Below are positions 1 through 64,000 of a DNA stretch of 64,000 bases, in pieces. The position numbers were made by a program, and so were the translations under genes. Within the stretch, counting starts at the first letter, position 1; each line of letters starts with the position of its first letter. The notes beneath the pieces are model-generated. The model did not search any database, was not told the origin of the DNA, and saw only the letters and a program-made list of their open reading frames with translations. This DNA comes from Anaerolineae bacterium (GTDB taxonomy: Bacteria; Chloroflexota; Anaerolineae; Anaerolineales; Villigracilaceae). Where the stretch lies: positions 40,566 to 104,565 of the forward strand of contig JABGQT010000072.1 of assembly GCA_018648685.1 (NCBI GenBank), given 5' to 3'.

Positions 1-1316
1 ACTGCTTCTGCGCCATTCCCAAAGCTCAAATCCATACCGCCGGTATGCTCTTTGGTGATGATGCCTTCAACATAACATTCCATCGCAAAAGCAACTGCGT
101 TCGCAAAAGAGATACTGTCCACGCCATAAGTATCGCAGTAGAAATTCAGTTCCAGCACAATATCGGGATCGAAATTGCCGATATTGGAACCAAGCCCTGC
201 AGCATTTTCATATTCTGGGCCATCAACGAGTACTTTCTGCCCGGCATAGGGACCCGTCGCCAGCGGGAAACCATCCACGCCGTGCGAGCAGGACATGGTG
301 CATCCCAGCCAGCAGCCATCGGGCAAACCTTGTGTGAAATTCTTCTTCCAAACACTCGAATCGATTTGATGCGTATCGGGGTGTGAGCCATAGCGGAAGT
401 TATGCGTAGGCAAAAGGTCGAAATGATCCATGATCTCGACGATATTTGCCGTGCCTACTTTTTTCATCTGGTTTTGTTTATCGTCCAACTCGGTCATTTC
501 GCGGTTGAAGCGTTTGCCCGCTTTGCGGATCAGGTCAATATCAAAAGGTCCGTTGCTATCGCCAGTCATTTTTGTAAAGCGCACAACGATACCCTTGATC
601 TTTTTATCTCTAAAAACACGCCCCGTCCCGCCGCGTCCGGCCTGTTTCAGGCGGATTTCCTTGCGGCGGCTGTCGTACCAGGTTGCGTTGATCATCGCAA
701 AACGGATATGCTCCGCAGCATCCCCCGCAGACATCACAGATACGCCGCGTTGTCCTCTTTCATTTTGCGCGTACATTCTTGTCAGATGCTTGCCCAATAA
801 ATGCGAATCGACTTCTTCGAGCGGTGCAGTCTCGATCGTGACTTTGCCCGTGTCACCGTCTACAAAGATGATTACGTCCTCAGAGGCTTTACCACTAATC
901 TCCATTGCATCGAAACCGGCAAATTTTAAGAAGGGTGCAAAATATCCGCCTACATTGCTATCCACTACATTTAACGTGAGCGGGCTTAGGGTCACGACCG
1001 TCGCCTTCCCTGATCCGGCATAGGCTGTTGTTCCACAGATCGGACCATTGGCAATGATCAGCGCATTTTCAGGATCATCCCACTTTGTTTCTGGCGTAAC
1101 CGCGTCCCAGAGCAGTTTCAGGCCAAATCCGCGTCCACCAGTAAAAAGGTCTTTCATCTGCTGCGTAACAGGCTTTTCGCCGATCTCCTTCGTTTCCAAA
1201 TTAATATGCAGAGTCCGGTTTGCATACCCGTGAACGACCGGGCGCATTTCATAACTATATTCTGCCAACAACTCGTGGGCAGCTTTCATTTTTTCTAGGG
1301 GGAGAGGCAGTACCAT
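1..1316 (-). CDS. Aldehyde:ferredoxin oxidoreductase family (tungsten/molybdopterin), N-terminal ~438 aa; truncated by the window edge
   Basis: Manual reverse-strand translation from ATG at 1316 is open to base 1: MVLPLPLEKMKAAHELLAEYSYEMRPVVHGYANRTLHINLETKEIGEKPVTQQMKDLFTGGRGFGLKLLWD...NALIIANGPICGTTAYAGSGKATVVTLSPLT...GCWLGCTMSCSHGVDGFPLATGPYAGQKVLVDGPEYENAAGLGSN. Typical AOR N-domain and Cys cluster. Absent from the ORF track because it runs off the window. Confidence 0.9.
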   Translation of the reverse strand, partial: MVLPLPLEKMKAAHELLAEYSYEMRPVVHGYANRTLHINLETKEIGEKPVTQQMKDLFTGGRGFGLKLLWDAVTPETKWDDPENALIIANGPICGTTAYAGSGKATVVTLSPLTLNVVDSNVGGYFAPFLKFAGFDAMEISGKASEDVIIFVDGDTGKVTIETAPLEEVDSHLLGKHLTRMYAQNERGQRGVSVMSAGDAAEHIRFAMINATWYDSRRKEIRLKQAGRGGTGRVFRDKKIKGIVVRFTKMTGDSNGPFDIDLIRKAGKRFNREMTELDDKQNQMKKVGTANIVEIMDHFDLLPTHNFRYGSHPDTHQIDSSVWKKNFTQGLPDGCWLGCTMSCSHGVDGFPLATGPYAGQKVLVDGPEYENAAGLGSNIGNFDPDIVLELNFYCDTYGVDSISFANAVAFAMECYVEGIITKEHTGGMDLSFGNGAEA

Positions 1317-1508
1317 AAGAAACTCCTTGAATTTGATTTAAGACATTTCCTATTATGTCAGGGTTTATATCCCCTGTCTACTGATTTTCTTCTTTTTTTG
1401 TGGATGAAAAACCGCTTCGCACGCGGTTTGAACTTGCCCCTATTTAAATACCAATCTTTGCCCCCTGTTTTTCTACCGCTAAAGTCACGTTGAAAATCTG
1501 ACCTTCTC

Positions 1509-2588
1509 CTAACCTTTGAAAATCTCCCCTGAGACCACATCTTTCAGCGTCCGCACAAAAACGGTAACCCAGATGACGAGGAAGGAGATGAAAGCTATCA
1601 TCCCGACCCAGACGAAGAAGTCCCCGCCGATAGCTTTATGAACAACGCCCGTTGCAACGATAAATGATCCCAACGGAAAGGTGAACGCCCACCAACTCAT
1701 CGCAAAGGGGATATTGATCTTTTGATGATGTTTGAGCGTGATCATCACTGCCAGTATTAGCCATAAGAGAGCAAATCCCCACAGGCTGACGGCTGCTACA
1801 TTGGACATAATGCCAAAAACTTCCTTTGCCACATCCGATGCGCCGAAGAAGAGCATTAGCGGTTGAACGATCTTGATGGAGATGATGGCTAAAATGGCGG
1901 TCGGGGCAATGCCGATCCAGATGGTAGGGGCGAGGTGGGCGGGTAATAGGTCGTGGGAGATGTATCGGGTGAAGACGGCGCCCATCACAAAGATGAAGAG
2001 CAAGCTGCCAATGCCTAAAAAGATCAGGCTGGCAACCAAGTTAATTGTCCCGAGCGTTTCGCCTGCGTAGGCGGTCGCCAAACTGCTGCCTAACACTGGG
2101 ACGATCAACGCCGAGACAGGCGGGATCAGCCATCCCATATTGGCTATTTTAAAATCCACACCGGGCTTCATAAAGTTGATGTTGAGAATGGTGAAGGCAA
2201 AGTAGGCGATGCCGATTGTTCCGAAAATCCACAAAAATTGGAGAATAGGCAGGAGGATTGCTTCAGGGAGAAAATGGGGCACTTTTTCGAGGGCGAGACC
2301 GATGATGATGAGCGAGATCGGCATGGTGGGGTAGAAGGAGCCAAAAACGGGATGGTTCAGGTCGTCGCGAACGCGGTCGAAATAGAGGAACCAACGCAAG
2401 AGCCAGGGGATGAAGATGATGCCGAAAAGCAGCACCGCCATCCCCAAAAAGAAGAATTGCAGCGTGCTGGCGAAAGGGATGAAATCTTTAAAAACGAAAA
2501 TAGCGATGACGGCAACGGCTGTTCCCATCACAGAGGCGAACCAGCCTGGGGCAAAGTTGTGAATTATTTCCGATTTCAATTTGAGCAT
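1509..2588 (-). CDS. TDT family (TehA/SLAC1-like) tellurite-resistance/dicarboxylate transporter
   Basis: 359 aa, about 10 TM segments; FAPGWFASVMGTAVAVIA start and PxMxISLIIIG pattern typical of TehA/SLAC1. Confidence 0.8.
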   Translation of the reverse strand: MLKLKSEIIHNFAPGWFASVMGTAVAVIAIFVFKDFIPFASTLQFFFLGMAVLLFGIIFIPWLLRWFLYFDRVRDDLNHPVFGSFYPTMPISLIIIGLALEKVPHFLPEAILLPILQFLWIFGTIGIAYFAFTILNINFMKPGVDFKIANMGWLIPPVSALIVPVLGSSLATAYAGETLGTINLVASLIFLGIGSLLFIFVMGAVFTRYISHDLLPAHLAPTIWIGIAPTAILAIISIKIVQPLMLFFGASDVAKEVFGIMSNVAAVSLWGFALLWLILAVMITLKHHQKINIPFAMSWWAFTFPLGSFIVATGVVHKAIGGDFFVWVGMIAFISFLVIWVTVFVRTLKDVVSGEIFKG

Positions 2589-2781
2589 TTATACACCTTC
2601 TGTAATTTATATTGCGCGTTTTGATTTAGATGTATAGTGCTAGAGAAAGTTACATCGAAGATGTACTCTGCTAATGGAGATTAAGAAAATAATTTGGTAA
2701 TAAAAAGCTGTCCAGTTCCAGAGCGGAGCAAACGATAGAGAGCGCAGTCGAAGGGGCTGGATGTTGTTGAGCGAGAAAGAA

Positions 2782-2874
2782 GGGTGCGTCGCACCAAAAC
2801 GATAGGAATCTTCTCTTCGATAGGAAAATGCTTGTCGATTAACATCTCTTTGTCGAAGTTGGTGCGACGCACGC
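2782..2874. repeat. Palindromic element family B, copy 1
   Basis: GGGTGCGTCGCACCAAAACGAT...GTCGAAGTTGGTGCGACGCACGC. Confidence 0.8.
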
Positions 2875-2889
2875 CTAGCCGAGAAAAAA

Positions 2890-4317
2890 TCAATCTTCTC
2901 TACGCCGTCGGCGCTGCGCCCCTTTATTCTTATACATACGATCATCAGCCAAACTAATAACTTTCTCTAAAGACAGATCAGGTTGGCTAGTAGCTGCCCC
3001 CAGAGACATGCTTAGCTCAGGCTCACGATAGTATTTGTTGTTCATCCTGATCAGAACTTGAATATTCTCTATACACTCGGCAGCAAATTGAGCATCGACA
3101 TCTGGCAGGACGACTATAAACTCATCCCCGCCAAAACGTGCAACTACTTGCCCCTCATTAAATTCGGTTTTTAGCACTTCGGCTGCACGGCGGATCAAAT
3201 TATCACCAGCCTGATGCCCAAGTGTGTCGTTGGTACGTTTTAGGTGGTTCAAGTCAGCGACAATGATACTAATGGGTTCTTTTCGTTTTCTTTCCAACTT
3301 GATGAGCGCTTCGTCAAAAAAAGCACGGTTATATAGCCCCGTCATCACATCGTGTGTTCCCAGATAGCGCAAGTAGTTTTCTGCCTTTTTGCGGGCGGTA
3401 ATATCCTGAAGGGTCACCAGTACCCAGCCAAAATCGTCTTCATGACCGGGCATGACCCGTAAATTAAGCTGGATATTGATAGGCTCTCCGTTGAGCGAGT
3501 AATTGATCCCCTCGCGCTCATAAGATAATTTGCCGTTCCACAGATCCACCAACTCATCAGCGAAGTGTGTCTGGGTTTCATCTTGAAAAACTTTATCGAG
3601 ATTTTTAAGTAACTCATCTTTGGATTTAGCACCAAACAAACGTAGTGTTTTCTGGTTGACATTGCGTACCTTCAATAAGCTCGTACAATGCAATACAACT
3701 TCGGGATGCTCTTTAAGATAAGCCCTCAAATCGGTAATGCCTTCTGCACGTAATTCATTGAAATACTTTTTCAGGTCGCTATAATCTTCTTCCCACAGAG
3801 AAATAGGCGATAACTCGAATAGATTTTCAAAGCGATATTCAGCCTGCTTACGCTCTGTAATATCTTCAATAGCGACCAATACCTGCGCCCAGCTTTCTTC
3901 ATAGCCCGGCAAAATACGCCAGTGCAACATGATATTGAGCGGCTCATCCTCGAGCGTATAATTGATTCCCTCTCCAGACCAACTCAAATCACCATTCCAT
4001 TGTGCCAATAATTCAGTCACGAAATGATTGCGCATTTCTTCGCGGAAAATCTTGTCCAAATTATCGAGCAACGCTTGCTTCGAGCTGGCTTTGAATAAGC
4101 GCAGCGTGTGCTCGTTAACATCGCGCACAATGATCTTGCTCATGCACTCACCCACAAATTCGGGATGAATGTCTAAGTATTCTGATAAAGATTTCACACC
4201 TTGCGCGCGCAAATCGTCTAATGCGTTTTTCAAGCCACTGTAATCTTCTTCCCAAAGAGAAATGGGGGCGTATTTGAACAAAGTTTTGAAGTGCTCCTCG
4301 TCACGTGTATAGGTCAT
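2890..4317 (-). CDS. Diguanylate cyclase with two tandem PAS-like sensor domains and a GGDEF domain
   Basis: ARFGGDEFIVVLP motif; two ~145-aa copies of F..PISLWEEDYS.LK...DITxRK. Confidence 0.9.
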   Translation of the reverse strand: MTYTRDEEHFKTLFKYAPISLWEEDYSGLKNALDDLRAQGVKSLSEYLDIHPEFVGECMSKIIVRDVNEHTLRLFKASSKQALLDNLDKIFREEMRNHFVTELLAQWNGDLSWSGEGINYTLEDEPLNIMLHWRILPGYEESWAQVLVAIEDITERKQAEYRFENLFELSPISLWEEDYSDLKKYFNELRAEGITDLRAYLKEHPEVVLHCTSLLKVRNVNQKTLRLFGAKSKDELLKNLDKVFQDETQTHFADELVDLWNGKLSYEREGINYSLNGEPINIQLNLRVMPGHEDDFGWVLVTLQDITARKKAENYLRYLGTHDVMTGLYNRAFFDEALIKLERKRKEPISIIVADLNHLKRTNDTLGHQAGDNLIRRAAEVLKTEFNEGQVVARFGGDEFIVVLPDVDAQFAAECIENIQVLIRMNNKYYREPELSMSLGAATSQPDLSLEKVISLADDRMYKNKGAQRRRRRED

Positions 4318-4373
4318 AGGGCATCCTCGATTAGTTTAGTAAAGAGAAACGCTCGTCTATTATACAGTCTTGC

Positions 4374-4402
4374 TTGACAAGGTTTCTTTTTTATATTATT
4401 CT
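4374..4402 (+). promoter_or_regulatory. Predicted sigma-70 type promoter of the padR operon
   Basis: TTGACA at 4374-4379, 17-bp spacer, TATTCT at 4397-4402, ATG at 4430. Confidence 0.6.
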
Positions 4403-4420
4403 AATACTAGAATAATATAA
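4391..4420. promoter_or_regulatory. Candidate PadR operator, perfect 13-bp inverted repeat
   Basis: TTATATTATTCTA-ATAC-TAGAATAATATAA overlapping the -10 and ending 9 bp before the padR start codon. Confidence 0.7.
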
Positions 4421-4429
4421 GGATAGATA

Positions 4430-4987
4430 ATGACCAACGCCGAACTTGCCATACTCAGCCTGATAGCCGAAGCTCCTCGTCACGGCTACGAGATTGAACA
4501 GATCATCGAAGCGCGCGGAATGCGCGAGTGGACGGAGATCGGCTTCTCGTCCATCTATTATTTGCTCAAAAAGTTGGAGAAGGAGGGATTGGTGGAGAGC
4601 GAACTCGTCCCCACGCAGGGACGGGGCAAAGCGCGCCGTATATACACCGCCACCGAAAACGGACGTGCATCACTGCTTGTTTCCACGCTGGAGGCGTTAT
4701 CCCGACCCCAACAATGTCACCCCGCAATTTTGCTCGGGCTGGCGAATCTGCCTATCGTTTCTGCTGAGCAAGCCGAAACTGCGCTCGAATCGTATCGCTC
4801 GGAGCTGGAAGAGCGTTTGGGGCATCTATCCGCTCAGGTGGAAGCGCAAAGTCCGTTGCCATCCCATGTCGAATTGCTCTTTGACCACAGCTTGCACATG
4901 CTCGCCGCTGAGAAAAAGTGGGTGGAGGCGGCTATCCAAAAAATCACCCCCACCCAGCCTCCCCCAAATTTTGAGAACGGAATTTAG
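4430..4987 (+). CDS. PadR family transcriptional regulator
   Basis: MTNAELAILSLIAEAPRHGYEIEQIIEARGMREWTEIGFSSIYYLLKKLEKEGLVESE, a PadR winged helix. Confidence 0.92.
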   Translation: MTNAELAILSLIAEAPRHGYEIEQIIEARGMREWTEIGFSSIYYLLKKLEKEGLVESELVPTQGRGKARRIYTATENGRASLLVSTLEALSRPQQCHPAILLGLANLPIVSAEQAETALESYRSELEERLGHLSAQVEAQSPLPSHVELLFDHSLHMLAAEKKWVEAAIQKITPTQPPPNFENGI

Positions 4988-5015
4988 GGGAGGAGCAAAA
5001 AGGAAGGAGTAAAAA

Positions 5016-5630
5016 ATGGAAAAAGTTGATTTCAAAAAAACGTTAAAACATCTCTACACCCCCAAGAAGAAATTTGAAGTGGTAGAAGTGCCGGAGATGC
5101 AATTCATCATGGCGGACGGGCACGGTGACCCAAACACGGCGCAGGAATATGCCGAGGTGGTCGAGGCGCTTTATGCAGTGGCGTATAAGATGAAGTTCAT
5201 CAGCAAAAAGACGCTGGAAAAAGATTACGTCGTTCCACCGCTCGAGGGGCTTTGGTGGGCAGAGGATATGGACACTTTTACCACGCGTGACAAATCCGCC
5301 TGGGATTGGAGGATGATGATCATGACCCCCAATTGGATCACGCTAGAGATATTTGCTGATGCTGTCGAAGAAGTGCGCAAGAAGAAAAATCCCGCCGCAC
5401 TGGATAAGGTGCGTCTGGAAAATTACGCCGAGGGTTTATCGGTACAGATTATGCACATCGGCTCTTATGATGATGAAGGTCCAACTATTACTGCGCTGCA
5501 CAAGGAGTTCATGCCTGAAAGCGGGCTTGCCGAAAATGGAAAACATCACGAAATCTATCTCAGCGATCCGCGCCGCATTGCGCCGGAGAAGTTGAAGACG
5601 GTGTTGAGGCAGCCGGTGAAAAAGAAGTAG
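5016..5630 (+). CDS. GyrI-like small-molecule-binding domain protein
   Basis: 204 aa; PEMQFIMADGHGDPN...PPLEGLWWAED...HEIYLSDPRRIAPEKLKTVLRQPV; follows padR. Confidence 0.8.
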   Translation: MEKVDFKKTLKHLYTPKKKFEVVEVPEMQFIMADGHGDPNTAQEYAEVVEALYAVAYKMKFISKKTLEKDYVVPPLEGLWWAEDMDTFTTRDKSAWDWRMMIMTPNWITLEIFADAVEEVRKKKNPAALDKVRLENYAEGLSVQIMHIGSYDDEGPTITALHKEFMPESGLAENGKHHEIYLSDPRRIAPEKLKTVLRQPVKKK

Positions 5631-5658
5631 TTAGTTTTCAGTTATCAGTGTTCAGTGA

Positions 5659-5690
5659 AAAACGCCGCAATTGCGGCGTTTTCTTTTTAT
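5659..5690 (+). terminator. Rho-independent terminator
   Basis: AAAACGCCGCAATTGCGGCGTTTT palindrome followed by a T-rich tract. Confidence 0.8.
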
Positions 5691-5711
5691 TAGGACCAGC
5701 AAAAATGAGTC

Positions 5712-5773
5712 TGGAGTCTAAAATCTCCAGATTTTAGCGGGAAACTTTCAATGTCTGGAGACGTTAGACTCCA
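5712..5773. repeat. Palindromic repeat family C, copy 1
   Basis: tGGAGTCTAAAATCTCCAGA...TCTGGAGACGTTAGACTCCa; same architecture as 27028..27090. Confidence 0.65.
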
Positions 5774-5801
5774 TTTAGCGCAAAAACTGCGTAAGTCTCA
5801 T

Positions 5802-6404
5802 TTAGGTTTTTTCTGCTAATACTAACAAGAAGTCTTTCGCTTTTTCCAGCGCACGCGCACGATGGCTAATGCGATTTTTTTCATCTTCATCCATTTCTGC
5901 TATTGTGCAGCCTTTTTCTGGCATATAAAAAATGGGATCATAACCAAATCCGCCTGTGCCGCGTTCTTCGGGGATGATCTCTCCTTCACAAGCGCCCTCT
6001 GCATAGTGCATTTCCCCATCGGGCTGGGCAATGGCGATAGTGGCGCAGAAACGCGCTGACCACGGGCGGGGATGGGCTGCCAAATTTTTTAGCAGGAAAA
6101 CGCGCCGGTCGCCATCATCCGCGTTGGGAATAGGGGCATATCGTGACGAATAAAGCCCGGGCGCGCCATTTAGCGCATCCACTTCCAAGCCGGAATCGTC
6201 CGCGAGTGTTGGCAATCCGCTTGCCTGGGCATAGGCTTTTGCTTTCAGGGCAGCATTTTCGGCGTAGCTTTCACCAGTTTCTTCAACATGGATTTGGATG
6301 CCGAGTTCGACGGGGGAGATAATTTGGATGGGCAAGTCTTGCAAAATGGCTTGCATTTCACGCAACTTTCCCGGATTTTGGCTTGCGAGCAATAATTTAA
6401 GCAT
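5802..6404 (-). CDS. rdgB: XTP/dITP diphosphatase (RdgB/HAM1)
   Basis: MLKLLLASQNPGKLREMQAIL...LPTLADDSGLEVDALNGAPGLYSSRYA...GYDPIF; ATG overlaps the queG stop (TAATG). Confidence 0.93.
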   Translation of the reverse strand: MLKLLLASQNPGKLREMQAILQDLPIQIISPVELGIQIHVEETGESYAENAALKAKAYAQASGLPTLADDSGLEVDALNGAPGLYSSRYAPIPNADDGDRRVFLLKNLAAHPRPWSARFCATIAIAQPDGEMHYAEGACEGEIIPEERGTGGFGYDPIFYMPEKGCTIAEMDEDEKNRISHRARALEKAKDFLLVLAEKT

Positions 6405-7498
6405 TATTCTCCTTTCGACTTTATCTCGTTTAATGCCCATTTAGCGTGGTCACGGACGAGGGGCTCGATGTCGTCAAGAGCGCGTTCCAGCGCAGGAATG
6501 GATGCCGAATCACCGGCGTTGCCCAGCGCAACAGCCACGTTCCGCAAATAGCCGCGTCTTTTGGCACGCTTGACCGGGTTGTTTTTGAATTTCTTGTTGA
6601 ATTCCTGTGGGGTAAGGGATAATTCTGAGATGAGGGTAGGGTGAGTATCGATTTTTATTTGTCCTTCGTCTACAGGCTCACTCTTCGACAAGTCCAGGGG
6701 CGCCTTCCGCTCAGGAACTGCTTTTTTATTCCACGGGCAGACTTCCTGACAAATATCGCAGCCAAAAATCAGATCGCCTAATTTGGGACGCAGTTCTTCA
6801 GGGATTTCGCCTTTATTTTCGATGGTCAGATAAGAGATGCAAAGATTTGCATCAATGGTGCGGTTGGGTAAAATGGCTTGGGTGGGGCAGGCGTCTAGGC
6901 AGCGTGTACAAGTGCCGCAATGGTCAGCGGCGAAAGGCTCATCCAAGGGGAGGGGGATGCCGAGGAAAATTTCTGCGAGAAAGAAGTAGGAGCCAATTTT
7001 GGGGTTGATAAGACAAGTGTTTTTGCCTATCCATCCCAGCCCGGCGCGTTGGGCGAGGTCTTTTTCAAGGATGGGACCTGTGTCCGTATACCAGCGGTTG
7101 GAAATAGGATGCCCAACTTCGTTTTCGATGAATGTGACGATATTTTGGAGTTTTTCCTTGAGAGTGATGTGGTAATCATTGTGCCAGGCGTAGGCGGAGA
7201 TTTGTCCTTTGCTCTTCTTCGTATCCTGCGTTGGTTTAACGGTAGCAAGTTTTGGGTCAGGGTAGGGCGCGGCGAGAACGAGGATGGATTCTGCTTCGGG
7301 GAGGATTAAGTTTGGGTCGGCACGGCGGCTGCGGGCACGATCATCTGCTAAATATCCCATAGATGCATGCCGCCCCGCTTCTACCCAATCGAGATAGGTA
7401 TTTATGTGGGGCGGTGCTTCGGGGGATGTGATCCCCGCGAGGATGAAGCCTTGTTTTTTGGCTTCCTCCTTTATTTTTGTTACAAGGTATTGATGCAT
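6404..7498 (-). CDS. queG: Epoxyqueuosine reductase
   Basis: GRHASMGYLADDRARSRRADPNLILPEAESILVLA; CGTCTRCLDACPTQAI and CDICQEVCPWNKKA Fe-S motifs; C-terminal HEAT-like tail. Confidence 0.94.
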   Translation of the reverse strand: MHQYLVTKIKEEAKKQGFILAGITSPEAPPHINTYLDWVEAGRHASMGYLADDRARSRRADPNLILPEAESILVLAAPYPDPKLATVKPTQDTKKSKGQISAYAWHNDYHITLKEKLQNIVTFIENEVGHPISNRWYTDTGPILEKDLAQRAGLGWIGKNTCLINPKIGSYFFLAEIFLGIPLPLDEPFAADHCGTCTRCLDACPTQAILPNRTIDANLCISYLTIENKGEIPEELRPKLGDLIFGCDICQEVCPWNKKAVPERKAPLDLSKSEPVDEGQIKIDTHPTLISELSLTPQEFNKKFKNNPVKRAKRRGYLRNVAVALGNAGDSASIPALERALDDIEPLVRDHAKWALNEIKSKGE

Positions 7499-7501
7499 AA
7501 T

Positions 7502-8149
7502 TTAGCGAACAACGATTAAAACGTATATCTCTTCTCCGAAATAGACACCCTTTGTGTTTGCCATACGCCAAGTACTTGAGTATTCACCTGTTTTAAGCGG
7601 TGCGGTAAATACGACAGTTACTTCAACGTTTTCATCAGGGGAGATAATTGCTGGGAGAGGGCGGGCTTGTCCGTTCATTTCTTCACCATAGCTAAAGTCC
7701 AAATGATAGCCTTCGCCCCACGTACAGCTGCCTGTATTTTCGATGAGCCATGTTTTTTCAAAATCTTGCCCTGGCACCATTTCTGTGCCGTCTTGGACAC
7801 TGACATCAGCGACCCAAATGGCATCGTCACAAAATTCATCTGTAGGCGAGGCCTCGACGAGAATTGTAGCGGTCGCCTCGGGTGTTTCTGTAACTTCAGG
7901 CGTTTCTGTAGCCAAATCAGAAGTGGGGACAGGTGTTTCTGTCTGAAGAGCTTGTATTTCTGTAGCGGTCGCTTTAGGTGTCGGGCTATTGGCAGCGGCC
8001 GTTTGGGTAAGCTCTGCTACAACAGTTTCTGCCGCTGCGGTGTATATGGTATTAACATCAAGGGTAGGGGGGGAGGCTGGCGCAACCGCTCCACAGGCAC
8101 TTATTAGAACTGCCACGAGGAAAGCCATAGTGAGAAATTTTATTTTCAT
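7502..8149 (-). CDS. Lipoprotein with C-terminal NBR1-type Ig-like domain
   Basis: Lipobox LISACG; FEKTWLIENTGSCTWGEGYHLDF...TGEYSSTWRMANTKGVYFGEEIYVLIVV. Confidence 0.85.
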   Translation of the reverse strand: MKIKFLTMAFLVAVLISACGAVAPASPPTLDVNTIYTAAAETVVAELTQTAAANSPTPKATATEIQALQTETPVPTSDLATETPEVTETPEATATILVEASPTDEFCDDAIWVADVSVQDGTEMVPGQDFEKTWLIENTGSCTWGEGYHLDFSYGEEMNGQARPLPAIISPDENVEVTVVFTAPLKTGEYSSTWRMANTKGVYFGEEIYVLIVVR

Positions 8150-8173
8150 ATCACGCCTCCTTCTATCATCCGA

Positions 8174-8935
8174 TCAGTCAGACTTAACAACAACCTCTAC
8201 ACAAAGAGGGCCTCCGAAATAGACACCGCGATCATTTTGTAAAATATAGCAAGTTCCATATTCTCCAACTGTCGCAGGGGCAGTTAGATTTACCCCAATA
8301 TCAATCACCCCACCTGGCTCAACAGTAGTTTTAAGTGCCCATGCCGGGCTAGGAGAATCCAAAGGATTGTTATCTCCAGAACGCGAGCTGCTTGTAGAAA
8401 CAGCAATGAGTATATAACCATCATCCCATGCACAGACACCCGTATTATATACACGCCAAATTTTTTCAAAATCAACACCTGCTTTCACCGTTGAGCCATC
8501 AGGATAATTAACATCAACCGGGCTACCATAGGTCATTTCATCACAAATGGGGCCATCGGGTGTTGTGCCAATTGTGACTTGTGTAGCCGTTGGGATTAAG
8601 GTCGGTGCACCTGGAACAAGCGTTGGCGGCGTTCCTATGGCAACAGTAGGCAAAGGCGTGGTATTTAGATTTACCAATGTCGCTGTAGCAGGAATCATTG
8701 TTGGTGTGGCAGTTGCTGGCAAAGGCGTGGGAGAGAAAGAAAGTGCGGTCTCTGTAAGCTGTGCAGCAACTGTCGCCGCAGCAGAAGTAAATATGGCAAC
8801 AGGATCAACTTCTTCCGCTGCCGCTGCTGCGGTCGCTTCAACTTCGGCTACTGTTTGCCCTCCACAAGCGGAGAGGGTTAAAAGCAAAACTGCCAGTATT
8901 ATAAAAAGGTAGGTTTTTTTTGTATATTTCATCAT
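8174..8935 (-). CDS. Lipoprotein with NBR1-type Ig-like domain (paralogue of the neighbouring gene)
   Basis: Lipobox TLSACG; FEKIWRVYNTGVCAWDDGYILIAV...GVYFGGPLCVEVVVK. Confidence 0.85.
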   Translation of the reverse strand: MMKYTKKTYLFIILAVLLLTLSACGGQTVAEVEATAAAAAEEVDPVAIFTSAAATVAAQLTETALSFSPTPLPATATPTMIPATATLVNLNTTPLPTVAIGTPPTLVPGAPTLIPTATQVTIGTTPDGPICDEMTYGSPVDVNYPDGSTVKAGVDFEKIWRVYNTGVCAWDDGYILIAVSTSSSRSGDNNPLDSPSPAWALKTTVEPGGVIDIGVNLTAPATVGEYGTCYILQNDRGVYFGGPLCVEVVVKSD

Positions 8936-9178
8936 TATTCTCCATGAGCGCGCTAAAGATAAAGCACTCTTTATGTAAGTTGCCGTGTTTTTATTATAAT
9001 TTACCCCTTATTTGAGAGCAAAGCAAGGGTTCTTTTGGACAAGAGATAGTCATACGTGAGTCTTTTCCCACAGATTTTAGGTACTCATGACCATTGCGTA
9101 ATATCATAATCGCAATAACGAATATTACAGATTTAGGGAGAAAGATTCGTTTTCAAGAAATCTGGTAAGAAGTAGCGT

Positions 9179-9964
9179 ATGTATTTCATCTATATGGGGA
9201 TGGAAACAAATGGAGAAAAGATGACCGATATAACCACCCCCATATCACTGGATTCTGAAAAAAACTTTTTGCAAAAGCACGGGCAAAAACTGCCTGCTTT
9301 GCTCTTTTGGCTGGGATTAATCTTAACCTATAACTGGTACGCAAACACAAATGGGCTCTCCCCGCTAGAAGTTGTGCAGCAAATTTTAGGCTTTATGACG
9401 AATAGCTTTTGGGGACCACTAATATACATCGGCCTATACGCTGTACGCCCGCTGATCTTATTCCCTTCGACCATTCTCACTTTGGCAGGCGGATTCGTTT
9501 TCGGGCCTATTTTGGGCGTGCTCTACACCATCATCGCCAGCAACATATCTTCAACCATTGCCTTTTATGTCGGGCGTTATTTTGGTGAAGGCCTGTTCAA
9601 AGATGATGGCTCGGATGGCTTGTTGCAACGCTACGCTCGCCGAATGCGTGAGAATAGTTTCGAAACGGTGATGACGATGCGCTTCATCTTCCTGCCCTAT
9701 GATGCGGTCAGTTACATGGCAGGATTTTTACGCATCAAATATTTACCTTTCATTTTGGCAACCGCGCTCGGCTCGATCCCCGGGACAATTGCGTTTGTTG
9801 GCTTTGGCGCATCGGTGGAGAGCTTTGACGGAGGGCTGCCTTCGCTCAACCCTGTTACGCTTGGGGTTTCGCTAGCGATCTTTATTGTGAGCATTGCGCT
9901 TTCGCGTTTATTCAAGAAGAAAGAAACGCAAGCTTCCGAAGTATTGGAGACTTCGGAAGTTTAA
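9179..9964 (+). CDS. TVP38/TMEM64 (DedA-like) family membrane protein
   Basis: LYAVRPLILFPSTILTLAGGFVFGPILGVLYTIIASNISSTIAFYVGRYFG. Confidence 0.88.
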   Translation: MYFIYMGMETNGEKMTDITTPISLDSEKNFLQKHGQKLPALLFWLGLILTYNWYANTNGLSPLEVVQQILGFMTNSFWGPLIYIGLYAVRPLILFPSTILTLAGGFVFGPILGVLYTIIASNISSTIAFYVGRYFGEGLFKDDGSDGLLQRYARRMRENSFETVMTMRFIFLPYDAVSYMAGFLRIKYLPFILATALGSIPGTIAFVGFGASVESFDGGLPSLNPVTLGVSLAIFIVSIALSRLFKKKETQASEVLETSEV

Positions 9965-9975
9965 TCGAAGTAGAT

Positions 9976-10007
9976 GTGCATTGCATCCGCTTTTGGATGC
10001 GTTGCAC
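9976..10007. repeat. Imperfect hairpin
   Basis: GTGCATTGCATCC-GCTTTT-GGATGCGTTGCAC, 11 of 13 positions paired. Confidence 0.55.
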
Positions 10008-10042
10008 AGCGGGTCTATAAAACAATCATGCTTTGCAAAGCC

Positions 10043-10077
10043 GACCTGCAACGCACCTTAAAGGTGCAATGCAGGTC
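10043..10077. repeat. Imperfect long hairpin upstream of the FAD oxidoreductase
   Basis: GACCTGCAACGCACCTT-A-AAGGTGCAATGCAGGTC, 15 of 17 positions paired. Confidence 0.6.
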
Positions 10078-10098
10078 TCTCATCTAAAGGACACCACC

Positions 10099-11523
10099 AT
10101 GAAAAAACATTATCAAAATATCGTTATCGGCGCAGGGTCAGGCGGGATGACCGTTGCTATTGGCTTGGCTGCGTTGGGGAAAGAAGTCGCGTTGATCGAG
10201 GGGCATCACGTTGGGGGCGATTGCACCAACGTGGGCTGTGTGCCATCGAAAACGCTCATTCATCTCGCGAAGAATTTCAAAGATGGAGCAAACCCTGATG
10301 AAGTTTTGCGCGAAACGATCCGCAAGCGCGATTTTCTCCGCGATAAAGAAACTGAAGAAGTAAAAGAAGTCGAAAACCTGACCTTCATTGAAGGGATGGC
10401 AAAATTCTCTGCGGCAAAAACGCTTGACGTGACCAACAGCGCAGGCGAAACGCAGCAAATTACTGCTGAGAATATCGTTATTTCAACGGGCGCGCGTCCG
10501 CGTATGCTCAATGTAGATGGTTTGCCTGCTGAACGCGCGATGACGAATATCGACCTTTTTGATCTTGAAAATGCGCCCAAACATATCGCCATTATCGGCG
10601 CGGGCGTGATCGCGCTCGAGATGGCTTTTGCGCTCCAAAAGATCGGCACAAAAGTGACTATGTTCGCGCTTGATAAACGCGCACTGATGAGCAACATCCC
10701 CGAAGCGGCGGAGGCGATTCAGGCGAGTTTAGATAAAAAGGGCATCAGCACTTATTATGGCGCGACCGCAAAAATATACGACGAAGCCAGCCAGACACTC
10801 ACGCTCACGCAGGGTGATAACGACATAGCGGTAGATGCTGTGGATAAGGTTTTGGTGGCAATCGGTCGGGTGCGCAATATCGATTCTCTTGGTCTGGAGC
10901 AAGCCGGGGTCAAGTCCGATCCGCGGATGGGGATTTTGACCAATTCATTTGGCGAGACAAATATGCGGGGCGTGTACGCTATCGGGGATGTCACGTCTAC
11001 ATCCGCTTTTACCCATTCTGCCAATGCTCAGGGGCGACGGGTTGTGCAGCGGATTGCCTTCCCATTTTTGCCGATGGCGAAAAAAGAGCCGCTTTTCCCG
11101 AACGCGACTTTCTCGGACCCGGAAGTTGCTTCCGTTGGATTGACGGCTGCCGAACTCGGGGCATCGTGCCACCAAAATACCATCAAACGGATTCGCGTGG
11201 ACCTGAAAGGCAACACCGACCGCGCCTATACGGATGGAATCGAAGAGGGTTTCATCATCGTGGACGCGGTGCGCCTGACGGGGCGGATTTTGCACGCCAC
11301 CATCGTTGCGCCGCACGCTTCTGAGATGATCTCGTTCTTCACGCTGGCGATGAGCCAGAAAATTTCGCTTTATAAGATTTATCGTTTGGTATACCCTTAC
11401 CCGACCTTTTCGAGCGGAATTTTGAAAGTAGGTGATTTCTTCATGCGAGAAACGCTGACGAATTTACCGAAAGAAATTGGGGCATATTTGCGTTATAGAT
11501 TTGCACGACCAACAAAAAAATAA
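10099..11523 (+). CDS. Mercuric reductase/dihydrolipoyl dehydrogenase-like pyridine nucleotide-disulfide oxidoreductase
   Basis: NIVIGAGSGGMTVAIG...GGDCTNVGCVPSKTLI...YAIGDVTS; start moved to ATG 10099 (MKKHYQN). Confidence 0.88.
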   Translation: MKKHYQNIVIGAGSGGMTVAIGLAALGKEVALIEGHHVGGDCTNVGCVPSKTLIHLAKNFKDGANPDEVLRETIRKRDFLRDKETEEVKEVENLTFIEGMAKFSAAKTLDVTNSAGETQQITAENIVISTGARPRMLNVDGLPAERAMTNIDLFDLENAPKHIAIIGAGVIALEMAFALQKIGTKVTMFALDKRALMSNIPEAAEAIQASLDKKGISTYYGATAKIYDEASQTLTLTQGDNDIAVDAVDKVLVAIGRVRNIDSLGLEQAGVKSDPRMGILTNSFGETNMRGVYAIGDVTSTSAFTHSANAQGRRVVQRIAFPFLPMAKKEPLFPNATFSDPEVASVGLTAAELGASCHQNTIKRIRVDLKGNTDRAYTDGIEEGFIIVDAVRLTGRILHATIVAPHASEMISFFTLAMSQKISLYKIYRLVYPYPTFSSGILKVGDFFMRETLTNLPKEIGAYLRYRFARPTKK

Positions 11524-11626
11524 TGTCACTGCGAGCTGCTGATGCTTTTCAGCGGCGTGGCAGTCTCCCGCCTATGGTGGAGATTGCTTACCCTGAAGGG
11601 CACTCGTCGCTCCGCTTGCAATGACA
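11524..11626. repeat. Palindromic element family A, copy 1
   Basis: TGTCACTGCGAG...GGCAGTCTCCCGCC...GGAGATTGCTTACC...CTTGCAATGACA. Confidence 0.8.
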
Positions 11627-11655
11627 GAAATTATTATGTTTTTAGGAGAACAGAA

Positions 11656-12906
11656 ATGAAACGTCTTATTTTTGCACTACTTGTCTTTTCAATGTTACTC
11701 GCAGCCTGCGCCCCAAAAAGCGACTCTGCTACCGCCGATTTCGACCTCGCCGATTGGGATAGCGTTCTCGCTGCCGCAGATGGGCAAACCGTCACCTGGT
11801 ATATGTGGGGCGGCTCGGATAGCATCAACGCCTATGTCGATAATTTCTACGGCGTGGCGTTGAAAGAACGCTATAACGTCACGCTCAATCGCGTCCCCGT
11901 TGCGGATGCGGCGGACTATATCAATCAGGTTCTAAGCGAAAAAGAAGCTGGCGTAGAAAACGGTGCTGTCGATCTAATGTGGATCAACGGCGAAAATTTC
12001 TTCACGCTCAAACAAGCCGAAATGCTCTACGCAGATTGGGCGCAAGCCATCCCCAACAGCGCATTCGTCGATTGGGGTAACCCCGCCATCAACCGTGATT
12101 TCGGCGAACCCGTTGAAGACCTTGAAAGTCCCTGGTCTTCAGCACAATTTCAGTTTATTTATGATTCGGCTCGCATGGATGCAGATTCCCTCCCGCGCTC
12201 CTACGCCGATTTGGCAACCTGGGCTTGCGAGCATCCCGGTCGTTTCACTTATATCGCTCCCGGTCCCGGCGCATTTCAAGGGACACGTTTCGTCAAAGGC
12301 GCACTCTTCGAGATCAGTGGCGATGCCGCGCAATGGGGTACAGTCGATGAAGCGCTCTGGGATGAATGGTCTCCCAAAGTCTGGGATTATTTCAACAAGT
12401 TCAAAACTTGTCTCTGGCGTGAAGGCGAGACTTATCCCAAAGACGAGTATGAACTTCACAGTCTCTTCGCCAATAACGAAGTGGATTTCTCGATCACCCA
12501 AGCCATCGTCGGCGCAGGCGCGCTGATTGATGAAGGTCTTGTCCCTACCACATCCCGCGCCTTCGTCTTTGACAACTATATGATCGGCGATTTCAACTAT
12601 GTCGCCATCCCCTCAAATGCGAGCAATAAAGCCGCCGCGCTGGTTTTGGCAAATCTGATTCTTGATCCCGAATTTCAAGCTGCGCAAGTCCTCCCCGAAA
12701 ACGGATTCGGTCTCGGTTTTGGCATCGACGTGACCCGCGTCACTGATCCCGATCAAGTTGCCGTCCTCGAAGACGCTCTCGCCAATCTCGGCGAAGCTGC
12801 CACGCCTGCTGAAGATATGGCAAAATCCCTTGTCGGTGATGCCGCTTCACCTTACCAGTCGATGGTTGAAGAAGGTTGGCGTGAGAATGTATTGATCGGA
12901 CAATAA
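11656..12906 (+). CDS. ABC transporter substrate-binding lipoprotein, YnjB type
   Basis: MKRLIFALLVFSMLLAACAPK lipobox; WYMWGGSDSINAYVDNFYGVALKERYNVTLNRVPVADAADYINQVLSEKEAGVENGAVDLMWINGENFFTLKQA. Confidence 0.9.
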   Translation: MKRLIFALLVFSMLLAACAPKSDSATADFDLADWDSVLAAADGQTVTWYMWGGSDSINAYVDNFYGVALKERYNVTLNRVPVADAADYINQVLSEKEAGVENGAVDLMWINGENFFTLKQAEMLYADWAQAIPNSAFVDWGNPAINRDFGEPVEDLESPWSSAQFQFIYDSARMDADSLPRSYADLATWACEHPGRFTYIAPGPGAFQGTRFVKGALFEISGDAAQWGTVDEALWDEWSPKVWDYFNKFKTCLWREGETYPKDEYELHSLFANNEVDFSITQAIVGAGALIDEGLVPTTSRAFVFDNYMIGDFNYVAIPSNASNKAAALVLANLILDPEFQAAQVLPENGFGLGFGIDVTRVTDPDQVAVLEDALANLGEAATPAEDMAKSLVGDAASPYQSMVEEGWRENVLIGQ

Positions 12907-12908
12907 AA

Positions 12909-13081
12909 AGTTACAGGTTGGAAGGTTGAAGGTTACAGGTTAAAATCTTCAACACAAAAAAAACAGAATGCGGATGACGCAGATCAAGCGGATTCTCGCG
13001 GAGAAATAAAAAAATCTGCGAGAATCCGTAAAATCCGTCTAATCCGTGTTCCATTTAACCTTCCAACCTTAAACCTTCAAC
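12909..13081. repeat. Nested inverted repeat in the ABC operon
   Basis: Outer ggttggaaggttgaaggtt...ttaaccttccaaccttaaaccttcaac; inner GCGGATTCTCGCGGAGA...TCTGCGAGAATCCG. Confidence 0.65.
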
Positions 13082-13930
13082 TTGAAACTCAAACGCTCCC
13101 TCGCCCCCACCCTCCTCATCCTGACGCTCCTCCTCGGTGCCAGCCTCCTCTACGGGCTGATGCAAAGCCTCGGCTACCTCACCATCATCGGCGAAAAGGA
13201 ACTCAGTCTCACTGCCTACCAAAACCTCATCAGCGGGCAAGGCACAGCGGGCAGAGAATTCTGGGCTTCGCTCGGATTCTCCCTCTGGGTCAGCATCGTC
13301 TCCACCATACTCTCCGCCATCGGCGCACTCTTCCTCGCCACGCTGCTCAATCGCCGCCCCTCTAATTTCGACACTTTCGCCCTCAACTGGAACCTCGCCT
13401 TTCCCCATCTCGTTTGGGGCGTTTTTATGCTCCTGCTCCTCGCCCAAAGCGGACTCCTCGCTCGTTGGGCGGGCGCGCTCGGCATCATCCAAAGCCCCGC
13501 CGATTTTCCCGTCCTCGTCCGCGACCGCTACGGTATCGGCATCATCCTCACCTATCTCGGCAAAGAAATCCCCTTCCTAACCCTCCTCATCCTCGCCCTG
13601 CTCCGCACCCAATCCGACGGCTATCTCCTCGTCGCCCAAAACCTCGGCGCCAACGCCTGGCAACGCTTCCGCCTCGTCACCCTGCCCCTCGTCCGCCCTG
13701 CCCTCGTATCCGGCTCACTGCTCGTCTTCGCCTACATCTTCGGCGCATACGAAGTCCCCGCCCTGCTCGGCGTGCGCTATCCACGCACGCTGCCCGTCCT
13801 CGCCCTCGAATCCTTCACCAATCCCGATCTCCGCGCCCGCGCTGAAGGGATGGCAATCAGTCTCATCATCGCCTTTATCGTTTTGATGATTGCAGGATTC
13901 GCCCGCGCCAAAGAGGAGTTACAGGGATGA
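13082..13930 (+). CDS. ABC transporter permease (first half of YnjC-like permease)
   Basis: TTG start; six-TM BPD permease with EAA-like LVAQNLGANAWQRFRLVTLPLVRPAL; followed by a 4-bp overlapping permease. Confidence 0.85.
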   Translation: MKLKRSLAPTLLILTLLLGASLLYGLMQSLGYLTIIGEKELSLTAYQNLISGQGTAGREFWASLGFSLWVSIVSTILSAIGALFLATLLNRRPSNFDTFALNWNLAFPHLVWGVFMLLLLAQSGLLARWAGALGIIQSPADFPVLVRDRYGIGIILTYLGKEIPFLTLLILALLRTQSDGYLLVAQNLGANAWQRFRLVTLPLVRPALVSGSLLVFAYIFGAYEVPALLGVRYPRTLPVLALESFTNPDLRARAEGMAISLIIAFIVLMIAGFARAKEELQG

Positions 13931-14700
13931 AAAAACTTCTCATCTGGATAGCCTTACTCGCTCCGCTCCTGACCCTCGGCTTGTTTGCCCTCTCAAAGGG
14001 ATGGTTCTATCCCGAGCCTTTTCCCGCTCAATTAACGCCCGAAGCATTTTCCCGTTTAATAAGCGATACCCGTACCCTAAAAGCGATCATTGACAGTCTC
14101 CTGCTCGCAGTCCTCGTCAGCCTGCTCTCGCTCATCATCGGCTACCCCGCTGCCCGTGCCATCGGCACACAAGACTTCCCCGCCAAGAAATACGTCTGGC
14201 TCGCCATCTTCCTCCCGACCGTTGTCCCCCCCCTCGCCATCGGGATGGGCATGAGCATCCTCGCCCTCCAAACGGGATTATCAGGCACACCTTTCGGCAT
14301 CATTTTGGCACATATCGTCCCGACCTTGCCTTATACCGTTTTCACGCTCGCTGGCGTTTTCGCTCGCTACGATGAGAATTATGAATATCAAGCCCTCGCC
14401 CTCGGTGCCAGCCCCACGCGGATATTTTTCGCCATCACCTTACACCTCCTCGCCCCCGGTCTCGCCGTAGCGGGATTATTCGCCTTTCTCATCTCCTGGA
14501 GTCAATATCTTCTCACCCTCCTCGTCGGTGGCGGACGAGTTTTAACCCTTCCCGTTCTGCTTTTCTCCGCAGTCTCCGGCGGTAACCCGACGACAATTTC
14601 AGCATTATCCCTTTTATTTTTAGCCCCGCCTGTTCTTATTATTGCGGCTACAGCCCGCTTTTTGGGAGAAAATCCCAATAGTGTGCATGAACGGATATAA
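13927..14700 (+). CDS. ABC transporter permease (second half of YnjC-like permease)
   Basis: YEYQALALGASPTRIFFAITLHLLAPGLAVAGLFAFLISWSQYLLTLLVGGG; ATGA overlap with the upstream permease. Confidence 0.88.
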   Translation: MKKLLIWIALLAPLLTLGLFALSKGWFYPEPFPAQLTPEAFSRLISDTRTLKAIIDSLLLAVLVSLLSLIIGYPAARAIGTQDFPAKKYVWLAIFLPTVVPPLAIGMGMSILALQTGLSGTPFGIILAHIVPTLPYTVFTLAGVFARYDENYEYQALALGASPTRIFFAITLHLLAPGLAVAGLFAFLISWSQYLLTLLVGGGRVLTLPVLLFSAVSGGNPTTISALSLLFLAPPVLIIAATARFLGENPNSVHERI

Positions 14701-14706
14701 ATACAA

Positions 14707-14816
14707 TCCAGCTCCTGAGCGGAGCGACCGACAGGGAGCGCAGTCGAAGGACGGTGCAACCAACAATCCGCTCTTCGACTACACATCTCACTTTCGTTCG
14801 ATGTTCCGCTCAGAGA
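14707..14816. repeat. Palindromic repeat family D (GAGCGGAGCGACCGACAGGGAGCGCAGTCGAAGG), copy 2
   Basis: CTGAGCGGAGC...CAGTCGAAGG ... CTTCGACTA...TTCCGCTCAGAG; left half resembles 2711..2756. Confidence 0.55.
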
Positions 14817-14829
14817 CTGAAACAAGCCT

Positions 14830-15867
14830 ATGACAACAGTAACCTTCACCCACATCTCTAAAACCTACCCCAAAGCGGATGCCCCCGTCCTTGACGATTT
14901 TTCGCTCGAAGTTCAGAGCGGCGAACTCGTCTCTCTGCTCGGTCCCTCCGGCATCGGGAAATCAACATTGCTCAAGCTCATCGCCGGGATCGAAAAACCT
15001 GACGGCGGCAAAATTCTCTTCGATGGAGAGAGTATTCTGTCGATTGCGCCCAACCAACGAGAAGCGGTTTTTATGTTCCAGAAAGCTTATCTTTTCCCCT
15101 TTTTGAGCGTGGGCGAAAATATTGCTTTTGGATTAAAGGTGAAAGGATTTTCCCCTGAAGAGCGTCAAAGAAAGGTAGCCGAAATGCTCGACCTGATCGG
15201 TTTGCCCGGCATTGAGAATCGCCGTCCGAACGAGCTTTCTGGCGGGGAGCAACAGCGTGTGGCGTTGGCTCGTTCACTCGTCATCCGCCCAAAAGTTTTG
15301 CTGCTAGATGAGCCTTTCAACAGCCTCGACCGCCCTGTCCGTTTGAATTTGCAGGAGGCGGTACGGAATATCCAGCGTGAGTTGGGGATCACGACCATTC
15401 TCGTCACGCATGATCTCGACGAGGCGATGGCAATGTCTGATCGAATGGCGCTGATGATGGGCGGCAAGGTTGCGGCTGTAGACAAACCTAACATCCTCTT
15501 CCAGAGACCGCCCTGCATGGAGACGGCAAAATTTGTGGGTGTAGAAACTTTTATCGAAGGTGTAGCAAGTTCGGGCACGTTTGTTTCGGCGGAATGGGGC
15601 GAGCTAAAAATTGAAGATGCCGACAAAAATGGTCGGGCAGTTTACGCTATTCGCCCAGAGCATATCCGCATCCAAAAGGAAAAATGCGAGAATGCTTTGG
15701 CAGGCGTGGTGAAAAATTGTATTTATCGTGGCGCGCAGATCGAGATGCAAATTGTTCTGGGTGAGAGAGTTCTTCGGGCACATCTCCCCGCTAAAAATGA
15801 AATTTTGCCAGCCGGAGAGCCTGTGCAAGTGATCTTGCCAAAAGAGCATTTATTTATTGTTAGATAG
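14830..15867 (+). CDS. ABC transporter ATP-binding protein, YnjD/PotA-like
   Basis: GPSGIGKSTLL Walker A; ELSGGEQQRVALARSLVIRPKVLLLDEPF; C-terminal TOBE-like region. Confidence 0.93.
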   Translation: MTTVTFTHISKTYPKADAPVLDDFSLEVQSGELVSLLGPSGIGKSTLLKLIAGIEKPDGGKILFDGESILSIAPNQREAVFMFQKAYLFPFLSVGENIAFGLKVKGFSPEERQRKVAEMLDLIGLPGIENRRPNELSGGEQQRVALARSLVIRPKVLLLDEPFNSLDRPVRLNLQEAVRNIQRELGITTILVTHDLDEAMAMSDRMALMMGGKVAAVDKPNILFQRPPCMETAKFVGVETFIEGVASSGTFVSAEWGELKIEDADKNGRAVYAIRPEHIRIQKEKCENALAGVVKNCIYRGAQIEMQIVLGERVLRAHLPAKNEILPAGEPVQVILPKEHLFIVR

Positions 15868-15874
15868 GAGAAAT

Positions 15875-16546
15875 ATGTCAAAAAAGAAAAGTCAGAAACA
15901 AATTAGACGTGAAAAAGTACGCGCAGCACGAGCAAGAAAAAAAAGGCTGAGTTATGGCGCGTTGGGATTGCTCGTGATCGCTCTCGTTGCTTTTATCGTT
16001 ACACGCCCGCCAAAAGCAGCACCGCTGGATGATGCGCGCCTCGCGTCAAACCCGACTATTGGGCTTGCTTCCGCCAAAGTGACCATTACCGAATTTGGCG
16101 ATTTCGGCTGCTCTGCTTGCCAATCCTGGCATAATGCTGGCATCAAAGAGAAGATTTTGGCAACCTACGGCGACGACGTGCAATTTGTCTGGAAAGATTT
16201 TCCCGTTATCACGGCGCAATCGCCCAAAGCCGCAGAAGCCGGGCAATGCGCCTTCGATCAGGGTATGTTTTGGGATTATCACGATCTGCTCTACGCAAAT
16301 GCTCCCGCCATCGGTGTGGATGAATTAAAGCAATACGCTGCAGAGCTTGGCTTGGATACAGCACGTTTTGAAGCTTGTCTTGACTCTGGACAAAACAAAG
16401 AAAAAACTCAACTAAGCGAAAGAGAAGCACGCCAACTTGCTTTGCCGGGAACCCCTGCCTTTTTGGTGAACGGTGCAAAAATAATCGGGCCACCCTCCTT
16501 TGAAACATTAGCCGCTGCGATTGATAGCGTTTTAGCTGGGGAGTAG
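15875..16546 (+). CDS. Membrane-anchored DsbA-family thiol oxidoreductase
   Basis: N-terminal TM; ITEFGDFGCSACQSWHNAG (CxxC); LPGTPAFLVNGAKIIGP cis-Pro region. Confidence 0.88.
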   Translation: MSKKKSQKQIRREKVRAARARKKRLSYGALGLLVIALVAFIVTRPPKAAPLDDARLASNPTIGLASAKVTITEFGDFGCSACQSWHNAGIKEKILATYGDDVQFVWKDFPVITAQSPKAAEAGQCAFDQGMFWDYHDLLYANAPAIGVDELKQYAAELGLDTARFEACLDSGQNKEKTQLSEREARQLALPGTPAFLVNGAKIIGPPSFETLAAAIDSVLAGE

Positions 16547-16555
16547 TGTAGAATA

Positions 16556-16585
16556 AGTTGAGCGTAAGCATGCTTACGCTCAACT
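16556..16585. repeat. 30-bp perfect palindrome
   Basis: AGTTGAGCGTAAGCATGCTTACGCTCAACT. Confidence 0.8.
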
Positions 16586-16726
16586 ATATGAAAAAGAAAC
16601 GGGGTTCTCTACACCACCGATCACGGGGTCTTTCCCAGACTTATCTCGGCATGAGATTTGTGATTATTTTTCGGATGAGCGTGGTAGCCCTCCCTACCGC
16701 ATATCAACGCTAAAGCGCAAAGCAAA

Positions 16727-17710
16727 ATGAAAAATAACACAATGATTTCCTCAGACTTGCTAAAAGAACTACAAACCACTTATAAACATTTCCCTAAACG
16801 CACGAATACTTTAAAAAATGAAACACAATTTGATTCAGGGTTAAAAGAACTCACTACATCTTACGGGCGCGACTTCAGTTTGAAACCCGGTGAAATACTA
16901 TTTGAGCAAGGCGATGCTGCTGATGGTCTCTACTGGATCAAAGAAGGCATCCTCGTCGTTTTAGATGGAGATCTCAAAAAACCACGTTTGCTCACCTTCC
17001 GCAAAGCAGGACATATCGTAGGGGAAATTGCTCTACTCGAGGAAACACAACGTACAGCATCTGTAGTAGCCATCACTGAAGTTCAATTAAAATATCTCGA
17101 CAAAGAAAAGTTCCAAGGCTTACTCTCGCTTATTCCCAATTTTGGATTGGAACTTATGCGCGTACTCAGCGCACGTCTCCGTGAAATTAAGCCTGCTGAA
17201 TATAGCAGCGGGATGTACGATCATCTAACAAGTGCTCTTTCACGCCAGGCTTTCGATATTCGTCTGGTAGAAGAGATAGAACGTGCTCAACTCTACCGCT
17301 ATAATTTCTCCATTGTATTCATCGATCTCGATAATTTCAAAGAGATCAACGACAGTTATGGACACGGCTGCGGCGATGAAGTTTTAATCGCATTTGCAAA
17401 ACGTATTATGAGCGGCTTACGTACTACAGATCTTCTTTTTCGCTATGGAGGAGACGAATTTGTCCTCATCTTGCAGGGTATCGATGAAACACGAGGGGCT
17501 GTCTTAGTACAAAAATTGCTCGACGATATGAAAGTGACTCCCATCATTGAAGACCCGCCCATAACACTTGCTTTTAGCGCAGGTATGTCTTATTACCCAA
17601 CAGATGGGGAACTGCCCAATAAATTGCTTGAAACTGCCGATCAACGCGTCTACCACGCCAAGAAACAGGGACGTGGGCAAGTCGTTGCAAATAAACCTGA
17701 TGCCAATTAG
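16727..17710 (+). CDS. Cyclic-nucleotide-binding domain plus GGDEF diguanylate cyclase
   Basis: LKPGEILFEQGDAADGLYWIKEG cNMP fold; RTTDLLFRYGGDEFVLIL. Confidence 0.9.
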   Translation: MKNNTMISSDLLKELQTTYKHFPKRTNTLKNETQFDSGLKELTTSYGRDFSLKPGEILFEQGDAADGLYWIKEGILVVLDGDLKKPRLLTFRKAGHIVGEIALLEETQRTASVVAITEVQLKYLDKEKFQGLLSLIPNFGLELMRVLSARLREIKPAEYSSGMYDHLTSALSRQAFDIRLVEEIERAQLYRYNFSIVFIDLDNFKEINDSYGHGCGDEVLIAFAKRIMSGLRTTDLLFRYGGDEFVLILQGIDETRGAVLVQKLLDDMKVTPIIEDPPITLAFSAGMSYYPTDGELPNKLLETADQRVYHAKKQGRGQVVANKPDAN

Positions 17711-18983
17711 TCTTGATCTAATCACAAAACTCTTCTTTTTCAGCTTCACCTTATGGCTGGGGTCTTATTTGCTCGCACGCAATTTCAAAAAAAGAACCAC
17801 TCAACTCACCGGTTTTGGTTTGCTTGGCTACGCACTAGCTCTCGTCATAGAATTGCTCACAGACAAGCTCCTTACAGTCATCCTCCTTTTGCCCGCATTT
17901 TTCTGGATCGGCGCAGCCCTCCACTTGCTTCCCGAAGAGATCGTTTGGCGCAAAGGCTTTATCCGAACGTGGGCGCTTACCATCATCCCCATTTTTATTC
18001 TCGTATTGCTTGAGCCCTGGTTTAGCATCCTTGTTTTACTCGCTCTTTTTCTAAGTGTAGGCATTATTGCAAACCTTGCTTTACGCTCACTTTTCAAAAA
18101 CACCTTTGCCATTTTAGCCCTTGTAGCTCTATTTTTTACTCTCAGTACAGGGCTGGTCATTTTGCCTTTTGACCTTTTGCCACGCACTTGGGGAATTTCT
18201 TTTCTCGGCCTCGACCTCCTCGCGCTCGGATTATTGATCACAGCCTGGGATGCTTTTGACGAGGGAGAAAGAATGCGCGCCCATCTTATCCGTTCCTTCG
18301 TAGCGGCTTTTTATTACGCAGGCGCGCTCGCTGTACTGGTCATCATCTTCATCGCCCTCGACGGATATCTAAGCTTTGCCAAATTACTTTTGCTTACCAG
18401 CGTCATCACATTTGGGATATTGACACAAACCTTCTTTGCACAGATTCAATCTTTTTTGGATAAATTAACATTCTCCCGCACCCTAGCATTAAGCAGCGAA
18501 AGAAATATTCTCCGTACTACGGCAGATGAGTTGCCGCGCCGCTCCCTGTTCGAACTTGCTGAGGTGGACGAAATAGAGTTTGCCCGCCTGACACGCCGCG
18601 CCATTAGCAACCTCGGCAATTTACCCAAGTTAGCATCCAGCCCGCTGACAAATCTTCCAGCCGTCACCGCCGAAGGCGGCGAAAATCCCCTCGATAGGGC
18701 ACACGCCCTAAAAGCATTGCTCACCAAAAGTATTCAACGTCTTAAACCACAAGATGGTACCAATTTTGGCACAACAGACGAATGGCGCTATTTCAACGCT
18801 CTATATTTCCCTTATGTCATCGGCATAAAACCCTACGCTCGTCGCATCGACAAAGAATTCCTTGATGAGGAAACTCTCCAGATACTAGAGTGGTTCCAAA
18901 TATCCGTGCCAGAACGAACCTTATACAACTGGCAAAATATAGCCGCGCGTCTGGTTGCTGAAGATTTACTAAATAAAAGCTAA
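17700..18983 (+). CDS. Polytopic membrane protein of unknown function with a soluble C-terminal domain
   Basis: ATG at 17700 (MPISLDLITKLFFFSFTLWLGSYLLAR...) overlaps the upstream gene by 11 bp; multiple TM segments then ~180 soluble residues. Confidence 0.7.
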   Translation: MPISLDLITKLFFFSFTLWLGSYLLARNFKKRTTQLTGFGLLGYALALVIELLTDKLLTVILLLPAFFWIGAALHLLPEEIVWRKGFIRTWALTIIPIFILVLLEPWFSILVLLALFLSVGIIANLALRSLFKNTFAILALVALFFTLSTGLVILPFDLLPRTWGISFLGLDLLALGLLITAWDAFDEGERMRAHLIRSFVAAFYYAGALAVLVIIFIALDGYLSFAKLLLLTSVITFGILTQTFFAQIQSFLDKLTFSRTLALSSERNILRTTADELPRRSLFELAEVDEIEFARLTRRAISNLGNLPKLASSPLTNLPAVTAEGGENPLDRAHALKALLTKSIQRLKPQDGTNFGTTDEWRYFNALYFPYVIGIKPYARRIDKEFLDEETLQILEWFQISVPERTLYNWQNIAARLVAEDLLNKS

Positions 18984-19085
18984 AACACAAAAACTGGCAG
19001 TATTTGGCAGTAATTTTCATAGACGTGGCACTTTGATATAGCATAAACTGGGGGCATCTTAACCAACAAAAAAGGAGCTATATCA

Positions 19086-19484
19086 ATGACTGTTCAAACT
19101 CATACCAACCAAACCTCTGTTCGTCCTATTCTCTATGCAAACGCTATTTTTTGCGGCGTCAGCGGCCTGATCTTTGCCATTGCATCAAAGTCCGTGTCAG
19201 CTTTTCTCGGTCTTGATGCAAGCGGGATTATTCTCGCTTTAGGGATCGGCCTGATCATCTACGCTGAGTTCATTTATATCTTTGCCAAACGCCCTGCGAT
19301 CTTGCGGAACTTTGTACTCTTTGCCATTATCGCAGATTCGCTCTGGGTACTAGGCAGCATCCTCTTACTTATTACAAATTGGGTACCTTTTACTGTTCAG
19401 GGCAAATGGCTAATAGGCATTATCGCCATTATTGTAGATATTTTCGCAGCCCTCCAATTCTTCAAATGGCAAAAAATGGAATAA
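19086..19484 (+). CDS. Small four-TM membrane protein
   Basis: 132 aa, hydrophobic, AGGAGC RBS upstream. Confidence 0.7.
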   Translation: MTVQTHTNQTSVRPILYANAIFCGVSGLIFAIASKSVSAFLGLDASGIILALGIGLIIYAEFIYIFAKRPAILRNFVLFAIIADSLWVLGSILLLITNWVPFTVQGKWLIGIIAIIVDIFAALQFFKWQKME

Positions 19485-19500
19485 GAGACTCTGGTATTTT

Positions 19501-19535
19501 GGCACCGAAGCATATGCTTCGGTGCCATTTTTTTA
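19501..19535 (+). terminator. Rho-independent terminator
   Basis: GGCACCGAAGCATATGCTTCGGTGCC followed by a T tract. Confidence 0.9.
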
Positions 19536-19559
19536 TAAAAAGTCGTAGGGAGTAATGAA

Positions 19560-19937
19560 ATGAATATATTCAAAGATTTTCTGTTTTTCATAAATCTATC
19601 TTTGCTGGTAATTCATGAGTTTGACGCAATTCGCAGGAAAGAATGGCGGTTATTTGTGTTTCTAAAAGATCTGGAAGATGAGCTTGCCTATCAAATATTT
19701 ACACTTTTGCACTTGCCCTTTCTTCTACTTATCTTTTGGTTCTTAACACAAGCAACAGCGCCTTCACAATTTTCTTTTCAGGTAATTGTAGACATCTTCC
19801 TTATCATCCATTTAGGGCTTCATCTACTCTTTCGGGATCACGAGCATAATCGCTTTTCTGGAAAGTTCTCGAAAGGGATCATTCAATCAATGGCATTCTT
19901 CGGCTTAGCACACTTATGCCTAAACATGATCTATTAG
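19560..19937 (+). CDS. Small membrane protein (DUF6713-like)
   Basis: INLSLLVIHEFDAIRRKEWRLFVFLKDLEDELAYQIFTLLHLPFLLLIFWFL. Confidence 0.65.
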   Translation: MNIFKDFLFFINLSLLVIHEFDAIRRKEWRLFVFLKDLEDELAYQIFTLLHLPFLLLIFWFLTQATAPSQFSFQVIVDIFLIIHLGLHLLFRDHEHNRFSGKFSKGIIQSMAFFGLAHLCLNMIY

Positions 19938-19956
19938 CATCATTTGCTACTTGTGA

Positions 19957-20493
19957 ATGATAGAATTACTCAATATGAAACTGGAAATAGCCTCCCTCCA
20001 CCCCCCAAAAGGACTTGCCGAGTTAATTGCAGACTTGGGCGAGGGAGAAAATGGATTTGGCGGAACAGCAGTCCCAAAAGGTATTCTTATACTCGAGGAA
20101 TATCTACAATACTGTCATACAACAAACGATCATAGAAACCTAAAACCTGGTCATATTCCACGAAGCTTTTTCTGGTTTTTGGATGATAAAGAAGAAGCCA
20201 TTGGGATTGTACGGATGTGGCACTATCTCAATGAAAGCCTGAAAGAACGGACAGGGCATATCGCTTACTATATTCGTAAGGACAAGCGCGGAAAAGGCTA
20301 TGGGAGCGAAGCACTGCGCCTGGCATTGAAGGGATTAGAGAAAGTCGGCGAAAGAAAGGCTTTGATCGTTACCGATCTGGATAATATCGCCTCGACAAAG
20401 ATTATTCTGGCAAACGGAGGGAAGCTTGAGACTGTAGGAAAGGGTGGCAAAGGAAAGAAATTTGGCCGCTATTGGATCAATTTGGATTCATAA
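19957..20493 (+). CDS. GNAT family N-acetyltransferase
   Basis: HIAYYIRKDKRGKGYGSEALRLALKGLEKVG. Confidence 0.88.
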   Translation: MIELLNMKLEIASLHPPKGLAELIADLGEGENGFGGTAVPKGILILEEYLQYCHTTNDHRNLKPGHIPRSFFWFLDDKEEAIGIVRMWHYLNESLKERTGHIAYYIRKDKRGKGYGSEALRLALKGLEKVGERKALIVTDLDNIASTKIILANGGKLETVGKGGKGKKFGRYWINLDS

Positions 20494-20630
20494 AAAGAAT
20501 ATGCTAAACTACTTCTAATCTAACATTGTTCATAAGCAGTTATGAAGTACCCGTCAGGGTATGCAATCCGTATAAATGCTAGTTGAGCGGAAATAAGCTA
20601 CTTCATGCTTTGAAAGGATTGATTCACCGT

Positions 20631-22265
20631 ATGTCTTCTAAAACCAACACGGATATCCCCTCTGATCTGCTTCCCACCCTCGGCCCCTATGTCACTGGAA
20701 GTACAACAGCCCTGATGGCTTTAGGTATTATTGGTGGATGGGCAGGCGAATCTTGGCGTTCCGTTTTGGGGATCATTCTCTTGCAGTTCTTTGGAGGCGT
20801 CTTTCTGGGAATCCTGACTAGAGGCTGGAAAAACGTGGCGGCTCTGCGTTATACCAACGGTTTTTTTCACTTGATAACCACAACCGCTATTGTCATGATC
20901 ACAGGGGGCTATCCTTCCCCGTTTTGGCTGGTATTCTTGGTAGGGGTTGTCGTCCCGGGCATCTTGATGGATCGAACTGGAGTCTATTTGGTTCTACCCT
21001 TTGCGGCTGTAGCGCTCGCTGTTCCCCAGCTGTCTATAGGGATAGACATACAAATTGCAATGGGTATTAGCATGCAATTATTCATACTGTTCTTCACCGG
21101 ATTGATTATCCAGAGAACAGCCGCATGGCTATTTAAAGAGCAAGAGAAGCACCAGCAAGCGGAAGAGTCTCTTCGCCAATCCAACGACCAACTCACATTA
21201 TCAATCGCACAATTGGAACAACACACCCGCGAGGTTCGCTTATTGACGGAAATGGGAGGGATGTTACACACTAGCACCACAAACGAGGAGCTATATGGCA
21301 TTATCAGTTACTACATGCAGGAACTCTTTCCATCAAAGATCGGCGCCTTATTCATCTACAGTCCATCACGGAACGACTTGGAAAGTGCTGCCACCTGGGG
21401 AAATTTTCCTGCAGAGAATCATGTGCGCATCTTCTCACCCGATGAATGCTGGGCATTGCGGCAAGGGCAAATATATCAACAGGATGCTTCTCGCTCTGGC
21501 TTGCATTGTCCGCATGTGAAACGACTAAAATCAAACAACTATTTATGTGTACCCTTGATAGCTCGTGGCGAAGCATTAGGCATATTGCATGTGCAATTTT
21601 CAATGGATGAATCCACTGCGGTGTTGACAACGCCTACACGGACGATCGAGGCTGTGTTATCCTTGGCTGCTTCTGTTGCTGAATATGTCGCCCTAGCTCT
21701 GGCGAACCAAGCGCTGCGGGAAACTTTGCGCAATCAGGCGATCCGTGATCCACTCACCGGCTTGTTCAATCGCCGCTACGCGGAGGAAACATTAGACCGT
21801 GAGATTCAGCGGGCAACACGCAAGCAAACGCCGCTGAGCGTGATCTCCCTCGACATTGATCACTTCAAGTTGTTCAATGACACGTACGGGCATGATGCGG
21901 GCGACGTTGTGTTGCAAAACGTGGGGATGTTACTAAAAACACTCTGTCGTGGCGAGGACGTTGCCTGCCGCTATGGAGGAGAAGAATTTCTACTCATCAT
22001 GTCGGATATCTCATTGGAAATCGCACAGCAACGCGCGGAGACATTACGAGAAGGAATGAAATCTTTGAGCATAGTATATAAGGGTCAGCCACTCGGTATT
22101 ACATCGTCCTTCGGTGTAGCCGCTTTTCCAAAAACAGCTACGAACAAGGAGAAACTCTTACATGTAGCCGATGCAGCGCTCTATCAGGCGAAAACCAGCG
22201 GACGTGACTGCGTGGTAACAGCTGCTCAGATTGAGGGCGGAGAATCTCAAGCAACCAAAGCATGA
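20631..22265 (+). CDS. Membrane-anchored GAF-GGDEF diguanylate cyclase
   Basis: N-terminal TM region; GAF-like segment; RGEDVACRYGGEEFLLIM. Alternative TTG start at 20583. Confidence 0.88.
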   Translation: MSSKTNTDIPSDLLPTLGPYVTGSTTALMALGIIGGWAGESWRSVLGIILLQFFGGVFLGILTRGWKNVAALRYTNGFFHLITTTAIVMITGGYPSPFWLVFLVGVVVPGILMDRTGVYLVLPFAAVALAVPQLSIGIDIQIAMGISMQLFILFFTGLIIQRTAAWLFKEQEKHQQAEESLRQSNDQLTLSIAQLEQHTREVRLLTEMGGMLHTSTTNEELYGIISYYMQELFPSKIGALFIYSPSRNDLESAATWGNFPAENHVRIFSPDECWALRQGQIYQQDASRSGLHCPHVKRLKSNNYLCVPLIARGEALGILHVQFSMDESTAVLTTPTRTIEAVLSLAASVAEYVALALANQALRETLRNQAIRDPLTGLFNRRYAEETLDREIQRATRKQTPLSVISLDIDHFKLFNDTYGHDAGDVVLQNVGMLLKTLCRGEDVACRYGGEEFLLIMSDISLEIAQQRAETLREGMKSLSIVYKGQPLGITSSFGVAAFPKTATNKEKLLHVADAALYQAKTSGRDCVVTAAQIEGGESQATKA

Positions 22266-22445
22266 GGATAGTATACATACAGATAAAAGTTGCTACCCAA
22301 CAAAGCGTGCGGTGGACGCGTGGGATTCTTACCGCTAAACTCAACTTGGTCTGACTGGAAGATATACCGCGATAATCGCGTTATCCAAGTCCCGCCCACG
22401 AGCCGGTACCCCTACGAGGGCTTACGAAAACCATTGGACAAAAAG

Positions 22446-22478
22446 AAAGCGCCTTGTAAAAAAGGGCGCTTTTTGTTA
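22446..22478 (+). terminator. Rho-independent terminator
   Basis: AAAGCGCC...GGGCGCTTTTTG. Confidence 0.7.
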
Positions 22479-22513
22479 GTTTGAAACTTCTAATTCGGTC
22501 AAAAAATTTGGCT

Positions 22514-22852
22514 TTACTTCACTTCAACCAGCTCAACATCGAAGATCAAGGTTGCATTCGGGGGAATTAATCCGCCAGCGCCGCGTTCACCGTAGCCCAA
22601 CTCAGCGGGAATTGTGAGCGTGGCTTCGCCACCGACGTTCATCAGAGCAATGCCCTCGTCCCAGCCTTTGATCACTTGCCCAACACCCAATTCAAATTCG
22701 ATGGGTGTGCCACGATCATAAGAGCTGTCGAAAATTTTCCCATCCAGAAGTCTGCCTTCGTAATGTACGCTAACGGTTTTTCCGGCTTCGGCTTTTGGGC
22801 CTTTGCCGCGTTTTCTTTCTGTATATTCCAATCCACTTTCTGTTTTCATCAT
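22514..22852 (-). CDS. FKBP-type peptidyl-prolyl cis-trans isomerase
   Basis: VSVHYEGRLLDGKIFDSSYDRGTPIEFELGVGQVIKGWDEGIALMNVGGEATLTIPAELGYGERG. Confidence 0.94.
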   Translation of the reverse strand: MMKTESGLEYTERKRGKGPKAEAGKTVSVHYEGRLLDGKIFDSSYDRGTPIEFELGVGQVIKGWDEGIALMNVGGEATLTIPAELGYGERGAGGLIPPNATLIFDVELVEVK

Positions 22853-22901
22853 TATCTCCTTGATTTTTAAATTCAAGCTATTTTACTCGCATTATCATTT
22901 A

Positions 22902-23444
22902 TCAGGCATCTAAAATTTTGAGCAAATCTTCAACTGGCGGCCGGTCAGTGGGATCGTAGCTGGGATACAGCAACTTGAATTTGCCGTCTTTGCCAATAAT
23001 AAAATCGCCGCCGAGCTGATCCAGATCATCTCCATGTGAATCGCCAGTTTTTTCTCCCCTTATCCAGGCTGTGAAATAATACCAACGTGTTTTCAAATTG
23101 CGAGAACGCCAATAGGAACGCTCCAGCCCATAGGCGTTGTACACTTCGCGTTCACGGTCGAGAAGAATGGTGAAATGATCGCAATTATCTCTCATCCATT
23201 CCTGAACAGCAGGGAGCGTCCCAAAGGAGATGACGATAACGCGCGTATCCCGTTTTTTGAATGCTGACTGGTGTTGGCACAACTGTGCCACATGCTCACG
23301 GCAGGGAATTCAACCAAGATGCCGCAAGAAGATTAGCAAAACATTATTATCTGCTTTGATCAATTCGTTGAGGGAGATTTCTTTCCCATCTGTCGATTGA
23401 AGCGTAAAAGAAGGAGCTATTTTGTTGTTTTTCAGTGTTGGCAT
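22902..23444 (-). CDS. Peroxiredoxin-like (AhpC/TSA_2, PRXL2-type) protein; candidate selenoprotein with UxxC active site, 180 aa
   Basis: ATG 23444: MPTLKNNKIAPSFTLQSTDGKEISLNELIKADNNVLLIFLRHLG-[TGA]-IPCREHVAQLCQHQSAFKKRDTRVIVISFG...; TGA at 23310-23312 in frame. The ORF track shows only the downstream 129 aa. Confidence 0.82.
23272..23292 (-). promoter_or_regulatory. SECIS-like hairpin immediately downstream of the in-frame UGA
   Basis: Minus-strand TGT-GGCAC-AGTT-GTGCC-a-ACA: 8 bp with one bulged A, GU in the apical loop, loop begins 26 nt after UGA. Confidence 0.6.
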
Positions 23445-23502
23445 AGAGTTCCTGTAAAAAACAGATAGTTATGAAGAAGACAGCTATTCAACCCTCTTAG
23501 AA

Positions 23503-23594
23503 TGTCTTTGCGAGGAGCATGCTTTTGCGACGCGGCAATCTCCAAGACTGCCTGGGAGATTGCTTCGTCGGATAAAACTCTCCTCGCAAAGACA
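23503..23594. repeat. Palindromic element family A, copy 2
   Basis: TGTCTTTGCGAGGAGCATGCTTTTGCGACGCGGCAATCTCC...GGAGATTGCTTCGTCGGATAAAACTCTCCTCGCAAAGACA. Confidence 0.85.
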
Positions 23595-23612
23595 TAGCTG
23601 AGGAAATATGGA

Positions 23613-24215
23613 TCAAGATAGCTTTCGTCGCGCCCATATAAGGCGTTGAGTAACGGTAATAAAAATCAGGGCACTGAAAACGATAAAAAGATGCAATAGA
23701 TATTGCGGCAGGATGAAAAAGAGAGAATAGAAAATAATCGTTTCGAAGCCGCCGATGAGACCAGCGGGCATAACGATGGTCGTTGCGGTTTCGGGGTTGC
23801 GGGTGGCACGTTTTTCAAGGATGGCTGCCAGATACATCCACGAGGCAGTGTTAAGGTAGTAGGTAGAAAGCAAAAAAGCTAAAGCCAGATAAATGTTTTG
23901 GGAGGCAGCCCCAAGCCCAAATCCGAGAGGGATGGCGGCGTAAGCGGTGAAATCCAGCAGAATATCTAAGTAACCGCCAAAGTCATCCTGTTTATTATGC
24001 AGACGAGCGAGCAATCCATCCAGACCATCGAGGGCGCGATTGATGAGCCAAAATGCCAATCCCCAAAGATAGAGGCGTTGTGTGGCAAATATTGCGCTGC
24101 CGATGCCAAAAAATACGCCAATAATAGAAATTGTATTCGGGGAAATACGCGTCATACGCCGAGCGATTGGCTCAACGATGCGATCTTTGGTGTTGCGGAG
24201 GTAGGTATCGAACAT
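23613..24215 (-). CDS. CDP-alcohol phosphatidyltransferase family protein
   Basis: DGLDGLLARLHNKQDDFGGYLDILLDF signature. Confidence 0.9.
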   Translation of the reverse strand: MFDTYLRNTKDRIVEPIARRMTRISPNTISIIGVFFGIGSAIFATQRLYLWGLAFWLINRALDGLDGLLARLHNKQDDFGGYLDILLDFTAYAAIPLGFGLGAASQNIYLALAFLLSTYYLNTASWMYLAAILEKRATRNPETATTIVMPAGLIGGFETIIFYSLFFILPQYLLHLFIVFSALIFITVTQRLIWARRKLS

Positions 24216-24228
24216 TGTTTTCCTAAAT

Positions 24229-24319
24229 TGTCATTGCGAGGAGCATCTTTTCGCGACGTGACAATCCCCAAGACAGTCGGGGAGATTGCTTCGTCGGATA
24301 AAGCTCTCCTCGCAATGAC
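24229..24319. repeat. Palindromic element family A, copy 3
   Basis: TGTCATTGCGAGGAGCATC...GACAATCCCC...GGGGAGATTGCTTCGTCGGATAAAGCTCTCCTCGCAATGAC. Confidence 0.85.
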
Positions 24320-24320
24320 G

Positions 24321-26012
24321 TTAGTTTCTCCACGCCAAACGCGCATCTTTCTTTCGCCGCCAACGCAAATAGGCACGCGCATACAGGAGCTTATCTTCTG
24401 CGCCTTTGATCGCAAGATCGAGCAGGGACATGTCGCCAAAGAAATGTTTTTTATACGCGCCACTGCCCATGAAACCATCTTCTTTGTTGAAAAGCGTCAG
24501 GCGGAATTTCTTTTTAGCGAGATGATTTTTTCCATCCAGAATGGCATCGAAGGGTAGCGGAAGCCATTTAAAATCACGGAAGAGCGCGTTCGCTTCAGCG
24601 ACCATGTGGTCGACATCGGCTTCGTTGGCGGGGTCAACTGCGCTGAAAAGGGCATCCACTTTTTGCTGCACGTCAAAAAATTCTGCAAAGCCACCGCCCG
24701 CCAAACGATTGTTTTTGAGTAGGGCAATATACTCGTTGCGGTCTTTTGCGCGCATCCGCGTGATGCTCAACATCAGATATTCGAGATACGCGCCCAGCAG
24801 CCACTGCACCGAGTAAACGCGCCAAAGTTTGTAATTTGACCACGATTTGATCGAGTTGACCGTCAATTGATCGTGCATTTTGACATAGCCGAGCGTGATC
24901 TCTTCAAGCGGCGCAAAGGCTTTCGCCGAATAATCGCCCGTCTTTTTTGCCTTGAGCAACAGATCTGCGAGCAGCATGATCGTCATATGCGTCACATAAA
25001 GCCCTTTTGAATAGAGCGGATCAATGAACCCGACCGAGTGCCCGAGCAGAGCGAATCGGTTGCCAACAACTTTTTTGGATGAATACTGGAGACGCTCGGC
25101 TCGCACCCAGCCCCGAATTTGCTTGGCATTTGTGAACTGTTTTTTCAACCCGGGGAATTGCTCGATAAATCCGTAAAATTCATCTTCGGGCGTTATATCG
25201 GTACGTGGGGGATGGATGCGCGGATCAAGCAAAAGTCCCACGCTCACAACGGGGTTTGTTGCCTCGGCATAATTATTAAAAGGGATCACCCACAACCAGC
25301 CACCCTCGAAAAGGTGATGCAATGTCCCCTCCGACCAGCGGAAAGGAACGCCGTTTTCTTCACGCGAAAAAGAGACATCGTGAAAACAAGGCACATCGAC
25401 CATATGCGTGAACATCCCGCGTGTATTTGTCTTTAGATCAAAATCGCGCAGCTCAAATTTATGGGCAAGCAATGAGCGGAATCCGCCCGCATCGACGATA
25501 TATTCAGCTTGATATTCTTCGTCTTTTGCTGTTGAAATGCTCACGCCATCATCACTAAAATCGACATCTTTTACGGGCGTATTTTGCAAAATCGTCGCGC
25601 CGTAGGAAATAGCGACCGAAGTCAGGAAAGAGTCACTATCTTGCCGATAAATATGCAATTCGTGCCCATAAGGTTCTTTAGGAATGACGGCTTGCAAGGT
25701 TCTTTCGGGCATTGGCTCTTTGCCGATTTCGTGATGTACAAAACCAAAATGTCGTTTTACGCCGTGCGTAGTTCCGGCATAATCGAGATAATTTTCAGAG
25801 CTGAAATAAGCCAGTTCAGGCACATCGTAAAACTTCGCCAACGCGCGCATCATCTCGGATGTCTCCAAAATGGTCGATTCACCGATCGCAAATTTGGGGT
25901 GCTGCCCAGCTTCAAAGACGATCACATCCAAGCCCTGCCGCGCCAAAATTGAAGCCAGTGTTGAGCCACCCATCCCCGAGCCGATGATTGCTACATCGTA
26001 TTTTTTGGTCAT
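24321..26012 (-). CDS. FAD-dependent oxidoreductase, flavin-halogenase/geranylgeranyl-reductase-like
   Basis: [42 protein letters not shown] (WxWxIP). Confidence 0.8.
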
Positions 26013-26048
26013 GGGTTTCCTTTAAGAAAGTCACGCTGCAAGCGTGAC

Positions 26049-26780
26049 CTACGGCAATTGCTGCGCCGCATCTTCATCCACCATCCAACGTGTGCTCTCC
26101 ACCGAGATCGCCTGCGAGGGAAAACGATCAATATCTCTTTCTTCGCCGAGCGCATTGGCGAGCGCATCCGCTTTGGATGCGCCGCTGACCATGAAAACGA
26201 TTTCGCGCGCGTGATTGATGACAATGGGCGTAAGCGTCAGCCGCGTGGATGGTCTGCCTTGATAATCGCCTTCTGTGCTGATAACGGGATTTGTCCACAG
26301 CGCAGATTGCCCCACAAAAAGGGATGCGGTGTGCCCATCATCTCCCAGCCCGAGCAGAACCAGATCGAAGCGGACATGTTTTGAGTTTGATTTCGTATAA
26401 GAATCTAGCGTTTGATGATAAGCGTCTACTGCTTCGCGCGGAGAGAGATGTGTGGGCATCGGATGCAGATTTCCATCGGGAATGCCAACGTGTTTCAGCA
26501 AGGCTTCGCCTGCCTGATAAAAATTACTCCCTGCATCATCATGTGGAACATGGCGCTCATCGCCCCAGAAGAGATGCACTTTCTTCCATTCGATTTGACT
26601 TTTAAACGGTTCTTGCGCAAGTAAGCGATAGGCTTTTAGCGGCGTACCACCGCCGCTGAGCACGGCAAGGAAACGTCCGCGTGCGCGGATGGCTTCATCT
26701 GCCTTTTGGATGAAGTGTTTGGCGAAGGCGAGAGCGAGGGTATCGCTGTTTGGGTAGATGTTTAGGTTTTGTGGGTTCAT
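26049..26780 (-). CDS. pgl: 6-phosphogluconolactonase
   Basis: LAVLSGGGTPLKAYRLLAQEPF...VHLFWGDERHVPHDDAGSNF...DLVLLGLGDDGHTASLF; start set to MNPQNL. Confidence 0.93.
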   Translation of the reverse strand: MNPQNLNIYPNSDTLALAFAKHFIQKADEAIRARGRFLAVLSGGGTPLKAYRLLAQEPFKSQIEWKKVHLFWGDERHVPHDDAGSNFYQAGEALLKHVGIPDGNLHPMPTHLSPREAVDAYHQTLDSYTKSNSKHVRFDLVLLGLGDDGHTASLFVGQSALWTNPVISTEGDYQGRPSTRLTLTPIVINHAREIVFMVSGASKADALANALGEERDIDRFPSQAISVESTRWMVDEDAAQQLP

Positions 26781-26790
26781 TTTTTTGTGA

Positions 26791-26897
26791 TGTGATTGCG
26801 AAGGAGCGATAGCGACTGTGGCAATCTCCCCCACTGTCGTGGAGATTGCTTACCCCTTCGGAGCACAGGTCGACGATAAAACTGTCTCGCAATGACA
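26791..26897. repeat. Palindromic element family A, copy 4
   Basis: TGTGATTGCGAAGGAGCGATAGCGAC...GGCAATCTCCCCCAC...GTGGAGATTGCTTACC...CTCGCAATGACA. Confidence 0.75.
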
Positions 26898-26915
26898 AAT
26901 CAAGTTAGGTTTGGG

Positions 26916-27008
26916 GAGTGCGTCGCACGAACTTCGACAGACTGATTCTTGTCGATGGGAAAATGTTCACCGAAGAGTAGAATCTCATCTTTTTGGTGCG
27001 ACGCACCC
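26916..27008. repeat. Palindromic element family B, copy 2
   Basis: GAGTGCGTCGCACGAACTTCGAC...TTTTTGGTGCGACGCACCC. Confidence 0.75.
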
Positions 27009-27027
27009 TCTATTTGCTTTAGTGAGC

Positions 27028-27090
27028 GGAGTCCAACGTCTCCAGACGTTGGTTTTTGATAACGCCGAAATCTGGAGATTTCGGACTCCA
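27028..27090. repeat. Palindromic repeat family C, copy 2
   Basis: GGAGTCCAACGTCTCCAGACGTTGG...CCGAAATCTGGAGATTTCGGACTCCa. Confidence 0.7.
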
Positions 27091-27092
27091 AA

Positions 27093-28556
27093 CTAATTTA
27101 TTCGATGACTCACACAACCAAATCGCCATTGATGCCCATCGCGGGCGAGGAGAGCGGTAGATTCTTCGGGACCCCACTCTCCTTTTTTATGGGTAGCAAG
27201 TTTGGGTTGAGCGCGTTCCGCCCAGCTATTTATAACGGGATCAATTATCCGCCAAGAGGCTGTTATTTCATCGGAACGGGTAAAGAGGGAGGCATCCCCA
27301 TCCAATGCTTCAAGCAGTAAACGCTCGTAAGCTTCGGGGATAGTGGCGCCGTCGAAGAAATCGTCGTAGGCAAAATCCATGTTGACGGAGCGCATTTCCT
27401 GATCGGAATCGGGGACTTTTGCCTCGAAGCGGAGTTGAATGCCTTCGTCGGGCTGGATGCATATCGAGAGGATATTTGGAGTGAAATCGCGCCCTTCGGG
27501 GAGGTCGAACATGAGGTGCGGCGGGCGCTGAAACTCGATGATGATCTCGGAATTTTTATGTTTGAGCGCCTTGCCGGAGCGCAGATAAAATGGCACGCCC
27601 TGCCAGCGCCAATTATCGATAAAGAGTTTGAGGGCGGCATAGGTGGGGGTTTGAGAATTGGGTGCAACGCCTTCGGCTTGAGCATAACCCTCGTATTGGG
27701 CGCGGACGGTATCGTTGAGATCAATGGGGCGAATGCTCTGGAAAACCTTCGCTTTTTCGTTGCGGACGGCATCTGCGTCGAAGGATGCGGGAGCTTCCAT
27801 GGCGACCAATGCGAGCAATTGAAAAAGATGATTTTGGAACATATCACGCAGGACACCCGACTTATCGTAATAGCCTGCACGTTCGCCAACATCGACACTT
27901 TCGGCAACACTGATCTGGATGTTGTTGATATAGCCTCGATTCCAGAGCGGCTCAAAGATGGTATTCGCAAAACGGAAGAAGAGGATATTTTGGGAGGTCT
28001 CTTTGCCGAGATAATGGTCGATGCGATAGACCTGACGCTCTTCAAACGCCGCATGAACAGCACGGTTGAGTGCCTGTGCGGAGGCGAGATCACGCCCGAA
28101 GGGTTTCTCGATGATGATGCGTCGCCATTTGTCAGCATCTTCTTTTGACATGCCTGCTTTCCCTAGAAAACCAGCAACAGGTGCATAGAATGAAGGAGCG
28201 GTGGCAAGGTAGTAAAGGCGGTTGGCGTTATCGCCTTCCAGCCCATGCAAGAAAGTGTGTAGTTTTGCAAAATCATCGGCTTGGTCGAGATTGCCACGAA
28301 AATAATGGATGCGCGTGACGAAATCCCCCCAGATTTTCTCGTCGAAAGTGTCTGGGCTAAATTTCTGAACACCTTCACGCAAGCGGGCACGGAAAGTTTC
28401 ATTGTCGTAAGGGCGACGGGCAAAACCGACGACATTGGCGCACTCATCCAGTCGCCCCTTTTTGAAATTATTATAGAGGGCGGGGATGAGTTTTCGCCAA
28501 GTTAAGTCGCCGGATGCACCGAAGATGATGATGCTGGTGGTGTGTTGTTTCTGCAT
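27093..28556 (-). CDS. zwf: Glucose-6-phosphate 1-dehydrogenase
   Basis: IIIFGASGDLTWRKLIPALYNN...EKPFGRDLASAQ...YRIDHYLGKE. Confidence 0.96.
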   Translation of the reverse strand: MQKQHTTSIIIFGASGDLTWRKLIPALYNNFKKGRLDECANVVGFARRPYDNETFRARLREGVQKFSPDTFDEKIWGDFVTRIHYFRGNLDQADDFAKLHTFLHGLEGDNANRLYYLATAPSFYAPVAGFLGKAGMSKEDADKWRRIIIEKPFGRDLASAQALNRAVHAAFEERQVYRIDHYLGKETSQNILFFRFANTIFEPLWNRGYINNIQISVAESVDVGERAGYYDKSGVLRDMFQNHLFQLLALVAMEAPASFDADAVRNEKAKVFQSIRPIDLNDTVRAQYEGYAQAEGVAPNSQTPTYAALKLFIDNWRWQGVPFYLRSGKALKHKNSEIIIEFQRPPHLMFDLPEGRDFTPNILSICIQPDEGIQLRFEAKVPDSDQEMRSVNMDFAYDDFFDGATIPEAYERLLLEALDGDASLFTRSDEITASWRIIDPVINSWAERAQPKLATHKKGEWGPEESTALLARDGHQWRFGCVSHRIN

Positions 28557-28650
28557 TATGCCCCCATCCTAGCCTTCCCCCGAGGGGGGAAGGGACAAAT
28601 TCTCCTCCCTGTGGGGGGAGTTAGAGGGGGGCTGGAGTGAGTCTTTTTCA

Positions 28651-29559
28651 TTACTCCGCCTTTTTTACAGCGTGCCCGCCGAACTGATTGCGCATCGCAG
28701 AAAGGACTTTGGCGGCGTAGCTTTCATCTTGTCGGCTGGAGAATCGTCTCTGTAGTGAGAGTGTGATGACGGGCGCAGGTACATCTAAATCGACGGCTTC
28801 AAAGACAGTCCAGCGTCCTTCGCCGCTATCCGAAACATAGCCAGCGATATCGCTCAAATCCTGGTCATCTTCGAGGGCGTTGGCGGTTAGATCGAGCAGC
28901 CATGAGCGGACGACGCTGCCGTGTCGCCAAATCTCTGCGACCTGATGCAGGTCAAGACCAAAATCTTTCTTGGCGTGCATGATCTCAAATCCCTCGGCAT
29001 ACGCCTGCATCATGCCATATTCGATTCCATTGTGGATCATTTTGACAAAATGTCCGGCTCCGACAGGGCCAACATGTCCCCAACCTAAATCTGCAGCTGG
29101 AGCGAGAGTCTCGAAAATCGGACTCAGCCTTGAAACGGCTTCCGTTGTTCCACCGATCATCATACTGTAGCCTTCTGCGAGCCCCCAAACGCCTCCGCTA
29201 GTGCCGACATCCACATAATTGATCCCTTTTTCTGCCAGCGTTGCTGCCCGTCGGATATCATCTTTATACATCGTGTTTCCACCGTCGATAATGGTATCCC
29301 CATCTGAAAGCAGTTCGCCCAACTCGTCGATGACGGATTCTGTTATTTTCCCAGCAGGGACCATTACCCAAACCACACGCGGCGCAGATAATTTCTCGGT
29401 GACTTCGGACAAAGTCCGCGCACCTTCTGCGCCTTCAGATTCCGCCTTTTGGATAGCTTCTTCGTTCAAATCGAAAGCGACGACGTTATTTCCACCGCGT
29501 AGCAAGCGCGAGGTCATATTCGCGCCCATTTTTCCTAATCCGATCATAGCTAGTTTCAT
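28651..29559 (-). CDS. gnd: 6-phosphogluconate dehydrogenase, decarboxylating (short GntZ-type)
   Basis: MKLAMIGLGKMGANMTSRLLRGG...DGGNTMYKDDIRRA...YVDVGTSGGVWGL...VGAGHFVKMIHNGIEYGMMQAYAEGF. Confidence 0.94.
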   Translation of the reverse strand: MKLAMIGLGKMGANMTSRLLRGGNNVVAFDLNEEAIQKAESEGAEGARTLSEVTEKLSAPRVVWVMVPAGKITESVIDELGELLSDGDTIIDGGNTMYKDDIRRAATLAEKGINYVDVGTSGGVWGLAEGYSMMIGGTTEAVSRLSPIFETLAPAADLGWGHVGPVGAGHFVKMIHNGIEYGMMQAYAEGFEIMHAKKDFGLDLHQVAEIWRHGSVVRSWLLDLTANALEDDQDLSDIAGYVSDSGEGRWTVFEAVDLDVPAPVITLSLQRRFSSRQDESYAAKVLSAMRNQFGGHAVKKAE

Positions 29560-29577
29560 AATTTTCTCCTGTCCAGT

Positions 29578-29925
29578 TTAAGCTGCTAATTCAAAAAGCC
29601 TATCAATGATATTTTGATGATGCTCCGATAATTTCTGGTTAGCTTCAAAACCAAGTTGGGCATCAAGGATTTTACATATTTTTCGAATATCAGAGATAGA
29701 GGTGGAAGATCTTGAGATATTGTTTTCAGAAAACACCTGGGCGATCAACTCACGCGTAATTGAATCTATCTCACTGATTGCAACACTTTTTCCCATGCGA
29801 CGTTCCAAGAAAGTTCGATTTGTGAGAATAAAACACTCGGTGATGCCGTCTTGTAATTGGGGCAAAGTGATCATGTTAAGTTTTAGTTTTAATGCCAGAG
29901 AATATTGAACAGGGTCTTTTTTCAT
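29578..29925 (-). CDS. Hypothetical protein
   Basis: 115-aa ORF immediately upstream of gnd, same strand. Confidence 0.5.
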   Translation of the reverse strand: MKKDPVQYSLALKLKLNMITLPQLQDGITECFILTNRTFLERRMGKSVAISEIDSITRELIAQVFSENNISRSSTSISDIRKICKILDAQLGFEANQKLSEHHQNIIDRLFELAA

Positions 29926-29964
29926 TCTTGGTCTCCTGGATTTTTTTGATGTGGTTTAGAGTTT

Positions 29965-30785
29965 TTACTTAAACTCCCCATAAGCCGCAAACTCGACCAA
30001 GCCCGTATTCCCGCCGGTGCTGTCTACGACATCCAAACGGAGGGTGGTGGCAACTGCGTCGATCTCGAATTTATAAGCTTGCTCGGCATCGTCGAGGGTG
30101 AAGGGACCAAAAACTTCGCCGCTATCGGTGGTGATCGTAAAGCTCAAGGTGATCGCTGTACCATCGCCCATTGAGCGCGTCCAGACTTCGACAGCGGTCA
30201 GTTGCGCAGCTTGGGGCAATGTGATCTCGACGAAAGCATCATTCCCATCCCCGCTGGATGACCAGGCTGTGGCGCGGTTGCCATCTAGGGCGTTGTTCGC
30301 ACCCCAAGATTGGTCATTCGCTGCGCCGCCAAAGTTGCTGCTCACGTCCGTCACAGTTGCACCGCTCTCCAAAGATGCGAGATTAACTTCTGCGCTTTCG
30401 TCTACGGGCAGGGTGCGAAAAGTCATATTTTCGCTGGTATAGATCGTGCCGTCGGGCGCAGTCCCTTGCAAGCGATATTGATATTCGGTATCCGGTTCCA
30501 AGCCCGATAAAACGGGATGATGATCGGTATGTGCGCCGCCATCCATATCGGTATCGACCGAGAGTTGACCATATTCGGTGGTCGTGCCGTAAACAACAGA
30601 GCAAGCCAAAGGCACGCTCGATTCAAAGAGCAAAATGGCATCGTTAGCGGTCACTTCCACAATTTCAGGCGCGTCGTTGGCGTAAGCCTCTTCCAAGGAG
30701 CGGATATTGGCGGTCGTTTCTGGCGTAGTGCCACAGGCGGCGATGATGAATGTGAGTACGAGTGTGGTGAGTAATAGTTTTTCAT
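29965..30785 (-). CDS. Secreted lipoprotein with FnIII-like and discoidin (F5/8 type C)-like domains; 5' end apparently frameshifted
   Basis: Intact ORF 29965..30696. Upstream in-frame codons give KLLLTTLVLTFIIAACGTTPETTANIRSLEEAY, with the ATG (30783-30785) in another frame. The AWSSSGDGNDAFVEITLPQAAQLTAVEVWTRS region is discoidin-like. Confidence 0.6.
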
Positions 30786-30802
30786 TTTATTTTCTGTTTA
30801 GT

Positions 30803-30892
30803 TGTCATTGCGAAGCAGTTTGATCGCTGAAGCAATCTCCAAGATAGTGAAGGAGACTGCCACGTCGCAAAAGCATGCTCCTCGCAGTGACA
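30803..30892. repeat. Palindromic element family A, copy 5
   Basis: TGTCATTGCGAAGCAG...GAAGCAATCTCC...GGAGACTGCCACGTCGCAAAAGCATGCTCCTCGCAGTGACA. Confidence 0.8.
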
Positions 30893-30897
30893 TAGTT

Positions 30898-31470
30898 TTA
30901 GTGTTCTACTTCAAAACCCTCGCCAGAATCTTTTTCAAGATCGACGATGATTTCTTTCCCGCCAAAGCCATCCACAATGTCGTGTGCTCGGGCGATAACT
31001 TTTGTTATATCTTCTTGGATGACGATTCCGCTTTGGCTGCGGGTGAAGGGTTGCTCGTCCACATGCGGATGCGCCAGTAGACGGGTAAACACGTCACCTT
31101 CCCGGATTTTGAGCTGGGTTCCGTTTAATGTGAGAATATCCCAGCCATCGGCGTAATCGTCCCACCCCGTATCTGGATGGGATACCGTTACATGGAAAGT
31201 CCAGCTTCCATCGGCAGCTTGGATTGCCCGAACGAAAGTCACGTCGGCATTAGCGGCGGATGATGTTGCTGTTGGGGGTGCGGTAGCTGTATCCATAACA
31301 GGGGCAGGCTCCAGGCTGGGGATGATCCGCTCTGTTGGCAGCGGGGTAGATGTTGAAGGCACAGGGGTGCTTTGCGTTCCGCAAGCTGCCAAGAGAAGAG
31401 ACATCAAAAAAAGAACAAAAATGATTCCGCGAGGAGCATGCTTTTGCGACAAAGCGGTCTTACGGATCAT
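30898..31470 (-). CDS. Lipoprotein of unknown function
   Basis: MIRKTALSQKHAPRGIIFVLFLMSLLLAACGTQ lipobox; N-terminus overlaps element A copy 6. Confidence 0.7.
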   Translation of the reverse strand: MIRKTALSQKHAPRGIIFVLFLMSLLLAACGTQSTPVPSTSTPLPTERIIPSLEPAPVMDTATAPPTATSSAANADVTFVRAIQAADGSWTFHVTVSHPDTGWDDYADGWDILTLNGTQLKIREGDVFTRLLAHPHVDEQPFTRSQSGIVIQEDITKVIARAHDIVDGFGGKEIIVDLEKDSGEGFEVEH

Positions 31471-31510
31471 GAGATTGCTTCGTCGAAAGAGCATTCTTCT
31501 CGCAAAATCA
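31422..31510. repeat. Palindromic element family A, copy 6 (divergent)
   Basis: TGATTCCGCGAGGAGCATGCTTTTGCGAC...GAGATTGCTTCGTCGAAAGAGCATTCTTCTCGCAAAATCA. Confidence 0.75.
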
Positions 31511-31519
31511 GTTTGAAAT

Positions 31520-32764
31520 TTAAACACTCTTCAAATACTCCCGAATGAGCAGGGCGGCAGTTGCGCCCTCACCAGCCGCCGAGGCGACTTGTTTAGTGCT
31601 ATCGGCGCGGACATCACCAGCGGCAAAAATGCCGGGGACGCTGGTTTCGAGCAGGGTGGGGTCACGGGATTCGTAACCGGCGGGGCGAGGAGCATCGTGG
31701 ACAAGACTGTGCCCGCTGACGATGAAGCCCCACTGATTGGTTTCTACGCCAGAGTTGGCGAGAAAGCCTGTGTTGGGGATTTGCCCGATAAAGGTGAAAA
31801 CGCCCGAGGGGTGAATTTCTTCTCTTTGGTCGGTCTTGCGGTTTTTGATGATAACGGTTTTGAGTTTGCTTTCTGCGCCCTGGAATTCGAGGGTTTCGGT
31901 GTTGAAACGCACATCGATTTGGGGATGAGAGAGCACTTTATCTTGCAATACTTTGCTGGCGGTCAGTTCGCTGCCGCGCACAAGCAGGGTGACTTTTTCG
32001 ACAAATTTTGTCAGGAAGACGCTTTCTTCGGTAGCACTGTTGCCGCCGCCAATGACGGCAACGGGCATCCCCTTGTAGAAGGGGCCGTCACAGGTGGCGC
32101 AAAAATGAATGCCTGCGCCTATATATTTCTCTTCGCCGGGGACGTTAAGGCGTTTGTAGCTGCTGCCCGTAGCGATGAGGACGGCTTTGGCGGTGTATTT
32201 ACTGCCGTCGCCGGTTGCGATGTGTTGATAATTATCGTCGCTGCGAACTTCGGTGACATCTTGGGCTTGCAAAAATTCAACGCCGAAACGTTCTGCTTGC
32301 AGACGTAGCTGATGCGAAAAATCTGCGCCAGAAATGCCTTCGGAGAAGCCAGGGACGTTATCGAGCCATTGGGTTGTGGCAGCCTGCCCACCGAGGGCAG
32401 CACGTTCGATCACGAGCGTGTCGATCCCTTCGCGAGCAGTGTAGAGGGCTGTGGTTAATCCGGCTGGCCCACCACCGATGACGATTAAATCGTAATGGCT
32501 ACGTTCGGCGGTGGTTTTTAGCCCGAGTTTGGTAGCTAACTCAGCATTCGATGGCTCAACCAGCAGCGAGCCATCTTCAAATTCGATGGTCGGGATGATG
32601 CGTTTGCCATCGTTCTTCTGGATGACGTATTGCTCGCCTTCTTTGTCTTCTTCAATATCCACCCAGTTATAGGGGATTTGGTGTTCGCCTAAAAATTGCT
32701 TTGCGCGGCGACAATCGGGACACCAGTAGGCTCCGTAAACTGTAATTTTGGGGTTGGTGGTCAT
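31520..32764 (-). CDS. Thioredoxin reductase with N-terminal glutaredoxin/NrdH-like domain
   Basis: ITVYGAYWCPDCRRAKQFL fused to DLIVIGGGPAGLTTALYTAREG...HFCATCDGPFYKG. Confidence 0.92.
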   Translation of the reverse strand: MTTNPKITVYGAYWCPDCRRAKQFLGEHQIPYNWVDIEEDKEGEQYVIQKNDGKRIIPTIEFEDGSLLVEPSNAELATKLGLKTTAERSHYDLIVIGGGPAGLTTALYTAREGIDTLVIERAALGGQAATTQWLDNVPGFSEGISGADFSHQLRLQAERFGVEFLQAQDVTEVRSDDNYQHIATGDGSKYTAKAVLIATGSSYKRLNVPGEEKYIGAGIHFCATCDGPFYKGMPVAVIGGGNSATEESVFLTKFVEKVTLLVRGSELTASKVLQDKVLSHPQIDVRFNTETLEFQGAESKLKTVIIKNRKTDQREEIHPSGVFTFIGQIPNTGFLANSGVETNQWGFIVSGHSLVHDAPRPAGYESRDPTLLETSVPGIFAAGDVRADSTKQVASAAGEGATAALLIREYLKSV

Positions 32765-32957
32765 GTCTCTCTCTCCTTGTTTTTATCGTTCTAACAGGAG
32801 ATAAGATGGGATCTTCTCAAGGATTCTTACGCGGTATATTGCTTTGTTTATCCCCACTTTCTTATGATGAAAGCATCGCGTAAAAATTATGGGAGATTAG
32901 CGAGAGAATTACGAAGGTTAATTAAGGGCTATCCTCAAAAATATTTCAGAATAGTTT

Positions 32958-33224
32958 TCAGTATTCTTGTAGCTCGAGCAAGAGTTTTTCTATCTCTTCC
33001 CCAAATGGAGTATCGTGAAATTCTGACGTCGCATCATATGCCCTTATGAGTCCATAACTGCTGCTTTTGACTTTTTCTTTATTTGGCTCGGGTAGTAAAA
33101 GCTCACTTCTTAATATACCAAAGTTTCTTAGGCAAGCTTGTATAACAAGATGCTTTGGATGCTTCAACAACAAATCATTTGCCAAGCCTATTAATCTATC
33201 AACTCTTTTTTGAATTTTGTTCAT
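32958..33224 (-). CDS. Small hypothetical protein
   Basis: 88 aa; ATGA overlap with the tlyA stop. Confidence 0.5.
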   Translation of the reverse strand: MNKIQKRVDRLIGLANDLLLKHPKHLVIQACLRNFGILRSELLLPEPNKEKVKSSSYGLIRAYDATSEFHDTPFGEEIEKLLLELQEY

Positions 33225-34048
33225 CGTTCCTTTCTCTCTCTTTCACTACTCACAGCCCTACTAATTACTTTTTCCTGATCTACTATTTCCCCTTCTCCCA
33301 TCCCCAACCAAACTAAAAACTCGACATTTCCCTTCGGGCCTTGAATTGGAGAGCGGATCAAGCCGCGCAGAGTGAAGCCTTGCTCTTGGGCAAAATCTAA
33401 AATCTCACGCAAAACACGTTTATGGATTTCTGCATCGCGGATAACACCTTTTCCCCGTGAGACTTCATCGCGTTTGGCTTCAAATTGGGGTTTGATGAGG
33501 GCGATGACACTGCTCCCACCCCCAGCCCCTCCCCCGCGGGCGGGAGAGGGGAGCCACTTTTTAATAACGGGTAATAAAACTTTCAACGAAATAAAAGATG
33601 CGTCTATGACGACCAAATCGACTGGTTCATCCAGCTTTTCAACGTGACGAGCATTGGTTTGTTCCATCACGACAACGCGGGGATCGTTGCGGAGTTCCCA
33701 GGCGAGGATTCCGTGACCTACGTCTATGGCGTAGACTTTGGCGGCGCCATTTTGGAGGAGGCAATCCGTAAATCCGCCGGTAGATGCGCCAGCGTCGGCG
33801 CAAACGAGATCCTGTACATTGACGGAGAATGCGTCCAAAGCGGCAGCAAGCTTATCTCCGCCGCGCGAGACGAAACGCTTTCCGCTGTCTACATCCAGTT
33901 TGGCGTCAGCTTTGATCATTTGTGAGGGAGCGACTGCGAGCTGTCCATCCACGCGCACTTTGCCTGCTATCACAAGGCGTTGGGCTAGTTCCTGCGATTC
34001 GGCAAGTCCCTGCTCAAAGAGAGAAATATCTAAACGGATTTTTGGCAT
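33221..34048 (-). CDS. tlyA: TlyA family RNA methyltransferase/hemolysin
   Basis: RLDISLFEQGLAESQELAQRLVIAGKVRVDGQ S4 domain; CADAGASTGGFTDCLLQNGAAKVYAIDVGHGILAWELRNDPRVVVMEQTNAR. Confidence 0.94.
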   Translation of the reverse strand: MPKIRLDISLFEQGLAESQELAQRLVIAGKVRVDGQLAVAPSQMIKADAKLDVDSGKRFVSRGGDKLAAALDAFSVNVQDLVCADAGASTGGFTDCLLQNGAAKVYAIDVGHGILAWELRNDPRVVVMEQTNARHVEKLDEPVDLVVIDASFISLKVLLPVIKKWLPSPARGGGAGGGSSVIALIKPQFEAKRDEVSRGKGVIRDAEIHKRVLREILDFAQEQGFTLRGLIRSPIQGPKGNVEFLVWLGMGEGEIVDQEKVISRAVSSERERKER

Positions 34049-34070
34049 AGCTATATTGTACCTGTTGCGG

Positions 34071-34103
34071 AGGTGACAGTCACTTCAAAAGTGACTGTCA
34101 CCT
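34071..34103. repeat. Perfect 15-bp stem, 3-nt loop hairpin
   Basis: AGGTGACAGTCACTT-CAA-AAGTGACTGTCACCT. Confidence 0.85.
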
Positions 34104-34131
34104 AACTCCTTTTTCGATGTAAAATATCTTT

Positions 34132-35001
34132 ATGATAAAAGCCATCCTAAAAATAATGCGTCCACGGCAGTGGATAAAAAATGTGATCGTTTTCTTTGCG
34201 CTGGTTTTTGACAAGCAACTTTTTCAGCTTGAACCTGCGCTGCGCACCCTTGCTGGATTTGCGCTTTTTTCTTTGATCTCCAGCGCAGTCTACATCTTTA
34301 ATGACATCGCTGATATTGATGCCGATCGCCAACATCCGAAGAAAAAGAATCGTCCTTTGCCATCGGGCGAGTTGCCAATCAATGTCGCACGTGTTTTTGG
34401 TGTGTTGCTGGTCGCAATCGTTATCCCCACAGCTTATTTTCTCACGCCAGCCTTCTCTGCGGTTTTGGCGATCTATTTCCTGATGATGCTCGCTTATACA
34501 TCGCGGCTTAAACATATCCCCATTCTCGATGTGATGATCCTCGCCACAGGCTTTGTCCTGCGCGTACATAGCGGTGTGACACTTATCGCTGTCGAACGTT
34601 TTTCACCCTGGCTTTATGTGATCACCACGCTCGGCGCACTTTATCTCGGCTTTGGCAAAAGACGCGCTGAGTTAGAATTGCTCTCCGACGGTGCAGGCTC
34701 GCACCGCAAAGTGCTCGATGGCTACACTATCCCGCTGCTTGACCAATTTATCACTATTGTTTCGGGCACAACGATCGTCGCCTATAGCCTCTATACTTTC
34801 ACTGCAGACAACCTGCCCGGTAACCACGCCATGATGCTCACGATTCCCTTCGTGATCTACGCCATTTTTCGTTATCTTTATCTTGTGCAAATTTCTCACG
34901 TCACTGGTTCTCCAGAAGAAGTTGTTCTGACCGATAGACCGCTCCAAATCGCTATCATTCTTTGGGGGATTATAGCGATGGCTGTTTTTTATCTCTCGTG
35001 A
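34132..35001 (+). CDS. UbiA family prenyltransferase, decaprenyl-phosphate phosphoribosyltransferase-like
   Basis: MRPRQWIKNVIVFFALVFDKQ...YIFNDIADIDADRQHPKKKNRPLPSG. Confidence 0.9.
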   Translation: MIKAILKIMRPRQWIKNVIVFFALVFDKQLFQLEPALRTLAGFALFSLISSAVYIFNDIADIDADRQHPKKKNRPLPSGELPINVARVFGVLLVAIVIPTAYFLTPAFSAVLAIYFLMMLAYTSRLKHIPILDVMILATGFVLRVHSGVTLIAVERFSPWLYVITTLGALYLGFGKRRAELELLSDGAGSHRKVLDGYTIPLLDQFITIVSGTTIVAYSLYTFTADNLPGNHAMMLTIPFVIYAIFRYLYLVQISHVTGSPEEVVLTDRPLQIAIILWGIIAMAVFYLS

Positions 35002-35010
35002 AACTTCCTC

Positions 35011-35061
35011 GTAGTAAGGGCTTCAGCCCTTGCATTACTAAACGACTAAAGTCGTTACTAT
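35011..35061. repeat. Double-hairpin repeat
   Basis: GTAGTAAGGGCTTCAGCCCTTGCATTACTAAACGACTAAAGTCGTTACTAT. Confidence 0.65.
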
Positions 35062-35074
35062 AAGGGGGAATATA

Positions 35075-36181
35075 ATGACCAAAGCCACTGCGCCCGGCAA
35101 GATCATATTATTTGGCGAACATGCCGTTGTTTATGGGCAGCCTGCGCTGGCTGTGCCTGTAAACCAGATTCATGCGGATGCGGAAGTCTTGGATGTTGAC
35201 CGCGCTGGTGGGATCTGGGTCAACGCCCCCGACATTGGATTGCACGAAGAACTTTCCCGAATCGCTCCTGACGATGCACTTGCTACCGTTATAAGGAGTG
35301 TTTTCTCTGCCCTTGGCATCTCTGTCATTGCGAGGAGGACTTTATCCGACGAAGCAATCTCCCTCACTGTCATGGAGATTGCTTCGTCGCAAACGCATGC
35401 TCCTCGCAAAGACATGCGAGAGGGCATAGAAATCAAAATCACATCCACCATCCCACTCGCCTCGGGGCTTGGCTCAGGCGCGGCGGTATCGGTTGCGATC
35501 ATCCGTGCATTATCCGCGCATTTGGGGCATCCGCTTAGGGATGAGCGTGTGAACGAGATCGCCTACGAAGTGGAGAAGATCCATCACGGCACACCCTCGG
35601 GGATAGATAACACTGTCGTGACCTATGGAAAGCCGATCTTCTTCTTAAAAATCCCTTATTGGGTTTTCCCTCCTATCAGTGGTAGCAAATTTCCTCCGCC
35701 TAAAGGAGAAAAATCGCCGAGATGGGGCAGGAAAGATAGAAATGCCATCGAATTATTGAATGTTGCAAAGCCTTTCACCATCATTATTGGCGATACCGGC
35801 ATCCCCGCCCCAACGAAAGAATCTGTAGCCGATGTACGTAAGCTCTGGGAGCAGAATCCGCACGAGATTGAGACTCTTTTCGCCGCAGCAGGTAGCATTG
35901 CCAAAACAGCGCGGCAATCTATCGAGGGTGGGCATCCCGAACGTTTGGGAGCATTAATGAACGAGAACCAGCGCATTTTGCAGGAGATGGGCGTTTCTTC
36001 ACCAGAATTGGATCGCTTAACGGAAGCAAGCCTAAAGTCTGGCGCGAGCGGGGCGAAGCTATCCGGTGGAGGCAGGGGTGGGAATATGATCGCCCTATCC
36101 ACAAAAGAAAATGCCCCGACAATTGTCGAGGCGCTGTATAAAGCGGGGGCTAAGAATGTGATCGTTACTAATATTGAATAG
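35075..36181 (+). CDS. Mevalonate kinase (GHMP family) carrying an in-frame repeat insertion
   Basis: ATAPGKIILFGEHAVVYGQPALAVPVNQ; PLASGLGSGAAVSVAIIRAL; HGTPSGIDNTVVTYG; GAKLSGGGRGGNMIAL. Confidence 0.92.
   Translation: MTKATAPGKIILFGEHAVVYGQPALAVPVNQIHADAEVLDVDRAGGIWVNAPDIGLHEELSRIAPDDALATVIRSVFSALGISVIARRTLSDEAISLTVMEIASSQTHAPRKDMREGIEIKITSTIPLASGLGSGAAVSVAIIRALSAHLGHPLRDERVNEIAYEVEKIHHGTPSGIDNTVVTYGKPIFFLKIPYWVFPPISGSKFPPPKGEKSPRWGRKDRNAIELLNVAKPFTIIIGDTGIPAPTKESVADVRKLWEQNPHEIETLFAAAGSIAKTARQSIEGGHPERLGALMNENQRILQEMGVSSPELDRLTEASLKSGASGAKLSGGGRGGNMIALSTKENAPTIVEALYKAGAKNVIVTNIE
35323..35414. repeat. Palindromic element family A, copy 7, inside the mevalonate kinase CDS
   Basis: TGTCATTGCGAGGAGGACTTTATCCGACGAAGCAATCTCC...GGAGATTGCTTCGTCGCAAACGCATGCTCCTCGCAAAGACA. 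Confidence 0.9.
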
Positions 36182-36184
36182 CAC

Positions 36185-37717
36185 TCACTTTTTGACAACC
36201 CGATTTTTACCTGAACGCTTGGCTTCATAGAGAGCCTCATCTGCTCGTTGAAGCAGAGATTCCAGTTTCTCTTTCCCATCAAATTCAGAAAGCCCTATGC
36301 TTACACTGAGAAAGACATTATTGTTCGGTTTTGTTTCAAGCACTATTTTGTTTACGCTCTGACAGATCCGTTCAGCAAGCCTAAAAGCTTTTTCCATATT
36401 TGTTTCAGGGAGGAGAATTACAAATTCGTCGCCGCCGTAACGTGCTATCGCGTCTGAAGAGCGCATTTCTTTTTGGCATAGCTGAACGATAGTCATTAGC
36501 GCATTATCACCAGCATTATGTCCATATTCATCATTAATAGTTTTTAAATTATCAAGATCCATCATTGCTAAAGATAAAGGGCGTTGGTATCTTAGCACGC
36601 GGGCTATTTCAGTTTCGCCCCGTTCTATGAATGCTCTGCGATTTAAAATCCCTGTTAGGGAATCTGTCAGTGAGGCTTCTCTAACCCGTTGATATAGCCT
36701 CACTCGTTCTGAGATATTATTTAGTGTAATAACACGACCAAGAATACGTTTACGTACTCCCAAAACAAGAGAAACTCTGGCTGCATAATGTTTTTTTTCT
36801 CCCCGGTGCTCAAGGACAATTTCACTTTCTTCGTCCGAGGTTGTATTCAAAAACGATGCGTAGTCTGGAAAGACTTGTGCCGCTGGGATGCCAATATTTT
36901 GTATCGCTAAAACACCTGTGATCTTTTCAGCTGCGGGGTTTATATCGGTAATGCGGCCCTCTTTATCTAATACAATAACCCCGACTTGCATTGTTTCGAT
37001 AACGATATCTTTTGCAAGAGGTGTAATATCCAAGAAGCGAAGAGAAAAGACATTCCAACTAACCAGTAATCCTGAAATGCTAAATGTAATTGCAGAAAAA
37101 TTAAATTTTGGTATGGGGGTAATATCCAGCACATAAAGAACGTCGACTACAAGAGGAAGCAATAAACTAAATAATAGAATTACCCCTTGACGACGATAAA
37201 TCTGGGAAGATTTTAGCCAGAAACGACCTAATAAAACCAAAGAAATAGCGAAGAGGAAATAAGCGAAAGGCGCAGTAACAGCATAATAAAAGATGCCATA
37301 GTCATTATTTAGTACAAAAAAAGATGGGTTGATAACCTCTAGAGAGGGGGAACCACGAAAGAGATGATGATAGGGGTCGGTAAAGATCATCAGTGTAATT
37401 GCAAGTGGTATCAAGCCCAAGATAGACAAGCTGCGAATAGTCCAACGAGGTTGCCCTGTGTAATATAGGGTCATTGCAAACCATGACAAGGGCAATATAT
37501 TTATCCCTATAAATTGAATATCTGCCCAGAAAATTTTGCCCTCTAAGCTGGGGCTAACCACCTCCGCAGCGAAACCAAATGCCCAAAGACTAGCAGCAAA
37601 CATCGTTATGGCAAAAGCTTTCGTTGCTGGCATATCGCGCCGTTGCAAAGCATTCATACCAAGAAAAAGAAGTATCGTGCCAGATAGTATTAGTAGCGAA
37701 GTTATGAGCCAGAGCAT
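36185..37717 (-). CDS. 7TM (histidine kinase N-terminal type)-PAS-GGDEF diguanylate cyclase
   Basis: N-terminal 7TM region, PAS (VIVLDKEGRITDINPAAEKITG), RSSDAIARYGGDEFVILL. Confidence 0.92.
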   Translation of the reverse strand: MLWLITSLLILSGTILLFLGMNALQRRDMPATKAFAITMFAASLWAFGFAAEVVSPSLEGKIFWADIQFIGINILPLSWFAMTLYYTGQPRWTIRSLSILGLIPLAITLMIFTDPYHHLFRGSPSLEVINPSFFVLNNDYGIFYYAVTAPFAYFLFAISLVLLGRFWLKSSQIYRRQGVILLFSLLLPLVVDVLYVLDITPIPKFNFSAITFSISGLLVSWNVFSLRFLDITPLAKDIVIETMQVGVIVLDKEGRITDINPAAEKITGVLAIQNIGIPAAQVFPDYASFLNTTSDEESEIVLEHRGEKKHYAARVSLVLGVRKRILGRVITLNNISERVRLYQRVREASLTDSLTGILNRRAFIERGETEIARVLRYQRPLSLAMMDLDNLKTINDEYGHNAGDNALMTIVQLCQKEMRSSDAIARYGGDEFVILLPETNMEKAFRLAERICQSVNKIVLETKPNNNVFLSVSIGLSEFDGKEKLESLLQRADEALYEAKRSGKNRVVKK

Positions 37718-37889
37718 ATTTCTTTCCTGTATACCAAGGTGAAGCCCTTTAGCTTATTGTACAACACTATTTTATCTGCTTTCGAAAAGATATGGGTATT
37801 GCAATGCTAAGGAAATATGCCCTGGAATCATTACAGGGATCCATTTATGAAAATGAATCCCTGCTGTAAAACTTTTCTTGAACTACTAA

Positions 37890-38360
37890 TTAGGGGATGC
37901 TGAAAACCTGCGCTTCTTCAGTCCAGACACCATTGAGCACGGTAATGCCATCTTTTTCAACGGTATAGGAGCCGCTGCCGCGCAGGACAAATTTGCCTGT
38001 GCCGGTGGCTTCGAGATCGATACCGAAACCAGAGAGGGCAACGGTGATCTGGCTTCCGCTAACAGAGGCTTCTCCGTTGAAACCGGAATAGCGCACCCAG
38101 CCATTCTCGCCTTCTCGACGATTCCTGCCGCCGCTGACATTGATGACAGCATCGCCGGCATGGTCACGTATCCACAAAATGCCGCTGCCGGAAATGCTCA
38201 CATCGCCGCTACCGCGGATGCCTGCCAAGCCGTCGCCGTTTGCTTTAAGTGTGCCGCTGCCGCCACCTGATTGGGCATAGGCAGTTTGGGGTGCGAAGGC
38301 TGTTGTGGCTACGAGGGTAAAAATCATTGCAAGAGTAAGGATAAGAGTCTTTTTATTCAT
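37890..38360 (-). CDS. Secreted Gly/Ser-rich beta-type protein of unknown function
   Basis: Signal peptide MNKKTLILTLAMIFTLVATTAFAPQTAYAQ; alternating GSGxxxIxGSG repeats. Confidence 0.7.
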   Translation of the reverse strand: MNKKTLILTLAMIFTLVATTAFAPQTAYAQSGGGSGTLKANGDGLAGIRGSGDVSISGSGILWIRDHAGDAVINVSGGRNRREGENGWVRYSGFNGEASVSGSQITVALSGFGIDLEATGTGKFVLRGSGSYTVEKDGITVLNGVWTEEAQVFSIP

Positions 38361-38374
38361 TTCAAATCTCCTTT

Positions 38375-38728
38375 TTATTGGTTCATCAGAATAAGAATAG
38401 CTTCTTCTAAAGCCCGGTCTGCTTTCTCATTATCGCTAGAGAGGGAGGCTTCGAGAGAGCGTTGATAAGCATCTTCTGCTGCAAAAGTATCCAGGCCCGC
38501 GTCCATATTTTCGTTCAGTAATTGCATGTAGAGGCTGTTTTTCTCTACAAAGCTCATGGATGCAAAATCCGGCGCGGCGGGTTCGGGCTGTATTTCTTCC
38601 ACACTTTCTGCTACAGGCACGGATATGGCGCTCTGCTCAGCGGGCGGATTTTCATTCCGCTTGTTGACGCGGGCGCAGCCTGAAAGCAGTAAAGAAAGGC
38701 TGAGCATGGCTATGATCCAATTTTTCAT
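38375..38728 (-). CDS. Small lipoprotein
   Basis: MKNWIIAMLSLSLLLSGCARV lipobox. Confidence 0.75.
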   Translation of the reverse strand: MKNWIIAMLSLSLLLSGCARVNKRNENPPAEQSAISVPVAESVEEIQPEPAAPDFASMSFVEKNSLYMQLLNENMDAGLDTFAAEDAYQRSLEASLSSDNEKADRALEEAILILMNQ

Positions 38729-38824
38729 ATATCTTCTCCTTTATCTACTTGCATTCTATTTCCCACTTATTATTTCTTTACTATCCCCCTGTAAACTCTA
38801 CGTAAATTATCTCCACAAAAAAAA

Positions 38825-38844
38825 GCCCCGAAAATCATCGGGGC
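38825..38844. terminator. Probable terminator hairpin
   Basis: GCCCCGAAAATCATCGGGGC flanked by A tract on the left. Confidence 0.55.
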
Positions 38845-38918
38845 AGAAAACAGCTTCTAAACCAATTGAGCATGTTTTTTCATACGTCTGTTCAGCAACT
38901 CATTCTTGCTTGCTGCTT

Positions 38919-39407
38919 TTATTCAACCAGCGTTCGAAGATAATGCTCTGTACAATTTGATCCTGAATTGATGCAAATAGCTATTTCACCAGAATAATCA
39001 CCTGACTTCAACGCAGTCATATGGAATTTCACAATGGTCGTTTCATTTGCTGGCACTGCGTATGTAAAATAATAGCTCTGAAACGATTGCCCCAACATGT
39101 TGTTTGCAAAAGTCTCTGTGTATTTTGGCGTTGTATTTATGACAGCCAGCCCATCCAGATAGCTTGTATCAATATCTATACTATTTATCTCTTGCTCCTT
39201 GCTCGCTGTGTTTGTTATCAGCACTTCAAGAATAAAGTCTTCACTTTTGCTTACGGTTATTGGAGCAAGGACGTCAACCGTAATATTCTCCGGTTCTTGC
39301 ATCACCCAATTTACAAATGTTCCACCTAATACCAGAAAAGCAACGCCGAAGACCACACAGGCAACCAAACATCCAATTCCAACCCACATTATTGCTTTTT
39401 TATTCAT
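38919..39407 (-). CDS. Membrane-anchored extracytoplasmic protein of unknown function
   Basis: N-terminal TM; beta-rich ectodomain (ITVSKSEDFILEVLITNTASKEQEINSIDIDTSYL). Confidence 0.65.
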   Translation of the reverse strand: MNKKAIMWVGIGCLVACVVFGVAFLVLGGTFVNWVMQEPENITVDVLAPITVSKSEDFILEVLITNTASKEQEINSIDIDTSYLDGLAVINTTPKYTETFANNMLGQSFQSYYFTYAVPANETTIVKFHMTALKSGDYSGEIAICINSGSNCTEHYLRTLVE

Positions 39408-39428
39408 ATTTATTTTCCTCCATATTTA

Positions 39429-40544
39429 TTAATTTGTATTATAAAAACCTGCTAATATCTTCTTTTGGCGCGCCAGCCAAGTATTTTCTCCCACAATTGC
39501 ATAGGCATTTTCAGCCAGTTTTTCCCGCAAATCAATATCGCCTAACAAACGAGTCACTGCTGTATGCCAGGCATCCACATCATCGGGCGGGACAAAAAGC
39601 GCGCTTTTCTCGTCCAGCACTTCGCGGATGACGGGCAAATCGCTGGTGATGATGGTACGTTTGGCTGCCATATAGTCGAAGAGTTTCATTGGGCTGGCAA
39701 CGGATGCCGAATCCCCGCCGCTGGATCCGGATATTTGACTTGCGTAGGGGGCGATTAAAATATCCGCTGCGGCTTGATAAAGGGGAAGTTCTGCCTGTTG
39801 GACAAATCCTGTGAATTTAACGTTTTTCTGCTCCCTAGCTTTTTCGCGCCACGCCTCAACATCATCTTGCCTGCCGCCAACCCAGACAAATTCTACACTC
39901 GGGCTTTTTTCTGCCAATGCCAAAAAGGTCTCTGCGCCACGACCGGCGTAAAGATGACCGGTGCAGATGACTGTTGGGGCATCATCGAAGCCCAGTTCGT
40001 GCCGAGCAAATTCGGGGCTTGGGAGCGAATCATAGCGTTCTAGGTCGATCCCGTTTGGGGCAATGATAACGCTGGAGGGCAATCCATATTTCCGAGATAA
40101 GACATCTCGTAAAGCATGAGTAATGCTAACAAGGCGTTTTTTACCGCCAAAACGTAAAAAGGCGCGATACCAAAACGGGCCAAAACGCCCGAGCGGCGGC
40201 TCGTGGAGTTCGAAGATAAGGGGCAGGCGATGCAGCAGGGCGAAAACGCTACTCTGCAGTGACCAACTGTAGATAAGATCGGGGTTTTCTTTGCGAGCTT
40301 CGCGGATGGCACGCCAGTTAAAAGTACGGCGGGATTTAGTCTTCAGCCAACGAACTTCGAAGATTTTTTCCAGCCCATAAAAGGCTTTAAGGTCGTCGCG
40401 CGTACCGCCCCATGGCTCCATATCGGGAACGAGCAAAATCACCTCGTGACCGAGTTGGCTGAGCGCCTGACAGACTTTCATGACCTGAATGCCGTTGGCG
40501 TTAGGCGCAGGGATGCGCGACATGGCGATGGCGAGGATTTTCAT
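39429..40544 (-). CDS. Glycosyltransferase family 4 (GT-B)
   Basis: GIQVMKVCQALSQLGHEVILLVPD...VIIAPNGIDLERYD...APYASQISGSSGGDSASVASPMKLFDYMAAKRTIITSDLPVIREVL. Confidence 0.92.
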   Translation of the reverse strand: MKILAIAMSRIPAPNANGIQVMKVCQALSQLGHEVILLVPDMEPWGGTRDDLKAFYGLEKIFEVRWLKTKSRRTFNWRAIREARKENPDLIYSWSLQSSVFALLHRLPLIFELHEPPLGRFGPFWYRAFLRFGGKKRLVSITHALRDVLSRKYGLPSSVIIAPNGIDLERYDSLPSPEFARHELGFDDAPTVICTGHLYAGRGAETFLALAEKSPSVEFVWVGGRQDDVEAWREKAREQKNVKFTGFVQQAELPLYQAAADILIAPYASQISGSSGGDSASVASPMKLFDYMAAKRTIITSDLPVIREVLDEKSALFVPPDDVDAWHTAVTRLLGDIDLREKLAENAYAIVGENTWLARQKKILAGFYNTN

Positions 40545-40945
40545 GGATTTCCCTCGCTAGTATCTAACGTGAATGTTGCTTTTGATCCACCATAACGCCA
40601 ATTTACCATCACTGTTTTTTCATCTATCTTTTCTTGAATAACGCCTTTATTAATCATGACAGAAGCAAATTCTGTCGGAACTCTAATGGATGATTCGGGC
40701 ATTATCACAGAAATCCCCCCTACACCCCATCCAAAATAACCATAATCTATCACAACAGCTTTTTGCACTAAAGGCAAATGTTGCCGTTTAAATTCATTGA
40801 GTATTGCGTCCCTTGTTCGCTTCCCTTTGTCTGGCTGATATGGGTTCCAATAGTTATTCCAGATATCGCGCTTTGTTTTAAAAGGAAGATTTTCCCATTC
40901 TGCGAAAGAATAATCCTTATGATGATTCGGTTCTTTTCTTTTCAT
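40541..40945 (-). CDS. Hypothetical protein
   Basis: 134 aa; ATGA overlap with the glycosyltransferase start. Confidence 0.6.
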   Translation of the reverse strand: MKRKEPNHHKDYSFAEWENLPFKTKRDIWNNYWNPYQPDKGKRTRDAILNEFKRQHLPLVQKAVVIDYGYFGWGVGGISVIMPESSIRVPTEFASVMINKGVIQEKIDEKTVMVNWRYGGSKATFTLDTSEGNP

Positions 40946-41094
40946 TCAAATCCTGTTACGGATAACTCTCCGCCAATAACGCCTGGATCGCAGCTTCGTT
41001 TTTTAACATGAGCACTTTTATAATATAAGATATGCAATTATACAGTTATTTGACTTGAAAACGATCTTTCTCTCTCCACCCTTATATCATAACC

Positions 41095-42096
41095 CTACCC
41101 CAAAACCGATGTCAGGAAGCTGAGCAGCATCATCCCGCCGATCAGCCAGAGCAATCTTTGCTCAGCAGGTTGAGCGAGAAGGTCGCGGAAGGTTGTTTTT
41201 GGCGCTTGTTGATGCAGATTAGGGAGCGGGCTGGTGATGATCTCTTTTTGCCCAAGCAAAAAAAGTCGAAAATCTTCAGCAGAATCGGGGCGTTCGTCGG
41301 GGTGCAGGGACATTGCCCATTTTAATCCGCGTTGGGTACGTCTGTTTATTGCCGAGTTAATTTCCTTAGGCAGTAGCAAGCTTTCTGGGGTCAGGAAACG
41401 TTGCCGCGCATCCGAGGGGGCAGTATTTGTGAGCAGATGATAGAGCGTCGCGCCCAGAGAGTAGACATCGCTTCTCACATCCGTATGCGTGCCATCACTT
41501 CCATATTGCTCCAGCGGCGTATAAAGAATAGTCCCCTGCCCCTGAATAACCGTAATGGTCATTTCATCGGGGACAAGGACGCGTACCAGCCCAAAATCGA
41601 CCAATTTAACAAGACCGGATGGCGTCAATTTAAGGTTACTGGGTTTAATATCGCGATGAATAATTGGCGGGGATTGACGATGCAGGTAGGTGAGCGCATT
41701 CGCGATCTGGTTTGCCCAGCCGAGCACCACATCTTCACGCAAAAATGTTTTTTGCCGACGGGCGTCGAGCATTAGCGTTCGCAAATCTTCGCCCGGGACA
41801 TAATCCATGACAAGATAATCACGGTTTTCACGCGAGAAAAAGTCCGAAACTTTGGGCAAGTTGGGGTGATCCAGACGCGCCAAAACAGTCGCCTCGCGCA
41901 TAAATTGCTCGCGGGCTTCTTCAAATATCTTGGCGGGGAGGGCGCGGTCGTGTTCTACTTCTTTGACGGCGCAAAGACGACCCTCGAGACGACGATCTTC
42001 GGCAAGGTATACACTTCCTGTGCCACCTTGTCCGATCTGCTGACGGATCTCGTAGCGACCACGCAAAACCTCTCCCTTATTGAGGGGGAGAGCCAT
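41095..42096 (-). CDS. Ser/Thr protein kinase with C-terminal TM
   Basis: YEIRQQIGQGGTGSVYLAED...CAVKEVE...IIHRDIKPSNLKLTPSGLVKLVDFGLVR; C-terminal LLWLIGGMMLLSFLTSVLG. Confidence 0.94.
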   Translation of the reverse strand: MALPLNKGEVLRGRYEIRQQIGQGGTGSVYLAEDRRLEGRLCAVKEVEHDRALPAKIFEEAREQFMREATVLARLDHPNLPKVSDFFSRENRDYLVMDYVPGEDLRTLMLDARRQKTFLREDVVLGWANQIANALTYLHRQSPPIIHRDIKPSNLKLTPSGLVKLVDFGLVRVLVPDEMTITVIQGQGTILYTPLEQYGSDGTHTDVRSDVYSLGATLYHLLTNTAPSDARQRFLTPESLLLPKEINSAINRRTQRGLKWAMSLHPDERPDSAEDFRLFLLGQKEIITSPLPNLHQQAPKTTFRDLLAQPAEQRLLWLIGGMMLLSFLTSVLG

Positions 42097-42256
42097 AAAA
42101 AACTCCTGTTCTGGGGTAAGATACTGTGCAAACATAAATTTCGGCGTGAAACTTTACACAGATTTTCTTTTTCTGCTATATTATAAGTGTCTTTGAAATA
42201 AATAGCGAGATTTTTTAAGAACGCCTTTGCGGTGGTTAAATTAGCTCTAATCCAAA

Positions 42257-42913
42257 TTGATGAATACAAAACTTGATGACTTCCCCATTCTAATTGCACA
42301 GGAGGGTCCCCTTAAAGGGGAACGCTGGACGCTGGAGAACACGCTCCTGCTTGGACGTGATGCCGCTTGTGATCTGACCATCCCCGACCGAAAAGTATCC
42401 CGTTATCATGCACGCCTGACCCCCACTACAGACGGTGTCTTGCTCGAAGATATGGGCAGCAAAAATGGTACCCATCGCAACGGAGAAGAAGTAAGCGATG
42501 CCATTGTCTTGCAAGATGGTGATCTGATCCAGGTGGCGGTCGTTCAGCAATTTATGTTCCTCGTCTCCGACGCAACGATGCCCCTGACAGAAAATAATAC
42601 CCGCATTGGGCGGTTAATGATCGATCTCAGCTCCAGACGCGTTTTTGTAGATCAGCAACAAGTCACACCACCGCTCTCGGCGCAACAATTCCGCTTATTG
42701 TGGAAGCTCTTCGAGCAACAAAGCGAAGTTGTTTCCCGTCAAGATTTGGTTGCCGCTGTTTGGGGAGAAGATGAAGCCCTTGGCGTATCTGACCAAGCTC
42801 TCGATGCCCTCATCCGCCGCTTGCGCGATAAATTAGCAGCTTACGATCCCGAGCATCAATATATTGTCACCGTTAGAGGGCACGGCATCAGATTGGATAA
42901 TCCGATTGAGTGA
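42257..42913 (+). CDS. FHA domain plus OmpR-type winged-helix DNA-binding domain
   Basis: LLGRDAACDLTIPDRKVSRYHARLTPTTDGVLLEDMGSKNGTHRNG; VVSRQDLVAAVWGEDEALGVSDQALDALIRRLRDKL. Confidence 0.92.
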   Translation: MMNTKLDDFPILIAQEGPLKGERWTLENTLLLGRDAACDLTIPDRKVSRYHARLTPTTDGVLLEDMGSKNGTHRNGEEVSDAIVLQDGDLIQVAVVQQFMFLVSDATMPLTENNTRIGRLMIDLSSRRVFVDQQQVTPPLSAQQFRLLWKLFEQQSEVVSRQDLVAAVWGEDEALGVSDQALDALIRRLRDKLAAYDPEHQYIVTVRGHGIRLDNPIE

Positions 42914-43002
42914 GTCCCCTCTGTCCTAGCGAACAAAGTACCCTTTAGGGTATCTCCACCAAATTCTAAATGCGGAATTTAGGGGAGAAAACAGAATCCA
43001 CA

Positions 43003-43036
43003 AAAAAATCCCCGCGAAAATTTTCGTGGGGATTTT
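43003..43036. terminator. Bidirectional terminator hairpin
   Basis: AAAAATCCCCGCGAAAATTTTCGTGGGGATTTT. Confidence 0.75.
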
Positions 43037-43071
43037 ACTGTGTACTGATCACTTTTTACTGAATACTGAAA

Positions 43072-44436
43072 CTACCCCATATTCTTTTTCATATTGAAGC
43101 GCAAAACCGCATTGTAGACCTGCTCCATCTTCCCGAACATCTCTTTATCTTGCGATGAGAGCTTCTCTTCTTGCCCTTGTGACTGCGCAATAATACCGCT
43201 CAAGGTCTTGAGAAAATTATCGTCGATCTTCTCTTCATTTTCTGCAATCGCCTTATCCAAAGCCTCATCACCTTCAACAGAAAGCAACTTTTCGATGATC
43301 TCATATTCAGGCATGGGACCGCTCGCCTGTTGCAACACAGCAACCACCTGTTGTAGTTTTGCTAGCAAAGCCTCATCTTTTTCTTCAGTCGCCTTATGCA
43401 ACATTACCTCTAAAGCTTGAACAACGTTCTGATCAAAATTCTGCAAATTTGCTTGGGTAGCACCAGCAATATCTTCCTGCTCCAGGAGGGAATTAAGGAA
43501 TCCCTGCGCCTGCTGGAGACGTGCTTCCATTTGCTTGTCAATTTCGTTGACCATTGTCAGGATACGGTCGCGCGTGGCTTCAATTTGCCCACGTTTTTCA
43601 TCGTCAGTTTCTGCCTCAGCACGATTCGTTAACAATTGGAAGAACTCATAATCAAGCCCCTGCCGTGCCATGCTGACATAAGCTTGTTCACGCGCTTCAT
43701 TTGGTGCATCAAGGATCAAATCCAGCAATTTCTCACGCGTCAAACCCTCCCCCAACTCTTGCAGGGATTGGGCAGCCGCTTCCATTTCCTTCATCGAAGC
43801 TTGGATTTCTTGCCCATATGCTGTTTCGTCAAGCAAGAGCTTTTCTATCGCTTTCATTTGCTCTGCTGTTTCACCTTGTCCCTGCGCTGCAGCAGCCTGA
43901 CCAAGTTGCCCGAAGAGAGCAAAGAACTGATCGTCGAAGAGACTCTCATCTTCTTTTATCAGTGCCTTCCTTGCCTCATCATCTTTGGCTGTCAGCAAAT
44001 TCTCGATTAGCCCAACGCGATCTTTTTGGGCTTTGATCATTTCTGGCGTAATCCCGTCTGCGCCCAGAATACGTTCGACCATGCTTTCGTAGGTAAAAAA
44101 GGTCTGTGGGTTAAGTAAATAGCCTTTCCGTTTTTCGGGAGGCAATTTGTCGGTCAGCTTCTTGATCTGCGGCCCTACGATCTGTTCTTGCTCATTGACG
44201 GGAATCGCCAACTCGGGCGGGAAGAATGTCAGGAGCAGCTCATTTTCGTTATCATGATAAATAACAGGGGTGGGGATTTGACCAGCATATCCGCAAGTTT
44301 GGCAATTCGCGACATTGGAAACATTGCCAAGCAGACGTTGTTTTGCGCCAGGGTCGACGGACACATCAAAAAGTTGCTCAATATTTGCGGCAACGGGCTG
44401 TCTACATTGCGGGCACGGAATTTGTTGTTGGGGCAT
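43072..44436 (-). CDS. CpXC domain protein
   Basis: MPQQQIPCPQCRQPVAANIEQLFDVSVDPGAKQRLLGNVSNVANCQTCGYAG; long helical Q/E-rich C-terminus. Confidence 0.85.
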   Translation of the reverse strand: MPQQQIPCPQCRQPVAANIEQLFDVSVDPGAKQRLLGNVSNVANCQTCGYAGQIPTPVIYHDNENELLLTFFPPELAIPVNEQEQIVGPQIKKLTDKLPPEKRKGYLLNPQTFFTYESMVERILGADGITPEMIKAQKDRVGLIENLLTAKDDEARKALIKEDESLFDDQFFALFGQLGQAAAAQGQGETAEQMKAIEKLLLDETAYGQEIQASMKEMEAAAQSLQELGEGLTREKLLDLILDAPNEAREQAYVSMARQGLDYEFFQLLTNRAEAETDDEKRGQIEATRDRILTMVNEIDKQMEARLQQAQGFLNSLLEQEDIAGATQANLQNFDQNVVQALEVMLHKATEEKDEALLAKLQQVVAVLQQASGPMPEYEIIEKLLSVEGDEALDKAIAENEEKIDDNFLKTLSGIIAQSQGQEEKLSSQDKEMFGKMEQVYNAVLRFNMKKNMG

Positions 44437-44526
44437 GAAATTTTCCTTCTTATTATATTTTTGCCCCAAATGCGCAGAGGGCACGATTTTTTATTTGGTA
44501 ATGGTTGTGTAGAAAGCGATGGGCAC

Positions 44527-44614
44527 TTCACTGCGAGCGGAGTTTACGGAACGCGGCAGTCCCCCCCTCACTGTCCTGAAGATTGCTTCGGCGATAAAAC
44601 TACCTCGCAATGAC
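44527..44614. repeat. Palindromic element family A, copy 8
   Basis: TTCACTGCGAGCGGAG...GGCAGTCCCCC...GAAGATTGCTTCGGCGATAAAACTACCTCGCAATGACA. Confidence 0.75.
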
Positions 44615-44741
44615 AAAGCTATCACTTACTTTTTACTATTACCTCTTATTTTTACACAAAGCCTATTGTACTCGCTAAATAACCCCGCTTCTGTAAGAAT
44701 TTTGCATAAGTCAGAGGAATTCGGAGTTTTGCTCGGGCAGA

Positions 44742-44833
44742 TGTGCGTCGCACCAACTTCGACAAAAAGATGCTGGTCGACAAGCATTTTCTCTTTCGAA
44801 GGGCAGATTCTCATCGTTTTGGTGCGACGCACC
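44742..44833. repeat. Palindromic element family B, copy 3
   Basis: TGTGCGTCGCACCAACTTCGACAAAAAGATGCT...GATTCTCATCGTTTTGGTGCGACGCACC. Confidence 0.8.
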
Positions 44834-44876
44834 CTCTTTTCTCGTTGAAAGCATAAGTCAGAAGAATGCAAAAAAC

Positions 44877-47800
44877 CTACCCTGTGCCATCGGGTCCCTT
44901 CAACTCCATATCCAGGATCACGACAGCGCCTTTGCGTTCGCCGGCGGCATGTCCTTGTGCTAGGCTTAGCTCCTCTGCCATATTCAATTCGTCAAAGATG
45001 GAGGTAGCGCGGAAGTGGCAATCCACTGCCCAGGCACTTTGACCGGCACGGTCATAAAGCCGCCGCAATGCCAAATAGGTCCGAGCAAGATCGGGTCGGG
45101 CACGAATCCGGCGTAGGATACGTAGGGATTCGCGTAGATACTCCTCCATCTGCAACCAGTTCGGTTTCGCCTCCTGACTCAAAATCTCCCCTAAAATACG
45201 CAATGTGACGCCAACTGCCCAACGGTTTCCGCTTTCGCGTGCATCCTTGAGCGCTCTTTCTGCTTGTTTTTTTGCTTCTGAAATTTCGTTCGTTAAGAGA
45301 AGGCTTTCGGCGAGAAAAATGCGCGGCAGGTAACGAAAAACTTGATAGTTATTTTTCTCCACCCAATTTAGCGATTTGTGGATCGCTTTTATGCCCTCTT
45401 CTGTCTCGTCGAGTCTGGCTTGGGTATAGCCGCGGAGACTGCTCATAATAAAAAGGAGTGGGGTAAATTCGCGCTCTTCATCAAGCGGCGTGGGTGCAGC
45501 GGATAGAGTTTTGAAGCATTGCGCCCAATTTTGACGGGCGGCTTGAACATAGGCAAGGGGTGCGAGCGCAAAGGTGATCTTTGATGCGGCGCCCTGCTCT
45601 TTTGCAATCTCTACGCCATGCTCAGCCGCATCGAGAGCGCGTTTCCATGAGCCGACGCGTGCGTAGGCAACGCCTAAATAACCGTAAACAACCATCAAAT
45701 TGGGATGGTAGCGCGTTGCCGAATCTTCAATATCAACATAGCGCAAAAGATAAGCAATTGCATCGTCGAATGCGGCCAGGGCAATGCTGGTTCTGCCCAA
45801 CATCCGCAAGGCGGCGCGTAAAAGAGCTATATCTTCTTTCTCTTCAGCAATACGCAAAGTACGGTGTGCATAATCATTTGCCGCTTTGGGATTGCCGCGC
45901 TGCCAGAAAATTTGCGCGCTACGTCTATAAACACTGCCCAGGCGTTTTTCATCATGTATCTGTAAAGCGAGTTGCTCGGCTTGCTCCACCATCTCTTGTG
46001 CGCGCTGTAAATCACCGCTAAAAGCATAGGCTTGCGCTAGCTGAAGACTTAGATCGATTCTTTCCTGGTTTTGCTTAGGGCCTGCTTCTCTCCCCAGCAT
46101 ACTGACAGCCTGAGAACCAAATTGGCGCGCTTCATGATAAGAATGAGCGCGCAAGGCTTGCTCCCCTGCTTTTGTGAGATAAGGCAAGGCTTTGATGGTC
46201 TGGTCACTGCGCGAATAATGATGCGCCAAAGTCGCCGCATCTACGGGGAGTATGGCATTCTCTAAAATTTCAGCGATACAACGGTGTACATAGGATTTAC
46301 GTGCGCGACTCAGATTAGCGTAGGCAACCTGACGGATCTTGTCGTGTGTAAAATCGTATCCATCACTCTTTTCTGTGACCAATCCCTTTTGTTGCCAGTT
46401 TTCAAGATAATTGATTACTTCTTTCGTCGCAACTTCGCTCACTTCTGCGAGCAAAGAAAAGCTAAAACTGCGCCCAATGGCTGCTGCAATGCCCAGTAAT
46501 TCCTGACTTTGCGCGTCGAGCCTATCGAGCCGCGCTTCTATGAGACGTTGAATAGGTGGCGGCAAATTTTCTGCACCGCGCTCCAACCCACCGCCAAAGG
46601 GCAGACGGGCAGGTTCTTCGCCCTCTTGCAACGCACGGATCCCCTCGATAATAAAAAAGGGATTTCCTTCTGTTTCTTCATGAAGACGCTCAAAAAAATG
46701 CGCGTCCAGTTTTTCTTCTTTCAGCAAATATTTTGCCAACTGCTTACTTTCAGATAAAGAAAGACGCGCCAAAGGCAAATGCATAAAACGTTCTTTCCGC
46801 TTTAGCGAGCGAAAGAAAATCTCGTGTTCAGGGTTTAGGTCTTCCAAACGACAAGAAGCAATTAACAATAAGGGGGTACCTTCCAGCCTGTGGGCCAGTA
46901 TTTCCAGCAGTTCCCAGCTTAGGCTGTCTGCCCAATGCAGGTCGTCCAGTGCGAGCAAAAGCGTGCCGGTTTTCTTTGCCAGCGTGCGTAAAAGTTGCGT
47001 AATCGCTTCGGGGGCTTCGATCCTTTCGCGGCGGTCAGATGCCCACGAAGGCAAACTCGGATACTCGCGGCGCAAATCCGGCAAAATGGGCGTTAGTGCA
47101 GCCAAATAGGGATGCAAAGGCTGCAAATCATCTTCTGATAAACGAGAAAGTGCCTCTTGCAAAATTCCCCGCAAGGGCGCGTAAGCAACCATAGCCTCGA
47201 CTTCGTGACAAGTCCCCTCTAAAAGGGATACCGGATGAGCAGTGTGCAGATATTCGTTTAGTAGACGTGTTTTCCCAATACCCGAATCTCCAGAAAGAAG
47301 GATGATGCCTCCACTCTTGTTTTGGGCTTGCTTCCACGCAATCTGCATCTGCCCCAGTTCTGCCTCTCTCCCCACCATCGGCAATTGTGGCGATTTGACT
47401 TTGGATGCGGCTTTTGGCATTGTAGAGGAGAGGGGTTTTTCCTGCCGCATCCCGCCTGTTTGGATCATCTCTACCAGAGATCGGGTTTCTGGCATCGGCT
47501 CTGTGCCCAGTTCTGACATCAAGTTCTCGGCTAATTGCTGATAATGCTGAATTGCCAGATTTTTCTTCCCGAGCGTTACATATAGCGACATCAATCGTCG
47601 GTGTGCAGATTCATCGTAGGCTTCTGCCGCGATCCACTTACGGGTGATCTTTAGGGCATCTTCGCTGCGGTAATTTGCTTCCAGTTCAAGGCTGAGTTCT
47701 TCGAGGCTTTGCAGATAACGCTGACGCAGCTCCCTGCGAGGGGATTCGCACCACTCTTCGTAGAGGTCATCGAGCAGGTCGCCACGATAGAGACCGATCC

Positions 47801-48173
47801 CCCCTTCTTTTTCCGCCGACCCAGCTTCGGGTCGCGTTTGATGGCGGAAGGCATCCACATCCAGCCAGATATCCGCTTGGGGGTTTATCTGCACTGTGGA
47901 GGCTGTGGTGATGACCCAATCATCCCCTAAATTGGCTTCTTCAAAAACCTGTTTCAGACGATGCAAGTATTGGCGTAAATTTCTCCGTGCCGCCGATTCT
48001 GTGCTGCGTGTCCAAAAGAGAAATGCCAGTCTTCGCCTGTCAGCGGGATGCTTGCGGTGCAAGAGCAAATAGGCGAGCAGCGAGCGCGTGAGGGGAGAGC
48101 CGGCATCGAGGGCACGTTGATTTTCGGTTTCAAGGCGGAGGCTTTTAAAGAGATGAGCGCGAAGAAGGGGCAT
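44877..48173 (-). CDS. BTAD (SARP-like)-AAA ATPase-TPR transcriptional activator
   Basis: N-terminal winged helix/BTAD (LLLHRKHPADRRRLAFLFW); ILLSGDSGIGKTRLL Walker A; TLLLALDDLHWADSLSWELLEIL; C-terminal TPRs. Confidence 0.92.
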   Translation of the reverse strand: MPLLRAHLFKSLRLETENQRALDAGSPLTRSLLAYLLLHRKHPADRRRLAFLFWTRSTESAARRNLRQYLHRLKQVFEEANLGDDWVITTASTVQINPQADIWLDVDAFRHQTRPEAGSAEKEGGIGLYRGDLLDDLYEEWCESPRRELRQRYLQSLEELSLELEANYRSEDALKITRKWIAAEAYDESAHRRLMSLYVTLGKKNLAIQHYQQLAENLMSELGTEPMPETRSLVEMIQTGGMRQEKPLSSTMPKAASKVKSPQLPMVGREAELGQMQIAWKQAQNKSGGIILLSGDSGIGKTRLLNEYLHTAHPVSLLEGTCHEVEAMVAYAPLRGILQEALSRLSEDDLQPLHPYLAALTPILPDLRREYPSLPSWASDRRERIEAPEAITQLLRTLAKKTGTLLLALDDLHWADSLSWELLEILAHRLEGTPLLLIASCRLEDLNPEHEIFFRSLKRKERFMHLPLARLSLSESKQLAKYLLKEEKLDAHFFERLHEETEGNPFFIIEGIRALQEGEEPARLPFGGGLERGAENLPPPIQRLIEARLDRLDAQSQELLGIAAAIGRSFSFSLLAEVSEVATKEVINYLENWQQKGLVTEKSDGYDFTHDKIRQVAYANLSRARKSYVHRCIAEILENAILPVDAATLAHHYSRSDQTIKALPYLTKAGEQALRAHSYHEARQFGSQAVSMLGREAGPKQNQERIDLSLQLAQAYAFSGDLQRAQEMVEQAEQLALQIHDEKRLGSVYRRSAQIFWQRGNPKAANDYAHRTLRIAEEKEDIALLRAALRMLGRTSIALAAFDDAIAYLLRYVDIEDSATRYHPNLMVVYGYLGVAYARVGSWKRALDAAEHGVEIAKEQGAASKITFALAPLAYVQAARQNWAQCFKTLSAAPTPLDEEREFTPLLFIMSSLRGYTQARLDETEEGIKAIHKSLNWVEKNNYQVFRYLPRIFLAESLLLTNEISEAKKQAERALKDARESGNRWAVGVTLRILGEILSQEAKPNWLQMEEYLRESLRILRRIRARPDLARTYLALRRLYDRAGQSAWAVDCHFRATSIFDELNMAEELSLAQGHAAGERKGAVVILDMELKGPDGTG

Positions 48174-48296
48174 CAGTTTGAGTCTCGCTGAAAGGAAATG
48201 AGACTCAAAATCTTACTCTACAATGAGTATGCATGCAAATCTCCGTAAAAAACTCTTGTTACAGAACATTGTTCTGAGGAGCGGATACAATGCTTA

Positions 48297-48791
48297 TTAG
48301 AGAGATACTTGAGAAAGTGCGATTATACCGCCAACGCAAACCGTACAAATTGAGAGAAGGAGAAAGAGCGCGCCGACAAAGAGAAAGACTTTTCCGCCTG
48401 TGCCCATTTTGCGTATAAGAACAGAATCTTGTGGGTTATTTGAGTCGTAAAAGACAGGGACACTTTTGCCAACCGGGTATCTTGCGAGGACTTCTTCTGA
48501 CTTTCTGCTGTTACTATGCCCCGCGCTCCCGCCGAAGGCGATCCGGTGCCCTGTATATTCTGTACCTATAAATTCGTAGAGATATTCTACTTCGGGATAA
48601 TAAATTGTATTATTGCTCTCATAACTTACTTCCCGACGCATAAATGATTTTATGATCTGCCCTATCGTAGAAGACCAGCCCTGACTTTCTTCAGCTTCTT
48701 TCTTTTCTTGAAAGTATTTGTAGATCAATACCGCCCCAATAATGCCAAAAACCAATACTACAAAGCCACCAACGAGTATAGCGATAAGCAT
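48297..48791 (-). CDS. DUF3592 domain membrane protein
   Basis: Two TMs flanking STIGQIIKSFMRREVSYE...YLYEFIGTEYTGHRIAFG...YPVGKSVPVFYDSNNPQDSVL. Confidence 0.8.
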   Translation of the reverse strand: MLIAILVGGFVVLVFGIIGAVLIYKYFQEKKEAEESQGWSSTIGQIIKSFMRREVSYESNNTIYYPEVEYLYEFIGTEYTGHRIAFGGSAGHSNSRKSEEVLARYPVGKSVPVFYDSNNPQDSVLIRKMGTGGKVFLFVGALFLLLSICTVCVGGIIALSQVSL

Positions 48792-48823
48792 AATATTCTC
48801 CTCTTCGTTTCTAAAACGATTGC

Positions 48824-49927
48824 CTAGAGAGTAAACTTCCCATCTTTATAAAAAATTTCGTCATCTGCCCACATCGTGGTCGCCTTTCTTGCATCACTGA
48901 TCAGATCCCAATGGATGCTCGATTCATTACCGCCGCCGGCTTCAGGAAAGCCGCTCCCGACAGCCAAATGAAAAGTTCCGCCAATTTTTTCATCATAAAG
49001 AATATTTTTGGTAAAGCGCTGTATACCATAATTTGTACCTATCCCCAACTCTCCCAAGATGCGTGCTCCTTCATCTGTATCAAGCATCTTTAGCAAAAAG
49101 GCTTCACCCTTGTCTGCACCAGCTTTGATAATTTTCCCCTGCTCAAATTCCAACCGTACGCCTTCCACGGCTACACCCTGATAGATCGCGGGATAAGAGA
49201 ATTCAACCCATCCGATAACAGAATCTTCAACAGGACTGGTAAAGATCTCGCCACTGGGCATATTTTGATCGCCAGAAGAATTGACAAAACTGCGCCCTTC
49301 GATGGACATACTCAAATCAACGTGCGGACCCCGGATCGTTACTGTTTTTTTGCCTGCTAGCCACTTAATCAGTTTTTCCTGTTCTTCAAAAATCTCTTGC
49401 CAACGTTTTACTGCATCACCCTGGTCTGCAAAAGTTGCCGCATAGACAAAATCTTCGTACTCACCAAGACTCATCTCGGCATCTTGTGCCAATGCCTGGC
49501 ATGGATAATTGGTCATTACCCAGCGTAATTCTCCAGACGCTGAGCGTTTCATATAAATATCCATCCATTCTGCGTAAGCACTGTTTCGCATTTGTTGGCG
49601 TTCGGGGTCGATATTGGTCATTGCACGGGTATTTTCAGGTGCTTCAATAATGATCCATACATCTACTTTTTCGATAATGTGCATGTCCAGCGGAGGTGTC
49701 CAGCGTAATTGTTCTTCGTTTCCTTCAGCAATATACCCTGCTACCATATCCGGCGATTCCAACGCAACGCTTGGATTCCCACCAGCCTTCAAAACAGAAG
49801 ACATAACTTCCTTTGCCAAAGGTAAGGCAAGATAACTGGCATTAATATGCACCCAATCGCCTTGTTTAACTTTGGTAGAGTAATTGACTAAAACATCCGC
49901 TAATTTTTGCATTCGAGAATCTGGCAT
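48824..49927 (-). CDS. Aminopeptidase, M29 family
   Basis: MQKLADVLVNYSTKVKQGDWVHINASYLALPLAKEV...GQNMPSGEIFTSPVEDSVIGWVEF-like metal-site region, ELGIGTNYGIQRFTKNILYDEKIGGTFHLAVGSGFPEAGG. Confidence 0.9.
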   Translation of the reverse strand: MPDSRMQKLADVLVNYSTKVKQGDWVHINASYLALPLAKEVMSSVLKAGGNPSVALESPDMVAGYIAEGNEEQLRWTPPLDMHIIEKVDVWIIIEAPENTRAMTNIDPERQQMRNSAYAEWMDIYMKRSASGELRWVMTNYPCQALAQDAEMSLGEYEDFVYAATFADQGDAVKRWQEIFEEQEKLIKWLAGKKTVTIRGPHVDLSMSIEGRSFVNSSGDQNMPSGEIFTSPVEDSVIGWVEFSYPAIYQGVAVEGVRLEFEQGKIIKAGADKGEAFLLKMLDTDEGARILGELGIGTNYGIQRFTKNILYDEKIGGTFHLAVGSGFPEAGGGNESSIHWDLISDARKATTMWADDEIFYKDGKFTL

Positions 49928-50097
49928 AAGGCGCCTCCGCAATCTGAATCCCATAAATATTTTTGATTTTCTAATGTTACATCTTACGTGATGAAAAATC
50001 AAATCCGACCCAAATGGTATACTATACTTTCATGCTTTTACGGAAAAAATAAAACAAATGTGCTATAATCTTAGCATCCCACAATAAAGGTTTTTCT

Positions 50098-52974
50098 ATG
50101 GCTCAAAACGTAATTCGCGTGGTTGGCGCGCGTGTTCACAACCTGAAAAATATCACGGTTGAAATCCCCCGTGATAAGTTTGTTGTCATTACCGGTCTCT
50201 CAGGTTCTGGCAAATCATCCCTCGCTTTTGACACTATCTTTGCCGAAGGTCAGCGACGTTATGTAGAGTCACTTTCTGCCTATGCGCGGCAATTTATCGG
50301 GCAGATGGATAAGCCGGATGTCGAGTATATTGAAGGATTATCTCCCGCTGTTTCGATTGACCAAAAATCCACATCTCACAATCCCCGCTCTACTGTTGGG
50401 ACGGTGACGGAGATTTACGATTATCTGCGTCTGCTTTATGCGCGAGTTGGGATTCCGCACTGCCCCACTTGCGGACGGGAAGTGGTCAAACAATCGGCGC
50501 AAGAAATTGTGGATAAAGTCGAATCGCTCGCGGATGGAAGCAGGATTCTGATCCTCGCACCTTTAGTCCGTGCCCGAAAGGGGACCTACCAAGCCGTCTT
50601 CGAGGAAATCCGCAAAGCCGGTTTTGCCCGCGTCCGCGTGGATGGCGATGTTCGCTCTCTTGACGAGGAATTTGATCTCGATCGCTATAAAATTCACACT
50701 ATCGAAGCGGTTGTGGATAGACTCGTTATCCATCACCATGACGATGAAGAGGAAAAACAGGCGGCGCTTTCCCGTTTGACAGATTCGATCGAAACGGGGT
50801 TGAAATTTGGCGATGGTTATATGACCGTTGCTCTCACACCACGTGAGGGAGAAGGCTACGACATCCATTACTCTGAACATCTCGCTTGCCCGGAACATGG
50901 CACAACCATCTCAGATATTGCACCCCGCACATTTTCATTTAACACACCGCATGGTGCTTGCCCCGTTTGTGAAGGCTTGGGACATAAACTGGAAATTGAC
51001 CCTGATCTTCTCATTACAAACAAAGAGCTTTCCCTGAATAATGGCGCGATCGGCGCATCCGAATGGAGCGGGCCGCGCGAAGAGGGTGGCTATTATTGGC
51101 AGACTCTCGATGCCGCCGCGCAGCATTATAAAATTGATCTCGATAAACCAGCGAATGAATTAACAGAAAAAGAATTAGAAATTATTCTCTACGGCAGCAA
51201 GGGCGAAGAATTTACGATCGTTTACCAGAACGCAAAAGGCAATGAATATACTTTTCAGCGTTCTTTTGAAGGTGTAATTGGCAATCTCGAACGTCGATAC
51301 AGAGAAACCAGCTCAGAATATATGCGAAAACGTATTGATGAGTTTATGTCGCAGAAAGCTTGCCCAGAATGTGGTGGTGCGCGCCTACGAAAAGAAGCCA
51401 TTGCGGTGACTATTGCCGATAAAAATATCATCGATATCACCACGCTCCCCGTTGCGGATGCGCTAAAGTGGGCAGAAACTTTGCACGGTATTCTAAATGA
51501 TCGAGACAAGATTATCGCCGAACGCGTGATGAAAGAAATTCAGGCACGGCTCGGATTTTTGGTGAATGTTGGGCTGGATTATCTGACCATTAACCGTTCG
51601 GCCGGAAGTTTATCTGGCGGAGAAGCGCAGCGAATCCGTTTGGCAACGCAGGTTGGCTCTCGACTGGTTGGTGTGCTCTATGTTTTGGATGAACCCTCTA
51701 TCGGATTGCATCCGCGCGATAATATGCGGCTGCTGAAAACCCTCGAGGGTTTACGGGATTTGGGGAATACCGTCCTTGTCGTGGAGCATGATGATGAAAC
51801 CATTATGACTGCCGATTGGATACTTGATCTTGGCCCCCGTGCCGGTGAACATGGTGGTGAAATTGTGGCAGAAGGCACGCCGGAGGCGATTTTAGCGCAC
51901 CCAGAGTCACTCACTGGCGCATATCTCTCTAAACGGATGCAAGTTCCGGTCCCGAGCGAACGAAGAAATGGAAACGGTAAAAAGCTGACAGTAGTCGGTG
52001 CTAAGGCAAATAATCTTAAGAATATAGATATAGACATTCCACTTGGAAGATTAGTTTGTATTACGGGTGTTTCTGGCTCTGGAAAATCGACATTGATGGG
52101 CGATATTCTCTATCAATCTTTGGCGAAAACGCTCAATCGGGCACGGACGATGCCCGCCGAACACGATGAGATCTTGGGCGTGGAACATCTGGATAAGATC
52201 ATCAATATCAATCAGTCGCCGATCGGGCGCACGCCGCGCTCGAACCCGGGGACCTATACCGGGCTTTTTGATGAGATGCGTAAACTTTTCGCGCAGTTGC
52301 CAGAGAGCAAGGTGCGCGGATATAAGCCCGGGCGTTTTTCTTTCAATGTGCATGGCGGGCGTTGCGAATCTTGCTCTGGGCAGGGACAATTGCGGATCGA
52401 GATGCAATTTTTGCCCGATGTTTATGTGCCTTGTGATGTCTGTCATGGCTCGCGTTTCAACCGCGAAACTTTGCAGGTGAAATATAGAAACGAGTACAGC
52501 ATTGCCGATATTTTGGATATGCCCATTGACCGCGCTGCCGAGATTTTTAAGGATTTCCCGAAGATGGTTAAAAAACTCGATGTATTGAACGAGGTCGGGC
52601 TGGGATATATCCGTGTGGGGCAATCTGCGCCGACGCTTTCGGGCGGTGAAGCGCAGCGCGTGAAGCTGGCGAAAGAACTTTCCAAACGCTCGACCGGACG
52701 TACGCTTTATGTGCTTGATGAGCCTTCAGTCGGGCTGCACGCCGCGGATGTACATAAATTGATCGAAGTCTTGCAACGCCTTGTCGATGGTGGAAATTCG
52801 GTGCTCATTATTGAGCATAATCCAGACATCGTGAAAACGGCAGACTGGATCATTGATCTGGGTCCCGAAGGCGGGCATCGCGGCGGTGAATTGGTCGCGG
52901 CTGGCACGCCGGAGGAGATTTGTGAGGTGAAGGGGTCTTATACGGGAGAGTTTTTGAAGAATTATTTGGGGTGA
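50098..52974 (+). CDS. uvrA: Excinuclease ABC subunit UvrA
   Basis: 958 aa; [55 protein letters not shown]; two ABC modules and Zn-finger CxxC pairs. Confidence 0.98.
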
Positions 52975-53008
52975 TTGGGGAGTTGAGAATTGGGAGTAGG
53001 AATCAGGG

Positions 53009-53044
53009 AAGGCTGACGATAATGCTGTCAGCCTTCTTTTTTTT
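53009..53044 (+). terminator. uvrA Rho-independent terminator
   Basis: AAGGCTGACGATAATGCTGTCAGCCTTCTTTTTTTT. Confidence 0.9.
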
Positions 53045-53142
53045 GGATGTGGAGCAGGGACGCGCGTGGGGTGGGCTTGGGTGGTGTTTAATGGGCGTGG
53101 GGTGTGGCTTTTTGTTATTTCGGAGTCATAATTTTCTTGAGA

Positions 53143-53409
53143 CTACCATTTAGTACTATTTTTACACCCACCAGAACAAGATCCATAGCAATCATCTGCG
53201 CAACTCTTACTACATGTACCTGAACAATTACCAGAACAGTTGCCTTCACAATTGTTTTTGCAGCGACCTGAACAAGTTCCTTTACATGATCCTTCACATC
53301 CACTATGACTGGCTTGTGCATAAGATACAGTTTCAATAATAGAAGAATTAGATAATACATCAGTTAAGTTTTCAATTTCTAATTCAGAAAGCTGAAATAT
53401 GTCTTGCAT
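53143..53409 (-). CDS. CXXX-repeat RiPP precursor peptide, 88 aa
   Basis: MQDIFQLSELEIENLTDVLSNSSIIETVSYAQASHSG leader then CEGSCKGTCSGRCKNNCEGNCSGNCSGTCSKSCADDCYGSCSGGCKNSTKW; RBS AAGGAGAG. Confidence 0.85.
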   Translation of the reverse strand: MQDIFQLSELEIENLTDVLSNSSIIETVSYAQASHSGCEGSCKGTCSGRCKNNCEGNCSGNCSGTCSKSCADDCYGSCSGGCKNSTKW

Positions 53410-53427
53410 AATGCTCTCCTTATAATT

Positions 53428-54519
53428 TCACACAGAAAATTGTTTTTGAATTTCAAGTATTGCTTCTATTATAGATAGGTTTTTTTCTTTTATACCAGAC
53501 GCATGAGTTTTTGTCAAAATTCTCTGCGCTTCAAAATACGAACAAGCAAGAGCCCTTGTTTTAGTTAGATTGCAAAGTTGTTGATTTCTAATTTCTACAC
53601 GGCTGGTTTCACCATAGTTGGCACCATAACAAGTTGGGCAAATGTTATATAGTATGCAATCCTTGCATTTTGGGTCAATCAAATCATCAATCACACTAAA
53701 ATCAAACGAGCGAGAAATTTCAGCTTCGTTTTGCCCAACGGATATAGGCAAAAAACCATGACAAGGATAGTTCTTGCCATCTACATCAAATGCCACCATA
53801 TCTGTCCCAACCCCACACCATTTTTTCTTGTCATATCCTCGATATTGAATTTGCATATCTAATAAACTACAGGGTTTTATATTAGGGTGTCCTAAATAGT
53901 ATTTAATTAATTTGTGCAATTCACGAGATAGTATTTCTGTATTTTTAGAATTCGTCCAATCAATACCATAAGCAAGGTTATTATGTATTTCAAAGTCAAA
54001 TGAATGCAAGTATATAACACCTTTAGATAGACTTGGCAAAGTTTCAGCAGAAATAGTCATTTTTATGGACGGTTCAGCCCAAGTTTTTACAAAAAACGGT
54101 ATATCAATGTTTGAAAATGATTTTGACCTGTTTTGATCATGCATTTCTTCTGTGCCATCTAAACTTAAAGAAGCATAAAATCTGTCTCTGTGTTTATACA
54201 ACCAATCCTGAATTTCTCCATGTACCAGCGTTCCATTAGTGCTTGTGGAAAAAACATAGGGTTTTATCCAACACCTTTCCCAAACATATTCACAAATCTT
54301 CTTCATTAATGGAAAATTTAGAAAAGGTTCTCCTCCAAAAAAATCTATCTCGCACTCATCATAATCATCGGTAGGGTCATTAAGATATTTTTCAACAATA
54401 CTAACAGCGGTGTCAAAAGACATTTTTCTCTTTGATTTATAGTCTTCGTAGCAATAAGTACAAGCCAAATTGCAGTCTTGGGTTATAGTCAGAGCAACAG
54501 TTTTTCTGATAGGTTCCAT
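53428..54519 (-). CDS. Radical SAM/SPASM peptide maturase
   Basis: ALTITQDCNLACTYCYED (CxxxCxxC), DFFGGEPFLNFPLMKKICEY, C-terminal SPASM-type cysteines (CGVG...CHGF...CKDCILYNICPTCYG...CNLTKTRALAC). Confidence 0.92.
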   Translation of the reverse strand: MEPIRKTVALTITQDCNLACTYCYEDYKSKRKMSFDTAVSIVEKYLNDPTDDYDECEIDFFGGEPFLNFPLMKKICEYVWERCWIKPYVFSTSTNGTLVHGEIQDWLYKHRDRFYASLSLDGTEEMHDQNRSKSFSNIDIPFFVKTWAEPSIKMTISAETLPSLSKGVIYLHSFDFEIHNNLAYGIDWTNSKNTEILSRELHKLIKYYLGHPNIKPCSLLDMQIQYRGYDKKKWCGVGTDMVAFDVDGKNYPCHGFLPISVGQNEAEISRSFDFSVIDDLIDPKCKDCILYNICPTCYGANYGETSRVEIRNQQLCNLTKTRALACSYFEAQRILTKTHASGIKEKNLSIIEAILEIQKQFSV

Positions 54520-54626
54520 AGAATTTCTCTTTGAGATTAAGTTTTGATAAAAAAATCTACCATATGAATGAATTTATAGGGTGATATTCGAAGTCCATTC
54601 AAATGGACTGGGGGGGCTGGCTTCCG

Positions 54627-54812
54627 CTAATTGAAAATCACCTGCTGAGGTCGTCCCGTGTTTGGGACGTAATCTTCCCGTTTGACAACTTCCAAAATTA
54701 AATCAAGATGGTCGGCGGTTGGCTTAATAGTTTCAACAACTTTGTCCACTTTTGCGCGTTCGATGGCTACATCGGAAGGTGGTGCTACGAATATGCGAAT
54801 TTTATTTGGCAT
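54627..54812 (-). pseudogene. Truncated DUF4062-like N-terminal fragment (STAND/TPR-type protein remnant)
   Basis: MPNKIRIFVAPPSDVAIERAKVDKVVETIKPTADHLDLILEVVKREDYVPNTGRPQQVIFN then stop; resembles RIFVSSPSDVxxER N-termini. Confidence 0.5.
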
Positions 54813-54938
54813 GAGAAGTTTCCTTGTCCCAGTTTGTGTGAATTGATTATACAATGAATATGAAAACACAATATTTCTGATGACAGAAAACTTTCAACAC
54901 ATCTGAGCAATTAGGGAATTCTTATAAACCACTACAGT

Positions 54939-56093
54939 TCATGGTTGTTTTCTCCTTCTAAAAACAATCATCGGTATTTGACGCAATAAAATAACCACAG
55001 ATAAGACCAACATCAAAATTGTTGCACTTATATCCTGAAAAGCAAAGGGAACTGATATCGCAACTACGCCAAAGAGTATTTTTATGAATACAGGGGCAGA
55101 AGTGTTCTGTGAATGACTCTCCTCTTCATTCAGTGTCATTTCTATCAAACTAACCAAAATCATCACAAAGCCGAGTGAAGCTGAAAGCAAGATTTTCTCC
55201 GGGCTATGAGCATGCCCCAAGACCACAGCCGCAATCCCGACTGCGCTGGCAATGATAGCGATATTTAGAAAAATATGCGCATAAACCCAGCCCGCCATTT
55301 TCAATCCATCTTCAGGTTTATCTGGCAATTCTCGCTTTGAAACAGAATCAAAATACATCCACCAGATTGAAAACCCAATCCAGAGGGCTAAGAGACCGTT
55401 TATTAGTATTTGGCTAGTAATATGATGAGAATCAGCCAGTGTATTTGCGTTGCTCGCAATCACTTCACCGACAACGATGATCGTTAGCAGTCCATATCGT
55501 TCATCAACAGCCGAAGATTTGACATTGGAAGGTAATTTAACTTGCTGATTAAGTGTGAACATCGGGCCAAGCACTTCCATCAAGATCGCTGCTCCCCACA
55601 AATATAATCGGATGTCCTCCCCAACAAATAAAGAGCCAATAATCAGGGCTATCGCAAGGCTGGTAAATCCCATAAATCCGATGCCCACAGCTTTATATTC
55701 TTTTATCTTCAGCGTAGCGTATAAGATCATGCCAAAAAAGATAACCCGCGAAATCAGGTAAAAAATCGCAAAGCCGGGGTAATTTTCCCCGAAACCATGA
55801 TGTGTAAATATCGTCATACCAACGACGGGGATCATCATCAAAAAAACATATATACGCTGAACCTGCTCTGTAGACGCAAATCTCTCCGTAAAATAACTTA
55901 CGCTGCTCCACATCCACCACACGCTGAGAAACATGAAAATAAAAGTGCCAAATCCGCTCCAGCTAATATCGGAGAGGAAGTTATGAGCAATTCTGGCGAT
56001 GATAACAACAAAAACCAGGTCAAAGAAAAGCTCCAGCCACGATACTTTGCGCTGTTTATGATGACGATCTGTTCTGAGTTCGATATTTTGCAT
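54939..56093 (-). CDS. Low temperature requirement protein A (LtrA) family membrane protein
   Basis: RKVSWLELFFDLVFVVIIARIAHNFL...; start set to MQNIELRTDRHHK. Confidence 0.9.
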   Translation of the reverse strand: MQNIELRTDRHHKQRKVSWLELFFDLVFVVIIARIAHNFLSDISWSGFGTFIFMFLSVWWMWSSVSYFTERFASTEQVQRIYVFLMMIPVVGMTIFTHHGFGENYPGFAIFYLISRVIFFGMILYATLKIKEYKAVGIGFMGFTSLAIALIIGSLFVGEDIRLYLWGAAILMEVLGPMFTLNQQVKLPSNVKSSAVDERYGLLTIIVVGEVIASNANTLADSHHITSQILINGLLALWIGFSIWWMYFDSVSKRELPDKPEDGLKMAGWVYAHIFLNIAIIASAVGIAAVVLGHAHSPEKILLSASLGFVMILVSLIEMTLNEEESHSQNTSAPVFIKILFGVVAISVPFAFQDISATILMLVLSVVILLRQIPMIVFRRRKQP

Positions 56094-56120
56094 TTTGGAT
56101 TCTCCTGAAAAAGTTCTTTT

Positions 56121-56265
56121 TGGATGTAGAGCCGCTTCGAGCGTGACCCAAACTTGCGTGCCACCAATTAACAGATTCGCGGCGTAAACGTAATTCTGCT
56201 CACGCTGCGAATCAACTTGGGGCAGCACTCAAGCCCAAATTAAGAGCGAAGCGGTTTTTCATCCC
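56121..56265. repeat. Element with terminal inverted repeats (family G)
   Basis: TGGATGTAGAGCCGCTTCGAGC ... GAGCGAAGCGGTTTTTCATCCCA; similar end sequence at 1401. Confidence 0.55.
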
Positions 56266-56266
56266 A

Positions 56267-57217
56267 TTAAATTGCGTATTTCACCCCAGTAAGCCCCTCC
56301 GACATTTCCCACAATCTTTTGGCATTTTCGTCGTTATAAGCCGGATTGGTGAGCGCCACCAATTTAGGTAAACCTCTCATGCCGCCCGCTTTCATAGGAC
56401 TAACGAAATCTCCATTTTTGAGCGTTTTATCTGTTGCAGCACGCATAATGGGCAATGAACCCTGATCTGGTGACATGGCAATCAAAGCTTCAGCAATGCC
56501 AAACATCAACTTGAAGCCAAATGAGCGTGTTGTGTAGGCGTTCTCTTTCAAGATATTTGTTTTGATAAAACCGGGATTTGCAGCAAGGACTTCAACGCCC
56601 ATGCCAACGTTTTCGAAGCGTTTGCCAAGTTCATAGGCAAATAAATGGGTTGCCAATTTGCTCTGGTTATAGGCTGACATGGCATCGTATTCGCCCTCGA
56701 AAAAGAGATCGTCGAAATACATTTTCCCCTGTTCACCGTTCATGCTTCCGACAACGGCTATTCTCGAATTCTTTGTGCTTGCGAGACGCTCCACCAAATA
56801 ACTTGTTAAGGCAAAATGTCCCAAATGATTGATGCCCATTTGCATTTCAAAACCGTCTTTTGTTTTAAGGTCTGGGGTTTGTGCTACACCCGCGTTATTG
56901 ATCAGGATATCCAGCGAAGTATATTTCTCTTTGAATGCTTCAGCGAACTTTTTGACGGAAGCCAAATCACCCAAATTTAGTTGGATAAAATCCAATTCTG
57001 CGTTAGGGTTTTCGCTTTTTATGCTCAGGAGGGCTTTTTCTGCCTTTTGGGGATTTCGGCAAGCCATAATAACCGTGGCTCCCTTTGCTGACATAAATTT
57101 TGTGGCAGAAAAACCAGTACCACTATTAGCTCCAGTAATTATGATTGTTTTCCCAGATAAATCGGGGAGGTTCTTTTCTGTCCATTTTGTTGCGCTATCT
57201 TTTTCTAGTTCTTTCAT
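56267..57217 (-). CDS. Short-chain dehydrogenase/reductase (retinol dehydrogenase-like)
   Basis: GKTIIITGANSGTGFSATKFMSAKGATVIMACRN...LDILINNAGV...YNQSKLATHLFA. Confidence 0.93.
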   Translation of the reverse strand: MKELEKDSATKWTEKNLPDLSGKTIIITGANSGTGFSATKFMSAKGATVIMACRNPQKAEKALLSIKSENPNAELDFIQLNLGDLASVKKFAEAFKEKYTSLDILINNAGVAQTPDLKTKDGFEMQMGINHLGHFALTSYLVERLASTKNSRIAVVGSMNGEQGKMYFDDLFFEGEYDAMSAYNQSKLATHLFAYELGKRFENVGMGVEVLAANPGFIKTNILKENAYTTRSFGFKLMFGIAEALIAMSPDQGSLPIMRAATDKTLKNGDFVSPMKAGGMRGLPKLVALTNPAYNDENAKRLWEMSEGLTGVKYAI

Positions 57218-57241
57218 TTTTTAGCTCCTCTTGTTAATAGA

Positions 57242-57257
57242 TTGAATATTCATTCGA
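57242..57257. promoter_or_regulatory. Candidate TetR operator upstream of the SDR gene
   Basis: TTGAATATTCATTCGA; 13 of 16 identical to the reverse complement of 57851..57866. Confidence 0.5.
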
Positions 57258-57274
57258 CATATCTTAAAAAAATA

Positions 57275-57832
57275 TCAAAGAGTAATGGCGTTCCAGCAGG
57301 CGTTGGCAAGGGATTGCATAAGGTCATCATCCATTTCTAAAACGCCGCTAAGATGCCGCTTCACCATTGCAGTGGCTGGCGCAAAACTCAACTCAAATAA
57401 TGCCAGTGGATGCAGCGGGATAAAAACACCCTCTTCTAGCCCTTGCCCAAAGAGATGGAAAAAAGGTGCAACTTCTTCAGAGAAATCTTCTTCAACGTGT
57501 TTCACAAGCGGGGAATTTTCAAATTGCTCATGAAAAAACACTTTAGTCGGGTTGCCCAGGCTGTAACGTACATAGTTGTACCAAAACCCCATAAAGCGTT
57601 CCTGAAGAGGTCGTTCTTCAAAATAATCTGCCAGCATAGCCCGCATAAACCCAAGTTTTACCTCTTTATAGAGTTCATTCAGCAACTCGTCTTTATTCGC
57701 AAAATAATGATAGATAATTCCCGCGCTCACGCCCGATGTTTTTGCGATTAAAGACATGGGGGTATTATGAAATCCCCGCTCTGAGATGAGGGTTAGGGTG
57801 GATTCCAGAATGGCAGTGCGTTTATCTTTCAT
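57275..57832 (-). CDS. TetR family transcriptional regulator
   Basis: RTAILESTLTLISERGFHNTPMSLIAKTSGVSAGIIYHYFANKDELLNELY. Confidence 0.94.
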   Translation of the reverse strand: MKDKRTAILESTLTLISERGFHNTPMSLIAKTSGVSAGIIYHYFANKDELLNELYKEVKLGFMRAMLADYFEERPLQERFMGFWYNYVRYSLGNPTKVFFHEQFENSPLVKHVEEDFSEEVAPFFHLFGQGLEEGVFIPLHPLALFELSFAPATAMVKRHLSGVLEMDDDLMQSLANACWNAITL

Positions 57833-57850
57833 TTTCTCTTTTATAAATAA

Positions 57851-57866
57851 TTGAATGAACGTTCAA
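57851..57866. promoter_or_regulatory. Candidate TetR operator upstream of the tetR gene
   Basis: TTGAATGAACGTTCAA (reverse complement TTGAACGTTCATTCAA). Confidence 0.55.
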
Positions 57867-57983
57867 TTTGAGTGTATCGTAGATAAACTGCATAGTCAAT
57901 ATAAAAACCACTCTTTTCGTTATATACTGCATCTGAGCAGAAAAGTTGGTAAACTTCAATTTCAAGAAAAGAAGGCAAAAGAC

Positions 57984-58382
57984 ATGAATGTTAATTACCA
58001 AGAATATTTAATAACAGACAACAAAAAACTGATCTCCCCCAAGATGGTCAAGGAGCTGCTAGATAACTCTTATTGGGCGCCAGACAGGAGCCTTGAATTG
58101 ATTGCTAAAACCATCGAGAACTCTATCTGCGTATGCGTTTTTTATGAAGATGCGCTAATTGCTTTTGGAAGAGTTGTCACAGACAAAGCTTTTTTTGCAT
58201 GGATCGCAGATGTGGTCGTAAGCCCGACTCACAGGGGAAAAGGATTGGGGAAAGAGATCGTTCAATTCATCCAGGATCACCCCGACATCCCGGATTCTCT
58301 TCAGCTTTTACGCACCAAAGATGCGCATGGTCTTTATGAGAAGTATGGATTTGCTGTAGACAGAGAATTCATGTCGAAATAA
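57984..58382 (+). CDS. GNAT family N-acetyltransferase
   Basis: IADVVVSPTHRGKGLGKEIVQFIQDHPDIPDSLQLLRTKDAHGLYEKYGF; start set to MNVNYQEY. Confidence 0.88.
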   Translation: MNVNYQEYLITDNKKLISPKMVKELLDNSYWAPDRSLELIAKTIENSICVCVFYEDALIAFGRVVTDKAFFAWIADVVVSPTHRGKGLGKEIVQFIQDHPDIPDSLQLLRTKDAHGLYEKYGFAVDREFMSK

Positions 58383-58435
58383 ACAAATTAGCTTTCCTCC
58401 CCTAATAGAGAAAATAAATAAAACCTGTAAACTCA

Positions 58436-58515
58436 CGTCACTGCGAGGAGGGCTATCGCCCGACGTGGCAGTCTCCCGCTAGGAGGAAGATTGTTTCGCT
58501 TCGCTCGCAATGACG
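58436..58515. repeat. Palindromic element family A, copy 9
   Basis: CGTCACTGCGAGGAGGGC...GACGTGGCAGTCTCCCGC...GGAAGATTGTTTCGCTTCGCTCGCAATGACG. Confidence 0.75.
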
Positions 58516-58553
58516 CAAAGGTTTTTGTAACTTCTAAATATTTTCTCTATAAG

Positions 58554-59300
58554 CTAATGAAGAACTTCTTTCCCATTCCCATTCTCCACTAACTCTGTCA
58601 ACGTCACTACCTTATAACCCCGCTCTGCTAATCTGGGTAAAATAATTTCCAGAGCTTTCGTTGTGCGTCCGCCGCGACGATTATAGTCGTGCAAAACGAT
58701 CACAGAGCCGGGCTTTATATTCCCTAGAACGTAATAGGCAGAAAACCAATAAATACTGATCTGTGGGTCATAGGGGTAAACATTGCCCAGCGCGCATTGA
58801 TAATCATGTTTTTTGATAGTCGCGAGCATCTCATCGTTATACCAGCCTGAGCCGGGACGCATCCATTTTACGTCGTCAACATACTCAGTGAGAGCAAGGT
58901 CTGCTTCTAATAACTCTCGCTCAAATTCATCATTACTTAATGCGATACTCGGCTCGTCAGCTGTAAGATGATTGCCCAACTCGTGCCCCTCGGCAATCAT
59001 CCGCTCAACAAAGACTTCGTTCCCCGGGATATGTTCTGAGATCAAAAAAAATGTAGCATGCGCATCGTGTTCATCCAACACATCTAAAATTGCTGGAGAG
59101 CCGCAAGGGTCGGGGCCATCGTCAATGGTTAGGGCAACAACTTTTTCGTCCGTTTCGACGGAGTAGAGCACCTGGGGCGATTGCTTACGTAAATGGGCAA
59201 TTAGCCATTCGGGTTTCAACCACAAAATAATGCCAAATAAAACGAAAACTGTTATGCCCGTTGCAACAGCAGCACGCACTAAAAAAACTTTATCCATCAA
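58554..59300 (-). CDS. Polysaccharide deacetylase family protein
   Basis: VVALTIDDGPDPCGSPAILDVLDEHDAHATFFLISEHI...GHELGNHL. Confidence 0.92.
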   Translation of the reverse strand: MMDKVFLVRAAVATGITVFVLFGIILWLKPEWLIAHLRKQSPQVLYSVETDEKVVALTIDDGPDPCGSPAILDVLDEHDAHATFFLISEHIPGNEVFVERMIAEGHELGNHLTADEPSIALSNDEFERELLEADLALTEYVDDVKWMRPGSGWYNDEMLATIKKHDYQCALGNVYPYDPQISIYWFSAYYVLGNIKPGSVIVLHDYNRRGGRTTKALEIILPRLAERGYKVVTLTELVENGNGKEVLH

Positions 59301-59302
59301 AT

Positions 59303-61801
59303 TTATTCTTCCACAAGCATTCTTCTTAAAACTTTGCCAACAAAAGATTTCGGCAAAGTCTCCCTGAATTCAATTTCCCAGGGAACAGCATATTCATCAA
59401 GGCGTTTGCGGCAAAGCTCCATCAATTCTTCTTCCGAGAGCGTTGTGCCCGGGCGCGGCACCACAAAAGCTTTCACCTTTGAGCCGAGCCAGCCCTTGCG
59501 CGTCACGCCAACCACCGCAACTTCGAGCACTTTCGAGTTTTCATACAGAACTTCTTCGATGTCGCGCGGATAAACGCTAAATTCGCCAGCCATGATCGTA
59601 TCACGTTTACGGCTGATGATCTTAAAGAATCCGTCCGCATCCATTACAGCGACATCGCCCGTATGCAACCAACCATCGGTGAAGGATGTATTCGGATCGC
59701 TCTTGCCCTCGGCTTGCCAATACCCCGTCATCACCTGCGGACCCCGAACAAGTAACTCCCCAATCTGCCCCGGAGGCAAATCCTTGCCCTTAACAAGGTC
59801 TACAATTTTAGCATCGGTATTCGGGATCGGGATGCCGATGGAGCCGGTTCTGGCATCTCCCCGCAACGGATTTGCGTGCGTAACGGGCGCAGCTTCAGTC
59901 AGACCATAGCCCTCGACCAATCTGCCGCGCGTGAGCTTCTGGAAAGCCTCCTGCACTTCGACAGGTAACGGAGCCGCACCGCTAATGCAGGCTTTGATCG
60001 AGTTGAGACCATATTCACGGACATTTGGTGCGTGATTGATCGCGGCATAAATGGAGGGTACGCCGGGGAAAACGCTCGGCTTATATTCTTTAATATGATC
60101 GAGCACTTGCTGAATTTCAAAGACGGGCAAGAGGACGATAGTTGCCCCGATCACGATTGGGATATTCATCGCCGTTGTCATGCCATAGCTGTGAGTGAGT
60201 GGTAAAACGGAGAGAAAAACTTCCCGTCCATATTTCACATCCGGGATCCAGTGGCGGGTTTGAAGCGAATTAGCAACCAAATTCTCGTGTGTCAGGCAAA
60301 CGCCTTTTGGCTCATCGGTTGTGCCGCTGGTGAAGAGGATATTTGCCATTGCATCGCTATCCACTTCAATTTCAGGGCGTGTTTTGGGTGCATCAAGCAT
60401 AAGGCTTTCCATTGTCTGCCCTTCATCCACCCAGGGAGTTTCTTCTTCGCCAAAGCCAGCGGCGTGCCAGCGTCCGAGCAATGCTTTATAGATTCGCCCG
60501 GAAACCACATCACGGATATTTGCGAGAACGATTTTGACATCGTTCTTCTCCTGGACTTTATTCGCTAAGCCCGCAAAATCTTTCAGCGTGACAAGCACCT
60601 TGGCAGAAGTTTCTTCGACCTGTTCAACGATCTGCGCTGCCTTCGCATCAGGGTTGGGAAGCACGACCACGCCCCCGATCTTGAGCGTTGCATAATAGGC
60701 AATGATCATCTGGGGCATATTGGGCATCACGATCATCACCCGATCCCCGGGGCGAACACCGAGACCGTGCAGGGCGTGAGCAAATTGATTCGCCCGCCGA
60801 TCCAGTTGTTGATAGCTCAGGGTTGAACCATAAAAAATGGTCGCAATCCGTTTGGGGATGCGGTCTGCGGCGGCTTCCAGGAATTTATGTAATGGTTGTT
60901 TGGGGATAGGGCAGGTAATGGGCGTATATTTCCCATAACTTTTTAGCCATGGTCGTTGCACAGCAAGGTCTGTGCGCCTTCCTTGTTCACGCCAGGAACC
61001 TTTTCCTTTTCCACCTTGATGGACAAAGCGCTCAATGGCACGGTTAACAGCTTGATGTCGTTCCAATTGCACCTTGTGTTTCGATGCGCCGACATCAATA
61101 ATATCTGCGTTAGCGATCCCTTCGCTGACCCGGTCAAATGCCCAGCGTGGGAAGTAGCTGTCAAATTGACCCGTTAATACCGTCGTCTCTGTGGTGATTT
61201 CAGGCAACTTGTCCCAAGCGTTCCATTGCCCCATATTGTTGAGCATCATCCGCTTTAAAACGTGGACTTCTGCGTTCCAGCGCGGGCGATATTTCCAGAA
61301 GGGGCGAATAACAGAGACAGGAACTTTGGAAAGCAAAGAAGCGCTCTTTGGCAGCGGATATTCGCCCGCGGTAGCGATCAAAACTAATTTTTCAAGACGC
61401 TCTGGATGGGCGGCAGCATATTCAATACAGATCGATCCGCCGAAGGAATGTCCAACAAGAATAAATTTTTCGGGCAGATTCAGCGAATCGGCAACGGCGT
61501 TGATGTCGCTGACCAATTCCTCCATCGTATATTCAGAAAAAGGGGCATCGCTCTGACCATGTCCGCGCAAATCTGGGACAATGACGCGATATTCGAGCGC
61601 GAAATGATTAATCTGATATTCCCAGGTTTCAGCGCAACCTGCAAACCCATGCAGGAAAAGGATTGTTTTCTCCGCCCCATCAGGATGAATATCGATCACG
61701 CTCAAGGAGACATCTGCCAACCCGGGGATAGGCACATCTACTCGATAAAGGTCCAGATCAAGCTGAATTTCACGGTGATTAAGTCCACGAAGTTTTTTCA
61801 T
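59303..61801 (-). CDS. Fused alpha/beta hydrolase-long-chain acyl-CoA ligase (adenylate-forming)
   Basis: N-term ILFLHGFAGCAETW...VGHSFGGS; C-term ILFTSGTTDEPKGVCLTHENLVAN...GYGLTEAAPVTHANP...GWLHTGDVAVMDADGFFKIISRKRDTI. Confidence 0.93.
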   Translation of the reverse strand: MKKLRGLNHREIQLDLDLYRVDVPIPGLADVSLSVIDIHPDGAEKTILFLHGFAGCAETWEYQINHFALEYRVIVPDLRGHGQSDAPFSEYTMEELVSDINAVADSLNLPEKFILVGHSFGGSICIEYAAAHPERLEKLVLIATAGEYPLPKSASLLSKVPVSVIRPFWKYRPRWNAEVHVLKRMMLNNMGQWNAWDKLPEITTETTVLTGQFDSYFPRWAFDRVSEGIANADIIDVGASKHKVQLERHQAVNRAIERFVHQGGKGKGSWREQGRRTDLAVQRPWLKSYGKYTPITCPIPKQPLHKFLEAAADRIPKRIATIFYGSTLSYQQLDRRANQFAHALHGLGVRPGDRVMIVMPNMPQMIIAYYATLKIGGVVVLPNPDAKAAQIVEQVEETSAKVLVTLKDFAGLANKVQEKNDVKIVLANIRDVVSGRIYKALLGRWHAAGFGEEETPWVDEGQTMESLMLDAPKTRPEIEVDSDAMANILFTSGTTDEPKGVCLTHENLVANSLQTRHWIPDVKYGREVFLSVLPLTHSYGMTTAMNIPIVIGATIVLLPVFEIQQVLDHIKEYKPSVFPGVPSIYAAINHAPNVREYGLNSIKACISGAAPLPVEVQEAFQKLTRGRLVEGYGLTEAAPVTHANPLRGDARTGSIGIPIPNTDAKIVDLVKGKDLPPGQIGELLVRGPQVMTGYWQAEGKSDPNTSFTDGWLHTGDVAVMDADGFFKIISRKRDTIMAGEFSVYPRDIEEVLYENSKVLEVAVVGVTRKGWLGSKVKAFVVPRPGTTLSEEELMELCRKRLDEYAVPWEIEFRETLPKSFVGKVLRRMLVEE

Positions 61802-61957
61802 TTATACGCTCCTCTTTTCTTTTGGCGAAAGAAATATAATAGAGTTTAGCACGGACTTTCTTGTCAAGTCAATTTCCATATTTACATATAAGGTAAGCAT
61901 AGTAGAATAAATCGATGTATTACTCTTAAATAACCTGACTATATAGGAAGTAGATTT

Positions 61958-63157
61958 ATGAAAAAGGGACTAAAAATTATAGGCATATCTTTATTGGTAT
62001 CCATTCTCTTGATTGCATGTGGATCATCCAATGTTGATTTTGACACTGAAGCTGATATTGAATTTGCTCCCGAAGCTGAAAGCGAAGATCTTTCTCAAAA
62101 CGATGAAAGCCAATTCAACGATTATGCTGATTTTGTCGAGGAGATGATAGAGGAGGAAAACATTCCTGGTGTAGCTGTAGCTATCGTGGAAGGTAATGAA
62201 ACAGTCTTTATGCAAAGTTTTGGTTTGCAAGATATAGAGAATGCTCTGCCTGTCACCCCTGAAACCCTCTTTCATATTGGCTCGACTAACAAGTCCATGA
62301 CTGCGATGATGATCGCCACATTGATTGATGATGGATTATTTGACTGGGATACACCCGTTGTTGAAATTTACCCCGAGTTTGAGCTTTCAGATTCTGATGC
62401 AACAGAAAATGTCACAATGCGTCATTTCTTAAGTATGCAAAGTGGCATTCCCGATGATGCGGAAGATTCTTTTGATATTGATAATGCAGAAGCTGATGAT
62501 CTTTTTAATTTCGTTGCCGATACGCCCTTATTTGCAATGCCGGGTGAAGAGTTCAGCTATAGTAATATCTCAGCTTCGATAGCAGGCTATTTGGGTGTCT
62601 TAGCCAACGACGGAGAATACGACGATTTCTATGATGGCTACGCTCGCCTTCTGAAGGAAAAAGTTCTTGATCCGATCGGGATGAAGAGTGCAACCATTCG
62701 TGTTGGCGAACTAGAAAATAATCCCAATTACGGGAAGTCCTATGTTTTGGACGGGAGCGGTTCTCCTGTAGAAGCCGAATCTGAAGATTTCGACGGTGAT
62801 CCTTTAGCCCCCTCGGGGACGCTCAAGGTCAATGTGAATGAAATGGCACTATATCTCAGCACCCAACTTAATTACGGCCTGGCACCAAACGGAACGCGCG
62901 TAGTTTCAGAGAAAAATCTCACTGAAACCTGGAAACCCGATCTGGAAAATTATGGCATGGGTTGGGAAATCAAAGAATATCAGGGTGTCGAGCTTATATC
63001 GCATGAAGGATCTTTTGATAATTATCTTAGCGTTATCGGATTTATGCCTGAACTTAATATTGGTTTTGTTATTTTCACAAATTCAGATGAAGCAAGTGGT
63101 AGACTAATTAAAGAAAGTCCAACTTTTTTGCTAGAAATATTATTGGGAAATCAATAG
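61958..63157 (+). CDS. Serine hydrolase (beta-lactamase/class C-like) lipoprotein
   Basis: Lipobox LIACGSS; HIGSTNKSMTAMM (SxxK); EFSYSNISAS (YxN). Confidence 0.9.
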   Translation: MKKGLKIIGISLLVSILLIACGSSNVDFDTEADIEFAPEAESEDLSQNDESQFNDYADFVEEMIEEENIPGVAVAIVEGNETVFMQSFGLQDIENALPVTPETLFHIGSTNKSMTAMMIATLIDDGLFDWDTPVVEIYPEFELSDSDATENVTMRHFLSMQSGIPDDAEDSFDIDNAEADDLFNFVADTPLFAMPGEEFSYSNISASIAGYLGVLANDGEYDDFYDGYARLLKEKVLDPIGMKSATIRVGELENNPNYGKSYVLDGSGSPVEAESEDFDGDPLAPSGTLKVNVNEMALYLSTQLNYGLAPNGTRVVSEKNLTETWKPDLENYGMGWEIKEYQGVELISHEGSFDNYLSVIGFMPELNIGFVIFTNSDEASGRLIKESPTFLLEILLGNQ

Positions 63158-63242
63158 GACTTACAACATTTTTTGCCGTCCTTCCTCCTGTGTAGAGCAT
63201 TGCACCTAGGAATACTTACACTGAAGAAATAGGGAGTGTTAT

Positions 63243-63428
63243 ATGAAAATTCTAAAAGATAATTTAGGAGCTATCTTGGGCGGTTTCTTTTTCTGGATAG
63301 TATCTAGCAACATCTTATTCTTATTTCTAGTTGGTGGTGATTTAAGCAGAAAACAAATCGTTATGATTGTCTGGCTATTTACTATCATTTCAATTCTGTT
63401 TTTTATTTCATCAAAAGTGCCTTTGTGA
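63243..63428 (+). CDS. Small two-TM membrane protein
   Basis: 61 aa, hydrophobic, GGGAGTG upstream. Confidence 0.5.
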   Translation: MKILKDNLGAILGGFFFWIVSSNILFLFLVGGDLSRKQIVMIVWLFTIISILFFISSKVPL

Positions 63429-63915
63429 GTTTTGGAATTGTTATTGCATTGCTATCTAATCTCGGAGGGTGGATGTTTTTTTCTAGATCTCTGATATATA
63501 AATTAAACGCTATATTTTTTCTTGGTGGTCATCCTTTTCCAGTTTCTATCGCATTCATGTCTTAAAAAACATGAATATCTAAGAATGCTTTTGGTTACAG
63601 GAGCGTGTGTAACATAGTGCTTCATCTAGACTGAAAAGCACCGGCACAAATACCAAGTTAAATCCTCTCGCATCTATCCCAACTAAAATCATCCCCTATA
63701 AAGCCATCTTTATAAACACATCAGTGTGTAATCCACATTCTGCTATGCCTTGCTGCCCCAGCAGTTTAGCGTGTTCATTCACACTAAACTGAATAAGACA
63801 GACTATTCGAACAAAAACCCAAGCTAGAGTTTAGTATGGAAAGCCACTCTCTCGCTCTATAGCAAAGACCGCAATATAATATAAGACTAACTTCGCACAA
63901 AAAGCCAGGAGCATC

Positions 63916-64000
63916 ATGGAAGATTTTCTACTTATCGGTCTTATTATTTTTGCAGGCACTTTTGTCAATAGTGTAGCTGGCTTTGGGATGGCATTGGTAG
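63916..64000 (+). CDS. TSUP (TauE/SafE) family transporter, N-terminus only; truncated by the window edge
   Basis: MEDFLLIGLIIFAGTFVNSVAGFGMALV, with AGGAGC upstream; absent from the ORF track. Confidence 0.7.
   Translation, partial: MEDFLLIGLIIFAGTFVNSVAGFGMALV

Follow-up and report, generated by a model that had tools for sequence, protein, structure and literature searches.

Peroxiredoxin (Prx)-like proteins that carry selenocysteine (Sec, U) in a UxxC or UxxU motif are already recorded, both by reviews and by surveys of metagenomes (PMC13188914, PMC9312934, PMC2398784). Among them, SelL has been called a Prx-like protein (PMC2398784) and is placed in aquatic eukaryotes and bacteria in a passage of PMC2874816 that cites Shchedrina 2007. 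Furthermore, a table of PMC13188914 lists a Prx-like thiol:disulfide oxidoreductase with the PF00578 domain and a UxxC or UxxU motif, predicted with high confidence. No Chloroflexota member of the SelL-related family is named in PMC13188914, nor in the deep-Sep and prokaryote-review literature that we searched, a body of work whose coverage is incomplete.

Here we describe such a gene in the window, by which we mean the whole stretch of 64,000 nucleotides of Anaerolineae DNA that was analysed. We are highly confident that the locus is a functional gene for a SelL-related, Prx-like selenoprotein of the UxxC type. The sequence evidence supports the frame, its UGA, selection on both sides of it, a SECIS hairpin and the Sec machinery; Sec insertion at codon 45, the catalytic cycle and the substrate are what we infer.

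An in-frame UGA in a peroxiredoxin-like gene

Read from the ATG at 23444 on the minus strand, a frame of 180 codons contains a single internal stop, the TGA at 23312-23310 (codon 45), as a first-pass annotation of this DNA had claimed. The parts of the gene are as follows.

22902-23444, minus strand: predicted gene of a SelL-related Prx-like selenoprotein, 180 codons, opened by ATG and closed by TGA at 22904-22902
23310-23312, minus strand: in-frame UGA, predicted selenocysteine, first position of UxxC, TGA in 49/49 distinct close homologues
23449-23453, minus strand: AGGAA 4 nt ahead of the selenoprotein ATG, probable Shine-Dalgarno site, read from the sequence

The second redox residue of the motif is Cys48 (U-I-P-C, in ...FLRHLG-U-IP-C-REH...), and AAGGAA is found at the place equivalent to the Shine-Dalgarno site in a sister species (genome G007) and in genome G008. 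The conventional ORF list holds for this locus just a 129-aa fragment started at GTG (22902-23291), which is the truncation that the first-pass annotation had described. Its claim that homology continues in the same frame on both sides of the TGA was likewise borne out: in the read-through translation, the best Pfam match (AhpC-TSA, residues 8-111, 71.5 bits) spans the TGA, and the NF040769 model covers residues 10-177 with 151.5 bits, above its cut-off of 120, which argues that the read-through is not due to chance. The proposed membership of PRXL2 held in part, in that PF13911 (AhpC-TSA_2) passes its gathering score (46.5 versus 27 bits), but the match covers only residues 57-164, downstream of the UGA, and NF040769 is the best family; all 40 members of our family alignment match it too. 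TGA read-throughs of comparable size elsewhere in the window, inspected by eye, have no similar context.

Conservation of the UGA and selection on both sides of it

We found TGA at codon 45 in all of the relatives compared, with identities of 76, 60, 58, 54, 56, 52, 43 and 38%. A scan of genome collections followed by translation yielded 49 distinct close sequences, all with TGA, of which 47 have UxxC, one UxxU (L059) and one UxxY (L055); none of the 49 has a Cys form at the UGA column. More distant family members carry CxxC in 31 cases and Sec in 18, counts that are to be read with the scan patterns in mind, as these may favour certain motifs. In an unbiased sample of 400 Chloroflexota genomes, 33 matches exceed the NF040769 cut-off, about 19 with TGA versus 14 with Cys. 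One homologue with TGA (L175), 42% identical, belongs to Bellilinea caldifistulae strain GOMI-1. Homologues beyond Chloroflexota include metagenome-assembled genomes filed as Gammaproteobacteria, Poribacteria and Armatimonadetes. The first-pass annotation had placed the UGA exactly on the first redox Cys, giving UxxC, and this agrees with Sec in every close homologue and Cys in the 31 distant ones.

Next to this conservation stands the record of substitution. Compared with the sister species, codons 1-44 have a dN of 0.175 and a dS of 1.76, and codons 61-180 a dN of 0.185 and a dS of 1.19, so that dN/dS is about 0.1-0.16 on either side of the TGA, from small counts and with dS near saturation. 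Directly after the UGA, in codons 46-60, dS falls to 0.13. Such a pattern of dN/dS and dS is that expected of a coding region overlaid by an RNA element.

These data bear on whether the TGA is simply a nonsense mutation, or a misread TGC or TGT, in which case the short GTG-started fragment or nothing at all would be made. Plain ORF calling does return that 129-aa fragment. However, the identical TGA recurs in the 49 distinct close homologues, the 44 codons upstream of it are under purifying selection, and the hairpin described below covaries. Homologues scoring above 190 bits have no further stop in the aligned region, except that the UxxU protein has another TGA, and the additional lesions of a pseudogene, which the first-pass annotation had named as a sign against its reading, are thus not what we see. 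Because independent genomes have TGA at the equivalent codon, sequencing error is excluded in practice, and we regard a pseudogene or an error as extremely improbable.

A covarying hairpin downstream of the UGA

Published rules for the bacterial SECIS (bSECIS) give a loop of 3-9 nt with G in the first two loop positions, a stem of 4-16 bp, a spacing of 16-37 nt from the UGA and a minimum free energy of at most -7.5 kcal/mol (PMC13188914, Fig. 2). A bSECIS search had been suggested in the first-pass annotation, and a hairpin within these rules was found at the expected place.

23273-23291, minus strand: predicted bSECIS hairpin, stem GUGGCAC / GUGCCAAC, loop AGUU at 23284-23281 (covariation, synonymous-codon null, fold, dS)

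Counted from the U of the UGA, the hairpin takes up nt 22-40 and the loop nt 29-32; it has the AGUU loop, 8 pairs, a spacing of 25 nt after the UGA and a free energy of -9.6 kcal/mol. Among the 49 close sequences, 96.7% of the cells of the five core pairs are standard pairs, compared with a mean of 81% (maximum 86%) when the 3′ letters are shuffled and a mean of 64% (maximum 71%) when synonymous codons are redrawn. Changes on both sides of the core pairs number 0, 9, 3, 4 and 21 cells (37 in total), counts that are inflated by relatedness, for much of which the Cys homologues and the synonymous-codon null control. All four inner pairs are formed in 98% of the sequences versus 17% under the synonymous-codon null. 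On folding, the same 4-nt loop is obtained for 47 of the 49 close sequences versus 2 of the 31 Cys homologues, and the latter are paired at 41% over seven pairs. Support is poor for the two outermost pairs, and, folded as a single sequence, the hairpin does not stand out from shuffles (z from -0.6 to -1.3). Collectively, it is the comparison between sequences, and not the folding of any single one, that identifies the hairpin as a putative bacterial SECIS.

Selenocysteine machinery of the genome

The source genome (3.56 Mb in 215 contigs, 88.5% complete) contains selB on contig C162 (337 bits), selA on contig C212 (547 bits) and selD on contig C138 (348 bits), each exceeding its NCBIfam cut-off. 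The selD gene itself has an in-frame TGA (...LAACAGUASKL...), at its active-site position, which in SelD proteins is occupied by Cys or Sec. Searches of this genome for tRNA-Sec, with RF01852 and with two DNA patterns, returned only tRNA-Ser, other ordinary tRNAs and chance matches, and Rfam and ARAGORN found no RNA genes in the window. The contig with selA, however, aligns to its last base with the tRNA-Sec locus of the sister species, used as a probe, and its terminal 50 nt are identical (50/50) to nt 44-93 of that tRNA-Sec; the 5′ half, which includes the anticodon, could be located on none of the contigs. The apparent absence of the tRNA-Sec is explained by C212 ending inside it. A complete tRNA-Sec scores above the cut-off, at 63-71 bits, in 7 of the 8 other genomes of the genus, and selC is very probably present here as well, split by the assembly. 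The first-pass annotation had pointed to selA, selB, selC and selD and had counted an absence of Sec machinery against its reading; three of the four genes were located, with the 3′ 50 nt of the fourth, so the machinery is there.

Two more Prx-like genes of the same genome have an in-frame TGA and are probably additional selenoprotein genes.

C155:2139-2468: Prx-like gene with in-frame TGA, ...GFVUPYC... (L090)
C150:11422-11751: Prx-like gene with in-frame TGA, ...GFFUPFC... (L091)

That more than one gene of the genome contains an in-frame TGA would also fit a lineage in which UGA is read as an ordinary amino acid, through a general change of the code or a suppressor tRNA. Against this, the read-through sites examined are redox or catalytic Cys/Sec positions, and both Sec machinery and a SECIS exist. 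Furthermore, TGA terminates 13 of the 50 long ORFs in the window, which rules out a window-wide code change. We give such decoding hardly any credence and favour Sec at codon 45: SelB with Sec-tRNA-Sec would bind the hairpin 25 nt downstream during translation, and selenocysteine would be inserted at the UGA.

Predicted fold and active site

An AlphaFold2 model of high confidence, built from the family alignment (pLDDT 91.8, pTM 0.89), has residue 45 immediately before a helix at 46-57, and in this predicted thioredoxin-like domain Sec45 would stand where a CxxC motif has its nucleophilic Cys. Foldseek matches to the model include peroxiredoxins, ResA and the human prostamide/PGF synthase (PGFS, PRXL2B), whose solved structure aligns nearly full length (14-174), with its GCxxC opposite GUxxC in the sequence profile.

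Since Prx folds top the Foldseek list and AhpC-TSA is the best Pfam match, the protein might instead be a classical peroxidatic peroxiredoxin, with its attacking residue in a PxxxT/SxxC motif, rather than a CxxC-type oxidoreductase. The alignments argue otherwise. In profile alignments with the solved peroxiredoxins 2cx3 and 4gqc, the peroxidatic Cys lies opposite Cys48 and the Ser/Thr of T/SxxC opposite Sec45; for archaeal Bcp, the residue opposite Sec45 is the Ser of SxxC and that opposite Cys48 the peroxidatic Cys. The PxxxT/S residues are absent (RHLGUIPC), distant homologues have CxxC, and only PGFS aligns over nearly the full length. A classical peroxiredoxin is accordingly an unlikely reading, to which we still allow some weight.

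The PGFS and Bcp alignments favour a thioredoxin-like UxxC cycle, which we consider the probable one. Under this hypothesis, Sec45 would attack a peroxide or a disulfide as the selenolate, resolution by Cys48 would give a Se-S bond, and recycling would fall to a reductant of the thioredoxin type. Resolution by Cys48 may not hold throughout, since one homologue (L055, UxxY) has Tyr at that position. More generally, the resolving Cys is replaced by Tyr (UxxY) or Sec (UxxU) in L055/L144 (genome G015), L059, L109 and L123, and these proteins provide a natural series for probing the resolving step.

Gene neighbourhood

Two genes upstream are conserved neighbours of the predicted selenoprotein gene.

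23613-24215, minus strand: CDP-alcohol phosphatidyltransferase (PF01066), just upstream, linked at 22 public loci
24321-26012, minus strand: flavin-dependent halogenase homologue (PF04820), upstream (co-occurrence, PDB matches)

The best solved relatives of the flavoprotein are tetracycline 7-halogenase (E 5.5e-109) and PltM. It retains the GxGxxG and WxWxIP motifs, and its Lys86 aligns to a lysine of PltM that is presumably catalytic. At 20 of the 22 loci where the selenoprotein and phosphatidyltransferase genes are linked, the halogenase homologue is present too; gene order is rearranged at one linked locus (L147). The flavoprotein occurs in the genomes of 8 of 48 relatives, and 7 of these 8 also have a close selenoprotein (1e-7 in a naive hypergeometric test that ignores relatedness). 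As more distant TGA homologues lack the linkage, the cluster characterises a single clade and not the SelL-related family.

That the gene is linked to a CDP-alcohol phosphatidyltransferase and to a flavoenzyme resembling halogenases hints that the substrate of the selenoprotein may plausibly be a product or by-product of the linked pathway. We tentatively suggest, as a possibility that we would not yet bet on, that the conserved cluster encodes an Anaerolineae pathway not yet characterised, in which the selenoprotein has a dedicated role: it would either catalyse one redox step on a lipid head group, possibly a halogenated one, or remove peroxide or hypohalite leaked from the flavoenzyme.

Several other features of the region were observed. 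A palindromic repeat (TTTGCGAGGAG...GACGAAGCAATCTCC...CTCCTCGCAA) has copies at 23500-23600, 24226-24322 and 35320-35416, and so occupies both gaps of the halogenase-phosphatidyltransferase-selenoprotein cluster. Across the genome it gives 55 match rows with both strands counted, corresponding to at least about 30 places. At many other loci the gap between the phosphatidyltransferase and selenoprotein genes is only about 25 nt. Genes for 6-phosphogluconolactonase, glucose-6-phosphate dehydrogenase and 6-phosphogluconate dehydrogenase adjoin the cluster (26049-29559, minus strand), and 6-phosphogluconolactonase is near it in the sister species also. Directly downstream of the selenoprotein gene, at 22514-22846 on the minus strand, is a gene for an FKBP-type peptidyl-prolyl isomerase, found beside the selenoprotein gene only in G007 and G008 among the loci fetched.

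Comparison with known selenoproteins

Standard ORF calling would annotate this gene as a truncated fragment or a pseudogene, with loss of the active-site half of the protein. Since the predicted SECIS is clear and the close homologues with Sec number about 50, the locus is well suited as an example of how Chloroflexota annotations can be corrected. Only the linkage to the halogenase homologue and the phosphatidyltransferase might be unexpected for specialists; it offers a testable lead to the physiological substrate of a SelL-type selenoprotein.

The protein itself departs from the classical peroxiredoxin motif PxxxT/SxxC(U), as its RHLGUIPC has the Sec at the T/S position. PRXL2B (PDB 9us9, 9usa) gives a nearly full-length profile match (2.2e-14) and has a similar fold, but carries Cys where the window protein has Sec, and its mammalian lipid-endoperoxide substrate is not implied for the window protein. 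With SelL of aquatic eukaryotes and bacteria the window protein shares a common Prx-like family, in which the second Sec of the SelL UxxU corresponds to Cys48; however, with a single Sec (UxxC) it would form no diselenide and is not a SelL in the strict sense, although a UxxU relative (L059) comes from the same order as the window organism. The Prx-like thiol:disulfide oxidoreductase of PMC13188914, likened here by its table description, matches the window protein in both domain and Sec motif. Closest of all is the SelL-related redox protein family NF040769, of which the window protein is a full-length member with no structural difference, belonging to a UxxC branch. Taken together, these comparisons place the selenoprotein that the window gene almost certainly encodes in a family already known, to which it adds a UxxC member from the Anaerolineae (Chloroflexota).
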